Below are positions 1 to 53,134 of a stretch of DNA of 53,134 bases, one piece after another; position 1 is the first letter of the stretch, and each line of letters begins with the position of its first letter. This stretch comes from Candidatus Moraniibacteriota bacterium. Lineage in GTDB: Bacteria; Patescibacteriota; Minisyncoccia; Moranbacterales; UBA1568. The stretch lies in contig JAAXXZ010000007.1 of assembly GCA_013334245.1 (NCBI GenBank), positions 1-53,134 on the forward strand, in the 5' to 3' direction. The position numbers were made by a program, and so were the translations under genes. The notes beneath the pieces were generated by a model, which had not been told where the DNA came from, did not search any database, and was given only the letters and a program-made list of their open reading frames with translations.

Positions 1-1
1 C

Positions 2-124
2 GTCTCCACAAGAGCGTTGAAACGGGCGCAGCGTTCCCTGAACGGAAGACCGAGAAAAGTCTTGAAATTCGCAACGCCACAAGAGGCCTTAAATCAATTC
101 GTTGCGTTAGATTTTAGGAAGTAA
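2..124 (+). pseudogene. C-terminal fragment of an IS30-family-like transposase, truncated by the window edge
   Basis: Frame 2 reads VSTRALKRAQRSLNGRPRKVLKFATPQEALNQFVALDFRK*, matching the typical IS30 transposase C-terminus (LN-RPRK-L-F-TP-E). It may be complete to the left of the window. Confidence 0.75.
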
Positions 125-404
125 GAATCATAAAAAATTCAAGAAAAAAATAAAGATGGATTCATAGTCAATCTGGCCACTTCCAACCGAACAAGGATGG
201 AGAACAAGCCCTCGATCCGGCCAGGCGTTCTCAATCCCCTATCGATTTCCAACAGCAATTTCTCATTCTCACCGCCAGCATACTCCGATAAAAATCGCCT
301 GTAAACGGGGAGAGAACGCCGAATTTCGGGAAATCATCGTAAAATACGTTTATTCAATTTCTATAGGCCCCAATCTTTTCCTCATCCAAGCCCTTTCCGG
401 AATG

Positions 405-433
405 TTGACGAGTCGACGCTTTTCTGCTATAAT
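405..433 (+). promoter_or_regulatory. sigma70-type promoter for the downstream lipoprotein gene
   Basis: TTGACG - 17 nt - TATAAT, about 60 nt upstream of the ORF starting at 494. Confidence 0.75.
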
Positions 434-493
434 AGAAAGTTACAGTAGTCTTACCAATACCACCAATAAAACAGGGCCCGCAAGGGTTATACC

Positions 494-1093
494 ATGCATA
501 CACGTTCAATCGACATTCGTAGCGTCATCATCAGCCTCCTCTTCATTTTTCTCGCCGCATGCGGCCAGCAGGCGAAAACGAACTCGCCTGAAGTCGCCGA
601 GGCGATCCAGCGACAGCTCGACACTGCCCCTCGCGGCAGCTACCTTGTCGGGCTGAACGAACAGCTATCGCGAATGGACAGCCGCCCGAATGAAGGAAAG
701 TTCGTTGCACAGGAGAACTCAGTCCACGGGAAGAGGCATGAGCACAATGTTGTCCTAGCTTCGAAATATGTCGCGAAGGTCGTCTACCCGAGCAGTTCCG
801 AGTATGCCTCGTACGACGAGGCGTTCTACGGCGGGAAGATACTGCGAAGCATCTACCATGCCGGACAATACGCGCTGTTCATCCGGAACGACGGCGTCAT
901 CGGAAGAGTCTCCGTTCCGACACAAAACGGTGTCCTGCTGGTCCGCTGGAACGACAACTGGCAATCCACCGAAGAAGACCGGTTCAACCTCGCCGCGAAA
1001 CTCGTCGAATCAATCTCCGTGAGCGACGCACGCTACGACAAATTTTCCGGAATGTACACCCGCAACGAAAAAGCTCCTGTCCCCGTGAAGTAA
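494..1093 (+). CDS. Putative lipoprotein, hypothetical
   Basis: 199 aa; N-terminal hydrophobic segment ending in a lipobox-like LAAC; consensus promoter upstream and terminator downstream. Confidence 0.75.
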   Translation: MHTRSIDIRSVIISLLFIFLAACGQQAKTNSPEVAEAIQRQLDTAPRGSYLVGLNEQLSRMDSRPNEGKFVAQENSVHGKRHEHNVVLASKYVAKVVYPSSSEYASYDEAFYGGKILRSIYHAGQYALFIRNDGVIGRVSVPTQNGVLLVRWNDNWQSTEEDRFNLAAKLVESISVSDARYDKFSGMYTRNEKAPVPVK

Positions 1094-1116
1094 CCGAGGG
1101 GGCCGCACGTCAACGA

Positions 1117-1146
1117 AAAGGAGCTCCATCCAACCGGAGCTCCTTT
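1117..1146. terminator. Bidirectional terminator hairpin between convergent genes
   Basis: AAAGGAGCTCC-N8-GGAGCTCCTTT inverted repeat. Confidence 0.75.
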
Positions 1147-1147
1147 C

Positions 1148-2785
1148 TCATTTCTCCCCCAACCCGAGCTTTTCAATTCTCGACCGGATACTTCCCGGCT
1201 GGCGGCCGAGCATACGCGAAATGGATTCGGCATCCGCGCCTCCAAGATGCAGCGTCCGGAGCCACTTGTCCTCATCTTCTTTCCACGGCATGTACGCGTG
1301 GGGATATTTTTTCCGGATCTCATCATAGCGACCGGGGTCACCCGGCATTTTTTTATTACCCCGACGACGCTTCAGCAAAGGCTGATTTCCCTTTACACCA
1401 CTTTCTCCCTTTTGCTCACCTTGCTTTTCTTGCCACGCCGAAGCCTTGGCGGAGGCTGGGTCCCGCGCGCCGCAAATCAACAGGAACGCGTCCTCGTCCT
1501 TCCTGATTTCCTCTTCACTGCGGGAACCATAAGACTGCTCCGCCAGGCGGCTCGCCTCACGGAACAGAACGTCTCGTTCGCGCACGGCCGGGTGTGTCAT
1601 GAACGCCCGTTCGGAAATACCGGTAAGCGACACGCCCGAAAGTGTGCGGACCCGGGAAAGCGCGACATATCCCTGGCCGAATTCGAATACGCGCGACAGG
1701 TCCATGACCGCGGCATCAAGACTCACGCCCTGACTCTTGTGGATCGTCATCGCCCAGGCGAGCTTCAGTGGAAGCTGCCGGATTCGCGCGACGATTTCCT
1801 CCCCTTCCTCGACCGCCCACTCCGTCGGCTCGACCGTGATCGATTCGCCGTCCCGGGTCCGCACGATCGGCAGTCGGCTTGCGGACTCGAATCCGATAAC
1901 GGTGCCGAGCGTACCGTTCACATACCCCTCGTCCGGATTGTTCTTGGTGAACATGACCGTCGCGCCCTCCTTGAGCTCGAGCTGCTCCGGAGACAGGCAG
2001 CCGCGAACGAGCGATGCGAGCGGTTTCTCGGACCCGCGCGTCGACATGCGGAACACGCGCGCCTTGCCCGGAAGCCTCGCGAGTGCGGCCATATTGATCA
2101 TGTCCACGTCGGCATTGTGTGTGAACAGCCGGGGAAGATCCTCGTCCGGAAAATCATCAGGCCCAAGGATGCGCTCCTTAACGGACCGCATGTGTTCGTC
2201 CGTCACCTCGTCGCGGCGGATGGCGGAAAGGATCTCAAGAAACGGTCCATCTTCCTGCCGGTGCTGTTCGGTAAGGTAGCAAACGACCGGAGCGAGTGCC
2301 TCCCAAGCAGAAGATTCGAACGCGAATCGAGCTTTCTCTCCGCGTGAAACCGGCGGGAGTTGGAAAAAATCCCCGACCAATACGACTTGCAATCCTCCGA
2401 AGGGAAGCGATTTTGAGCCCTTGGCATGCCGGCACATCCGCTCGACGAGTGAGAATGCGCGGGCATCAAGCATGGAAATCTCGTCGATGACAAGCACTTT
2501 CGCCTCGCGGATCCTTCGGATCGCCACGCGGTTCTTCGCCAGATGCTTGAATCCCTCTTCGTCGATATCGGTATGCACGCCGACGCCGCTCCAGGAATGG
2601 ATGGTCATACCGCGAAGATGTGTCGCCGCGATACCGGTCGACGCAGTCATCGCGTACGGGATACCACGGGAACGCAGATACTCCGCATATCGGTTCACGA
2701 CGTGCGTCTTTCCCGCGCCCGCCTCCCCGGTAAGGAAAACGCTCGCTCCGGTCTTGAGTATGGAAATCGCCTGGTCCTGGGTCAT
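1148..2785 (-). CDS. PIF1-like/AAA family helicase
   Basis: Walker A GEAGAGKTHV, VLVIDEISML, GDFFQLPPV, and the C-terminal LAWAMTIHKSQG...YVALSRVRTLSG motif. ORF extends to 2842, but the start at MTQDQAISIL is more likely. Confidence 0.9.
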   Translation of the reverse strand: MTQDQAISILKTGASVFLTGEAGAGKTHVVNRYAEYLRSRGIPYAMTASTGIAATHLRGMTIHSWSGVGVHTDIDEEGFKHLAKNRVAIRRIREAKVLVIDEISMLDARAFSLVERMCRHAKGSKSLPFGGLQVVLVGDFFQLPPVSRGEKARFAFESSAWEALAPVVCYLTEQHRQEDGPFLEILSAIRRDEVTDEHMRSVKERILGPDDFPDEDLPRLFTHNADVDMINMAALARLPGKARVFRMSTRGSEKPLASLVRGCLSPEQLELKEGATVMFTKNNPDEGYVNGTLGTVIGFESASRLPIVRTRDGESITVEPTEWAVEEGEEIVARIRQLPLKLAWAMTIHKSQGVSLDAAVMDLSRVFEFGQGYVALSRVRTLSGVSLTGISERAFMTHPAVRERDVLFREASRLAEQSYGSRSEEEIRKDEDAFLLICGARDPASAKASAWQEKQGEQKGESGVKGNQPLLKRRRGNKKMPGDPGRYDEIRKKYPHAYMPWKEDEDKWLRTLHLGGADAESISRMLGRQPGSIRSRIEKLGLGEK

Positions 2786-2865
2786 GGGGAAAGCGTAGCA
2801 TTCCCGGAAAAATAAATACAGGGTGGAGAAATCGCTCTCCACCCTGCCGGCAACGATGTCTGTCG

Positions 2866-3057
2866 TCAGATGGCCGCACAGGCATTCACGAAATCGAGCC
2901 GCTGCCGCAAACCCGTGAGTTCGGGGCTATTCTCGCCTGTCCCGTTCTCCTCCAGTCCGCGTATCGCGTTCTCGAGGCAGGTGATGCAGACGGGTTCGTT
3001 TTGTCCGGTCGGTATGCGCCGGACATGACTCGGTTCTTTGCATGATGAGGTATCCAT
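2866..3057 (-). CDS. Small hypothetical cysteine-containing protein
   Basis: MDTSSCKEPS...CITCLENAIRGLEENGTGENSPELTGLRQRLDFVNACAAI; CxxC motif; the longer ORF runs to 3114. Small, so tentative. Confidence 0.45.
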   Translation of the reverse strand: MDTSSCKEPSHVRRIPTGQNEPVCITCLENAIRGLEENGTGENSPELTGLRQRLDFVNACAAI

Positions 3058-3400
3058 GGTCGCGTATTTTTCAGGTTCTGGAAGACTGGCACCGTGAAGA
3101 CATCCTATCAACACGCTTTCATATCGTCAAAGCGGGATGGAGTCATCGAAAACAAGGAGCATCATTCCGACATTTTCCGATTTCGATGAAAAGATAGGGC
3201 TTTTATAAGCCACGTTTTCCGTCGGTTTCAAAGTTCGGGATAAAACCGACTCCCAATGCGTGCGTCTCACGTCGTTTCGATCTCTCCGAAAAAACGTTAC
3301 ACCAACTGACGATCGCATTATTATGTAACGTTTTTCTTTCCGGATTCCAACGGTTCCGACACGAGAGCAAGAGCCCACCCCCTCCTTTCCTGGAACCGAA

Positions 3401-3429
3401 AACCCCGCACCTGCGGAAGGTGCGGGGTT
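3401..3429 (-). terminator. Terminator downstream of rpoC
   Basis: AACCCCGCACCT-N5-AGGTGCGGGGTT inverted repeat just past the rpoC stop. Confidence 0.75.
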
Positions 3430-3447
3430 GGGACATGCGTATCGGGA

Positions 3448-6400
3448 CTACTCGGCGGACTCTTCCGAGACATCGGCGACCGGGGCCGCGACGTGCTCGC
3501 GGAACCCGGTACCGGCCGGGATGAGACGTCCGATGATGACGTTCTCCTTGAGACCGCGGAGACGATCCTCCTTGCCGGCGACCGACGCGTTGATAAGCAC
3601 CCGCGCCGTTTCCATGAAGGATGCGGCCGAGAGAAAGGACTCCGTCGAGAGCGCCACCTTGGTGATACCGAGTACGAGCTGTTCGCCCGTGGCCGGAGTC
3701 TTGCCCGCGGCGACGACCTCGTCGTTGGACTCGCCGAACTGCGCGGTCTCGACGATATCTCCCGGCAAGAGCTCGGTCGCGCCCGGATCGGTGATGCGGA
3801 TGCGCGAGAGCATCTGGCGGATGATCACCTCGATGTGTTTGTCGTTGATTCCTTCACCCTGGCTCGCGTAGATTTCCTCGATCTCGCGGATGATGTATCG
3901 GTGAAGCGCCTCCTTGCCCGAGATCTCGTAGAGTTTCTTGAGGTCGAGGTGTCCCTCGGAAAGGACGGTGCCCTCACCGACGAGATCGCCTTCCTTCACG
4001 AGTACCGAGAGGTTGGCCGGGACGGAAAACTCGCGTTCTTCCTTGTCGACCGTCATGATGACGACCTTGATCGTCTTCTCCCCGTCCTTCGAGATCGACT
4101 GCACGGTTCCGGCGACATCGGAGATGAGTCCCTCGGACTTCGGTGTGCGGGCCTCGAAGATTTCCTCGACGCGCGGGAGACCCTGCGTGATGTCGGTACC
4201 CGCGACGCCTCCGATGTGGAAGGTACGCATGGTGAGCTGGGTTCCCGGCTCGCCGATCGCCTGTGCGGCGACGACTCCGACCGAGGCGCCGATCTCGACC
4301 ATCGCGTTGCGTCCGAGGTCGACACCGTAGCACTTGCGGCAGATACCGCGGTTGGCCTTGCAGGAGACGAGGGAACGGATCTTCACCTTCTGGATACCGG
4401 CCTTCTCGATCAGCGCACCCTTCGGCTTCGAGATGAGCTCGCCCTTCTTCACGATGACCTCTCCGGTCTCCGGATGCTTCACCGTCTCGAGCGCGATACG
4501 CCCGCGGACCCGTCCCGCGAAACTCATGCCGATCGACTCGGAATCCTCACGATACAGGATCGCGCCGACGGTATCATGACAATCCTCCTCGCGGACGATG
4601 ATGTCTTGCGACACGTCGACCAGACGACGGGTGAGGTATCCGGCGGTCGCGGTTCGGAGCGCGGTATCCGCCATACCTTTTCTGGCACCGTGGGTGGAAA
4701 TGAAATACTCGAGAACGTTGAATCCTTCCTTGAACGAGCTCTTGACCGGAAGCTCGATGGTTTCGCCGGTGGCGCCGGCCATGAGACCCTTCATACCGGT
4801 CATCTGGACGACGACCGATTCGCTTCCGCGAGCCTTGGAGTAGACCATGGAATAGACCGGGCCCTCCTTGTCGAGCGACGCGCGGACCGCATCGGTGATA
4901 TTGTTCTTCGCCTCGTTCCAGATCTCGATGACCCGGTTCTTGCGCTCCTCGTTGGTGAGGAAGCCCATCTCGTACTGGCCCTTCACCTCGACGACCTTGG
5001 TCTCGGCATCGGCCATGATGGCCGTCTTCTCGACCGGAACCTTGAGATCGTCCATGCCCCAGCTGATACCGGAAAGCGTGACGGACTTGAATCCGAGGTC
5101 CTTCAGCCGATCGGCGAACTTCGCCGTCTCTTCCTGACCCGCTTCCTCGAGCATACGCGCCATGACGCCGTTCAGGCTCTTCTTCACGAACTCCTCGTTC
5201 ATGAAACGCAGGTGTTCCGGCAGGATATCGTTGAAGAGGACGCGCCCTGCGGATGTCTCGATCATTTCCCCGTTCCATCGGAGCTTGATCTTCGCGTTGA
5301 CGGCGATAAGTCCGCTCTGGTACGCGAAGATGACCTCGTCCATGGTCGCGAACGCCTTTCCTTCGCCCTTCGCGCCCTGCTTGAGGTGCGTCAGGTAATA
5401 AACGCCGAGCACCATGTCGAGCGTCGCGGACACGATCGGATCGCCGGATGCCGGCTTCAGGAGGTTCTTCGCGGAAAGCATCATGTTCGCGCTTTCCCAA
5501 CGTGCCTGATCGGTGAGCGGCACGTGGACCGCCATCTGGTCTCCGTCGAAGTCGGCGTTGAACGCGGCGCACACCATCGGGTGGAGACGGATAGCCTTAC
5601 CTTCGATGAGTACCGGCTGGAACGCCTGGATGGAGAGACGGTGAAGGGTCGGGGCCCGGTTCAAGAGCACATAGTGGTGCTCGATGATCTGGTCGAGGAT
5701 CTCGTACGCCTCTTCCGCTTCCGCGTCGACCATACGGCCGGCGGTACGGACATTGTGCGCGTCCTCACGCTCGATGAGCTTCTGGATGATGAACGGCTTG
5801 AAGAGTTCGAGCGCCATCTTCTTCGGAAGACCGGCCTGGTGAAGCTTGAGTTTCGGACCGACGACGATGACGGAGCGTCCCGAATAGTCGACGCGCTTTC
5901 CGAGAAGGTTCTGACGGAAACGACCCTGCTTCCCCTTGAGCGCGTCGGCAAGCGAACGGAGCGGGCGACGCTGACCGGTCGACGCGGCGGCGCTGGCCTG
6001 ACCACGGCGGGCACTGTTGTCGAAGAGCGCGTCCACGGCCTCCTGCAGCATGCGTTTCTCGTTTCTGGTGATGACCTCGGGCGCGCCGATCGACAGGAGT
6101 TTCTTCAACCGGTTGTTGCGGTTGATGATACGGCGATACAGGTCGTTGAGGTCGGACGTCGCGAAGCGGCCGCCGTCGAGCGCGACCATCGGACGAAGAT
6201 CCGGCGGAATGACCGGGATGACGGTCGGGAGCATCCATTCGAGATGCAGGTCCGCCTTCTGGAATCCCTGGAACACCTTGAGCCGCTGCAAAAGCTTCTT
6301 CGGGTCGGAGGATTCCCCCGCCTCGAGTTCCGCACGGAGCGACACGAGCATCGCCTGAATGTCGATCTTCTCGAGAATCTTTCGGACGGCCTCGGCGCCG

Positions 6401-7050
6401 ATGCCGGCGGAAAAGACCTGGCCGAAGCGCGACGAGAGATTGAAATACTCGATTTCGGAAAGAATGCGATACGGGGTCAGGCTGCGGAGCTCGTCCTTCG
6501 TCGTCTTGTACTGCTCGCGCAGACTGTCGAGACCTTCGTCGGAATCCTTAAGTTCCTTCTGTTTCGTCTTGTATTCGGTCTCGAGTTCCTTCAGCGACTT
6601 CTCCTTGAGTCCCTCGTTCACTTCCGTGACGATATACGAGGAGAAATAGATTACGCGCTCGAGGTCCTGCGGCGAGATGCCGAGGACGAGTCCGATCTTC
6701 GACGGGACACCGCGGAGATACCAGATGTGCGAGACCGGCGTCGCGAGCTTGATATGGCCCATCCGCTCGCGACGGACGATGGCTCGTGTCACCTCGACGC
6801 CGCATTTGTCGCAGACGATCCCCTTGTAGCGGATCCGCTTGTACTTGCCGCAGTAGCACTCCCAGTCCTTGGCGGGACCGAAGATGCGCTCGCAGAAAAG
6901 CCCGTCCGGTTCGTAGCGTTGCGTGCGGTAGTTGATGGTCTCCGGCTTGGTGATTTCGCCGGTCGACCATTCGAGGATCTGATCCGGGCTGGCGAGCGTC
7001 AGTTTGACGCTGCTGAAGTCACTGACTTTCGTGATGTTGTCCGTAGTCAT
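3448..7050 (-). CDS. rpoC: DNA-directed RNA polymerase subunit beta'
   Basis: [15 protein letters not shown] active site motif, zinc-binding [24 protein letters not shown], and C-terminal [23 protein letters not shown]. Confidence 0.98.
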
Positions 7051-7084
7051 AGGTGTAGTGGCGTTAGAAGTCCGTTATGCCGGC

Positions 7085-10000
7085 TCAAAGGTCCCCGAAG
7101 TTCCGTTCCTCGGCGGGTTCCGTTCCTTCGCCGTCCTCGTCTATCGTCTTCGCGCCCTTGAGCTCCACGTTGAGACAGAGTCCCTTGAGCTCGTTGACGA
7201 GCACGTGGAACGAGGCGGGAATATTCGGACTTCTGATCGGCTCGCCCTTGATGATGGACTCGTATGCTTTCGACCTTCCAAGCACGTCGTCCGATTTGAT
7301 GGTAAGCATTTCCTGCAGCGTGTATGCCGCGCCGTACCCTTCGAGCGCCCACACTTCCATTTCTCCGAAGCGCTGACCGCCGAACTGCGCCTTTCCGCCG
7401 AGCGGCTGCTGAGTGATGAGCGAGTACGGACCGATGGAGCGCATATGGAGCTTGTCTTCCACGAGGTGGTTCAGCTTCAGGATGTACATGATACCGACGG
7501 TCGACTCGTTGTCGAACAGCACGCCGGTCTTTCCGTCGATGAGCCTGATCTTCCCGTTTTCCGGAAGGCCCGCCTTTCGCAACTCTTCCTTGATATCCTC
7601 TTCGGAAACGCCGTCGAGCGCCGGGCTCGCCACGGTATACCCGAGTTTCGACGCCGCCCATCCGAGGTGCGTCTCGAGGATCTGACCGATGTTCATACGG
7701 GACGCGACGCCGAGCGGGTTCAGGATCACGTCGACCGGGGTCCCGTCCGGGAGATACGGCATGTCCTCGGCCGGCGCGATGTGCGAGATGACACCCTTGT
7801 TTCCGTGCCGTCCGGCCAGCTTGTCGCCGACGGAAAGCTTGCGGATCTGCGCGACCGACACCTGGATCTGTTCAAAGACGCCCATTGGAAGCTTGTCGCC
7901 CTTCTCGCGCGAGAACACGCGGATATCGACGACCTTCCCGCGCTCGCCGTGCGGCAGATAGAGCGAGGAATCCTTCACGTCGCGGGACTTCTCGCCGAAG
8001 ATGACGCGGAGCAACCGCTCTTCAGCCGTCAGGTCGCCTTCGCCCTTCGGGGTGATCTTTCCGGTAAGGATGTCGCCCGAGGAAACCTCGGCACCGATAC
8101 GGATGATGCCCGTCTCGTCGAGGTTCTTCAGCCGGTCCTCTCCGATGTTCGGGATATCGCGGGTGACGACCTCCGGACCAAGCTTCGTGTCACGGACATC
8201 GATCGAGAAGTCCTCGATATGCACCGAGCTGAAGCGATCCGCCTGGATGACGCGTTCGGACATGATGATCGCGTCCTCGTAGTTGAAACCCTCCCACGGC
8301 ACGAACGCCACGAGCATGTTCTGTCCGAGCGCGAGTTCTCCGTGATCGGTCGAGGAACCGTCCGCGATGAGATCCCCCTTCTTCACGGTCTGACCCTTCA
8401 GCACGCGCGGGACCTGGTTCATGCTGGTGAACGAGTTGGACTTCGCGAAGGAAAGGAGTTTGTATTCACGATCGAAGTACTCCTTCTTCGAGCCTGCCGG
8501 AGCCGGTTCGCGTACGACGACGCGTGTCCCGTCGGCGATAACCACCTCGCCGTCGCGGGCGGCCACAACTGCCTGACCCGAGTCCTTCGCCGCCTTGTCT
8601 TCGATACCGGTACCGACGATCGGCGCGGCCGGAACGATACAGGACACGGCCTGCCGTTGCATGTTCGAACCCATGAGCGCGCGGTTCGCGTCATCGTGCT
8701 CGAGGAACGGGATAAGCGCCGTCGCCGTCGAGATACACTGCTTCGCCGAGACGTCCACCAAGTCGAGCTCGTCCACGTCAGCCATACCCGGTTCTCCCTT
8801 CACGCGAGCCTCAACAGAATCCTCGATGATATTGCGGTGCTCGTCGAGCTTGATACCGGCATGGGCAATCGCCTTGCGGTCCTCGACGATGGCGTTGATG
8901 TATTCGATATCGAGCGTGACGTACGGGCGGACGGCCACCATCTCACCCTTCTTCGCCTTGGCCACGGCCTCGGCCGTCTTTTCGTCGGAAATCTTCTCAC
9001 CCTTCTTCACGATGCCGGAAACACCCTCGGCAATGATCCGGTTAAGCAGGGCTTCTTTCTCGGCTGGAACTTCCTTCTTCACCAAAAGATACGGAGTTTC
9101 AAGGAAGCCGTATTCGTTCACCCGGGCATATGTCGCAAGGTGTCCTACGAGACCGATGTTCGGTCCTTCCGGCGTTTCCACCGGGCAAATGCGTCCGTAA
9201 TGAGAATGGTGCACGTCACGGACCTCGAATCCGGCGCGCTCGCGGGTAAGTCCGCCCGGACCCATCGCGGACAAGCGGCGCTTGTGTTCGAGCTCGGCAA
9301 GCGGGTTCACCTGGTCCATGAACTGCGAGAGCTGCGAGCTTGAAAAAAACTCCTTCACCGCCGCGGCCACCGGTCGCGGATTCACCAGTTGTCCCGGCAC
9401 TACGGTCGTGATATCGCACGTCGACATACGGTCCTTCACGTTGCGGACCATGCGGTAGATACCGACACGGAGCTTGTTCTGAATAAGTTCTCCCACGGCC
9501 CGGACTCGCCGGTTGCCGAGATGGTCGATATCGTCCGGCTTGGACGCCGGATTGTTGTTGAGGCGGATGATCTCACGGATGATAAGCACAAGGTCCTCGG
9601 GATTGAGGACGCGATTCTCCTCGACGTTGTCGCGCTCGACCTCGAGGCGCTGGTTGAGTCGGTATCGTCCGACGGTACCAAAATCATACCGTTCGAAATC
9701 GAAGAACATCGAGTCGATCATCTGCCGCGCATTCTCCTCAGTCGCCAGGTCTCCCGGACGGATACGCTTGTATACCTCGCGATACGCCTCGCCGCGGTTC
9801 TGCGTCGCGTCCTTCGCAAACGTGGTTTCGAGGAACCGGACGTCTCCCGTATCGATATCGCCGAACGAGTCGTTTATCTTTTTGTCGTCGAAGCCGAACG
9901 CACGCAACAGTGTCGTCACTGGAAGCTTGCGCTTGCGGTCGATCTTGACGGACAGCACACCGTCGAGATCGGTCTCGATCTCGAGCCACGCTCCGCGGTT

Positions 10001-10516
10001 CGGGATGACCTTCGCGCCGAACAGCCGCTTGCCCTTGTTGAACTCCATCGTGAAAAACACCCCGGGGCTGCGGATCAGCTGGGAAACCACGACGCGCTCG
10101 ACGCCGTTGATGATGAATGTGCCCCGCTCGGTCATGATCGGGAAGTCGCCGAGATAGATCTCCTGCTCCTTCACCTCGCCGGTCTTCTTAAGGACCAACG
10201 TCGCCTTGGCGCGCAGCGGCGCCTCGTAGGAAATGTTCTTACCCTTCGCGGTCTCAGGATCGTACTTCGGCTCATCGAGGTAGTAATCGGTCAGCGAGAG
10301 CTCGATATCCTTGCCCGTAAAATCGGCGATCGGATTCACCTCGTCAAAAAGTTCCTTTATACCCTTCTCCCAGAACCATTCGTATGAGTCGGTCTGGATC
10401 TCGATCAGGTTCGGCAGCGATACGAGCACCTGATCGCGGAAGAACTTCCGCTTCGATAGCGACGAGTGGGAACTGACGTGTTCCTTAACCCGGAGCGCGG
10501 ACTTCGTCTGAGACAT
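7085..10516 (-). CDS. rpoB: DNA-directed RNA polymerase subunit beta
   Basis: SQLSQFMDQVNPLAELEHKRRLSAMGPGGLTRERAGFEVRDVHHSHYGRICPVETPEGPNIGL and KLAGRHGNKGVIS motifs. Confidence 0.98.
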   Translation of the reverse strand: MSQTKSALRVKEHVSSHSSLSKRKFFRDQVLVSLPNLIEIQTDSYEWFWEKGIKELFDEVNPIADFTGKDIELSLTDYYLDEPKYDPETAKGKNISYEAPLRAKATLVLKKTGEVKEQEIYLGDFPIMTERGTFIINGVERVVVSQLIRSPGVFFTMEFNKGKRLFGAKVIPNRGAWLEIETDLDGVLSVKIDRKRKLPVTTLLRAFGFDDKKINDSFGDIDTGDVRFLETTFAKDATQNRGEAYREVYKRIRPGDLATEENARQMIDSMFFDFERYDFGTVGRYRLNQRLEVERDNVEENRVLNPEDLVLIIREIIRLNNNPASKPDDIDHLGNRRVRAVGELIQNKLRVGIYRMVRNVKDRMSTCDITTVVPGQLVNPRPVAAAVKEFFSSSQLSQFMDQVNPLAELEHKRRLSAMGPGGLTRERAGFEVRDVHHSHYGRICPVETPEGPNIGLVGHLATYARVNEYGFLETPYLLVKKEVPAEKEALLNRIIAEGVSGIVKKGEKISDEKTAEAVAKAKKGEMVAVRPYVTLDIEYINAIVEDRKAIAHAGIKLDEHRNIIEDSVEARVKGEPGMADVDELDLVDVSAKQCISTATALIPFLEHDDANRALMGSNMQRQAVSCIVPAAPIVGTGIEDKAAKDSGQAVVAARDGEVVIADGTRVVVREPAPAGSKKEYFDREYKLLSFAKSNSFTSMNQVPRVLKGQTVKKGDLIADGSSTDHGELALGQNMLVAFVPWEGFNYEDAIIMSERVIQADRFSSVHIEDFSIDVRDTKLGPEVVTRDIPNIGEDRLKNLDETGIIRIGAEVSSGDILTGKITPKGEGDLTAEERLLRVIFGEKSRDVKDSSLYLPHGERGKVVDIRVFSREKGDKLPMGVFEQIQVSVAQIRKLSVGDKLAGRHGNKGVISHIAPAEDMPYLPDGTPVDVILNPLGVASRMNIGQILETHLGWAASKLGYTVASPALDGVSEEDIKEELRKAGLPENGKIRLIDGKTGVLFDNESTVGIMYILKLNHLVEDKLHMRSIGPYSLITQQPLGGKAQFGGQRFGEMEVWALEGYGAAYTLQEMLTIKSDDVLGRSKAYESIIKGEPIRSPNIPASFHVLVNELKGLCLNVELKGAKTIDEDGEGTEPAEERNFGDL

Positions 10517-10754
10517 ACGAAAATTGCCATCGTCACTTCTTGCTGTTTCGGCGGGGCCGTCGATAAAACAAGCGGTAACTGATGGTTGCGGTTATTTATG
10601 AAATTGTGCCACCCGTACGGACGAGAAACATTCTCTTCGAGAAAAAAGAGAAACGTAACAAGGAAACCCGCACTTCTGCGCGTTTTTCCTTTGACTTCCG
10701 ACTGCTGACCGACTGAAGAGTCCTCTAGAGCGGACTTTCTTACCAAGTAGCCCC

Positions 10755-10783
10755 ATCGTAACAGGAGAGGAAAAATGTGTCAA
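10755..10783 (-). promoter_or_regulatory. Predicted sigma70 promoter of rpoBC
   Basis: On the minus strand: TTGACA - 17 nt - TACGAT; implies a leader of about 240 nt before the rpoB ATG. Confidence 0.65.
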
Positions 10784-10960
10784 GGTCGCAATAAATCAAG
10801 TCCACGAAGATCAAATCCGTTAAATATATCGTGGCTTAAATAAAACATTTCTAAGAATGAACTCCTGTACGACTTCTCCGGTTTCATTCGGACGCACGAC
10901 TTTTTGCCCCGTTAAGCCTCGCTGCTCGGCTTCGAGGCATGCTTTTCTTCTTCCGCCTCC

Positions 10961-11016
10961 GTTGTAAGTTGTAAGTTGTAAGTTGTTAGTTATCAGTGGT
11001 AAGTTGTCAGTTTTCT
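10961..11016. repeat. Degenerate heptamer-periodic tract (GTTGTAA family)
   Basis: GTTGTAA GTTGTAA GTTGTAA GTTGTTA GTTATCA GTGGTAA GTTGTCA GTTTTCT. Confidence 0.9.
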
Positions 11017-11288
11017 TTGACTCCATACTCCCATGCCTTCGCGACGGACTCCGCGATGCGGACCGAGGTGAAGGATTCGGGAATATCGGTCTCTATATCG
11101 AAATGAGTGACGTCGGTCGGAGTAACACCGGACTCCCCGAGAAGGCCATCGATCGCCTCGAAGAGCTGATGCCCCATATCCCGCGCCTCGGGCCACTCGC
11201 GCGACGAAACGGGCTCGCCCCCTTCCAGAAGGGTAAGCCTCGATCCTTCCCTCCCTATTTCCAATCTGAATGCACGTTCCATATCCAA
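11007..11288 (-). CDS. Small protein resembling the N-terminal part of TsaB
   Basis: 93 aa; contains PESFTSVRIAESVAKAWEYG, similar to the TsaB GPGSFTGLRIGxATAKGLA region, preceded by a short RNase H-fold-like start. Flanked on both sides by heptamer tracts. Confidence 0.5.
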   Translation of the reverse strand: MDMERAFRLEIGREGSRLTLLEGGEPVSSREWPEARDMGHQLFEAIDGLLGESGVTPTDVTHFDIETDIPESFTSVRIAESVAKAWEYGVKEN

Positions 11289-11387
11289 GAGTGTAAAGCG
11301 TAAAGCAAAAAACGTATAATTTATTCATTTTTTACCACTCTATGGAGTCATACCTAAATAACTTATTTTGTTGTATATCGTTATCAG

Positions 11388-11421
11388 AGGAGTTCGACTC
11401 CCTATAGGGAGTCGAACTCCT
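11388..11421. repeat. Perfect 34-bp palindrome
   Basis: AGGAGTTCGACTCCCTA|TAGGGAGTCGAACTCCT, exact inverted repeat. Confidence 0.95.
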
Positions 11422-11455
11422 GAACGTAACAGCGATTCAGTTAATTTGGTATCAC

Positions 11456-14400
11456 TTACTCCGAGCCGAAATCAAGCGATTCATCCGATACGTCGGAAGC
11501 AAGAGGCGCCTGATTCGATACATCCGCTGTCGCTCCGGATTTTCCAGACCGTTTCCAGACACAGTCTGTTTCGCCGTCTCCACCCGAGACCCATCCAGCA
11601 TCGGCACGGCAGATACAGGTGGTATAGAGCGAGGTAAGAGCAATTGCGGAGTCATGTTCATCGTCGCACTTGTACGGAGCTTCTTCGTTCTTGCGAAGGC
11701 GCATCGTTCCGTTGACATCAAGTTCGGCGCCGGGTTTGGCTGTATCGAAACCGATTCCAAGCCTCCCATCAAGCAGTACGTCCCCACGCTCGTCTTTCAT
11801 GACGACGTCGCCGAGATGGAAAGCGCCGTAGAAATCCATAAGGACAGCATGCTCGTCGCGGAGAAGGACCATGTCCGACTCGAGGGAGGAGAGGCGGGCA
11901 TCTTGCATGGAGAGGGGGACGAGAGCAGCCTCGGCAGAAAGAACGCGGGAATCAAGGGCGGTGATACGGACATCAAGCAGATTATTGCTATCCTCCAGTG
12001 TATCACTGATTATGTGGAGTTGCGCGTCAACGGAGGTCTGAAGTTCTGAAAGGGTCGTAGCTGTCTTTCCAGTCGAAAGTTCGAATTGAGAGGATAGGAA
12101 TTCGATCTCGGCCTGCTGTCCCTGTATTGCAGAGACTGTGTACGGGACGAGGCCGAGATAATTGACAGCAAGCTTGCCATCGGGACCAGTCGAGACGAGG
12201 TTCGGGAAAACATCTTGCACATCCTGAGCAATAAGACCGGTATGAGAGGGGCTGCTTTCCGATTCCTTCTTCCACCGGAAAGAGACGGGGTTAAGGGAAG
12301 TGATGAGAGAGAGGGATGTCGCAGAAGAGATAGCGACAATATCCTTCTTGAGAGCCTGATCAGAAGAACAGATGAGAGCGGTACTCGTCGGGTTTATGGT
12401 GCAGGTGCCGTTCATGTCGGTGAAGCCAGCGACATCGCCGTCAGTCGAGCGAGAGACATGAAGAAGATATGAGGGGCCAGTGGTGCCGATACCCACATTC
12501 CCCCGCAAAGCAGTCGTCACGATAGATGAGTTCCCCAAGACCACCGTATTGCTCCCCAAGCCGATAGCCGAAGCACCGATGACTATCTGGTTTGTCTGCC
12601 CTGCTCCATTGGCACGCGTATCGTAGCCGAGGAAGAGGGAGTTGTTGCCTGTCGTATTGCCTGTCGAACCGTCGGCGAGGAAGCGACCGGCATCCACTCC
12701 CACTGCGGAATTCTGGTAGCCCGTGGTGTTGGCATAGAAAGCATTCACTCCGACTGCGGAGTTGTTGTTGCCCGTGGTGTTGGAACGGAGGGCATCTGCT
12801 CCTATTGCGGTATTAAAGGAGCCGGATGAATTTAAGCGCAGGGCACCCACTCCTATGGCCGAATTTCCATTACCCGTGGTGTTGGAGAGAAGGGCAGACG
12901 TTCCCAGCCCGGCGTTGGAATTACCAATCGTGTTGATGGAGAGAACATTCAGCCCGATACCCGTATTGTATGAAGCTTGATACGTCTGTGTCGCCGTATT
13001 CCCCATGGTGAAGTTCCCCGCATTCTCACCGAGGAAAAGGTTGCCACCGTCTGTCGTAATCCCGTTACCGTTCAGTCCGTAGTTGAAGTTGTGGAGGAAG
13101 CGATTGGAACCCTTGTACAGCACACCGTATTGCGCGGCGTAGGTGGTATTATCCACACGGATATTTCCCGAAGCGATGTCGAGTTTCTGGGCGGGAGAGG
13201 TGGTGCCGATGCCGACGTTGCCAGAGGAAAGTACGGACATCTTTATATTAGAACCGCTATATGCACCAGCACCTCCAGCAGAGATCCGAACAGCTGCATA
13301 ACCGTTTATAAATGTGTTATCACTTGGAGCCACACCGAAAATTGCTTGTGCACCCGTAACGATATTAAACGGATTAGCCGCGTTATAGTTTTGTTCAAAA
13401 TATGTAGCGTAAGTCGTAGGACCTGAAGTTGTCCTCAAAGCGATCCTTGCGCCATTTCCACTCACTGTAAGTTTTTCAGTAGGACTCGTCGTTCCAATAC
13501 CGACGTTGCCTGTGTCTTTAACGGTAAACAAATTCGTATTGATATTATCTGTATCAATATTTATCTTAAACATATCTCTACCTACTGCATCAGAAACAGA
13601 ACCTATCTGTAAAACAGGATAAATAGTTGAAGTGGCAGCTCCATCAATTTTAACCATACCTACAACATCTAATGCTCTAGAAGGACTCCCCGTCCCAATC
13701 CCCACGTTCCCGTTATTGAGCACCGTCAAAGCCGTCGTTCCTCCGTTGTTCCCGACCAACATCTGTATGGCGGGAGAGGTGAGCGTCCCGTTCCCCGAAG
13801 TCCCCTGAAGTTTGAGAATATCCGTCACGCCCGAACCCCCGACGAAGGTGTTCGCCCGGACGGAACCGTTCACATCCAACGCGAATCCGGGAGACGTCGT
13901 CCCGATACCCAACCGATTGCCCGTATCGTCCCAGAAGAGGTTCGCATTGTCCTGTGCCAGGATGCCGGAAGCGCCGACGAAGGCGACGCTTCCCTGCGTG
14001 AGCGGGTTCGAAAGGCCGGTACCGCCGAGGGAGGCGGGCAGGGCCGAAGCGACAGTCCAGGTGCCGGAGGAGAGGATCGGGACACCGGTGTCGGAAGAGG
14101 TGTCTATTCCGGTACCGCCTGAGCGGGGGGAGATCGGGGAGGCGGTCGTGAGGGGTCCGACAAGGTCGAGTCCCCCGTCCTCGGTGAAGGCGGAGCCGGC
14201 ACCGATGTTGAGGATGCGGAAACCCGAGAGGTCGAGGTCGGCGGTCGGGACGAGGACACCCTCGACCGTCCCGGAGAAGGAGGCGTGTTGCGCATAGAGG
14301 GTCTTCCATCGGACATCGGGATCGCCGAGGTCGTACGTTCCCGTGTCCTGCGGAAGGATATCCTCGAAGGACGAGGTATCCTTCACCGAAAGACCGCTCC

Positions 14401-15274
14401 TGATGACGAGGCTCCCGCCTATGGTGCCGCCGGAGGCGGAGAGGCGGGTCTTGATCTCGTCGGAGAGCTGTCCGGAGACATCGAGTCCGGAATCGGCGAT
14501 CGCGTGATCGAGTTCCCCTTTCGTACGACCGAGATCGCTCTTCAGGGAGTCGTTCGTCTCGGTGAGGCTGCCGCGGAGGTTGCCGACGGACTTCGCGACG
14601 GCGGCCTGGAAGGAGAGGTCGGAGGAGGATTCCTTCCCGAGGAGAGGGGCCATGGCGGAAGCGAGGTACTCCGTCATGGGACGGTATGCGTCGGAAAAAG
14701 CGACGAGGGAGAGGATGAACAGGGAGAGGACGGCGAAGAAAGAGGCCTGGAAGAGCTTTTTCCGGAAGGCCGGGAAGGAAGAGATGCGGTCGGTGTCCTT
14801 GTCGCGGAAATACCGGGAGACCGCGTAAAGGAATGCGGCGAAGAGGAGGATGATCATCCCCCAGGAGAGGACGAGGAAGACCGTCTCGACGGAGGCGTTC
14901 CGGAGGAAGGCATCGGAAAGGACGATGAAGACGGGCAGGTAGCTGCCGGGACTGTAGAGGAGGTAGAAGCAGAAGGAGATGCCGAGGACGGCGGCGATGG
15001 TCTGGAGGGTCTCGATCCGGATCCGCTCGCGCACCCCGTCGACGGGGTTCGGGAGATCGGCGGCGATTTTCCGATAGGCACGGTACCGGAGGTATGCCGT
15101 GACGGAGACGGCGAGGATGAGGATGAAGGGCAGGAAGGAGAAGACGAGGTCGATCACGGCCATGAAAAATCCGGCATCGATCCACTTGAGGAAGACGAAG
15201 AGGACGACGGCGAGGACGGCATACGCCGAGACGGTCCGATTCCGGAAGGAGAAGAGGGGTCGGGGATCCGACAT
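11456..15274 (-). CDS. Large membrane-anchored fibre-like protein with C-terminal S74-type intramolecular chaperone domain
   Basis: 1272 aa; several N-terminal TM segments; many NVGIGTTSP repeats; head-like NTAIGADALRSNTTGNNNSAVGVNA repeats; SDQALKKDIVAI...LNPVSFRWKKE...TGLIAQDVQDVFPNLV typical of peptidase_S74 tail-spike chaperones. Confidence 0.9.
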   Translation of the reverse strand: MSDPRPLFSFRNRTVSAYAVLAVVLFVFLKWIDAGFFMAVIDLVFSFLPFILILAVSVTAYLRYRAYRKIAADLPNPVDGVRERIRIETLQTIAAVLGISFCFYLLYSPGSYLPVFIVLSDAFLRNASVETVFLVLSWGMIILLFAAFLYAVSRYFRDKDTDRISSFPAFRKKLFQASFFAVLSLFILSLVAFSDAYRPMTEYLASAMAPLLGKESSSDLSFQAAVAKSVGNLRGSLTETNDSLKSDLGRTKGELDHAIADSGLDVSGQLSDEIKTRLSASGGTIGGSLVIRSGLSVKDTSSFEDILPQDTGTYDLGDPDVRWKTLYAQHASFSGTVEGVLVPTADLDLSGFRILNIGAGSAFTEDGGLDLVGPLTTASPISPRSGGTGIDTSSDTGVPILSSGTWTVASALPASLGGTGLSNPLTQGSVAFVGASGILAQDNANLFWDDTGNRLGIGTTSPGFALDVNGSVRANTFVGGSGVTDILKLQGTSGNGTLTSPAIQMLVGNNGGTTALTVLNNGNVGIGTGSPSRALDVVGMVKIDGAATSTIYPVLQIGSVSDAVGRDMFKINIDTDNINTNLFTVKDTGNVGIGTTSPTEKLTVSGNGARIALRTTSGPTTYATYFEQNYNAANPFNIVTGAQAIFGVAPSDNTFINGYAAVRISAGGAGAYSGSNIKMSVLSSGNVGIGTTSPAQKLDIASGNIRVDNTTYAAQYGVLYKGSNRFLHNFNYGLNGNGITTDGGNLFLGENAGNFTMGNTATQTYQASYNTGIGLNVLSINTIGNSNAGLGTSALLSNTTGNGNSAIGVGALRLNSSGSFNTAIGADALRSNTTGNNNSAVGVNAFYANTTGYQNSAVGVDAGRFLADGSTGNTTGNNSLFLGYDTRANGAGQTNQIVIGASAIGLGSNTVVLGNSSIVTTALRGNVGIGTTGPSYLLHVSRSTDGDVAGFTDMNGTCTINPTSTALICSSDQALKKDIVAISSATSLSLITSLNPVSFRWKKESESSPSHTGLIAQDVQDVFPNLVSTGPDGKLAVNYLGLVPYTVSAIQGQQAEIEFLSSQFELSTGKTATTLSELQTSVDAQLHIISDTLEDSNNLLDVRITALDSRVLSAEAALVPLSMQDARLSSLESDMVLLRDEHAVLMDFYGAFHLGDVVMKDERGDVLLDGRLGIGFDTAKPGAELDVNGTMRLRKNEEAPYKCDDEHDSAIALTSLYTTCICRADAGWVSGGDGETDCVWKRSGKSGATADVSNQAPLASDVSDESLDFGSE

Positions 15275-15535
15275 ATCGTGAAAACGTGTGTGTTTTTACC
15301 GCATATCGACCGGCTTTTCGGCCGGTTCTCACGAGGGAAGTATAGCACGGAAAAGGGCGAGGAGGAAGGGGGTTGGCCGCGGAACCCGGCATGGCGAAGG
15401 CCGGCTTCGAATCGATGGGAATCATCCAAAGGCAGAGCCCCGAGACATTGGCGGCTTGCCATACCGGACCCGATACGGAATCCGGTCGCGCGAGGGTGGA
15501 TATATGTGTGGCAAACTTCGGAGCATGCGAGCGCT

Positions 15536-16297
15536 TTACTTGAGTTCTTTCCAATCAAATCCCCACGGGTCAGTCTTCCGTCCAGGCGCGATGTCGGAAT
15601 GACCGAGCACGTACTTTATGGAGTATTTTGATTTCAACGAGGCAATAAGAGACTTCAAGCTCGCATACTGGGACGATGTCGGCGAGTCCGTATCCTTTCC
15701 GATAACTTCGATGCCGATCGAGAACTCGTTCACTCTGGCACGACCGTCGGGCATTTTCGATACGCCCGCATGATATGCCACGTCTCGATCCTCCACCAGC
15801 CGATAAATCATCCCCTTCCGATCGATCAGGTAGTGTGCGGAAACCCCGTACTGCCGATATTCCTCTATGATACCGGAGACGGAGTACGGGTCGCTCCCGA
15901 GAGCATCGTATGACGAATGTACGACGATCGTATCGATATCGCGAGACGACCGGTTCTCATATCCGAACGACACGAGCCTGTCGACGATCGAAAGGCCGGT
16001 CGTTTTTTTCGGTTCCTCGGTGGCGGTATTCTTCGTTTCGCTTTTCCCCGCACTCACTGTCGGCTCCTCGACGGGTTTCGCCTCCGGATTCACGGATTCC
16101 GCTCCTGCCGATGCATCGGCCGACCCGGAAACGGAACTGTCTTTAACGGCAACGTTTTCCTCCGACACGGCAACCGACGCCTCGCGATCGTCATTTCCGA
16201 ACGACAGTTTTTGCCGACTGAAAAAGGCGAACAAACACGATGCTACAAGGATGAGAACAATCGCGACGACGGCGACTTTTTTCGGTATGGATATCAT
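15536..16297 (-). CDS. N-acetylmuramoyl-L-alanine amidase (Amidase_2/PGRP-like), membrane-anchored
   Basis: N-terminal TM; IDTIVVHSSYDALG...YGVSAHYLIDRKGMIYRLVEDRDVAYHAG...SIGIEVIG...YVLGHSDIAPGRKTDPWGFDW. Confidence 0.9.
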   Translation of the reverse strand: MISIPKKVAVVAIVLILVASCLFAFFSRQKLSFGNDDREASVAVSEENVAVKDSSVSGSADASAGAESVNPEAKPVEEPTVSAGKSETKNTATEEPKKTTGLSIVDRLVSFGYENRSSRDIDTIVVHSSYDALGSDPYSVSGIIEEYRQYGVSAHYLIDRKGMIYRLVEDRDVAYHAGVSKMPDGRARVNEFSIGIEVIGKDTDSPTSSQYASLKSLIASLKSKYSIKYVLGHSDIAPGRKTDPWGFDWKELK

Positions 16298-16459
16298 ATG
16301 CCGAGTATATCACGAAGCGAAAACCGCCCCGACCAGACGGAGCGGCTTCACCCCGTAAAGCCGTGCGGGCACTGCTACGGGGCACGCTTTCGCCAGCCCG
16401 CAACGCTCTATGCAGCTTATGCGGGCGGGACTTTCGACTTGTGCCTTTCGACTCAGTCC

Positions 16460-16741
16460 CTACTTCTTTCCCTTCTTGCCATGCGTGGCGATAAGCGCCG
16501 CGGCCGCACCGAGCGCCGCCGATATGCCGGACGCCATCGCCATCGCCTTCTCGGGGTTCTTTCGGATATAAGCATCCGCCTGCTTCACGGACGCGTCGAC
16601 CGACTTCTTGATCTTCGCCGCTTCTTTCTCGATCGCCTTGCGACCCTTCTCGATCTCCTTTTCGAACTGCTTCTTCACGTCCTCCACCAGGGGAGATGAC
16701 GTCTTCTTGGCAGACTTCTTCGCCGCGGTTTTCTTTGTCAT
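16460..16741 (-). CDS. Lysine-rich DUF883/ElaB-YqjD-like small membrane protein
   Basis: 93 aa; KKTAAKKSAKK N-terminus, coiled-coil centre, IRKNPEKAMAMASGISAALGAAAALIATHGKKGKK C-terminal TM. Confidence 0.65.
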   Translation of the reverse strand: MTKKTAAKKSAKKTSSPLVEDVKKQFEKEIEKGRKAIEKEAAKIKKSVDASVKQADAYIRKNPEKAMAMASGISAALGAAAALIATHGKKGKK

Positions 16742-16785
16742 ACCGTTGTGATTATTATTTACGGTTAACGAAAATACGTTGTGCC

Positions 16786-17181
16786 CTACCGACCCTTGTG
16801 TGCGAACACCGAAACGATGATAGCGGACGCGAACACCAGAACGCCGACGACGATCTCTCCGACTCCCGGCGTCCCGTACAGGAAATCCAACAACCTCGCG
16901 AATCCGCTGAACAGGAACCAGATTCCGAACGCCCCCAAGAGCACCGCGAACGCACGACGGAGCAGCATGCTCGTGACCTCCTCGATTCCCGAGGAAATGC
17001 TCGATACGACGCTCTCGATCAATTTTTTCACGCCACCGAATATCGCCTCGAACACGAACGCCGACCCGAAATCATGCTCGCCGCCCTCACGTTTCGTCTT
17101 GTTCCCTTCCGGGACGATGTCTATTCTCATATGTTTGTATCCGTTCAACCTTACAAAATTCATGATACCACGGATTGGCAT
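16786..17181 (-). CDS. Small membrane protein, hypothetical
   Basis: 131 aa with two hydrophobic segments; start may lie further in at MRIDIVPEGNK. Confidence 0.6.
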   Translation of the reverse strand: MPIRGIMNFVRLNGYKHMRIDIVPEGNKTKREGGEHDFGSAFVFEAIFGGVKKLIESVVSSISSGIEEVTSMLLRRAFAVLLGAFGIWFLFSGFARLLDFLYGTPGVGEIVVGVLVFASAIIVSVFAHKGR

Positions 17182-17236
17182 CCCATTTCAAGAATATTTC
17201 TGGTATGATGGCAAAAAAAGAATCCGAACTGACACT

Positions 17237-20038
17237 ATGCATCGCAGACGGTCTCCCATCATCCCGACAATTCTCGCCCTCTCTTTTTTTATCTCCTCGT
17301 CTCCCTCCCTTGCGGATACGATGACGGATGCGCCAGCCGAAGACACGACGACTGTTTCGGAGCAAACCGACACTCCTTCCGCGGGAAACGACGGTGCCAC
17401 AAAAAACGATTCCGAAAGCACTCCGAGCGTGGATGCTGGAGCCATTTCCGTGCCGCCCATCGTAATGCCGGCTGTGGAAACAGCCCCAGAGCCGGCATTA
17501 TCGATTCCATCGTCACCGCTGCCTTCGCCTGCAAACGATTCGGCCTCTTCGGACGCACTTCCCGAAACAGGGCGATTTGCCACAGAACCAGATCCTTCGA
17601 TGACGGTGGCCCAGCCTCCCTCCACAATCACGACAAACGTGCAACTATCCGAACCCGCCGCGACAACTCCCCCATCGATTCAGAGCACGGAAACCGCCGC
17701 TCCGATCGTGGCCATCGACGTTCCGGATATCGTCATGACCAAGGTGGGAATCGACTGGAACGGAAAGACGGGTAACGATTACATCGAATTGTATAACCGC
17801 TCAGAACGAAATATCGTTCTCGACACCGATTGGAGCCTTCGAAAGCTCCCGTCAACCGCAAACCCGACACTGGGAGATTCGGTCGTCACGTTCCCGAAGA
17901 GCGGGATATGTCTGCCTCCCGGCGGACACCTTCTGTGGATGAACAAGATCGCCGAGGAATCGCTGAAAAACATGCTCGGCCCCTCGGATATTCAGAATTC
18001 GAACACGCTCACAAGCAAGAACGGCATCGTCCTCGTCCACGATAAGGAAATAACCGACACGTTCCCGGGAAATATCGGCACGGGGAACAACGCCCGGAAC
18101 ATGACCGATTTCAGCTGGAAAAACGGTGGGAATCCGTCCCTTCAGGGCAGCACGGAGGATATGAAGTGTGTCGAACCCGCACCGGAAAAGATAGGCCTCG
18201 TCCTGAGCGAGATTCGCATCGAGGGAGACGTTTCGAACGATGAATTCGTCGAACTCTATAACGCCGGAACAGGAAAAGTGAACCTCTCCGGATTCGATCT
18301 CATCAGGAAATACGCATCGGAAACGAACGACGGCGGAACGATTGCACGGACCGGCAAGGAATCTTCCGTGACTAAAAGCTTCCCGGACTTCGAACTCGCG
18401 CCCGGCGCATATTATCTGTGGGCGAACAAGGACGGGAAATATGCGAGTCCATTCGCGGACACCCAGACAGGCTATCCCCTTTCGGAAAACAATGCCCTGG
18501 CGTTCAGAAAGAAGGACGGGACGATTATCGACTCGGTTGCCTGGGGTTCAGACACCGATGTGACGCGTTTCGCAATGACCGACCCGACGCTCCCCAACCC
18601 CGGAAAAGGCAGTCTGGTACGGGATCTTCGCGGCGTATCATGGAGCGTGTCCGACAAACCGACCCCTACGAACAACCGAAACGAGACGATGACAGATCCC
18701 GAATTGCCGGTCCCTCCTCCACCAGGCACCATACGCATCAACGAAATCTTTCCGAATCCGAAAGAAAAAGGCGAGGCGAACGAATGGATCGAACTTTTGA
18801 ACACGGGAACAGAATCAATCTCGCTTCTCGGCTGGACACTCCGAAGCGGATCGGGAAGGTTCACGTGGACCGAGAAACTCCCGGACGAGCAGACGGTGAT
18901 TCCGGCCGGCGGGTTTCTCGTGCTTCCGCGCTCACTCACCCGACTCGCCCTGCGAAACACAGACGGGACGGTGACACTCATGGCGCCCGACGGTATGACG
19001 GTCATGGACGCCGTTTCCTACGACAGAACGACCGAAGGCGCCTCTTACGGGTTCGCCGATTCCGGCAGGTTCCGATGGAGCAAAACACTCACACCTGGCG
19101 CAATCAATAATTTTGGCAAAGAACCAAAAGCGAAAAAGTCGACTATTCCTAAAAAGGGATATCGTGGGATGCTCGTCCCTTTTTCCGCCGAGGGAAACAA
19201 GAAAGGCATGAAATACGTCTGGGACTTCGGCGACGGACACAAGAGCTATCTCGAAGCGACGAGTCATCGGTTTTCGAAGACCGGGACGTATCGCGGCATG
19301 CTCACGCTCCGTGACGGTATCGAAGAATACGTGAAACCGTTCACGATCAGGATCGGAAAATATCCGAACCGGAATATCCACCTCACCGAACTGTGCCCGA
19401 ACCCGGCCGGAACCGATACCGGCAACGAATGGGTACGAATCAGGAACGATGATACGAAACGTATCGACCTTTCCGGATGGATTATCGCCAGTGCGACGGA
19501 AAAGACAAAGCTGGTGAACCACGTCATCCTTACCGACCGATCGATCGGCCCCGGCGAGGAGATTGTCCTCACTCGTGTCGACTCCCGCTTCACGCTTCCG
19601 AACGAACGTGCGGTCATCGAGCTGCGCCGTCCCGACGGAAAGGCCGTCCAGACGATCGAATATGTCCAAGACGGCGGCGCGACGGAAAACGCCGTCTTCA
19701 CGGAAATCGACGACTCCGTATGGACCTGGTCCGTACCGGAAACAGATAGGGATATCCCGATGCTTTCATCGGCTGATAACGAAACGGAGTCGGACGATAT
19801 CGAAGAAGCGAATCCGTTCGAGGCCGGCATATCCGCGGATCCGGATTCGGACCGACTCTCCTTCGGAGAGTTCGTCTCCCTCGGCACGCCGTACGATCCC
19901 GTTCTCCCCGATTCCCTCCCCCGAGTCCTCGGTGCCTCCGACGAACGGCTGACGAACGGAGATTCGGCATCGGAATCGTTCCTCGACTCGCTGTTTCGGA
20001 TACTGAATGGACTCGCTGCCAAATCACAGACAATATGA
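17237..20038 (+). CDS. Secreted multidomain protein with repeated lamin-tail (LTD) domains and a PKD domain
   Basis: Start at MHRRRSPIIPTILALSFFISSSPSLADT (signal peptide). Four LTD-like units (NDYIELYNRS, NDEFVELYNAG, NEWIELLNTG, NEWVRIRNDD) and a PKD-like YVWDFGDGHKS. The upstream extension of the ORF is spurious. Confidence 0.85.
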   Translation: MHRRRSPIIPTILALSFFISSSPSLADTMTDAPAEDTTTVSEQTDTPSAGNDGATKNDSESTPSVDAGAISVPPIVMPAVETAPEPALSIPSSPLPSPANDSASSDALPETGRFATEPDPSMTVAQPPSTITTNVQLSEPAATTPPSIQSTETAAPIVAIDVPDIVMTKVGIDWNGKTGNDYIELYNRSERNIVLDTDWSLRKLPSTANPTLGDSVVTFPKSGICLPPGGHLLWMNKIAEESLKNMLGPSDIQNSNTLTSKNGIVLVHDKEITDTFPGNIGTGNNARNMTDFSWKNGGNPSLQGSTEDMKCVEPAPEKIGLVLSEIRIEGDVSNDEFVELYNAGTGKVNLSGFDLIRKYASETNDGGTIARTGKESSVTKSFPDFELAPGAYYLWANKDGKYASPFADTQTGYPLSENNALAFRKKDGTIIDSVAWGSDTDVTRFAMTDPTLPNPGKGSLVRDLRGVSWSVSDKPTPTNNRNETMTDPELPVPPPPGTIRINEIFPNPKEKGEANEWIELLNTGTESISLLGWTLRSGSGRFTWTEKLPDEQTVIPAGGFLVLPRSLTRLALRNTDGTVTLMAPDGMTVMDAVSYDRTTEGASYGFADSGRFRWSKTLTPGAINNFGKEPKAKKSTIPKKGYRGMLVPFSAEGNKKGMKYVWDFGDGHKSYLEATSHRFSKTGTYRGMLTLRDGIEEYVKPFTIRIGKYPNRNIHLTELCPNPAGTDTGNEWVRIRNDDTKRIDLSGWIIASATEKTKLVNHVILTDRSIGPGEEIVLTRVDSRFTLPNERAVIELRRPDGKAVQTIEYVQDGGATENAVFTEIDDSVWTWSVPETDRDIPMLSSADNETESDDIEEANPFEAGISADPDSDRLSFGEFVSLGTPYDPVLPDSLPRVLGASDERLTNGDSASESFLDSLFRILNGLAAKSQTI

Positions 20039-20039
20039 A

Positions 20040-20069
20040 AAAACCGGAGTCTGGGAAGACTCCGGTTTT
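20040..20069. terminator. Bidirectional terminator between convergent genes
   Basis: AAAACCGGAGTCT-N4-AGACTCCGGTTTT. Confidence 0.8.
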
Positions 20070-20085
20070 CGAATGGAGGAAAAAC

Positions 20086-21186
20086 TTATGCCTCGCCGGC
20101 CTTGCGGGCCTTGCCGTAGGCGTCGGCCGCCTTGATGGCGGAGAAGACCGCTTCCGGCGTGATCGGCACGAGCTCGTTATAGATGGTCTCGCCTTCGGCA
20201 CAGGCCCGAACGGCGACTTTCATGAGGTCCTCGTCGGATACACCCTCGAGTCCGACCTGGGCGAGCGTCGTCGGCAGTCCGACGGACTCGCAGAAATCAT
20301 ACACCTCGTCGATGAAGTCGGCCGGTTTGTCGGTCAGGAAGACCGACGTGACGACGCCGATCGAAACTTTTTCTCCGTGGTAATACTTGTGCGTGGGTTC
20401 GAGTACGGTCAATCCGTTGTGCACGGCATGACACGACGCGATGCCTCCGCTCTCGAATCCGAGTCCGGACAGAAGCGTGTTGGCCTCGACGACCTTCTCG
20501 AACGCCGGCGTAACGACGCCCGTCTCATTCGATACCTTCGCGGCAACACCAAACTCCAAAAGCGTCTCGTAGCAGAGTTCCGCGAGCGCGTATGCCGTCA
20601 TGTTTCCCTTCTCACCCGCGAAATTGTTCGCGTATCTCGTCTGGCAGGATTTTGCCTCAAGCCAGGTCGAGAGCGCGTCGCCCATGCCGGATACGAGGAA
20701 CCGCACCGGCGCCTTCGCGATGACGGACGTGTCGACAAGAACGACGTTCGGGTTCGATGGAAGGAACAGGTATCTGTCGACCGCTCCTTCGTCGGTATAG
20801 ATGACCGAGAGCGCGCTGCATGGCGCATCCGTCGACGCGATGGTCGGCGCAATGATGACCGGAAGTGAAAGAGCGTGGGCGACCGCCTTGGCGGTATCGA
20901 TCGTCTTGCCGCCACCGACGGCGATCACGACCGAACTGCCGTCCGCCTTCACGAGTTCCGTGATACGGTCGATTTCCTTGTCGCTGCACTCCCCGTTGAA
21001 CTTTTCGAAAACGATATCGATTTCCTTCTTGATCTCGTCTTGGTAGCCGGGAATCACGGACTCGAACACGTACGGATCACAGATCGCGAACGCCTTCTTG
21101 CCGAACTTCGCCGACTCCTTGCCGAGACGCGACAACGCGCCCGCTCCCTGGACATACTTCCCGGGGAAAATACTCGCCTGAATCAT
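20086..21186 (-). CDS. gldA: Glycerol dehydrogenase-like iron-dependent dehydrogenase
   Basis: VIAVGGGKTIDTAKAVAHALSLPVIIAPTIASTDAPCSALSVIYTDEGAVDRYLFLPSNPNVVLVDTSVIAKAPVRFLVSGMGDALSTWLEA matches GldA. ORF extends to 21198. Confidence 0.88.
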   Translation of the reverse strand: MIQASIFPGKYVQGAGALSRLGKESAKFGKKAFAICDPYVFESVIPGYQDEIKKEIDIVFEKFNGECSDKEIDRITELVKADGSSVVIAVGGGKTIDTAKAVAHALSLPVIIAPTIASTDAPCSALSVIYTDEGAVDRYLFLPSNPNVVLVDTSVIAKAPVRFLVSGMGDALSTWLEAKSCQTRYANNFAGEKGNMTAYALAELCYETLLEFGVAAKVSNETGVVTPAFEKVVEANTLLSGLGFESGGIASCHAVHNGLTVLEPTHKYYHGEKVSIGVVTSVFLTDKPADFIDEVYDFCESVGLPTTLAQVGLEGVSDEDLMKVAVRACAEGETIYNELVPITPEAVFSAIKAADAYGKARKAGEA

Positions 21187-21216
21187 ACGCCTGTACACCT
21201 AACGGATTAATACGAA

Positions 21217-21246
21217 AAGACGGGCGCTTTTGGGGCACCCGTCTTT
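21217..21246 (-). terminator. Terminator downstream of nrdB
   Basis: AAAGACGGG...CCCGTCTTT inverted repeat. Confidence 0.65.
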
Positions 21247-21317
21247 CACGACTCCTGTAGTATAGCATGATTTTCGACACGTGTCCAACGCAGACACGCC
21301 GTCCGTCATAACCGGCA

Positions 21318-22361
21318 TCAGAAATCCCAGCTACCGTTCATGCTGCTCGACTGCGTATAGTTCACGACCGTGCTCTCGAAGAAATTGCTCCGATCGCCGT
21401 TCGTGTCCTGCAGCCGGTCGAGGTGCTTGTACGGATTGGACACGGCATCGGGATAGAGCGGCCCGAGACCGATCATGGCCAACCGGCTGTTCGCGAGCCA
21501 CCGCGTATACTCGCGCGTCGTGCTCCCGTTCATGCCGGGTATCCGATCGCCGAGGATATGCGTGCTCCATTCGATTTCCTGTTCGACCGCGGTACCCATC
21601 ATTTCGCGGATGATCTCCTCGTTCCAGATGTCCGGAAACTCGAGACGGATCTCCTTCAGGATATTCGCGAATATCGTGATATGCGTCAGCTCGTCGCGAC
21701 GGATATAGGCGATCACGCGTCCCGTCGCGAGCATCTTCATCTTGTCGACCAGCGTATCGAAGAACGCGAAGCCGTTGTAGAAATACACCGACTCAAGCAG
21801 GAAGTTCGCCACGACCGAACGGAAGAAGTTCGCGTCCGACGGCTCCCGCAGGAAGTCCTCGTAGATGGCGCCGATGTATCGGTTCCGTTCAAGCAGCACC
21901 GCGTCGGTACGCCAGAAGTAATAGATCTCGTCGCGCTCCTTGCTGTCCACCACCGACTCGAGGATCGTCGCATACGATTGCGAGTGGATCGCTTCCTGGT
22001 ACGCCTGAATGGCCAATATCAGTTTCACCTCGGGCGAGGTCACATAATCCGAGAGGTGTGGCAGATTGACCGTCTGGATGGAGTCGAGAAAGATCAGGAA
22101 AGACAGTATCCCCTTATACGCCTTTTGTTCCTCGGAAGAAAGGTCCGCCCCGAACATCCGGGCATCGTCCTTGAGGCCCGACACTTTCTCCGGCACCCAG
22201 AAGTTCCCGATCATCACCTGATAGAGCGACTTCGCCCAGGGATACTTCGTGGCGTTCAGGTTGAAGAGCCCGGTCGTATCCCCCTTGATGATCGTCCGCA
22301 CCGCCACGTCGTCGTTCCCTTCCGGGTTAAACATGGGGTTGGCATGCATTTCGTGTCCCAT
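21318..22361 (-). CDS. nrdB: Ribonucleoside-diphosphate reductase beta subunit (class I)
   Basis: FLIFLDSIQTVNLPHL, YQEAIHSQSYATIL (metal ligands and candidate radical Tyr), LLESVYFYNGFAFF, RDELTHI. Start taken at MGHEMHANPMFNPEGN. Confidence 0.93.
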   Translation of the reverse strand: MGHEMHANPMFNPEGNDDVAVRTIIKGDTTGLFNLNATKYPWAKSLYQVMIGNFWVPEKVSGLKDDARMFGADLSSEEQKAYKGILSFLIFLDSIQTVNLPHLSDYVTSPEVKLILAIQAYQEAIHSQSYATILESVVDSKERDEIYYFWRTDAVLLERNRYIGAIYEDFLREPSDANFFRSVVANFLLESVYFYNGFAFFDTLVDKMKMLATGRVIAYIRRDELTHITIFANILKEIRLEFPDIWNEEIIREMMGTAVEQEIEWSTHILGDRIPGMNGSTTREYTRWLANSRLAMIGLGPLYPDAVSNPYKHLDRLQDTNGDRSNFFESTVVNYTQSSSMNGSWDF

Positions 22362-22368
22362 ATGCTTT

Positions 22369-22424
22369 GAATGAAGAATTGAGAATATAGAAGTGAGAAT
22401 TAAGAATGCGGAATAAGGAATTCG
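22369..22424. repeat. Degenerate heptamer-periodic tract (GAATNNN family)
   Basis: GAATGAA GAATTGA GAATATA GAAGTGA GAATTAA GAATGCG GAATAAG GAATTCG, eight consecutive 7-mers. Confidence 0.9.
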
Positions 22425-22465
22425 ACCGGATTGCCTGCGTTGTGTCTCCCTGTTCTTCCTTCTCC

Positions 22466-22555
22466 GTTGTCGGTTGTGAGTTGGTAGTTGAATCTTTTCT
22501 CCCGACATTTCCCGTCCTCCGCTATAAGTTGTTCGTTGTCAGTTGTAAGTTGATT
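22466..22555. repeat. Two heptamer-periodic tracts (GTTGTNN family)
   Basis: GTTGTCG GTTGTGA GTTGGTA GTTGAAT, then GCTATAA GTTGTTC GTTGTCA GTTGTAA GTTGATT, ending next to the nrdA stop. Confidence 0.85.
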
Positions 22556-22556
22556 C

Positions 22557-25172
22557 CTATCCGCTGCAACTCACGCAGTCCTCTTTCACCTCGCCGGAGA
22601 GACTCCGCACGTAATAGACCGTCTTTATTCCTTCGGTCCAGGATCGGACATAGTACTCGTAGAGCTGGGCCGGGCTCGTCCTCGACGGGTCGATCATCCA
22701 CTCGAACGAGATCGACTGATCGATCCACTTGTAGAGCACCGCCATCATGTCGATGACGTCGTCCATGTCCATATGGATATACTCCTTGTAGTGCCAGAAG
22801 TTTTCCGGACTGAGTTTGGGCGCGACGCGCACCGTCGGCGCGGACAGGTTCGTCTCCACGAAGAACTTCTTATAGATCGGCAGCAGTGCCGCCGTCGTAC
22901 CGACCACACCGGCGGTCGAGGTGTTCGGGGCCGGGGCCGTATGGTATGCGAACCGGACACCGTATTCCTTCATGTCGGAAAAGAGTCGTTTCCACGCCGC
23001 GCCGTCCTCGGTATTCTTTTCGAACCACTCCGAATCACGGCCGAGGATCTTTCCGTGGTCGTAGTCGCTCCCTTCGAAAAGCGGGTACCGGCCACGTTCC
23101 TTCGCCAGGTCGACGGACGCGCGATAGGTCGCAAACGCGTATCGTGCGAACAGCCGGTCCACGTTCTCCCGCGCCGCCGCGCTCTCGTAGGCAAGCTTGC
23201 GCGTCGCAAGGTATTCCGCCAGTCCGAGATACCCGAGTCCGACGCTCCGATACCGCATCGCGGTGCGCCTGGCCTCCTGGATCGGGTAGTAGTTGAGCGT
23301 GATCACGTTGTCGAGCATCCGCATCGCGATCGGGATGATCGCATCGATCGTTTCCTTATCGTTCACCTTCGCCACGTTGATGGAGGCAAGGTTGCAGACG
23401 ACCGTATCTCCCGGATCGTATTTGATCAGCACCTTCCCGTCCTCGAGCGTCTCTTCCACGAACTTCGAGGCGGACGTATTCTGACAGATCTCGGTGCAGA
23501 GCTGCGAAGAATAGATGTTGCCCGCATGCCGGTTCGGATTGAGACGGTTCACCGTGTCGCGGAAAAACACGTACGGCATGCCGGTCTCCACCACCGTCTT
23601 CAGGAATTTCTTGAAGAGCTCCTTGGCCGGAACGGTCTTCTTCATGGTCAGCCGGTCGTCGGCCTCCGCCTCGAGATAGAACGCCTCGAACGCGTCGCCG
23701 AAATGGTCCTGCAGGTTCTTCCCGTAGACGCGCCACACCTCGTGCGGATCGAACAGCGTGATGTCGCCGTTCTCCTTGAGCCGTTTCATGAAAAGGTCCG
23801 GAACGGATATCGCCGGGAAGATATCATATGCCTTGGAGCGCACGTCTCCCGTTTCCGTCTGCAAATCGAGGAAGTCGTAGATGTCGTGATGCCAGATATC
23901 GAGCGTCACCGAGATCGCCCCGAGACGGCTGCCGAGCTGGTTCACCGCGATCGCCGTATCATTGATCACCTTGACCCACGGATTCACCCCGCCCGACATG
24001 CCCATGACTCCGCGGATGGCACTGCCGCGCGCGCGGATATTGCCCAAATACACGCCGACGCCTCCGCCGAACTTCGAGATCTGCGCGATATTCTCCACCG
24101 CGTGATAGATCGCACGAAGGTCGTCATCGACGTTCAGCTTGAAACAGCTCGAGAGCTGATGGAACGTCGTCCGCGCGTTCATGAGCGACGGGGTCGCGAG
24201 CGACACCTGCTGCCGTGCGCACGCGAGGTACATGGCGACGGCCGTATCGATCCGTGTCTCTTTCGGCTCCGGCATTGCCAGGAACAATCCCACGAAGAAA
24301 TACATCTCCTGCGGAAGTTCGCGGATGATCTTGTTCGGATTCAGGAGGTAGCGCTTCTGAAGCGACAGTATCGTGGTATAGCCGTACGACAGGTCAAGCG
24401 TCGCGTCGATGCGCGCGGCAGCCGAAAGGATATCTTCGTCGGAATACGCCTCACGGAATTCCTTGGCATAGAGTCCCTTGCCGATATAGTCGCGGAAATG
24501 TGCGAGTACCGCCTCCGGCTTGTAGATATCGCTATGCGAGATGCCACGGTTCCGGCACGCCTCCTTGTAAAGGTTGAAGAGCGCGATACGGCCGGCGACC
24601 TCCTGCCAATGGATGTTTTCCACGGTCACAAGGTCGATACACGTCTTCACCAACAGCTTGTTGATATCCGACGTCTTGATCTCGTCGACGATATTGCGCT
24701 TAAACGCCTCGACGAGGTCCTCGAACCGGCACCACTCTCCGTAGCCCTCGACTGCCCGGTCGAATACGGCACGGATCTTGCCGATCTCGAAGAGCTCCTT
24801 CGAGCCATCGCTCTTGGTCACCTGGAGCGAGCGCTTTTCGAATCGTTCGACCAGCTTCTCCCGGCGCTCGTCGCGCTCCTCGTTTCGCTTCTCGCGATAG
24901 AGGATATACGCTTTGCCGATCTCGTACCGGTTCTCCTTCACGAGATGCTTCTCCACCAGGTCCTGTACGTCCTCCACGTCCACGACGTGTCCCTCGCCCT
25001 TCTCGCCGTGCGCATGCACGAGGTCGGCGACGATGTCATCCGTCATCTTCGCTATGAACGACTTGTCCGTCTCGCCCGTCGCGTCGCAGGCAGCCTCAAT
25101 AGCACGCTCGATTTTCGAGCGGTCGAACGGAGCGAGCTCGCCGCTCCGCAGTTTTATGTCTTTCAGGTTCAT
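22557..25172 (-). CDS. nrdA: Ribonucleoside-diphosphate reductase alpha subunit with N-terminal ATP-cone
   Basis: ATP-cone-like N-terminus (FDRSKIERAIEAACDATGE), catalytic core (SLATPSLMNARTTFHQLSSCF; LCTEICQNTS), C-terminal CVSCSG. Confidence 0.95.
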   Translation of the reverse strand: MNLKDIKLRSGELAPFDRSKIERAIEAACDATGETDKSFIAKMTDDIVADLVHAHGEKGEGHVVDVEDVQDLVEKHLVKENRYEIGKAYILYREKRNEERDERREKLVERFEKRSLQVTKSDGSKELFEIGKIRAVFDRAVEGYGEWCRFEDLVEAFKRNIVDEIKTSDINKLLVKTCIDLVTVENIHWQEVAGRIALFNLYKEACRNRGISHSDIYKPEAVLAHFRDYIGKGLYAKEFREAYSDEDILSAAARIDATLDLSYGYTTILSLQKRYLLNPNKIIRELPQEMYFFVGLFLAMPEPKETRIDTAVAMYLACARQQVSLATPSLMNARTTFHQLSSCFKLNVDDDLRAIYHAVENIAQISKFGGGVGVYLGNIRARGSAIRGVMGMSGGVNPWVKVINDTAIAVNQLGSRLGAISVTLDIWHHDIYDFLDLQTETGDVRSKAYDIFPAISVPDLFMKRLKENGDITLFDPHEVWRVYGKNLQDHFGDAFEAFYLEAEADDRLTMKKTVPAKELFKKFLKTVVETGMPYVFFRDTVNRLNPNRHAGNIYSSQLCTEICQNTSASKFVEETLEDGKVLIKYDPGDTVVCNLASINVAKVNDKETIDAIIPIAMRMLDNVITLNYYPIQEARRTAMRYRSVGLGYLGLAEYLATRKLAYESAAARENVDRLFARYAFATYRASVDLAKERGRYPLFEGSDYDHGKILGRDSEWFEKNTEDGAAWKRLFSDMKEYGVRFAYHTAPAPNTSTAGVVGTTAALLPIYKKFFVETNLSAPTVRVAPKLSPENFWHYKEYIHMDMDDVIDMMAVLYKWIDQSISFEWMIDPSRTSPAQLYEYYVRSWTEGIKTVYYVRSLSGEVKEDCVSCSG

Positions 25173-25449
25173 ATGGTTCGCGCCAGGGAATCGCTCTCAA
25201 ATCTCACCGCACATGAAACCGACAAATCAGCTTGCCGGCTGAAATCCTGAAATTTCGGCTGCAAACGCCTCAAGTATCGTCAGGTTCCGACAGGAGCCTT
25301 CCTCAACTTTTGACGTTTTCGCACGAAATTTAAGGATTTCATCTCGACATGAGATTCGAGAGTGATTCCCATCGCGCGTATCGGATTATATGGATACGGT
25401 TGCCATCCGCTCGCCGACTTCGTCACGCGCCCGCGACTTTCCGAACTGA

Positions 25450-25662
25450 TCAGGAACGGAGACCGGGGCGTGCGAACGGCAAGGGTTTAATCTTCTTTGA
25501 GATTTCGTACCCTCTTTTCACGGCCGCATCCAGTGAGACATCCGACCGCGATACGCCAAAAGGGGCCACGACATGATACACCTTTCCAGGCGCGCACTCA
25601 ACTGTCCGGCACTGGAGCGAAAAAACGACTTGTGTATCGACGCTAATAACAGTATACCACAT
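25450..25662 (-). CDS. Small hypothetical protein
   Basis: MWYTVISVDTQVVFSLQCRTVECAPGKVYHVVAPFGVSRSDVSLDAAVKRGYEISKKIKPLPFARPGLRS; internal start of a longer ORF; no family recognised. Confidence 0.35.
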   Translation of the reverse strand: MWYTVISVDTQVVFSLQCRTVECAPGKVYHVVAPFGVSRSDVSLDAAVKRGYEISKKIKPLPFARPGLRS

Positions 25663-25783
25663 GTTGTTGTTTGAACGATTCAAAACACGATTATGAAATC
25701 GGAAACCAAAAAAACGACCTTTTTGCAGGTCGTCGTCCAGAACATTTATCCGTCGTATGGGAAACCGTATGGCATCGGGCTTC

Positions 25784-26668
25784 TCACTTTCTCGCAAACA
25801 CCAAAAGCGCGATTCCAACGAGAGAGAAAAGAAACCCCAACGATATCTTCACGTAGTGTTTTCTAATATCGATTTCCTTAAAAACGAAGAGTCCTATGGA
25901 AATCGTCCATATCGCGTTCAATTGGATGATCGTGAAGCCGATCGAGGCCGGGATATATTTGTACGATTCCAGCATGAAATAGCTCGCCCCCAAATAGAGC
26001 AGTCCGGCAACCAGTCCGAGGGAAACATTCCTTCTGTCGACTTCCTTGATGCCTTTGGACAAGCTCTTATGAAAAAATACGTACGCGGACAGGCTCGACA
26101 GCATCGCGAAGCTCCAGACGACCTGCTGCGAGTAGACCCCCACATTCGTCGTGACATACTTGTTTATGACTGCAACCGACCCGAATGCCACACCGGAAGC
26201 GGCCGCCATACATATCCCCCTGACATTCCGTCTCGCCTCCTCCTTCGAGTCCGAGACGCTGAAGAATGCGGCGGAAACAAACACAGCCAGTCCTGCAAGA
26301 ACGGCAAAGAACGGATCCGCCTTGGCATATTCTCCCAGCATAACCAGACTCAGGATCACACCGACCGGCCCCTGTAGATTCTTCCATTGGTTGGACCGGG
26401 CGAGTCCGACGGCATCAATCGACCGGATGAACGTGACAAATCCGGCCGCCCAAATGACCCCCGCTAAAGCCGCCCACAACAATGCGAAGGACCAGACTTC
26501 ATGGAATCCCAAAAGGTATTGAGCTAGATACATCGCCAGCGAGCCGAGAAAAAATCCGACGCTCATGAACAGGCTGAAATACGCCGGAGGCTGTGTCGAC
26601 AGTTTTCTTGGAACGACGTATAGACTCAAAAATATCGAGCTGAGTACCGCAAACACGTATCCGATCAT
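25784..26668 (-). CDS. DMT-superfamily transporter (GRP/GlcU-like or EamA-like)
   Basis: About 10 hydrophobic segments; RSNQWKNLQGPVGVILSLVMLGEY resembles the sugar-uptake GRP family. Confidence 0.7.
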   Translation of the reverse strand: MIGYVFAVLSSIFLSLYVVPRKLSTQPPAYFSLFMSVGFFLGSLAMYLAQYLLGFHEVWSFALLWAALAGVIWAAGFVTFIRSIDAVGLARSNQWKNLQGPVGVILSLVMLGEYAKADPFFAVLAGLAVFVSAAFFSVSDSKEEARRNVRGICMAAASGVAFGSVAVINKYVTTNVGVYSQQVVWSFAMLSSLSAYVFFHKSLSKGIKEVDRRNVSLGLVAGLLYLGASYFMLESYKYIPASIGFTIIQLNAIWTISIGLFVFKEIDIRKHYVKISLGFLFSLVGIALLVFARK

Positions 26669-26711
26669 GATAATGAATTGCCTTATTTACAACGCTATCG
26701 CGATAGGAAGT

Positions 26712-27296
26712 TCAAAGATCCGCGAACAGTCCCCTCACCCGTTCATAATCCGGTCGGACTTGCTCGCGGACATCGTCGAAGAATATCTTGTCATGGAAAT
26801 CGCGCTCAATCTTCGGAAGCGCCCAAGCAGATATCTTCTCATTCGTCGCACCGGCGGTTTTCTTTGCTTCCATGGCGTGATCATAGAAGTCGGTCGACAG
26901 GTGCGCGATCGCGTCGGCCGTCGCCATGATCTTTCCCTCGAACGACGCCGGCACATGCCCGTCACGACACCCGTTATATCGGATCGTATCCTTGATGTCC
27001 TCGATCTCAGCCTCCGAAAACGCGGTTTCTCTCAGTAAATCTTCGGCGATTTCCACGCTCCGCTCCAGATGCCTCGGATCGAACCGGCTCATCTCTGAAT
27101 CGGCGATGTCGTGCAATATGGCGGCCGCGACAGCACAGTCCCCGGGGACCCCGTGAATCTTCGACAGCCGCTCGGCATGATCGGCCACGACAAACACGTG
27201 GTACGTGTACAGCCAATCAGCCCACTCGTCACGGTCCGGATGTTTGGCCTCGTACCGTTCCCTGGTTTTTTGTTCCAGCAATTCGATCCTGTTCAT
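26712..27296 (-). CDS. HD-domain phosphohydrolase
   Basis: VFVVADHAERLSKIHGVPGDCAVAAAILHDIADSE, an HD motif. Confidence 0.8.
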   Translation of the reverse strand: MNRIELLEQKTRERYEAKHPDRDEWADWLYTYHVFVVADHAERLSKIHGVPGDCAVAAAILHDIADSEMSRFDPRHLERSVEIAEDLLRETAFSEAEIEDIKDTIRYNGCRDGHVPASFEGKIMATADAIAHLSTDFYDHAMEAKKTAGATNEKISAWALPKIERDFHDKIFFDDVREQVRPDYERVRGLFADL

Positions 27297-27760
27297 AACG
27301 TCAGCTTCTTACAGAGCCAGACCTTGGCATCACTGTGAGAAAAATAATGATCGATTTTCCCAACGGTTTCGAATCCGTGTTTCTTGTAGAAGTTGATCGC
27401 TTTCTGATTGTCGGTGAACACGCAGAGGAGTTCCACGTTCTTCTTCCGACAAATCGCTTCCAGGTTTTCCAGCATCATCGTCCCGTATCCCGATCGTTGC
27501 CGCTTGGGGGTGACCGCCAGATAGTCCAGCCAGCGGACCGTCTTCGGATCCTCATAATCCTGATACAGACCGGAAACACCTATGATCTTTCCGTTATCGG
27601 ACAAGACATGATACTCCGGCTTCAGGACGTGCCTCAATTTCTGGAGGGATAGCTCCATGAGCCACTTCGCCTCGTCCCGGTTGCATGCGGCCCGGGTCTC
27701 CACGACTATTTTCAGGCAATCCGAAATATCTTCCGCCTTCAGTTTCTGGATTTTCAGCAT
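27293..27760 (-). CDS. GNAT family N-acetyltransferase
   Basis: DYLAVTPKRQRSGYGTMMLENLEAICRKKNVELLCVFTDNQKAINFYKKHGFETVGKIDHY. Confidence 0.88.
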   Translation of the reverse strand: MLKIQKLKAEDISDCLKIVVETRAACNRDEAKWLMELSLQKLRHVLKPEYHVLSDNGKIIGVSGLYQDYEDPKTVRWLDYLAVTPKRQRSGYGTMMLENLEAICRKKNVELLCVFTDNQKAINFYKKHGFETVGKIDHYFSHSDAKVWLCKKLTL

Positions 27761-27859
27761 ATATACAGTTCAAAATGTATTTCTACAGTATATCACGGGA
27801 GAATTCCCCTTTCGGACACGCGAAACGCGATACTACTACCCTCAATATTCCTCTTGCAA

Positions 27860-27908
27860 TTCGTCCTCGACGCCTGCCGGCGCCTCGTAGCCCAGGCAGC
27901 GCTGAATG
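27860..27908. repeat. Dispersed repeat, copy A
   Basis: TTCGTCCTCGACGCCTGCCGGCGCCTCGTAGCCCAGGCAGCGCTGAATG; near-identical to 34659..34708. Confidence 0.8.
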
Positions 27909-27969
27909 ATCCGGTCCTTACGTAACGGGAATTCCGTGTCGTTCCGGCCAGAAACCATGACTTCCTCTT

Positions 27970-27998
27970 GTAGAGACGCCCCGTCGGGGCGTCTCTAC
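27970..27998. repeat. 29-nt palindromic element (GTAGAGACGCCCC-GTC-GGGGCGTCTCTAC)
   Basis: Perfect 13-bp arms with a 3-nt loop. Confidence 0.95.
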
Positions 27999-28193
27999 TG
28001 GGGTCTATTGATTTCCATATTCGGTTTTATGTAACGGGAATTCCGCGTCGATTGCTCGTCGACACTCGCTCGCTCCTTGTCCGCGGTGACGCTAAATGCT
28101 CCTTTGGTCGCATTCATCGACGCTCTCCTGCACTGCCTTTCTACTGAAAAGCAGTTTGTTTCGCTTTCACCGGTTCGATTCCCGTACTACCCT

Positions 28194-28235
28194 AGAAATC
28201 AAAAAGATCACCATCTGGTGACCTTTTTGATTTCT
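28194..28235. terminator. Hairpin/terminator abutting the tRNA-Gly(CCC) 3' end
   Basis: AGAAATCAAAAAGATCACC-ATCT-GGTGACCTTTTTGATTTCT with one mismatch. Confidence 0.75.
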
Positions 28236-28238
28236 TGA

Positions 28239-28308
28239 GCGGGTAACGGGAATCGAACCCGTGTCCCTAGCTTGGGAAGCTAGTGTACTACCATTGTACT
28301 ATACCCGC
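28239..28308 (-). tRNA. tRNA-Gly(CCC)
   Basis: Reverse complement GCGGGTATAGTACAATGGTAGTACACTAGCTTCCCAAGCTAGGGACACGGGTTCGATTCCCGTTACCCGC folds as a cloverleaf; loop TTCCCAA gives anticodon CCC. Confidence 0.93.
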
Positions 28309-28324
28309 CTTATTGAAGCGTCTG

Positions 28325-28470
28325 GGAATCGTCCGGCATACGCTACACCACTCGCTCTCCTCGTGGCGTACCCTTTGCATGCCGGGGCGAACCCGTGTCC
28401 ATAGCTTGGCAACGTCGCTCGTGAGCGACGTGCCGAGGGAAGCTAGTGTACTACCAACCACTATACCCGC
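28325..28470 (-). pseudogene. Interrupted tRNA-Gly copy with hairpin insertions in the T-loop and the anticodon loop
   Basis: 5' part matches the tRNA-Gly(CCC) gene with some divergence; a 56-nt insert at 28332..28387 in the T-loop and about 28 nt at 28410..28437 in the anticodon loop; no matching 3' acceptor strand. Confidence 0.85.
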
Positions 28471-28480
28471 CTTCGCTCCG

Positions 28481-28590
28481 CTTCGGCGTGGCAAGCCCGC
28501 CCTGTCACTGCTTCGGCGTGGCTCGGTCCACCTTTCATCAGGACTTCGGCGTAGCGCGCCCGCCTTGATACTTCTTCGGCGAGGCTCTAC
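28481..28590. repeat. Four near-regular CTTCGGCGtgGC repeat units
   Basis: CTTCGGCG starts at 28481, 28511, 28544 and 28574 (spacing 30/33/30), with GC-rich spacers such as GCAAGCCCGCCCTGTCACTG. Confidence 0.75.
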
Positions 28591-28767
28591 CGGCTATATT
28601 GCGTTGTGACTTGTCACATCGCTCGAGAGCGACCGTGACTGCAACATTGTAGCACGGGAATACGTATTGTAAAGGGCGGAGATGAGCGGAATAGGGCGAA
28701 ACGGCGCCTTTCCAAACGCATTTTCGCATGATACACTTTCATCATAATATCGATTTCGAAAATATAC

Positions 28768-30189
28768 ATGAATCCGTTTTTCACGCGCGGACGCGTCATT
28801 GCGATGATTGCCGCCGTCCTCGTGGTCATTGGAGGATTTTTTCTGTATTCGTTCGCGAAAAGCCATAAGCAGGAATTCGCCGTCGGCGGCCTCGCTCTCT
28901 TCGCAAAAGTGACCAAGCTGCTTCCGATTGAGGCGGACACCAAAAAGGAGATTGAGACCGTGAATTCACTCGTCTCGACCTTCACTAAGACGGACGGGGT
29001 TACGCACACGTTCCTTGTCATGCTCCAAAACAACTACGAGCTTCGGCCTGGTGGCGGATTTCTCGGACAGTACGCGATACTTAAGACGAAAGATGGGAAG
29101 ATTGTCTCGTTTTCCGTCGAGGACGCCAATTTGCTCGACCAGCGGATCGAGGCGAAGATTACCCCGCCCTATCCCCTCACCCGCTACATGCAGATAAAGA
29201 AATGGAAGTTCCGCGATTCGAACTGGAGCCCGAGCTTTCCGGAAAACGTCGCCAAGGCTGAATACTTCTACCGACTCGGCGGAGGCGGGGAGAAATTCGA
29301 GGGAGCCATCGCGGTCAACGCGGACGTATTGAACCGCATACTCAGTATCACCGGACCGATCACGATCTCCGGCTACGGTACGTACACGAGTGAGAACGCC
29401 GCGATCGAGCTTGAAGAGGATGTCGAAAAAGCCTATCTTGGCGAAGACGTTCCCGCAGAAACGAAACAAGCTCGCAAAAACGTCATGAAACGTCTCGCCG
29501 CGGAGATCGTCTCACATATCTCCAGCCTCGGCGATCTACGGAAGCTCTCCGACCTCGGACTCGAGGAACTACGGAACAAAAACGTGCAGCTCAACTTCAA
29601 AGACGCATCACTCCAAAAACTCGTCGCGGACGTGCACTGGGACGGGACAGTCGCGACCGACTGGGGATCGGACAAAGACTATCTCATGGTCGTCGATGCC
29701 AATGTCGGCGCGCTGAAGAGCGACTTCTACGTGAAACGCTCTCTCGACTATGTCGTCGACTTTACTCAGGACAAACCGACTGCGACCGTGACCTATACGT
29801 ATGACCATACCGCGACGCGCGGCGACTGGCGGACAAGCGATTACCACACGTACGCACGGGTGATCGTCCCGAAAGGATCGACGTACATCGACGGGACGCG
29901 CGTAAAGACCGGCGGGGTCTCGACAGTGGAGTCGGCCGACTGGAACAAGACCGTCTTCGGGTACAAGGTGGATGCTCTTATAGGCACCACTCTCCCGACA
30001 GGCATCAGTTATACGCTCCCGCCGAGCGTCACTGCTGACCACTACGAGCTCCTTATCCAAAAGCAGTCCGGCACCGGTACCATCCCCGTCAAGGTGACTG
30101 TCCGAACTGCTGAAAAGGAATACGTCCAGACCGCCGACCTCAAAAAAGATCTCCGACTCTCCTTTCAGACGACCGAAGAGAAGCAATAG
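28768..30189 (+). CDS. DUF4012 domain-containing membrane-anchored protein
   Basis: N-terminal TM; LVMLQNNYELRPGGGFLGQYAILKTKDGKIVSFSVEDANLLDQ is characteristic of DUF4012. Confidence 0.85.
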   Translation: MNPFFTRGRVIAMIAAVLVVIGGFFLYSFAKSHKQEFAVGGLALFAKVTKLLPIEADTKKEIETVNSLVSTFTKTDGVTHTFLVMLQNNYELRPGGGFLGQYAILKTKDGKIVSFSVEDANLLDQRIEAKITPPYPLTRYMQIKKWKFRDSNWSPSFPENVAKAEYFYRLGGGGEKFEGAIAVNADVLNRILSITGPITISGYGTYTSENAAIELEEDVEKAYLGEDVPAETKQARKNVMKRLAAEIVSHISSLGDLRKLSDLGLEELRNKNVQLNFKDASLQKLVADVHWDGTVATDWGSDKDYLMVVDANVGALKSDFYVKRSLDYVVDFTQDKPTATVTYTYDHTATRGDWRTSDYHTYARVIVPKGSTYIDGTRVKTGGVSTVESADWNKTVFGYKVDALIGTTLPTGISYTLPPSVTADHYELLIQKQSGTGTIPVKVTVRTAEKEYVQTADLKKDLRLSFQTTEEKQ

Positions 30190-30295
30190 CCGACAGAACC
30201 AGGCGACACACAGATGTTGGCTCGTCGGAAACTATCCGGTTGGCCGGTTGATACTTCTCACAATGAGTGCTAGGCTCAAAATATCTCAGAAACCT

Positions 30296-30709
30296 ATGAA
30301 GATTGTCAGTGCCTGCCTCGCGGGCGTGAAATGCCGGTGGGATGGCGAGGCACGGCCGTGCAAAAAGGTCATCGAACTGGTTCGAAATGGAGGAGCGATT
30401 CCCATCTGTCCGGAACAGCTCGGCGGATTGGAGACGCCCCGGATCCCCGCTGAGCGTGTCAACACTCGTGTCCTCCGAAAAAACGGGCAGGACGTGACCG
30501 AGCAGTTCGTAAAAGGCGCACGCGAAGCATTGCATATTGCCGTAACTGCCGGATGCAAGGAAGCCATTCTCAAAGCAAACTCCCCGTCCTGTGGATTCGG
30601 AAAAACCTACGATGGAACCTTTTCGGGAACACTGACCGAAAAGGATGGCGTGACGGGAGAACTTTTCAGGAAGAATGGGATAACGGTCATAACCGAAGAA
30701 GATTTATGA
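30296..30709 (+). CDS. DUF523 family protein
   Basis: MKIVSACLAGVKCRWDGEARPC...PICPEQLGGLETPRIPAE...KEAILKANSPSCGFGKTYDGTFSG. Confidence 0.88.
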   Translation: MKIVSACLAGVKCRWDGEARPCKKVIELVRNGGAIPICPEQLGGLETPRIPAERVNTRVLRKNGQDVTEQFVKGAREALHIAVTAGCKEAILKANSPSCGFGKTYDGTFSGTLTEKDGVTGELFRKNGITVITEEDL

Positions 30710-32451
30710 AAAAACATGACATAGAAGTGATCCGACACTCCCTTGCGCACATTCTGGCGATGGCGATACTCAAGCACGACCCGGAAGCGGTCCTCGGAAC
30801 CGGTCCGGCGACCGATGATGGCTTCTTTTACGACATCCTGTTCTCCGAGGGCAAGGGCGTCTCACCCGAGGATTTCAAGTCGATTACCGACGATATGCGG
30901 GCGATCGTGAAAAAAAACCTCCCTTTCGTCAAAAGGACGCTCTCCCCGGACGAAGCTCGCGAACTCTTCAGGAACAACCCGTTCAAGCTCGAGATCATCA
31001 GTGAAGCGGAATCCCGCGGCGAGGAAATCACCGTCTTCGAAACAGGCGACTTCGTCGACCTCTGCGCCGGACCGCACGTCGAAAACACCGGCGATATCGA
31101 CCTTCTCTCCTTCTCGCTCAAGGGACTCGCCGGTGCGTACTGGCGTGGTAATGAGAACAATCCGATGCTCGTCCGTATCTCAGGATTCGCCTTCGAAAAT
31201 AAGGCTGCTCTCGTCGCGCACCTCGCCCTACTCGAGGAAGCGCAAAAACGAGACCACCGCAAGCTTGGCAAGGAACTCAAACTCTTCACCGCTTCATCGC
31301 TCGTCGGCGCAGGGCTACCGCTCCTGCAACCCAAAGGCATGATTATTCGACAGAAAATCGAAGAGCTTCTTTGGAAGCTTCATGAAGACAAGGGGTACTC
31401 TCGCGTCTGGACCCCGCACATCGCCAAGGAAGAACTCTATATCACATCCGGGCACGCGGCCAAATTCGGCGACGAACTGTTCCGCGTCTCAGGCAAGGAC
31501 GAAAGGTTCATCATGAAGCCGATGAACTGTCCGCACCACATGCAAATTTTTGCAGACAACCAATTCTCCTACCGCGACATGCCGGTACGATATTTCGAAC
31601 CAGCCACCGTCTACCGCGACGAAAAGTCCGGCCAACTCGGAGGACTCACCCGTGTCAGAGCCATCACCCAAGACGACGGTCATCTTTTCTGCCGCGTCTC
31701 GCAGATCAGGGAGGAGGTCTCGACCATCGTTTCGATCATCCGGGAATTCTACACGATCTTCGGCCTCATGGACGGATACTGGGTCTCGCTTTCCGTCCGC
31801 GGCGAAGACAGAGAAAAATACCTCGGCGGAGATGAGGCATGGGACGCGGCCGAGGACGCGCTCGAGGAAGCCGCAAGGAAAAACGACCTCAACTATCGTC
31901 GGGTCGAGGGCGAGGCCGCCTTCTACGGGCCAAAACTCGATTTCATGTTCAAGGACGCCATCGGCAGGGAATGGCAGCTCGCCACCATTCAATGCGACTT
32001 CAACCTTCCCGAACGGTTTAATCTTTCGTTCACGAACGAGGAAGGAGCCTCTGAACGCCCGGTCGTCATCCATCGCGCCATTTCCGGCTCGCTCGAACGG
32101 TTCATGGGCATCATTATCGAGCACTATGCCGGCGCGTTCCCCTTCTGGCTCGCACCGGTCCAGGTGCACGTGCTCCCGATCGGCGAATCGCATCAGGAAT
32201 ACGCTGTGGAAGTCGCGAACCTGCTCAGGAAATCCGGAATACGGGTCGAGCTGCACTCGGAAAACGAATCCCTCGGAAAGCGCATCCGCAATGCCAAAGT
32301 CGAAAAGATCCCGTACTACATCGTGCTCGGCGATGCGGAAGTCGCGAATCGAACCATCACCCTCGAAAGCCGTGCCGATGGAAAAATCGGCGAGCTGTCC
32401 CACGACGATATCCTCGCCCGATTCAACAAGGAGAATATCCCGGGCGCCTAG
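30706..32451 (+). CDS. thrS: Threonine--tRNA ligase without TGS domain
   Basis: HSLAHILAMAILKHDP, FVDLCAGPHV, KPMNCPHHMQIF, FYGPKLDFMFKDAIGREWQLATIQCDFNLPERF; starts ATGA-overlapped with the upstream gene. Confidence 0.95.
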   Translation: MKKHDIEVIRHSLAHILAMAILKHDPEAVLGTGPATDDGFFYDILFSEGKGVSPEDFKSITDDMRAIVKKNLPFVKRTLSPDEARELFRNNPFKLEIISEAESRGEEITVFETGDFVDLCAGPHVENTGDIDLLSFSLKGLAGAYWRGNENNPMLVRISGFAFENKAALVAHLALLEEAQKRDHRKLGKELKLFTASSLVGAGLPLLQPKGMIIRQKIEELLWKLHEDKGYSRVWTPHIAKEELYITSGHAAKFGDELFRVSGKDERFIMKPMNCPHHMQIFADNQFSYRDMPVRYFEPATVYRDEKSGQLGGLTRVRAITQDDGHLFCRVSQIREEVSTIVSIIREFYTIFGLMDGYWVSLSVRGEDREKYLGGDEAWDAAEDALEEAARKNDLNYRRVEGEAAFYGPKLDFMFKDAIGREWQLATIQCDFNLPERFNLSFTNEEGASERPVVIHRAISGSLERFMGIIIEHYAGAFPFWLAPVQVHVLPIGESHQEYAVEVANLLRKSGIRVELHSENESLGKRIRNAKVEKIPYYIVLGDAEVANRTITLESRADGKIGELSHDDILARFNKENIPGA

Positions 32452-32470
32452 CCAGTCTTTCGGTTATATC

Positions 32471-32510
32471 AAAAAACCACCCCGCACCGTACGGAGCAGG
32501 GTGGTTTTTT
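32471..32510 (+). terminator. Terminator after thrS
   Basis: AAAAAACCACCCCGC...GGGTGGTTTTTT. Confidence 0.8.
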
Positions 32511-32551
32511 CTCGGCGACTTTTCCTTTTTTCAGCATCTGAATCCGCTCTT

Positions 32552-32579
32552 CTGTTCCCTGTTATCTGTTACCTGTGTT
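32552..32579. repeat. Heptamer-periodic tract (CTGTTNN family)
   Basis: CTGTTCC CTGTTAT CTGTTAC CTGTGTT; contains the stop codon of the following minus-strand ORF. Confidence 0.75.
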
Positions 32580-33746
32580 TGTCACATACGGGAACGCGTC
32601 AAGAAGCTCGCCAGAATAATAGAACTCGTACCCAAGCGAACCGAAACTATACTCGGCATCACCGACCCTGATACCGCTTCCACCGACTTTCGGGTCCGCA
32701 TTCGGCTTCGATTGCGGGAAGCCTACATTGAAGAGCGTCGTCGCTATTTCCGGTCGGTATTTGATATCGTATCCGGCATGTTCCCATTGCGAGAGCATCT
32801 GCCGGAGATACAGTCCTCCGTAGAGGTACGAGTAGTAATGGTCCCCATCCTCTGTCAGCCGCTTATACCGTACTGTCGCGACATCCGCCCCACGAGGGTA
32901 GTCCAGAACATGTTCAAGTCCTGCTCCCAGGTAATACGGCGACGAACGGTCCGCGAGATGCTCCTCGGTCGCTATCGCCGTCACCTCCTTGACGCCCATC
33001 ACTCCGAGCGAGATCTTGTTCGCGTTTCCGAGTATTTTCAGGGGCTCGAACACCTTCTTGAACAGCTCGCGCTGCGAATGAAACAATCTGACCTGCTCCA
33101 CGATCGCACACGAGACCAGAAGCCGCGGTTCCACCCCGGAAACAGTCGCCGCCCGTTCGATCGAGTCCTTATCCTTCACGATAGCGGAGCGGATTGCGGC
33201 CCACTCCTCATCGTTCATCCACGGAAAAAGATTCGCTCCGGAAGTGGAATCGAAAGCCGAGTTGAGAGCCGACTCATCCATGGTCGATACGGACGCCGTC
33301 CGGCATTCTTGAAAGGGGTCCCTATGACCGCCTCCCTCGAGTCGGAGTTTCGCAGCAAGTAGCATCTTCGCCACGAGCACGTCCGACCCGGTCGAGGTCA
33401 TGACCGAGGCGATCCCTTTCGCGTTCACGGGCGCATAGCGACCGACGACGGCAATCGAGCAGATATTTTCCGCCCGAACCCGTCGTGCGCGGGACAGATC
33501 GGCTAATTTTCGATCAAGCTCACCGAACGAGCCGAAATCCGTATCCGCGGGATCGGAAGCGGATGCGGACTTCTCGGTTTCGATACCGAGAACGGCCTTG
33601 TCGTACTCCGCCGTTTTCGGATCGATCATACCCTTTACGTCCGTCAGGTGGAATCTGACCGCAAAAAAACCGCCGACCAGGACGACTCCCACGACGGCGA
33701 ACATATGTACCAGGACGGCATAAAAAAAGAAGAATCCGCGGCGCAT
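32562..33746 (-). CDS. Membrane-anchored protein, possibly lysozyme/transglycosylase-like
   Basis: N-terminal TM; GVEPRLLVSCAIVEQVRLF...ISLGVMGVKEVTA...YLRQMLSQWEHAGYDIKYRPEIATTLFNVG resembles the lytic transglycosylase layout. Function tentative. Confidence 0.6.
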   Translation of the reverse strand: MRRGFFFFYAVLVHMFAVVGVVLVGGFFAVRFHLTDVKGMIDPKTAEYDKAVLGIETEKSASASDPADTDFGSFGELDRKLADLSRARRVRAENICSIAVVGRYAPVNAKGIASVMTSTGSDVLVAKMLLAAKLRLEGGGHRDPFQECRTASVSTMDESALNSAFDSTSGANLFPWMNDEEWAAIRSAIVKDKDSIERAATVSGVEPRLLVSCAIVEQVRLFHSQRELFKKVFEPLKILGNANKISLGVMGVKEVTAIATEEHLADRSSPYYLGAGLEHVLDYPRGADVATVRYKRLTEDGDHYYSYLYGGLYLRQMLSQWEHAGYDIKYRPEIATTLFNVGFPQSKPNADPKVGGSGIRVGDAEYSFGSLGYEFYYSGELLDAFPYVTNTGNR

Positions 33747-33882
33747 CGATAGGAATGACGGTTCGTTACGATTTCAGTATATCATGGGACCCGCATCGGG
33801 GAGCAGTGAACGGGCGACTGCTTATCATATGAAATGAAAACCGGCCCGGAATATTCCAGGCCGGTTACGGGACATGATGATC

Positions 33883-34503
33883 CTACTTGATCGATATCAG
33901 TTCCACATCGAAGATGAGCGTCGCATTCGGGGGAATGACGTTTCCGGCACCACGAGCCCCATACCCCAGGGACGCCGGGATGGTCAATCTCCGCTTCTCG
34001 CCGACTTTCATATCCAGGAGACCCTGATCCCATCCGGCGATGACTTGACCTCCTCCGACCGTGAATGAGAACGGCGTCCCGCGATCGACACTCGAATCAA
34101 ATTTCGTTCCATCCGTCAGTGTTCCGGTGTAGTGAACGGAAATCGTATCGCCCTTCTTCGTTACCCGATCTCCCGTCCCTTCGCCTGTTTTCTCGATTTT
34201 CAGTTCGTCGGTCATAGTGGTCGTATTATCGGTTGATACCTTTTTCTCCTGACTCCCTCCGGATTTCCCCGCTGGAACGGCATTTTCCTGTCCAATATCC
34301 GGGTTTCCCGTACCCGCGACGCTTCCCGATGCCGCGCCGACTGATCTGGCAGCCTGTCCGTCCGTCTTCACCTCGATCGGCGCCCCATTGCCCTTCGACT
34401 GGTCCAGAAAGAGTTTGTTCTTCCCAGGCATCCCGATCAGAAACCATACCACAAGGACGAACGCGAGGAATCCGAGACCGAGAAAAAGTTTGTTCATAGG
34501 CAT
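33883..34503 (-). CDS. FKBP-type peptidyl-prolyl cis-trans isomerase, membrane-anchored
   Basis: [88 protein letters not shown]. Confidence 0.95.
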
Positions 34504-34633
34504 CTCTTAATCACGAAGGACAGTATAGCACGATTCCCGAGGCAAAGGGAGGGTCGACTTACGCGCCAAATGGCGACCTCCCGTACCTAAAACAGACGAA
34601 AGAGAATCCTTCCGGGGCCCCTTTCGTGCGTGC

Positions 34634-34648
34634 TGAGCGGGTGATGGG
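34634..34648. repeat. Direct copy of the tRNA-Gly(UCC) 3' end
   Basis: TGAGCGGGTGATGGG repeated exactly at 34837..34851, 203 bp apart. Confidence 0.85.
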
Positions 34649-34658
34649 TACTGAAAAC

Positions 34659-34708
34659 TTCGTCCTCGACGCCTGCTGGCGTCTCGTTGCCCAGGGCAGC
34701 GTTGAATG
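34659..34708. repeat. Dispersed repeat, copy B
   Basis: TTCGTCCTCGACGCCTGCTGGCGTCTCGTTGCCCAGGGCAGCGTTGAATG; near-identical to 27860..27908. Confidence 0.8.
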
Positions 34709-34790
34709 CTTCCTATCCGGTCGCATTCACCGACACTCGGTTCGCTCGCCTCCGCTCGCGCCTCGTTTCTGCCCGTTCGATTCCCATGAC

Positions 34791-34838
34791 CACAAGCAAG
34801 CAAAAAGGACTCATATGAGTCCTTTTTGCTTGCTTGTG
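34791..34838. terminator. 48-bp perfect palindrome abutting the tRNA-Gly(UCC) 3' end, probable bidirectional terminator
   Basis: CACAAGCAAGCAAAAAGGACTCAT|ATGAGTCCTTTTTGCTTGCTTGTG. Confidence 0.85.
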
Positions 34839-34839
34839 A

Positions 34840-34911
34840 GCGGGTGATGGGAATCGAACCCACCTCTCGACCTTGGAAGGGTCGCATAATAAGCCACTAT
34901 ACGACACCCGC
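34840..34911 (-). tRNA. tRNA-Gly(UCC)
   Basis: Reverse complement GCGGGTGTCGTATAGTGGCTTATTATGCGACCCTTCCAAGGTCGAGAGGTGGGTTCGATTCCCATCACCCGC; anticodon loop CTTCCAA gives TCC. Confidence 0.93.
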
Positions 34912-34959
34912 TTTTCTCCTGAAGCTTCATGGGTCCCAAGCTTCAGAAGCTTTTGCAGC

Positions 34960-35715
34960 TTACGCAACTTTCGGAACTTGCGCCGCGCCCGACGTCAATC
35001 CGGCAAAGGGATCTATATGGATATTCTCGGACGCGATGCCGATGCCGAGAAGCAACTCCCTCATCGCATCGGCAAAGGCCGGCGCACCTATCACATAATA
35101 GAGCGCTTCACGCCATTCTGGCAAGTATCGCTCTATTATTTCGGCTGAAATCCGCCCCCGTTCCTCTCCGGTCAAGGTCGCCGGAGCACTTTCGGCGGAA
35201 AGCGTGAAAATATAGGTGAAATCCGGAAGTTTGACCGTCTTCAGCAAGTCCTGGAAAGGAATATCCTTCATGAACCGATTCGAGGAAAACAATACGTATT
35301 TCCTCGGGTCATTTTTTGAAACCGCCTCGAGCAACATGGAGCGGGCCGGCGCTATACCGACACCTCCCGAGAGGATCACTACCGGACGAACGTCCCCCTC
35401 CGGTATGGTCGCGTTTCCGAGCGGACTGCTGACCGAGATTTCTTCCCCGCTCTTCAAATCCCACATCGTCTTCTTGAATCCCGTCATCCCCTCACGCATG
35501 ACGAAGACGAGTTCAGCCTCGCTCGGGGCCGATGCTATCGAAAGTGGCCGCATTCCGGAGCGGACGTCAGGTTCCACAAGCCGATCCGGCGGTATCCGCA
35601 ACATCGCATACTGCCCCGCCAAGAACGTGAACCCGTCGGGCTTTGAAAAGAAGAACGCCTGCGTACGATCGGCGACTTCTTCCGTCCGAAGCAATGTAAT
35701 CGGGAAAAACTCCAT
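34960..35715 (-). CDS. Ferredoxin-NADP reductase-like FAD/NAD-binding oxidoreductase
   Basis: PLSIASAP FAD motif, GNATIPEGDVRPVVILSGGVGIAPARSML nucleotide-binding motif, YVIGAPAFADAMRELLLGIGIASENIHIDPF. Confidence 0.85.
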   Translation of the reverse strand: MEFFPITLLRTEEVADRTQAFFFSKPDGFTFLAGQYAMLRIPPDRLVEPDVRSGMRPLSIASAPSEAELVFVMREGMTGFKKTMWDLKSGEEISVSSPLGNATIPEGDVRPVVILSGGVGIAPARSMLLEAVSKNDPRKYVLFSSNRFMKDIPFQDLLKTVKLPDFTYIFTLSAESAPATLTGEERGRISAEIIERYLPEWREALYYVIGAPAFADAMRELLLGIGIASENIHIDPFAGLTSGAAQVPKVA

Positions 35716-35770
35716 ACGATTCGTTCTAACTTTTTATCCGATATCGAAGACTGTCATGTAATTCTTATGT

Positions 35771-35840
35771 CGGGGCACTCGGAATCGAACCGAGACTACC
35801 TACTCCCAAGGCAGGCGTACTACCACTATACTATGCCCCG
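35771..35840 (-). tRNA. tRNA-Pro(UGG)
   Basis: Reverse complement CGGGGCATAGTATAGTGGTAGTACGCCTGCCTTGGGAGTAGGTAGTCTCGGTTCGATTCCGAGTGCCCCG; anticodon loop CTTGGGA gives TGG. Confidence 0.93.
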
Positions 35841-35904
35841 ATAAATACAACGTCACGTGATCAGGCGCAACGAGCGCCGTATTAACCTCGTTTGTCACAA
35901 GCAT

Positions 35905-36001
35905 GGAATCGCCCCAGCATTCGCGGGGCGTCCGGCGTATGCCGGACGAACCGAGACTACCTACTCCCAAGGCAGGCGTACTACCACTATACTATGCCCC
36001 G
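35905..36001 (-). pseudogene. Interrupted tRNA-Pro copy with a 35-nt hairpin element in the T-loop
   Basis: 35947..36001 is identical to the tRNA-Pro 5' part; insert at 35912..35946; followed by only GGAATCG, with no acceptor 3' strand. Confidence 0.88.
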
Positions 36002-36191
36002 CTCGTTGACTTTCGATTTACTTAGCGAAGCTCGCCCTCGCGGACGGCCTGCACACGCCACTCAAGTCTACGGACTCCCCCAGAAAAAAGCAACATCCCG
36101 CCCTCGCGGACGGGATACTGCCCTATCTTTTGTATTCTTCCGATAGAACCGGCCATCGGAACATCCTCCGGCCGATTCTCCTGAAGTGAGA

Positions 36192-36473
36192 CTACTTGAC
36201 CGCTTCCTTAAGCGTCTTTCCGGCGGTGAATTTCGGAACGGTCATGGCCGGGATGGTGATCTTGGCCTTGGTCTGCGGGTTGATACCCTCGCGCGCCGCG
36301 CGGTTTGAAACGCGGAACGTACCGAATCCGGTGATGGTGACCTTGTCGCCCTTACGGAGCGCGTTGGTGATCTCATCAACCATCGTCTCGATGACCGCTT
36401 CGACGTCCTTCTTCGAGAGATCGATTTTCGCTACGATCGAGGAGACGAGCGCGTCCTTGTTTACGTTTGCCAT
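36192..36473 (-). CDS. HU family DNA-binding protein
   Basis: MANVNKDALVSSIVAKIDLSKKDVEAVIETMVDEITNALRKGDKVTITGFGTFRVSNRAAREGINPQTKAKITIPAMTVPKFTAGKTLKEAVK. Confidence 0.95.
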   Translation of the reverse strand: MANVNKDALVSSIVAKIDLSKKDVEAVIETMVDEITNALRKGDKVTITGFGTFRVSNRAAREGINPQTKAKITIPAMTVPKFTAGKTLKEAVK

Positions 36474-36614
36474 CGTGTTCACCTGCCTTTCTAGGATCGC
36501 GTCCCGACCCGAGGTCGGGAACTGAGTATGGATTACCTCCACGTTCCATTCTAACTTTTCGCTGAAAAAAAGCAAATCATGGCAAGCCTGTCAATGGTCC
36601 GACACCGCGACGCC

Positions 36615-38141
36615 CTATCTCGCGAACTCGATCGCCCTGGTCTCGCGCATGACCACGACCCGGATCTCTCCCGGATACTTGAGTTCGTCCTGGATGCGGT
36701 CGGCAATCTCCCGCGCGAGCTTCGACGCGCCGAGGTCGTCCGTCTTTCCCGGATTCACGAACACGCGCACTTCCCGTCCCGCCTGGATGGCGTACGACTT
36801 CTCCACGGCCGGGAATGAGTTGATGAGCGCCTCGAGCTCTTCGAGCCGCTTCAGATACTTCTCCGCCGTCTCCTTTCGGGCTCCGGGTCGGCCTGCGGAA
36901 ATAATATCCGCCGCCGTCACGATGGACGCCTCGACCGTCGTCTGCGGATACTCGTCATGATGGCTTTTCATCGCATCGATGACCTCCTTCTGGACATTGA
37001 ACTTCTCAAGGATCCTGATGCCGATATTCACGTGCGTTCCCTCGATCTCATGATCCACCGCCTTTCCGATATCGTGCAAAAGACCGGCCTTTTTCGCCAC
37101 GGCGACGTTCGCGCCGAGCTCGGCCGCCAGAGCGCCGGCGATATAGGAGACCTCGAGCGAATGCAAGAGGACGTTCTGTTTGTAACTGTAGCGGAACCGC
37201 AGTCTCCCGAGGATATAGAGCAGTTTCGGATGAAGTCCGGCGACGCCGGCCTCATACGCGGCTGCCTCTCCCGCCTCCTTGATTTTCTGATCGATATCCC
37301 GGCGTGCTTCCTCCACGGTCTCCTCGATGCGGGCCGGATGGATACGGCCGTCCGCGATAAGTTTTTCGAGCGCGACCCGGGCGACCTCGCGCCTGACCGG
37401 ATCGAATCCGGAAATGACCACCGACTCCGGAGTATCATCCACGATGAGCTCCACTCCGGTCTCCTTCTCGAGCGCGCGGATGTTCCGTCCCTCCTTGCCG
37501 ATTATCTTTCCCTTGATGTCGTCGGACGGGATAGTGACGGTCGTCGTCGTGAATTCCGAGACATGCGACCGCGAATATTTCTGAATGACGGTCGCCATGA
37601 GATTGAGCGCCCGTTCCTCGACCTGATCGGCCCCTTCCTTTTCGAGCTTCGAGATCCTGGCCGCGACCGCATCCCGACTCTCCTCCTCGACGATGCGGAA
37701 CACTTCCTTCGAGGCGTCTTCCTTCGAAAGACCCGCGATTTTCTCGAGCCGTTTCAACTCCTCGCTGCGAAGCCGCTCGGTTTCCGCCTGAATCGCGCGG
37801 ATCTCGTCCGCCTTCTTGAGCAGCGACTGCTTCTCGCGATCGGTATCCTCGAGACGCTTCTCGAGTTGCTCTTCGCGCTTTTCGACACGCCGCTTCTGCT
37901 CTCGGAATTCTTCCTCCTTCAGCTGCGATTCCTTCTTCGCCTCGTCGAGAATCCCGACCGCCTTGTTCTTGGCGTCGAGCGTGATGTCGGCGGCTTTCTT
38001 TTCCGCCTCTTTCATCATTTTTTCAGCCTGGCCCTCGGCGGTGGAAAGTCGTCCCTTGGCCATCGACTGGCGGGCGTAATAGCCCGCTACCAAACCGATC
38101 ACGAGCGCTACGGCTCCGATCACGAACGAGAGTATCGACAT
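36615..38141 (-). CDS. rny: Ribonuclease Y
   Basis: N-terminal TM, long coiled coil, KH domain (DDIKGKIIGKEGRNIRALEKETGVELIVDDTPE) and HD domain (LLHDIGKAVDHEIEGTHV). Confidence 0.96.
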   Translation of the reverse strand: MSILSFVIGAVALVIGLVAGYYARQSMAKGRLSTAEGQAEKMMKEAEKKAADITLDAKNKAVGILDEAKKESQLKEEEFREQKRRVEKREEQLEKRLEDTDREKQSLLKKADEIRAIQAETERLRSEELKRLEKIAGLSKEDASKEVFRIVEEESRDAVAARISKLEKEGADQVEERALNLMATVIQKYSRSHVSEFTTTTVTIPSDDIKGKIIGKEGRNIRALEKETGVELIVDDTPESVVISGFDPVRREVARVALEKLIADGRIHPARIEETVEEARRDIDQKIKEAGEAAAYEAGVAGLHPKLLYILGRLRFRYSYKQNVLLHSLEVSYIAGALAAELGANVAVAKKAGLLHDIGKAVDHEIEGTHVNIGIRILEKFNVQKEVIDAMKSHHDEYPQTTVEASIVTAADIISAGRPGARKETAEKYLKRLEELEALINSFPAVEKSYAIQAGREVRVFVNPGKTDDLGASKLAREIADRIQDELKYPGEIRVVVMRETRAIEFAR

Positions 38142-38366
38142 ATGGGAGTCATACTCCCCGGGAGATAGCGTGGGACCGCGCCGAAAAAATCAGACCGACC
38201 CCAGCGGAAGACACGAGGAAAGAGGTTCCCGAAAACGCCCGGGAACGGCTTTGATTGCCGAAAAGTGAGAAAATCCTGTTCCTTCCATAAACTTCCGTTT
38301 CACTACCGCGAGAGGAGGGGATACAAATGGTTAGATGCGGTTTCATCATAGCCGAGGAAAGGCCTT

Positions 38367-40010
38367 TTGTCAAAGCGGAACGGACGATGGTATACTACGG
38401 ACATTGGCCCCCTGAAAGGAAAAACTAAAAACAATATTGTGTACAGACCGTTCGTGCTCGTCGTGCTCGACGGATGGGGAATGAGCAATGTCACCCAGGG
38501 GAATCCCCTCCGGGAGGCGAAACTCCCAACCATCGAGAAGCTCAACCGCTTTTATCCCATGACCACCCTTCAGGCCTCCGGAATCTCCGTGGGTCTTCCG
38601 TGGGGTGTCGTCGGAAACAGCGAAGTCGGCCATATGACCATCGGTGCGGGCCGCGTCATCTACCAGAACCTTCCCCGCATCGCGCTGTCCATCCAGGACG
38701 GCAGTTTCTACCGGAACCCGGAACTGCTTTCGGCGATGCAAAACGCCAAGGAACACGGCGGGAGACTCCACATCATGGGCCTTTTGAGCTCGGGATCCGT
38801 CCATTCGAACAAGGACCACCTCGACGCGATCCTCAAATCAGCATCGGATGAGGGGCTGACGGACGTTTTCGTCCACGTCTTCACCGACGGACGGGACTCT
38901 TCTCCGACCGACGGGACGATCCAAATACGCGAGCTCGAGAAGCGGATGCGTCTGCTCGGCACGGGCCGAATCGCCTCCGTCATCGGTCGGAACTGGGCCA
39001 TGGACCGAAACAACAACTGGGACCGGGTCGAGAAGGCGTATCGAATGATGACGGAAGGAACGGGTGAGAAGATCACGGACGTCTCCCTCTACCTCGAGCA
39101 GTCCTACGCCAAGGGCGTCACCGACGAGTACATCGAGGCCGGAATCGTCTGTGAGAACGACACGCCTATCGGGCTCATACAGGAAAAAGATTCCATCGTG
39201 TTTTTCAATTATCGCGAAGACCGCGCAAGAGAGATCACGAAGGCGTTCGCGCTCCCAGGCTTTCAAAACTTCGAACGGCCGAAATATCTCGACGTCCACT
39301 TCGTGACCATGACCGAATACGAGCGGGACCTCCCCGTCACCGGAATCATGTTTCCGCCGGAAAAGATCTCGAACTGCCTCGGCGAAATCCTTTCGAACGC
39401 GGGAAAGAAACAGCTTCGGATGGCCGAGACCGAGAAATACGCGCACGTGACCTATTTCTTCAACGGCGGAAAGGAACGCGCGTTTCCGGACGAGGATCGG
39501 GTCCTCATCCCTTCCCCGATCGTTTCCAAGTTCGACGAGGTTCCCGAGATGAGTTCGGGCGAGATCACCGAGACCCTTACCCACTCGATCGGCGAAGGAA
39601 AGTACGATTTCATCCTGGTCAATTACGCGAGTCCGGACATGGTCGCCCACACCGGAAACGAGCAGGCCACCATTGAGGCGGTCGAGTCCATAGATCGATG
39701 CCTGGCACTCCTTATTCCGGCCATCCTGAAGGCCGGCGGAGCACTCATGATCACCGCGGACCACGGAAACGCCGAAGAACTTAAGAACGCCTCCACCGGA
39801 GAGGCCGATACCGAGCATTCGATCAATCCCGTGCCGCTGTGGTACATCACGCCGGACAACCATCGGGAAAAGGACGCTGCCCTCATGATGCGCGAACAGA
39901 ACGAGGTCCGGGGACTCCTCTCCGATGTCGCACCGACCATCCTCGATATCATGGGCATCGCGAAACCCCCGGAAATGAACGGCTCGAGCCTTCTTTCCAT
40001 CATGCAGTAG
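38367..40010 (+). CDS. gpmI: 2,3-bisphosphoglycerate-independent phosphoglycerate mutase
   Basis: VLVVLDGWGMS, GNSEVGHMTIGAGRVIYQ, DGRDSSPTDG, ITADHGNAEEL. The true start may be the GTG at 38439. Confidence 0.95.
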   Translation: MSKRNGRWYTTDIGPLKGKTKNNIVYRPFVLVVLDGWGMSNVTQGNPLREAKLPTIEKLNRFYPMTTLQASGISVGLPWGVVGNSEVGHMTIGAGRVIYQNLPRIALSIQDGSFYRNPELLSAMQNAKEHGGRLHIMGLLSSGSVHSNKDHLDAILKSASDEGLTDVFVHVFTDGRDSSPTDGTIQIRELEKRMRLLGTGRIASVIGRNWAMDRNNNWDRVEKAYRMMTEGTGEKITDVSLYLEQSYAKGVTDEYIEAGIVCENDTPIGLIQEKDSIVFFNYREDRAREITKAFALPGFQNFERPKYLDVHFVTMTEYERDLPVTGIMFPPEKISNCLGEILSNAGKKQLRMAETEKYAHVTYFFNGGKERAFPDEDRVLIPSPIVSKFDEVPEMSSGEITETLTHSIGEGKYDFILVNYASPDMVAHTGNEQATIEAVESIDRCLALLIPAILKAGGALMITADHGNAEELKNASTGEADTEHSINPVPLWYITPDNHREKDAALMMREQNEVRGLLSDVAPTILDIMGIAKPPEMNGSSLLSIMQ

Positions 40011-40015
40011 GACCG

Positions 40016-40064
40016 GAAGTTTAAAGTCGATAGTTCCAAGTCGAAAGTCAGGGTCAGAAGTCTC
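40016..40064. repeat. Heptamer-periodic tract (AAAGTCG family)
   Basis: AAAGTCG ATAGTTC CAAGTCG AAAGTCA GGGTCAG AAGTCTC starting just past the gpmI stop. Confidence 0.75.
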
Positions 40065-40194
40065 ACATGAACAAACTCCGGCGCGGGCCGGAGCTTTTTA
40101 TAAATCGCATTTCGTTTTCCGTCTCCGTCCCCGCACTTTTCACGTTCACCCCGTAAAACGATCTCCCGGCTGACAGATCGCCACGGAGCATGCT

Positions 40195-40779
40195 TTACGA
40201 TATCACCTTGTCCACGATGCCGTACGCCTTCGCCTCATCCGCCGTCATGAAATAGTCCCGATCGGTATCCTTCTCGATCTTGGGAAGTTTCTGAGCCGTA
40301 TGTTTCGCGAGGATGCGGTTCAATCGGTCGCGGGTCTTCAGGATATGCTTCGCATGAATCTCGACCTCGGTCGCTTGCCCCTCGGCACCGCCGAGTACCT
40401 GGTGAATCATCACTTCGCTGTTCGGCAACGCCATGCGCTTTCCTTTCGCGCCCGCCGCGAGCAGCAGCGCCGCGGCCGAGGCCGCCATTCCGACGCAGAT
40501 GGTCGAGACGTCCGGTTTGATATGCTGCATGGTATCGTAAATCGCGAGCGCCGCGGTAACGGACCCGCCTGGAGAGTTGATATACAGACGGATATCTTCC
40601 TTCCGGTTCTGGGAATCAAGAAACAGGAGTTCGGCGATGACCGTATTCGCTACGGCATCATCGATCGGCGATCCGAGAAAGATGATCCGATCCTGAAGCA
40701 GCCGCGAATATATATCGTACGCGCGCTCCCCGAGACTCGTCTTCTCGACGACCATGGGAACGAGATGCTGGTTGTTCAT
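40195..40779 (-). CDS. clpP: ATP-dependent Clp protease proteolytic subunit
   Basis: [63 protein letters not shown]. Confidence 0.96.
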
Positions 40780-40869
40780 ATGGTTTCGATCACTGGTAGA
40801 TTCGTACACCATGTAACGATCGAGGTACGCGTCGGTTTGCACGCGACACCGCGGACCCGCTTCCGGCCG

Positions 40870-42159
40870 TTAGAGGGTCTCCAGAAGCACGAAGATCTTC
40901 TCATTGCGCAACCGCTCGCGGATCGAGGCGTAAATCGCGGGTAAGTCGAGATCCTTCTCCGCCTGTTTGACGCTCTTCGCGTACGCGAGCACCTGATTCA
41001 TCTCCTCCTCGATCTCCTCGGTCGTCGCCTCGATTTCCCGCTCCTTCGCGATGGTCTCGAGCGCGAGCTGGGAAAGCAGCCGCCTGCCCGCCTGCGGTTT
41101 CCATTCGGTGGCGAGATCCTCCTCCGTCTTCCCCATCCGTGACAGGTAATCCTGAAGGGAAAGGCCCGTCATGGACGCCTGATGAGAGAATTCGGACACC
41201 ATACGGCGAAGTTCCCCCTCGACGAGCACGTCGGGAAGTTCCGCTTCCGTCACGGAAACGATCGCGTCGAGAATATCCGTCCGATGACGTTCCTTGCCGC
41301 GTTCGGTCTTCTCCGCCAGCATCCCCTCAGAGACGCTCTTGCGCAAATCCTCAAGACTTTCGAAACGGCCGAGTGATTTCGCGAACTCATCGGAAAGCTC
41401 CGGAACGTCCTGCTCCTGGACGAGAAGCATCTTCACGCCGAACTCGGCCGGTTTTCCCGCCAGCGTCTTCTCATGGTATTCGGCCGGGAACGTCAGTTCG
41501 AACGATTTTTCGGACCCTGCCTCCATGCCGATCAACTGGTCCTCGAAACCCGGGATGAAGGTCCCCGATCCGAGTACGATCGGATGTTTCCTTCCCGCAC
41601 CGCCCTCGATCGGCACGCCTCCGCGCGTCACGTCGAAATCGACTTCCACCGCGTCGCCCGCCTGCGCGGCACGGTTCACGGTCACGAGCTTCGCACGGCT
41701 CTTCGCGATCCGGTTCAGTTCCCTGTCCACGTCCGCATCCGCCACTTCCGGCTTCTCCTTGGCATGTTTCGCGTTGACCGCCTTCACCTCCTTCTCCCAC
41801 GAACCGATTGCGGCTTCCGGCATGATGGCGGTCGTGACGACGAACTCGAGCGCTTCGCCCTCTTTCGCATCCTCGAGACGTATCTCCGGACGGCCGATGG
41901 CGTCGACCCCGGCCTCGTGCAGCACCTTGGGAAACAGGTGGTCGATCGCATGTTCCGCACCCTCGATAAGAACGGTCGTCTTCCCGAGTTTCTTTTCAAG
42001 CACGTTCCGCGGGATCTTCCCCGTACGGAAACCCTCGACTTTCACGCTCTTCGAAAGATGTTCGACCGCGTGATCGATCTCCCCCTTCCATTCCTCCCAC
42101 GGAATCGAGACGGAAAGCTCCACCTTCGACTGCGCGAGTTTTTTCACCTGAACGTCCAT
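40870..42159 (-). CDS. tig: Trigger factor
   Basis: N-terminal ribosome-binding FRTGKIPRNVLEKKLG, FKBP-like middle domain, C-terminal helical domain. Confidence 0.94.
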   Translation of the reverse strand: MDVQVKKLAQSKVELSVSIPWEEWKGEIDHAVEHLSKSVKVEGFRTGKIPRNVLEKKLGKTTVLIEGAEHAIDHLFPKVLHEAGVDAIGRPEIRLEDAKEGEALEFVVTTAIMPEAAIGSWEKEVKAVNAKHAKEKPEVADADVDRELNRIAKSRAKLVTVNRAAQAGDAVEVDFDVTRGGVPIEGGAGRKHPIVLGSGTFIPGFEDQLIGMEAGSEKSFELTFPAEYHEKTLAGKPAEFGVKMLLVQEQDVPELSDEFAKSLGRFESLEDLRKSVSEGMLAEKTERGKERHRTDILDAIVSVTEAELPDVLVEGELRRMVSEFSHQASMTGLSLQDYLSRMGKTEEDLATEWKPQAGRRLLSQLALETIAKEREIEATTEEIEEEMNQVLAYAKSVKQAEKDLDLPAIYASIRERLRNEKIFVLLETL

Positions 42160-42167
42160 AATTTCAG

Positions 42168-42195
42168 AACTTACAACCTACAACTCACAACAAAC
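42168..42195. repeat. Heptamer-periodic tract (AACNNAC; reverse complement of the GTTGTAA family)
   Basis: AACTTAC AACCTAC AACTCAC AACAAAC. Confidence 0.75.
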
Positions 42196-42227
42196 GACGG
42201 AAAAACCATAGCCCGTTGCTCGTCACC

Positions 42228-42262
42228 GATTGTCAGTTGTCAGCTTTCAGTTGTTAGTTAGT
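42228..42262. repeat. Heptamer-periodic tract (AGTTGTC) containing the ppa stop codon
   Basis: GATTGTC AGTTGTC AGCTTTC AGTTGTT AGTTAGT. Confidence 0.75.
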
Positions 42263-42793
42263 CTTCTTCCCGTACTTCTTCGCATACAGCGAAAGTCCCT
42301 TCTTCACGGCCGCGAGAGCCTCCTTCTTGCCGCGATACTTCTTCACGATCACTTCCTTACCCTCGATGGACTTGTACGTCTGGAAAAAGTGCTGGATCTC
42401 CTTGAGCGTATGCGGGTTGATATCGGACAGGTCGTTCACGTCATCCCAACGAGGGTCGTCCTTCGGGACCGCGATGATCTTGTCATCGCCCTCGCCGCAG
42501 TCGATCATGCCCATGACCGCGACCGGACGGACCTCGGCGAGGATGCCGGGCGCGAGCGGGTAGGTCGTCAGCACGACCACGTCGAGCGGATCGCCGTCCT
42601 CCCACAGCGAACGCGGGACGAACCCGTAGTCGAACGGGTAGTCCTGCGCGCTCTTCATCGCGCGATCGAGCTTGATGAGTCCGGTTTCCTTGTCGATCTC
42701 GTACTTGTTCTTCGTACCCTTCGGACACTCGATGATGACGTTCACGACATCGGGCGCCTTGCTGCCGGCGGAAATATCATGCCAAAGGTTCAT
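42254..42793 (-). CDS. ppa: Inorganic pyrophosphatase
   Basis: IIECPKGTKNKYEIDKETGLIKLDR...YPFDYGFVPRSLWEDGDPLDVVVLT. Start taken at MNLWHDISAG. Confidence 0.95.
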   Translation of the reverse strand: MNLWHDISAGSKAPDVVNVIIECPKGTKNKYEIDKETGLIKLDRAMKSAQDYPFDYGFVPRSLWEDGDPLDVVVLTTYPLAPGILAEVRPVAVMGMIDCGEGDDKIIAVPKDDPRWDDVNDLSDINPHTLKEIQHFFQTYKSIEGKEVIVKKYRGKKEALAAVKKGLSLYAKKYGKKTN

Positions 42794-42836
42794 AGTGGAA
42801 ATGTTAGGTATGAATGATGATGATCCGGATCCGGAA

Positions 42837-44129
42837 TTACTCCGCGGCTTCCGAAGTCTCTTCCGCCTCGGACGCCGGCGTCTCGTTCTCGGTCTCCGCG
42901 ATTTCACCTTCCTCTTCCGTCGCGGCCGGTACACCGGCTCCGCTCACGTCGATCCGGCAACCGGCGAGTTTCGCCGCGAGCCGGACGTTCTGACCGCGCT
43001 TGCCGATCGCGAGCGACAGTTGATCGTCCGGGACGACCACCTTTGCGCGACAGCCTTCCGCCTCGTCCTCGGAGATATCCACCGAGACCACCTTTGCCGG
43101 GCTCATGGCCGCGATGATGAATTTTGCCGGATTCTCGTTCCATTCGATGATGTCCACCTTTTCGCCACCGAGCTCGTCGATGACGGCCTGCACGCGCGTA
43201 CCGCGCTGACCGACGCACGATCCGATCGGATCGACGCCTTCCTGATTCGCGGACACGGCGATCTTCGTCCGGGATCCCGCCTCGCGGGCGATCGCCTTGA
43301 TCTCCACGGTTCCGGCCGAAATCTCCGGAACTTCGAGCGAGAACAGGTGACGGATCATGTCCGGATGTGAACGGGACAACACCAGTCCGGGACCCTTGGA
43401 TTCGGCCTCGACACGGACAAGATACACCTTGAGATGCTGACCGATACGGTAGTTCTCCCCCTCGACCTGCTCGGACGGGAAGAGGATGCCGACCGACTTG
43501 CCGAGATCGACATAGACGTTCCGACCCTCGACACGCTGGACGATGCCGTTGACGACCTCGCCCTCGTGATCCTTGTACTCTTCGAACATGACCTGTCGCT
43601 CCGCCTCACGCAGACGCTGGATGACGACCTGCTTCGCGGTCTGTGCCGCGACACGGCCGAAGTCCTCGTGTGGCGGGAGTTCGATATCGATGATATCGCC
43701 GACCTTCGCGTCCTTCTTCAGAAGCTTCGCATCCGGGAGCGTAAGGTCGCGCTCGGGATTGTATCTCGGAAGACGGTCCTCCTCAATTTCCTCGGCTGCT
43801 TCCGTAGCCGCTTCCACCTTCGGATCCGCGACTTCCTCCTCTGCTTCCTCGGTTTCCTCGACGAATTCTCGGGTCGTCTCGTCGACGACTTCCTTCACGA
43901 GGAAAAAACTCGCCGTTTTGGCAACCTCGTCGAACTGAGCCCGGATGACCTGACTCTTTTTGCCGTAGTCGCGCTTGTACGCCACGGCGAGCGCCGCCTC
44001 GACGACCTCGAGGACCTTCTCCTTCGGAAGTCCCTTCTCGTCAACGATCTGCATGATCGCGCTTCCGAACTCTCCGAGCCGTCCCGAGAGACTCTGTTCC
44101 GGTTCGGCGGCCTTCTTTCTTGCTGCCAT
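42837..44129 (-). CDS. nusA: Transcription termination/antitermination protein NusA
   Basis: NusA N-terminal, S1 and KH domains (DPIGSCVGQRGTRVQAVIDELGGEKVDIIEWNENPAKFI; LAIGKRGQNVRLAAKLAGCRIDV). Confidence 0.95.
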   Translation of the reverse strand: MAARKKAAEPEQSLSGRLGEFGSAIMQIVDEKGLPKEKVLEVVEAALAVAYKRDYGKKSQVIRAQFDEVAKTASFFLVKEVVDETTREFVEETEEAEEEVADPKVEAATEAAEEIEEDRLPRYNPERDLTLPDAKLLKKDAKVGDIIDIELPPHEDFGRVAAQTAKQVVIQRLREAERQVMFEEYKDHEGEVVNGIVQRVEGRNVYVDLGKSVGILFPSEQVEGENYRIGQHLKVYLVRVEAESKGPGLVLSRSHPDMIRHLFSLEVPEISAGTVEIKAIAREAGSRTKIAVSANQEGVDPIGSCVGQRGTRVQAVIDELGGEKVDIIEWNENPAKFIIAAMSPAKVVSVDISEDEAEGCRAKVVVPDDQLSLAIGKRGQNVRLAAKLAGCRIDVSGAGVPAATEEEGEIAETENETPASEAEETSEAAE

Positions 44130-44220
44130 ATGCTTTCGGATTATGACGTGCCCGCGACGTATCGTCGGAACCCGTCCTGTTTAACGATGAGTTACCGCTT
44201 TCCAAACTTCTTTCGTATCC

Positions 44221-44267
44221 GGCTCCCCTTTCAAAGGGGAGCTCCGCGTTCAGCGCGGTGAGGGGTG
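44221..44267. repeat. Double-hairpin intergenic element
   Basis: GGCTCCCCTTTCAAAGGGGAGCTCCGCGTTCAGCGCGGTGAGGGGTG; two adjacent hairpins. Confidence 0.8.
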
Positions 44268-44401
44268 AAAAAAGAATGATCCGAAATCGGACGCGTCCTT
44301 TCGATCGCCGATACCCGATCTTTTCGATCGGATACTCCGCCCATCTAAAGAAAAAAGTCCGCTCTCGCGAACTCCAACAACACCCGTATCCGTATGACAC
44401 A

Positions 44402-44430
44402 AGTATAGCGCGGAACCGGCCCCGTGTCAA
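44402..44430 (-). promoter_or_regulatory. Predicted sigma70 promoter of nusA
   Basis: On the minus strand: TTGACA - 17 nt - TATACT; leader of about 270 nt. Confidence 0.7.
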
Positions 44431-44440
44431 ACGGCGAAAG

Positions 44441-44482
44441 CAGGAAACGGGGGCGGGAAACAATGAACAGAAAACAGGCACC
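44441..44482. repeat. Heptamer-periodic tract (reverse-complement CTGTTNN family)
   Basis: Reverse complement reads GTTTTCT GTTCATT GTTTCCC GCCCCCG TTTCCTG. Confidence 0.6.
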
Positions 44483-44617
44483 ACAAAGAAAAATGAGGCG
44501 AAACTGGTGACGACCGATAGCTCCGCGCAAGACAGTTCGATAAATCGTTATATTATACCTTATTTAAGCCTTTATCATCGAAACATCAACATAAAGACAC
44601 TTGGTACCCTTTTTATA

Positions 44618-44646
44618 TTGACTTTTACGTATTTTTATGCTACAAT
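44618..44646 (+). promoter_or_regulatory. sigma70-type promoter for the 44746 gene
   Basis: TTGACT - 17 nt - TACAAT in an AT-rich stretch. Confidence 0.8.
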
Positions 44647-44745
44647 ACCCTGTTACGGATTTCAGTGCCCGACTTCGGACAACCCCGTAACGGGCACCTT
44701 CACAATTTTTTTGCAAACACACCAAAACCAACGGGAGACATAGCT

Positions 44746-45717
44746 ATGAGCAGAGGAGAAGGACTGGACAAATTAGAGGTTCTTATGAGCCTTGGCGCGA
44801 TATTATCAAATGTTCCCGAGGTATCGCGTTTCATGAATCAAAACCGTGGCGGAGACAAGGAGAAAAAGGGGGTCTGGCTCATCAAATTGCTCGAAACCCT
44901 CACATCGAAGGATGATGCGTTGCTCGAACAGAACGCATCGATGCTGTCCGAACCTAACAAGTCGCTGATTCGCGACCTCGTCAGGCAGATGGGAAGACTG
45001 GACAGGAGAAACGACAGCAGCTATGTCACATCTCTTGCTGCGCGCCTGTATCTCATGGAGAACCCACTTGAGGAACACATCGAAACACCGGCGCCGATCA
45101 CGCCCTCCGGACAGCAAAAAGGAGGGAAGGTGAAGAGTGCGGCCCCGACGATTACCAAAAAAATCAGCAAGGCCAATACTCCGGAGTCATCCCAGGTGAT
45201 CTACTTGAACAGTCTCGCCGCGGACATCCAGGCGCTTATGCAGGGAACCCCGGCGATGACGAGAGAACAAGCTATCAGTAGAACAATCAAGGACCTCGAG
45301 CTTCGTGGGGTCATCTCTAAGGACTCATTGAAGAAAAAACTCGAAGAAGCGAAGGAACAGTTGAAGGAGCTGAATCCAAAGCTGCTCTACATCATTACCG
45401 AGTCGATCTCCGTCCTGGGAAAAGATGGCTACGACTGCATCGCCGAGCAGGCAAAAGAAGCTTCCGAAACAGCTGAGACGGACCCGGAATTACGAAAGAA
45501 GTTCTACGAAGAACGACTGGAGTTGCAGCTCGAATTAGCCATGGCGTACAAGACCGGCCTGGACCTCCCCGAGGAAGAAAGGAGGGACAATCGCAAAACA
45601 AGGAGCAAACAACTCGCCAAGATTCCGGACCAGTACAGGATACTCTATGGAATTATGGCCGCGGTCGCAGTTGTTGCGTTTATCGCATTTGCGATCTGGT
45701 CAAACTATCATCCGTAA
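44746..45717 (+). CDS. Hypothetical C-tail-anchored protein
   Basis: 324 aa mostly hydrophilic helical; single C-terminal TM (RILYGIMAAVAVVAFIAFAIWSNYHP). Longer ORF starts at 44665. Confidence 0.75.
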   Translation: MSRGEGLDKLEVLMSLGAILSNVPEVSRFMNQNRGGDKEKKGVWLIKLLETLTSKDDALLEQNASMLSEPNKSLIRDLVRQMGRLDRRNDSSYVTSLAARLYLMENPLEEHIETPAPITPSGQQKGGKVKSAAPTITKKISKANTPESSQVIYLNSLAADIQALMQGTPAMTREQAISRTIKDLELRGVISKDSLKKKLEEAKEQLKELNPKLLYIITESISVLGKDGYDCIAEQAKEASETAETDPELRKKFYEERLELQLELAMAYKTGLDLPEEERRDNRKTRSKQLAKIPDQYRILYGIMAAVAVVAFIAFAIWSNYHP

Positions 45718-45781
45718 AAAAAATCAAATCACCTGCTGTCGGGAAGGTTCTCGGCAGCAACAAACTGGAGGAATGTAAAAA

Positions 45782-46933
45782 ATGCGTTACTTTGCAGAAA
45801 ACCTTAAAAACCAGGCCGCAGACAGGGCGGCGGAATTTGACCAGGTCCTTAAGAGCATCATGCTCGGGATACTGGCCACCGCCGCGATCATCATCGTGTC
45901 GGACTTGATTTTCTCCGGCCTGATGCGGGTGTGGCCCTGGACAAAGTATATAGCGTGGTTCGTATATGATGCAGGCATCATCGCCGGCATTTACTACACC
46001 GTACGTACGGCACATATCCTTTCAATCTTTACCGCGGGCGGGCTGGTAAATGGTATGCCGGACATTCAAATCGGCAAAATCTTAACTGCCCCGTTCACAA
46101 AAGAGAAATGGCCGGATTTCGAATTAAAGAAATTCCTGGCTGCCGGAGGTGAATATGGCGGATTGGCACTGGTGTGGTTTTCCTACGTCCCTGTCGGACT
46201 CGGATTGTTCACGGTCGCGACAACAATCTTCATTACCTGGAACCCATGGGCGGTGTTCTCGGTAATCGGCGGACTGTTGATGCTCGCGTTCGTCGAGATC
46301 ATTCGGAAAGGGAAGGCCGTGTTCTTCATACGGTTCGCCTATCTGATAGCCCTGATGCAGGTTGGGATCGGTGGCTACGATATGTTCCACCGCTCAACCT
46401 ATGTGGAGGCAGTGAAAAAGCAGGGAACCGAGAATGCCTGGCAAGCCGACGAAAGCGCCGTGCAGCCGGTTTACGAGACACTGAAGAAAGGCCTGCAGCC
46501 GAACGGGCAAGCCATGGCGACAGTAGAAAACGTCGAGTCCGCCCGCGATGCGCAGGGACTTATCGCAAGAGCCGGAGCCATGTGGAATGGCGGCGTTGTT
46601 AAGCAGATAACGATAAGGGACCTGCGGGCGGGGATGATATACGGCATTCCAGACGGCGAATGGAAAGTCACGTTCGCCGACGAGGACCCCATATTGTTTA
46701 CCATGCTTCCCGATTCCGGCAGCCCGACTGGAATGAAGGCTACGAAGAACTCACTTACCGATCCGACCTTTACGATCGTCTTCGGAGATAGTAACACTAC
46801 CTTCGGCGGCAAAGTGACGGTCAGAAACGGGAGGATTTCGTACAGACTCCGCGTTCCTCCTGATGCGGAAGCAAACATCAGGGCAGGCAAGTTCACGATT
46901 GCTGAGTCAACCGTAAACATCAAGTTCGAATAA
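45782..46933 (+). CDS. Hypothetical polytopic membrane protein with soluble C-terminal domain
   Basis: Five or so hydrophobic segments then a beta-rich tail; directly downstream of the previous gene. Confidence 0.78.
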   Translation: MRYFAENLKNQAADRAAEFDQVLKSIMLGILATAAIIIVSDLIFSGLMRVWPWTKYIAWFVYDAGIIAGIYYTVRTAHILSIFTAGGLVNGMPDIQIGKILTAPFTKEKWPDFELKKFLAAGGEYGGLALVWFSYVPVGLGLFTVATTIFITWNPWAVFSVIGGLLMLAFVEIIRKGKAVFFIRFAYLIALMQVGIGGYDMFHRSTYVEAVKKQGTENAWQADESAVQPVYETLKKGLQPNGQAMATVENVESARDAQGLIARAGAMWNGGVVKQITIRDLRAGMIYGIPDGEWKVTFADEDPILFTMLPDSGSPTGMKATKNSLTDPTFTIVFGDSNTTFGGKVTVRNGRISYRLRVPPDAEANIRAGKFTIAESTVNIKFE

Positions 46934-46966
46934 TCGGTTTCGGCATGAACGGCAATAAGTACAAAG

Positions 46967-46998
46967 AACGGCCCTGGGCAACCCCTTGGCCGTTTTTT
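46967..46998 (+). terminator. Rho-independent terminator
   Basis: AACGGCC-N14-GGCCGTTTTTT. Confidence 0.85.
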
Positions 46999-47018
46999 GC
47001 ATCTGTAATCCGTTCCGA

Positions 47019-48365
47019 TCAGAACAGTCCTGCGATCGTACGCACGATGATAAGCGACACGATGGCGACCGCGACGCCGATGACCGAATATTTCACGATA
47101 CCCTTCGCCGTTTCGGCGCGCTTCTCGTCGCCTGCCGCGGCGAAGAACATGAGCCCGCCGACGACCATCATGACCATGGCAAGTAATCCGACGATGGAAA
47201 GAAGGAAATCCAGCACTGCCTGCGCGACCTCGATCGCGGACCTGGCGCCGCTGACCTCGGTCGGTACCTGGGCACCACCCCACCCGAGTATGTTGCCGAT
47301 CTCCTTGAGGAACGATGGCGCCGCGACGCCGATGGCGAGCCCGATCATCGCCGCGGTTATCATTCCCTTCGCTGATTCGATCTTCTTACTGTCCCCACCG
47401 GAGGTAATGTAGAAGATTCCGCCAAGCACTAGGAAGATGAGTGCCAACATGACGATGATTCCCTGAAATGCATTCAAAAACACCGCCGTCGCCCCCTGAA
47501 CCGTGTCGAATTTGAGCGGATTCGTAAATGAGACCGGGGTGATAGCGCCACCCGCCGCCGCGGCAGGCATACAACAGGTTTGAGTCGCGGAAGTACACGT
47601 ACCGGATCCGGCGGTCTCGCCCGCTGCCGTATCACATGTCGGCTTACACGTACCTGTGCAAGCGGATCCCGCTCCAGCTCCAGCTCCAGCACCGGCTCCA
47701 GCGCCGGCTCCACCCGCCGCCGGAGTTGCCGTGCTAGCCACACAACAGGTACGTCCAGAAAAAGATACGCCACTCGCCGACGTGCACGTTCCGTCTGCCC
47801 TTTCCGTTGTTGCGGCACATGACTGTTTGCATGATCCGACAACCCCGGTACTGCTTCCCGTACAAGTACCGGTATTCGCCGGCATTGCCGCGCTCGGTAT
47901 GCAACAGCTCTGGGAAGTGCCGCTACAAACACCGTCAGCAGTCCTTCCCGTTCCGCAATTTGCCATGCAGCTGCCCGATACGCGCGAGGCGACCCCTGTA
48001 CACCTGCCGGAAGTGGCGGTGTTTCCGCAACAATAAGGACTCGTCCATCCGCAGTCCGTCGCACCGGTAAACTCCTCTCCCGGACAGGTGCCCGCCTGAC
48101 ACATTCCGCCAAGATTCGAACAGGTAACCGAGTCGTTATATGGCAAGCAATGCACCGCGGTCCCACTCGCGGTAATACTATTCGCCACCGACTGACACTC
48201 CTCAGGCGACGTATACGTAAACGTGTTTCCGGAACTGTTCGTATAATCCGAACTGTTCGCATTTACCAAGCGGTAACGCGTCGCGGCGAAAGTCGACGAG
48301 ATACCGACCGTGACAAAAAAAACGATGGTCAGGATGACAGGAAATACGAGGCTGTTTTTTCTCAT
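47019..48365 (-). CDS. Cysteine-rich exported protein with two TrbC/VirB2-like pilin modules
   Basis: Signal peptide; repeated Cys modules ending in CC (SQSCC, GRTCC, TQTCC); GAGAGAGAGAGAGAG linker; two IF/LMFFxAAGDEKRAETAKGxVKYSVIG-type segments. Confidence 0.8.
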   Translation of the reverse strand: MRKNSLVFPVILTIVFFVTVGISSTFAATRYRLVNANSSDYTNSSGNTFTYTSPEECQSVANSITASGTAVHCLPYNDSVTCSNLGGMCQAGTCPGEEFTGATDCGWTSPYCCGNTATSGRCTGVASRVSGSCMANCGTGRTADGVCSGTSQSCCIPSAAMPANTGTCTGSSTGVVGSCKQSCAATTERADGTCTSASGVSFSGRTCCVASTATPAAGGAGAGAGAGAGAGAGSACTGTCKPTCDTAAGETAGSGTCTSATQTCCMPAAAAGGAITPVSFTNPLKFDTVQGATAVFLNAFQGIIVMLALIFLVLGGIFYITSGGDSKKIESAKGMITAAMIGLAIGVAAPSFLKEIGNILGWGGAQVPTEVSGARSAIEVAQAVLDFLLSIVGLLAMVMMVVGGLMFFAAAGDEKRAETAKGIVKYSVIGVAVAIVSLIIVRTIAGLF

Positions 48366-48430
48366 ACGATGAATGGTGATGGACGATATTTATGCTTCCG
48401 TATACAACGGTTTAACACGCTCCGGCGATA

Positions 48431-48874
48431 TCAATAATATGTCCCCGTCGCACCGCCTGCTCCGGTTCCGGTCGCGCCGCCCGCCACGACCTGCTGGATG
48501 GTGTACACGATGGTATAGCCGAGAAGCGCCACCGCGACTCCGATGACGGCATACTTCATATTGTTCTTGGCGTGCTCGGTATTCTTCTCGTCCCCGCCCG
48601 CCGTCAGATACATGATTCCAGAAACGACGAACATGACGATCGCCAAAAGACCGAGCATCCCGAGCAGCCAATACATGATATTGATGACGACCTGACCGAT
48701 CTCCGTCTCGGGTAGACCCGTCGACGCACCTGACGGCACGCAGACGCCGTTCATCAGAGTGCCGTCCGTACACGTGGCCACCGCCCGAACCCCGAACGGC
48801 AACAATACCGGCAAAGAAAGGACGAGAGCCGCTGCAAGGCGGATGCCGAGGGTTCGAAAATGATTCGAGTGCAT
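48431..48874 (-). CDS. TrbC/VirB2-like pilin-type membrane protein
   Basis: Signal peptide; LAIVMFVVSGIMYLTAGGDEKNTEHAKNNMKYAVIGVAVALLGYTIVYTIQ. Confidence 0.82.
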   Translation of the reverse strand: MHSNHFRTLGIRLAAALVLSLPVLLPFGVRAVATCTDGTLMNGVCVPSGASTGLPETEIGQVVINIMYWLLGMLGLLAIVMFVVSGIMYLTAGGDEKNTEHAKNNMKYAVIGVAVALLGYTIVYTIQQVVAGGATGTGAGGATGTYY

Positions 48875-48968
48875 AGTGTTTTTCTTTCCTTCATCATATC
48901 CTCGCGGACAAAAAAAGACAACCCCGCGAGTGCGGGGCCGTCCGTCTTTTTCGGACCAACCGTAAAGG

Positions 48969-49358
48969 CTAGAACGTTCCGGAGGTGGCGCTGCTTCCGA
49001 GCAGTCCGACGACCGTATTGATCACGACATAGCCGACGAGCGCGATCACGACCGCGACGATGGCATAGGTCATCATTCCCTTTGCCTTCTCGGTCTTCGA
49101 CTCGTCACCGGCCGCCGTCAGATACAGGATACCCGCTATGACGAAGGAGATGATCGCCCCGATGCCGAGGATTCCCAAAACCCAGTTCATGATTCGGACC
49201 AGGATCGTCCCGATGGAGTCCGACGTCAGTCTGCCCGTGGAGGCGACAGTGCTGTAATTGGATCCGCTCGGAACCTGCCCGAACTGGGCCAGGGCCGAAA
49301 ACGGGGCGAGAAGCGCCGCGGCGAGAACGCCGTATCCGATTTGTTTCATCGATTTCAT
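48969..49358 (-). CDS. TrbC/VirB2-like pilin-type membrane protein
   Basis: Signal peptide; IISFVIAGILYLTAAGDESKTEKAKGMMTYAIVAVVIALVGYVVINTVVGLL. Confidence 0.82.
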   Translation of the reverse strand: MKSMKQIGYGVLAAALLAPFSALAQFGQVPSGSNYSTVASTGRLTSDSIGTILVRIMNWVLGILGIGAIISFVIAGILYLTAAGDESKTEKAKGMMTYAIVAVVIALVGYVVINTVVGLLGSSATSGTF

Positions 49359-49400
49359 GCGTTCACCTCCTTTCTCCTAAGTGATGATTCGACCACGCTA

Positions 49401-49691
49401 TTATACCATGCCCGCAACGGTACGAACAACGATGAGCGCGCAGATGCAGACCAGTACGCCGACCAACGAGAACATCATCCCCGCTTTCGCCCGCTTCATC
49501 CGTCCCTCGTCGCCGGCAGCGGTGATATAGATCGCGCCGGAAACTCCGAACGACAACATGGCAAGCGCTCCGGACAATGAAAGGATGAGCGTAAGCGCGT
49601 TCGAGATCACTTTAGCGATCGGCGTCGCGTCCTCGATCACGCCGGCCGCGTGAGCGATTCCGATACCGATTATGACGAACGAATGGTCCAT
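49401..49691 (-). CDS. TrbC/VirB2-like small membrane protein
   Basis: MDHSFVIIGIGIAHAAG...FGVSGAIYITAAGDEGRMKRAKAGMMFSLVGVLVCICALIVVRTVAGMV; alternative GTG start at 49724. Confidence 0.78.
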   Translation of the reverse strand: MDHSFVIIGIGIAHAAGVIEDATPIAKVISNALTLILSLSGALAMLSFGVSGAIYITAAGDEGRMKRAKAGMMFSLVGVLVCICALIVVRTVAGMV

Positions 49692-49720
49692 ATCGTTTTC
49701 CCTTCTCAGACGTGGTCGGA

Positions 49721-51136
49721 TCACTCCGACGAAGCCTTTCGCTGAAGCTTATCGATCTGCGTGGACGCGATCGAGAGCGCCTGCTGCACGACGACTTCGC
49801 CGCGATTCACTGATTCTATGGCGTCGGCAAGGATTCCCTCAGCCGCTTCCACTTCTCCCACCCGCCAGTCCCTCGCGATAAGGTTCCCGACCGCGAACGG
49901 CGCCATCCACGGGTCTTTCTTCTGCTCCTCGATAAGGTCTCTTCGGGCTGCCGGCTGCCCCGTCTTTACGACGTACTCCTTGGCGGGATCGTTCTTGAGC
50001 ACGACCTCGACCGCGGAATCCGGAGCAAGCGCGTTCCGAAGGATTTCCCTCATACCGGGATGCGGATATGCCAGATAATGCAGGAATTGCCACGATTCAT
50101 GGATGCGGATATCGTTGTATTTCGCGACGGGAAACGTCACCTTTCCGGAAGAAGACGAGGGAGCCTTCTTATCCTTCGCCACGACCAGCACCCAATAGTT
50201 CGCATAGTTCGAGGGGGCAGCCGTGTTCAATTGGGGAAGCGAGGCCACTCCGAAATTCAACTTCGCGTTCTTCTTCCGGATAGCGTCCATCTGCCAGGAA
50301 TAGTTGACCATCATGGCCAGGTTTCCCTCGTAAAACGCATCGACGGAATAATGCTGATCCGCGTTCCACGAGTATCGGTCCGAACCGATACTCGAAAAAC
50401 CGGAGTAGAAGGAAAGCGCGTTCCGCATGGGATCGCTCGAAACGCTCATCTCATCGGAAAATCCGTTCGCGCGTGCCCTCAAGCCATACTGGTTCGCCAT
50501 GGCAAGCAATACGTCCGTGGAACGGTTGATATTCTTCGCCGTACCGAGCGAGATCGCCGACTGTCGGATATTCCCGTAATAATCTATCGAGTTGAGCAGG
50601 CGCGCGTCGGCGACGAGTTCTCCCCATGTTGTCGGCGGCGTCGTTATCCCGGCAGCGTTGAACAGGTCCTTGTTGTAGTAGAGCGAGAGCGAGTCGACTG
50701 ACATCGGAACGCCGTACATCTTTCCGTTCACGACAAGATCGTCGGCGGCCACGTCGACGAATGCGTCGCGAAACTCCTTCTCCGAAGTCTGATATTCCGG
50801 CGCCGGAACGATAAGGTTCTTGAAAAGCGGAAGCCACGAACTCCGGATGAAAAACATGTCCGGACCGTTTCCTTCCGCGAACGCGTTCAGGAGGTCTTCA
50901 CGGTACGTCTCCGGCGCCTTCTTCCGATACGATACCGATCCGATATGTGCCTTCGCCGTATTCTGATACTCGCCCATCGCGGCCTGATAGGCGTCCGAAT
51001 CGTCTATGGTCCCCCAGATTTCCAGGTCGACCCGATATGCCGGCGGCAAGACCTTCCCACAACCGGAAAGTAGAAGGGCGGCCGCAAGGAACGGCAGAAC
51101 GGAAAGCGTCCGAAGTACGTGTCGGAATCTCTTCAT
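49721..51136 (-). CDS. Extracellular solute-binding lipoprotein (family 1)
   Basis: Start MKRFRHVLRTLSVLPFLAAALLLSGC (lipobox); DMFFIRSSWLPLFKNLIVP, YGVPMSVDSLSLYYNKDLFNAAGITTPPTTWGELVADARLL. Confidence 0.88.
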   Translation of the reverse strand: MKRFRHVLRTLSVLPFLAAALLLSGCGKVLPPAYRVDLEIWGTIDDSDAYQAAMGEYQNTAKAHIGSVSYRKKAPETYREDLLNAFAEGNGPDMFFIRSSWLPLFKNLIVPAPEYQTSEKEFRDAFVDVAADDLVVNGKMYGVPMSVDSLSLYYNKDLFNAAGITTPPTTWGELVADARLLNSIDYYGNIRQSAISLGTAKNINRSTDVLLAMANQYGLRARANGFSDEMSVSSDPMRNALSFYSGFSSIGSDRYSWNADQHYSVDAFYEGNLAMMVNYSWQMDAIRKKNAKLNFGVASLPQLNTAAPSNYANYWVLVVAKDKKAPSSSSGKVTFPVAKYNDIRIHESWQFLHYLAYPHPGMREILRNALAPDSAVEVVLKNDPAKEYVVKTGQPAARRDLIEEQKKDPWMAPFAVGNLIARDWRVGEVEAAEGILADAIESVNRGEVVVQQALSIASTQIDKLQRKASSE

Positions 51137-51140
51137 ACGA

Positions 51141-51683
51141 TTACTTGGTGACGAGAAAGGCATAATGAAACGCCCCGACCGGAAGGTCGTTGATAGCCGA
51201 GAAGCCGGCCGACTGGAGCAGGCCTTTGAGCTCACTCTGAGGAACGCGCAACTCGGCATCGGGACCGATCGCACCGCCGGCAACCGGACTCCACTCCATG
51301 ACGATCGCCTGACCGCCCGGACGAAGCACTCTCGCGATTTCGTTTATCAGGATATCCTTTTTCGCGTTCTGAAATAGCACGTCCTTCGCGATTATCCAAT
51401 CGACACTTGCCGATTCGAGGCCCGATCCGTTCGCGCGTTCGAGGTTCGCCCGTTTGACAGCGATATTGCGAAGCCCCTCGGTCTTGATCCGACTCTGCAT
51501 GGCTTCGAGTGCCGAAGGAAGGACATCGATCGCGATCACGTTCCCGTCATCCCCGACCGCTTTGGCGAATTCCACCGCGAAATATCCCGCTCCGCATCCG
51601 AAATCCACTACGACGCCCTTCGGTTGCACCGGCAGGGATCGTATGACCGCTTTCGGATCGACAAATGCCGTGGATTGAATCAT
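51141..51683 (-). CDS. Class I SAM-dependent methyltransferase
   Basis: VVVDFGCGAGYFAVEFAKAVGDDGNVIAIDVLPSALEAMQSR. Confidence 0.88.
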   Translation of the reverse strand: MIQSTAFVDPKAVIRSLPVQPKGVVVDFGCGAGYFAVEFAKAVGDDGNVIAIDVLPSALEAMQSRIKTEGLRNIAVKRANLERANGSGLESASVDWIIAKDVLFQNAKKDILINEIARVLRPGGQAIVMEWSPVAGGAIGPDAELRVPQSELKGLLQSAGFSAINDLPVGAFHYAFLVTK

Positions 51684-51770
51684 AGGATTTTTTTGTGAGT
51701 ATCCGGAAAGATTTGCCCGAAACCTGTAAATATAGTACAACAGTTGGAGACGGAAGAAAAGCGGAGGAAA

Positions 51771-51885
51771 GGAAAGGTGACCGAGTGGTTGAAGGTACCG
51801 CTCTCGAAAAGCGGCAGGCCCGCAAGGGCCTCGAGGGTTCGTCCGAGCATACGCCGGACGCCCCGCGCATGCGGGGCGAATCCCT
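51771..51885 (+). pseudogene. Interrupted tRNA-Ser copy with a 35-nt hairpin element in the T-loop
   Basis: 51771..51841 is identical to 51939..52009 of the intact tRNA; insert TCCGAGCATACGCCGGACGCCCCGCGCATGCGGGG at 51842..51876; then CGAATCCCT and no acceptor strand. Confidence 0.9.
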
Positions 51886-51938
51886 GACCGAAATCGGGAG
51901 GATCATTTCGAACAATAGTATATACTGTTAGATATGCT

Positions 51939-52025
51939 GGAAAGGTGACCGAGTGGTTGAAGGTACCGCTCTCGAAAAGCGGCAGGCCCGCAAGGGCCTC
52001 GAGGGTTCGAATCCCTCCCTTTCCT
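51939..52025 (+). tRNA. tRNA-Ser(CGA)
   Basis: GGAAAGGTGACCGAGTGGTTGAAGGTACCGCTCTCGAAAAGCGGCAGGCCCGCAAGGGCCTCGAGGGTTCGAATCCCTCCCTTTCCT; long variable arm; anticodon CGA. Confidence 0.95.
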
Positions 52026-52128
52026 CAGTGAACAACGTGAACGCAGGAAAGGAGAAAGCAAACTGCTTTGCTTTCGGGAGGGATGAGAAGGGACTTTTCT
52101 TAAAAGAAAAGTCCCCGGCTCGAAGAGG

Positions 52129-52146
52129 AATCCCTCCCTTTCCTCA
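52129..52146 (+). repeat. Direct copy of the tRNA-Ser 3' end
   Basis: AATCCCTCCCTTTCCTCA, exact repeat of 52010..52027, 119 bp downstream. Confidence 0.9.
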
Positions 52147-52281
52147 ACGGAAATCACAAGACCCCAAAACGGGGTTTTTTGATTCTTGTATGTAAAGCCG
52201 GTTTTCCCTCTCCTCCTTTTCATGCTATAATAGACCTGTATTTGGCTATATAAAGCCGAAATAAACCGTAAGATAAACCAT

Positions 52282-53079
52282 ATGTCGCAGAAAAAGATTT
52301 CGGAGTTGTTTGATTTCACCGATAAGACGGTGGTGGTGACCGGTGGCGCGAACGGTATCGGATACGGTATCGCGCGGCGCTTTGCGGAAGCGGGAGCCAA
52401 CGTCGTCATTTCCGATATCAATGAGGAAGTCGGCGTTGGAAAAGCCGAGTCGCTCGGCGCGGAATTCGGAGGGAAGACCCTCTTCGTAAAGACCGACGTC
52501 TCATCGGAAGCGGACGTGACCGCGCTCGTCGCGAAGACGAAGGAAGCCTTCGGAAGCATCGACGTGATGGTGAACAATGCCGGTATCTTCCCGACCTCGC
52601 CGGTCCTCGATATGGAAGTCGGCTTCTGGGACAAGGTCCAGGCGGTGAACGGTCGCGGCGTATTCCTCGGCTGTCGCGAGGCGGCCAAGGCGATGGTCGA
52701 ACAGGGAAGCGGAACGATTATCAACATCGCTTCGATCGATGCCCTGCATCCGAGCATGGTCGGACTCGCGGCCTATGATACGTCCAAGCATGGCGTCTGG
52801 GGCTTCACCAAAAACCTCGCGCTCGAACTCGCCCCTCACAAGATCCGCGTGAACGCCATCGCCCCGGGTGGTGTGGCGACCGAGGGTGTGGCCGCGATGA
52901 GCGAAGGGGCCCCGGCGATGACCGACGAGCAGATGAAGGCGTTCCTTTCCGCCATCCCGATGGGACGCTATGCCGAGCCGGACGAGATGGCGACCGTCGC
53001 TCTCTTCCTCGCAAGCGATGCGGCCAGCTACCTGACCGGATCGATGATCGTCGCCGACGGCGGTTCGCTCATCGCGTAA
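52282..53079 (+). CDS. SDR family oxidoreductase
   Basis: VVVTGGANGIGYGIARRFAEAGANVVISD, NNAG, YDTSKHGVWGFTKNLALELAPHKIRVNAIAPGGV, SYLTGSMIVADGG. Confidence 0.94.
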   Translation: MSQKKISELFDFTDKTVVVTGGANGIGYGIARRFAEAGANVVISDINEEVGVGKAESLGAEFGGKTLFVKTDVSSEADVTALVAKTKEAFGSIDVMVNNAGIFPTSPVLDMEVGFWDKVQAVNGRGVFLGCREAAKAMVEQGSGTIINIASIDALHPSMVGLAAYDTSKHGVWGFTKNLALELAPHKIRVNAIAPGGVATEGVAAMSEGAPAMTDEQMKAFLSAIPMGRYAEPDEMATVALFLASDAASYLTGSMIVADGGSLIA

Positions 53080-53100
53080 GCAGTTCTTCCCGTTAGATAC

Positions 53101-53134
53101 AAAACCACCCCGCGCCGTATGGCACGGGGTGGTT
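53101..53134 (+). terminator. Terminator after the SDR gene
   Basis: AAAACCACCCCGCGCCGTATGGCACGGGGTGGTT; similar in sequence to the thrS terminator. Confidence 0.75.

Follow-up and report, generated by a model that had tools for sequence, protein, structure and literature searches.

A double hairpin in the T-loop of partial tRNA copies of Patescibacteria, most likely what remains of small tRNA-gene parasites with an endonuclease

Closest described systems

The mORFs of fungal mitochondria bring with them a duplicate of the host gene's 3' part, as in atp6 of Allomyces and atp6, atp9, cox2 and nad3 of Glomus (PMC3630166). They are mostly of the LAGLIDADG type, with one GIY-YIG case, and the carried copy was acquired from a donor (PMC3630166). 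The units described below resemble these mORFs in that an essential gene has taken up an endonuclease ORF along with a copy of whatever part it lost; this copy makes the gene whole again, and the displaced native part is left as a remnant. In contrast to the mitochondrial protein genes of fungi, the hosts here are bacterial tRNA genes, the breaks fall in loops, and hairpin plugs stand at the junction. Moreover, either the 5' or the 3' part is restored, and the copies are identical in type to their host.

Double-hairpin and other repetitive hairpin-forming elements in the mitochondria of fungi and sponges are thought to be mobile by an unknown mechanism (PMC2800124). The bacterial double hairpin (F1) shares with them short tandem hairpins and a patchy presence among close relatives. 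However, the mitochondrial elements occupy intergenic DNA as well as rRNA and other genes, whereas F1 was found only in the T-loops of partial tRNAs; its CG junctions and loop motifs are conserved, and GIY-YIG genes stand beside some of its copies.

Other known systems are less similar. The unit ORFs resemble the catalytic domains of GIY-YIG homing endonucleases (I-TevI) and of UPF0213/SLX1-type proteins, but they are small and have neither a recognisable DNA-binding module nor an intron around them. REPINs, mobilised by RAYT (Y1), also consist of two hairpins in inverted arrangement with a phylogenetically patchy distribution. In contrast, the site of F1 is a tRNA loop, and the relatives G001 and G004 carry F1 with no Y1 transposase match, for which reason this enzyme was rejected as the mover. 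The palindromic elements of Rickettsia, which the initial annotation had offered as a loose analogue, are likewise small palindromic inserts in genes. They are larger than F1, lie in frame in protein genes or in RNA genes, and are not known to be linked to partial tRNA duplication. They are a poor match, and the fungal double-hairpin and host-fragment endonuclease elements are closer. The nearest design is the fungal mitochondrial endonuclease element with a duplicated gene end (PMC3630166), and the nearest insert the double-hairpin element (PMC2800124). In the literature searched, with most subscription papers outside its reach, bacterial tRNA genes did not appear as hosts of either system, and no paper joined Patescibacteria, tRNA genes and GIY-YIG.

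The tRNA-Ser(CGA) locus and the double hairpin

The window, which is the whole stretch of DNA analysed (53,134 nt), is an entire contig of a 1.12-Mb genome (G000). Six genomes of the genus were compared, G000 included, and G001-G004 denote relatives among them. The tRNA-Ser(CGA) locus has the following parts.

51771-51841, plus strand: 5' remnant of tRNA-Ser(CGA), nucleotides 1-71, identical to the intact copy
51842-51876, plus strand: 35-nt double hairpin F1, TCCGAGCATACGCCGGACGCCCCGCGCATGCGGGG, with the first hairpin (H1) at 51842-51858, a CG linker, and the second hairpin (H2) at 51861-51876
51877-51885, plus strand: remaining T-arm half of the broken tRNA-Ser, CGAATCCCT, with TTCG...CGAA closed around the double hairpin
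51886-51938, plus strand: unit spacer between the broken and intact tRNA-Ser(CGA), from cross-genome locus comparison
51939-52026, plus strand: intact tRNA-Ser(CGA), called by ARAGORN
52009-52127, plus strand: second unit at tRNA-Ser(CGA), of the 3' type (F4), a 119-bp insertion, from locus comparison
52128-52145, plus strand: 3' remnant of tRNA-Ser(CGA), nucleotides 71-88, the original 3' end, by match to the intact gene

The broken and intact copies are identical at 71 of 71 nt (51771-51841 against 51939-52009), and the 35-nt insert occupies the T-loop of the broken copy at 51842-51876; the initial annotation had both right. Unrelated DNA follows CGAATCCCT in the broken copy, and the downstream copy is the only one that ARAGORN calls. 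The F1 unit is present at this locus in G000 and G001, a D-loop unit takes its place in G003, and G002 has nothing. The unit spacer recurs at the same locus in G001 and is absent from G003 and from the empty site of G002, where a promoter-like leader is joined directly to the tRNA. G001 has an extra D-loop unit upstream. Downstream of the gene, G000 has exactly 119 bp more than G001 and G003; this F4 unit starts in the T-loop and carries a new tRNA 3' end along. Further filled and empty pairs were found at Thr(GGT), Asn, Glu(TTC) and Pro(CGG), that of Thr(GGT) with a 24-nt direct repeat extending past the tRNA end. The presence of units is patchy among close relatives and their type varies at the same tRNA. 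These comparisons of orthologous loci show gain, loss or replacement, and are compatible with either direction and with more than one mechanism.

Other tRNA loci of the window carry related features.

35947-36001, minus strand: 5' remnant of tRNA-Pro(TGG), nucleotides 1-55, identical to the intact copy
35912-35946, minus strand: F1 inside the broken tRNA-Pro(TGG), an exact copy of the tRNA-Ser 35-mer
35769-35840, minus strand: intact tRNA-Pro(TGG), called by ARAGORN
28437-28470, minus strand: 5' remnant of tRNA-Gly(CCC), by match to that tRNA
28332-28387, minus strand: F1-like but longer hairpin, T-loop of the broken tRNA-Gly(CCC), a diverged relative and not the same 35-mer
28033-28187, minus strand: structured RNA F2 behind tRNA-Gly(CCC), from a structured-RNA search
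34650-34789, minus strand: structured RNA F2 behind tRNA-Gly(TCC), followed by a 3' tRNA remnant at 34635-34648

The same element had been reported in two other tRNA copies of the window, which holds for Pro(TGG) but not for Gly(CCC).

F1 is a phylum-wide element of Patescibacteria located in the T-loop of partial tRNA copies. Its core pattern occurs six times in its own genome, always within the T-loop of a partial copy that neighbours an intact tRNA of that type; the hosts are Ser(CGA), Pro(TGG), Pro(GGG), Val(TAC) and Tyr(GTA), plus Pro(CGG) as a 3'-type remnant. A seventh match, with two mismatches, lies outside any tRNA context. All six genomes of the genus contain F1. An exact scan of GTDB (84,980 genomes) gave 23 matches outside the own genome, of which 22 lie in tRNA T-arms, in records mostly titled Moranbacteria or other Patescibacteria; the remaining one is a chance coding match in a proteobacterial record with no tRNA context. 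Mostly random sites, which would have refuted the initial annotation, are thus the opposite of what was found, and its notion of a discrete double hairpin repeated at one precise site (TCGA of the T-loop) in several tRNA copies is well supported. A covariance model gave matches in 26 further genomes of a 380-genome Patescibacteria sample; every full-length match with E<=2e-7 is in the T-arm of a partial tRNA, and weaker ones are mostly chance. The strict pattern had no match in viral contigs, and a relaxed pattern had two there, neither with tRNA context and both apparently due to chance.

In the sense of the tRNA, the element is parsed as GTTCG-H1-CG-H2-CGA-N-(T/C)C. The junctions TTCG-H1-CG-H2-CGANTC are constant among 34 distinct inserts, with the CG linker in 32 of them, while C-G, G-C, T-A and A-T pairs exchange freely in the stems. 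Pair 4 of H1, for instance, is C-G in 13 inserts, G-C in 13, T-A in three and A-T in two, and is paired in 32 of 34 against a shuffled mean of 14; such counts lean to structure because structural parsing favours parses that pair, although both flanks and nearly all linkers are fixed in sequence. Pair counting on MAFFT alignments was weak, as stem lengths vary and it covered near-identical copies only, and was replaced by this phylum-wide parsing. The loops are often CATNCG and CGNATG, which are inverse complements, so F1 is nearly symmetric; an analysis of its orientation was dropped for that reason. The covariation among the 34 inserts shows two adjacent hairpins kept by structure, as in double-hairpin elements, but F1 was found in tRNA T-arms only, not scattered among intergenic, rRNA and other-gene sites. 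The 2-bp CG target duplication suggested initially is compatible with the junctions, yet indistinguishable from an insert ending in CG, because CG stands at all three of them (TTCG-H1-CG-H2-CGAN). The initial annotation is real but too narrow; the 35-mer is one conserved part of larger units that combine a partial tRNA copy with hairpin(s), an intact tRNA and either a spacer or a GIY-YIG ORF.

tRNA remnants and GIY-YIG genes

In the own genome, 21 of 45 tRNA genes (47%) have a remnant of the same type nearby, compared with 1.6-2.4% in controls. A remnant here means that 14 nt or more of the tRNA recur exactly in its same-strand flanks, and the 1.6% is for another tRNA as query. Three relatives have remnants at 10 of 42, 19 of 43 and 14 of 38 tRNA genes, with controls of 1-3%. 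The remnant is in each case of the tRNA's own type, and many remnants are eroded. In four genomes, 26 of 28 5' remnants start at nucleotide 1, and 22 of the 28 end in the D-, anticodon- or T-loop; 40 of 45 3' remnants begin in a loop. Altogether the inner ends of 62 of 73 remnants lie in one of the three loops, counts that include tandem and orthologous copies and are hence non-independent. As the break points track the tRNA loops, including the poorly conserved anticodon loop, there is a hint that the folded tRNA shape matters; selection for harmless folded remnants could give an equal pattern.

Hairpins other than F1 occupy the junctions of similar units. TCACCC-NAA-GGGTGA-CCAGCC-TCT-GGCTGG stands in place of F1 at TT^CA in the Thr(GGT) T-loop and in the Glu(TTC) anticodon loop; the Trp, Lys, Ser and Asn units have single hairpins instead of F1. 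Such other hairpins occur at D- and anticodon-loop junctions with GIY-YIG ORFs directly after them.

A PF01541 search of the own genome found eight small GIY-YIG genes and a long, UvrC-like one. Six of the eight adjoin tRNAs and have tRNA remnants at their loci. Across the genus (six genomes), 18 of the 27 small GIY-YIG genes are no more than 500 nt from a tRNA, where simple arithmetic from tRNA density predicts about 4%. At phylum level a GIY-YIG match is present in 106 of 116 Patescibacteria genomes, with up to 16 per genome; only seven of the 30 top-scoring loci are within 500 nt of a tRNA, and many GIY-YIG genes thus do something else. ORFs of this kind lie between remnant and intact tRNA in Tyr, Trp, Asn, Lys and Glu units, and in none of the window's own units. 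In the Tyr, Asn and Lys units the ORF overlaps the 5' end of the intact tRNA, which supplies the stop codon. The unit ORFs match PF01541 and, in a PDB sequence search, UPF0213 (1zg2), I-TevI (1mk0) and SLX1 (7cq2). Their proteins have ~80-120 aa, no recognisable DNA-binding module and no surrounding intron. Most F1 copies have no adjacent ORF. An ORF-less tRNA-Tyr unit (L081) still has F1, together with the tail of an ORF similar to the C-terminus of the GIY-YIG proteins, which is suggestive of an origin by internal deletion.

A small GIY-YIG gene of G000 (L059, C29:11833-12045) lies close to a putative 23S rRNA, judged from typical spurious ORFs, and hosts may therefore extend beyond tRNA genes.

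Origin of the units and further structured inserts

The anatomy of the units, the loop-restricted breaks, the T-arm confinement, the stem covariation, the association of GIY-YIG genes with tRNAs and the state differences at orthologous loci are directly observed. The double hairpin is most likely what remains of small parasites, equipped with an endonuclease, that insert in tRNA genes and leave a working tRNA. As in the fungal elements, the units (Tyr, Trp, Asn, Lys, Glu) contain an endonuclease ORF, and direct repeats and empty sites indicate a host gene restored by the carried copy with the native part as remnant. These are probably mobile cassettes which break into tRNA genes at loops and make the tRNA complete again with the copy they carry, the 35-mer being their conserved T-loop junction. 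A complete 5'-type unit consists, in order, of the ancestral promoter and leader, the tRNA 5' part from nucleotide 1 to a loop, the hairpin(s), a small GIY-YIG ORF, and a fresh tRNA 5' copy fused to the old 3' part, which gives a full tRNA again; the 3'-type unit is its mirror image. The GIY-YIG protein may cut tRNA genes, or their branched DNA form, at loops, and repair would then copy the unit into the cut gene, an insertion made tolerable by the restored tRNA. Units with no ORF, such as those of the window, would be decayed or non-autonomous. The double hairpin could be a unit end or plug that prevents re-cutting or the maturation of the broken copy.

Against mobile cassettes stands the intact restored tRNA, which retains the presumed target loop, so that a homing endonuclease of the classical kind would also cleave the unit that carries it; no immunity feature was found. 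The many GIY-YIG loci far from tRNAs at phylum level and the F1 copies with no adjacent ORF count against it too. Recognition may need more than the tRNA sequence (flank, branched DNA), the enzyme may act on incoming DNA only, or the GIY-YIG gene may be a passenger. Moreover, since each remnant matches its own tRNA type, spread between types needs a new type-specific copy step. In a wider and tentative version of the same idea, F1, F2 and other structured elements would be phylum-wide tRNA-loop parasites that target the tRNA fold in the D-, anticodon- and T-loops, and rebuild the tRNA each time, with small GIY-YIG nucleases that work on folded (branched) tRNA-gene DNA or RNA as the driving force.

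It is less likely that the double hairpin is itself mobile, inserting at the T-loop TCGA with CG duplication and surviving only in redundant tRNA fragments, with fragments and GIY-YIG genes of separate origin. F1 does interrupt an otherwise continuous T-arm (GGTTCG-F1-CGANTCC) with constant junctions and 7-9 nt of the same tRNA beyond, and 5'- and 3'-type remnants carry it alike. However, no F1 was found outside tRNA remnants though TCGA is common, and like units have other hairpin families at D- and anticodon-loop junctions with GIY-YIG ORFs directly after.

We consider it improbable that the units are host-useful RNAs, i.e. capped tRNA-like transcripts (decoys, processing or regulatory signals) under selection. 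The patchiness among close relatives, the different types at the same tRNA, the many eroded remnants and the association with nuclease genes all speak against such a role, while the strong structural conservation of F1 and the existence of F2, a second phylum-wide structured RNA behind many tRNA genes that begins with an inverted host T-arm, speak for it. The full (100%) identity of remnants and intact tRNA seen in two species also fits selection, but gene conversion between direct repeats can bring it about as well.

It is very unlikely that the units are what is left of integrative elements, whose tyrosine integrase would have used the tRNA gene for attachment and whose att repeats would be the remnants. 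Direct repeats of a tRNA part do flank an insert, and the 3' remnants, from T-loop to tRNA end, are the classic att region; on the other hand, the units are ~100-400 bp, those read carry GIY-YIG ORFs only and no integrase gene, 5' remnants with D- and anticodon-loop breaks are untypical, and a hairpin stands at the junction. Chance tandem duplication or an assembly artefact can practically be dismissed: assembly is known to have trouble with tandem repeats near tRNAs, but the same unit stands at the tRNA-Ser gene in an independent species assembly (G001/L087), similar ones occur in many other genomes, independent assemblies of several species share units and give exact empty sites, and remnants accompany 47% of tRNAs against ~2% in controls.

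Rfam matches up to E=3, a lax threshold, included no known ribozyme, intron or mobile-element family. A group I intron in the tRNA was rejected because these matches hold no intron family and the broken copy has no 3' exon. A reverse transcriptase was also rejected as the mover, as its gene is present in all six genomes of the genus with nothing linking it to tRNA loci; in the own genome the reverse-transcriptase domain gene lies at C20:33049-33759.

In these reduced genomes, tRNA genes are near-essential and mostly single-copy, and about half still bear nested insertion scars. If mobile, the units would be a compact way for a parasite to inhabit an essential RNA gene without splicing. They may help to explain the abundance of small GIY-YIG genes in Patescibacteria and the pseudo-copies met in tRNA annotation of this phylum, and the loop-restricted break points make possible a direct test of GIY-YIG recognition of the tRNA fold.

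F2 is a structured RNA of ~130 nt behind intact tRNA genes, also at L254-L282. Its first part is the T-arm of the host tRNA in inverted copy, which in tRNA-Gln reaches as far as the whole 3' end, and a 3' tRNA remnant marks where it ends. It occurs in 15 of 287 sampled Patescibacteria genomes, and had no Rfam match in the stretches scanned. Behind tRNA-Gln(TTG) of G000 (L049, 5631-6127; C31) are four successive inverted copies of the gene's own 3' end, three with F2-type cores; they look like stacked insertions.

Another family of structured inserts, F3 (...CGGTGCCTA..CCGAG..GACGG..GAGAGG(T/C)GA(A/G)GGAGA), lies behind tRNA-Arg, -Lys and -Asn and before 3' remnants starting in the T-loop (L045, L042, L041, L053). 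Short GTTGTCAGTTGTTAG-type repeats are present in the window at 10947-11022, 22452-22561 and 42168-42262, and in relatives similar repeats lie immediately upstream of several intact tRNAs.
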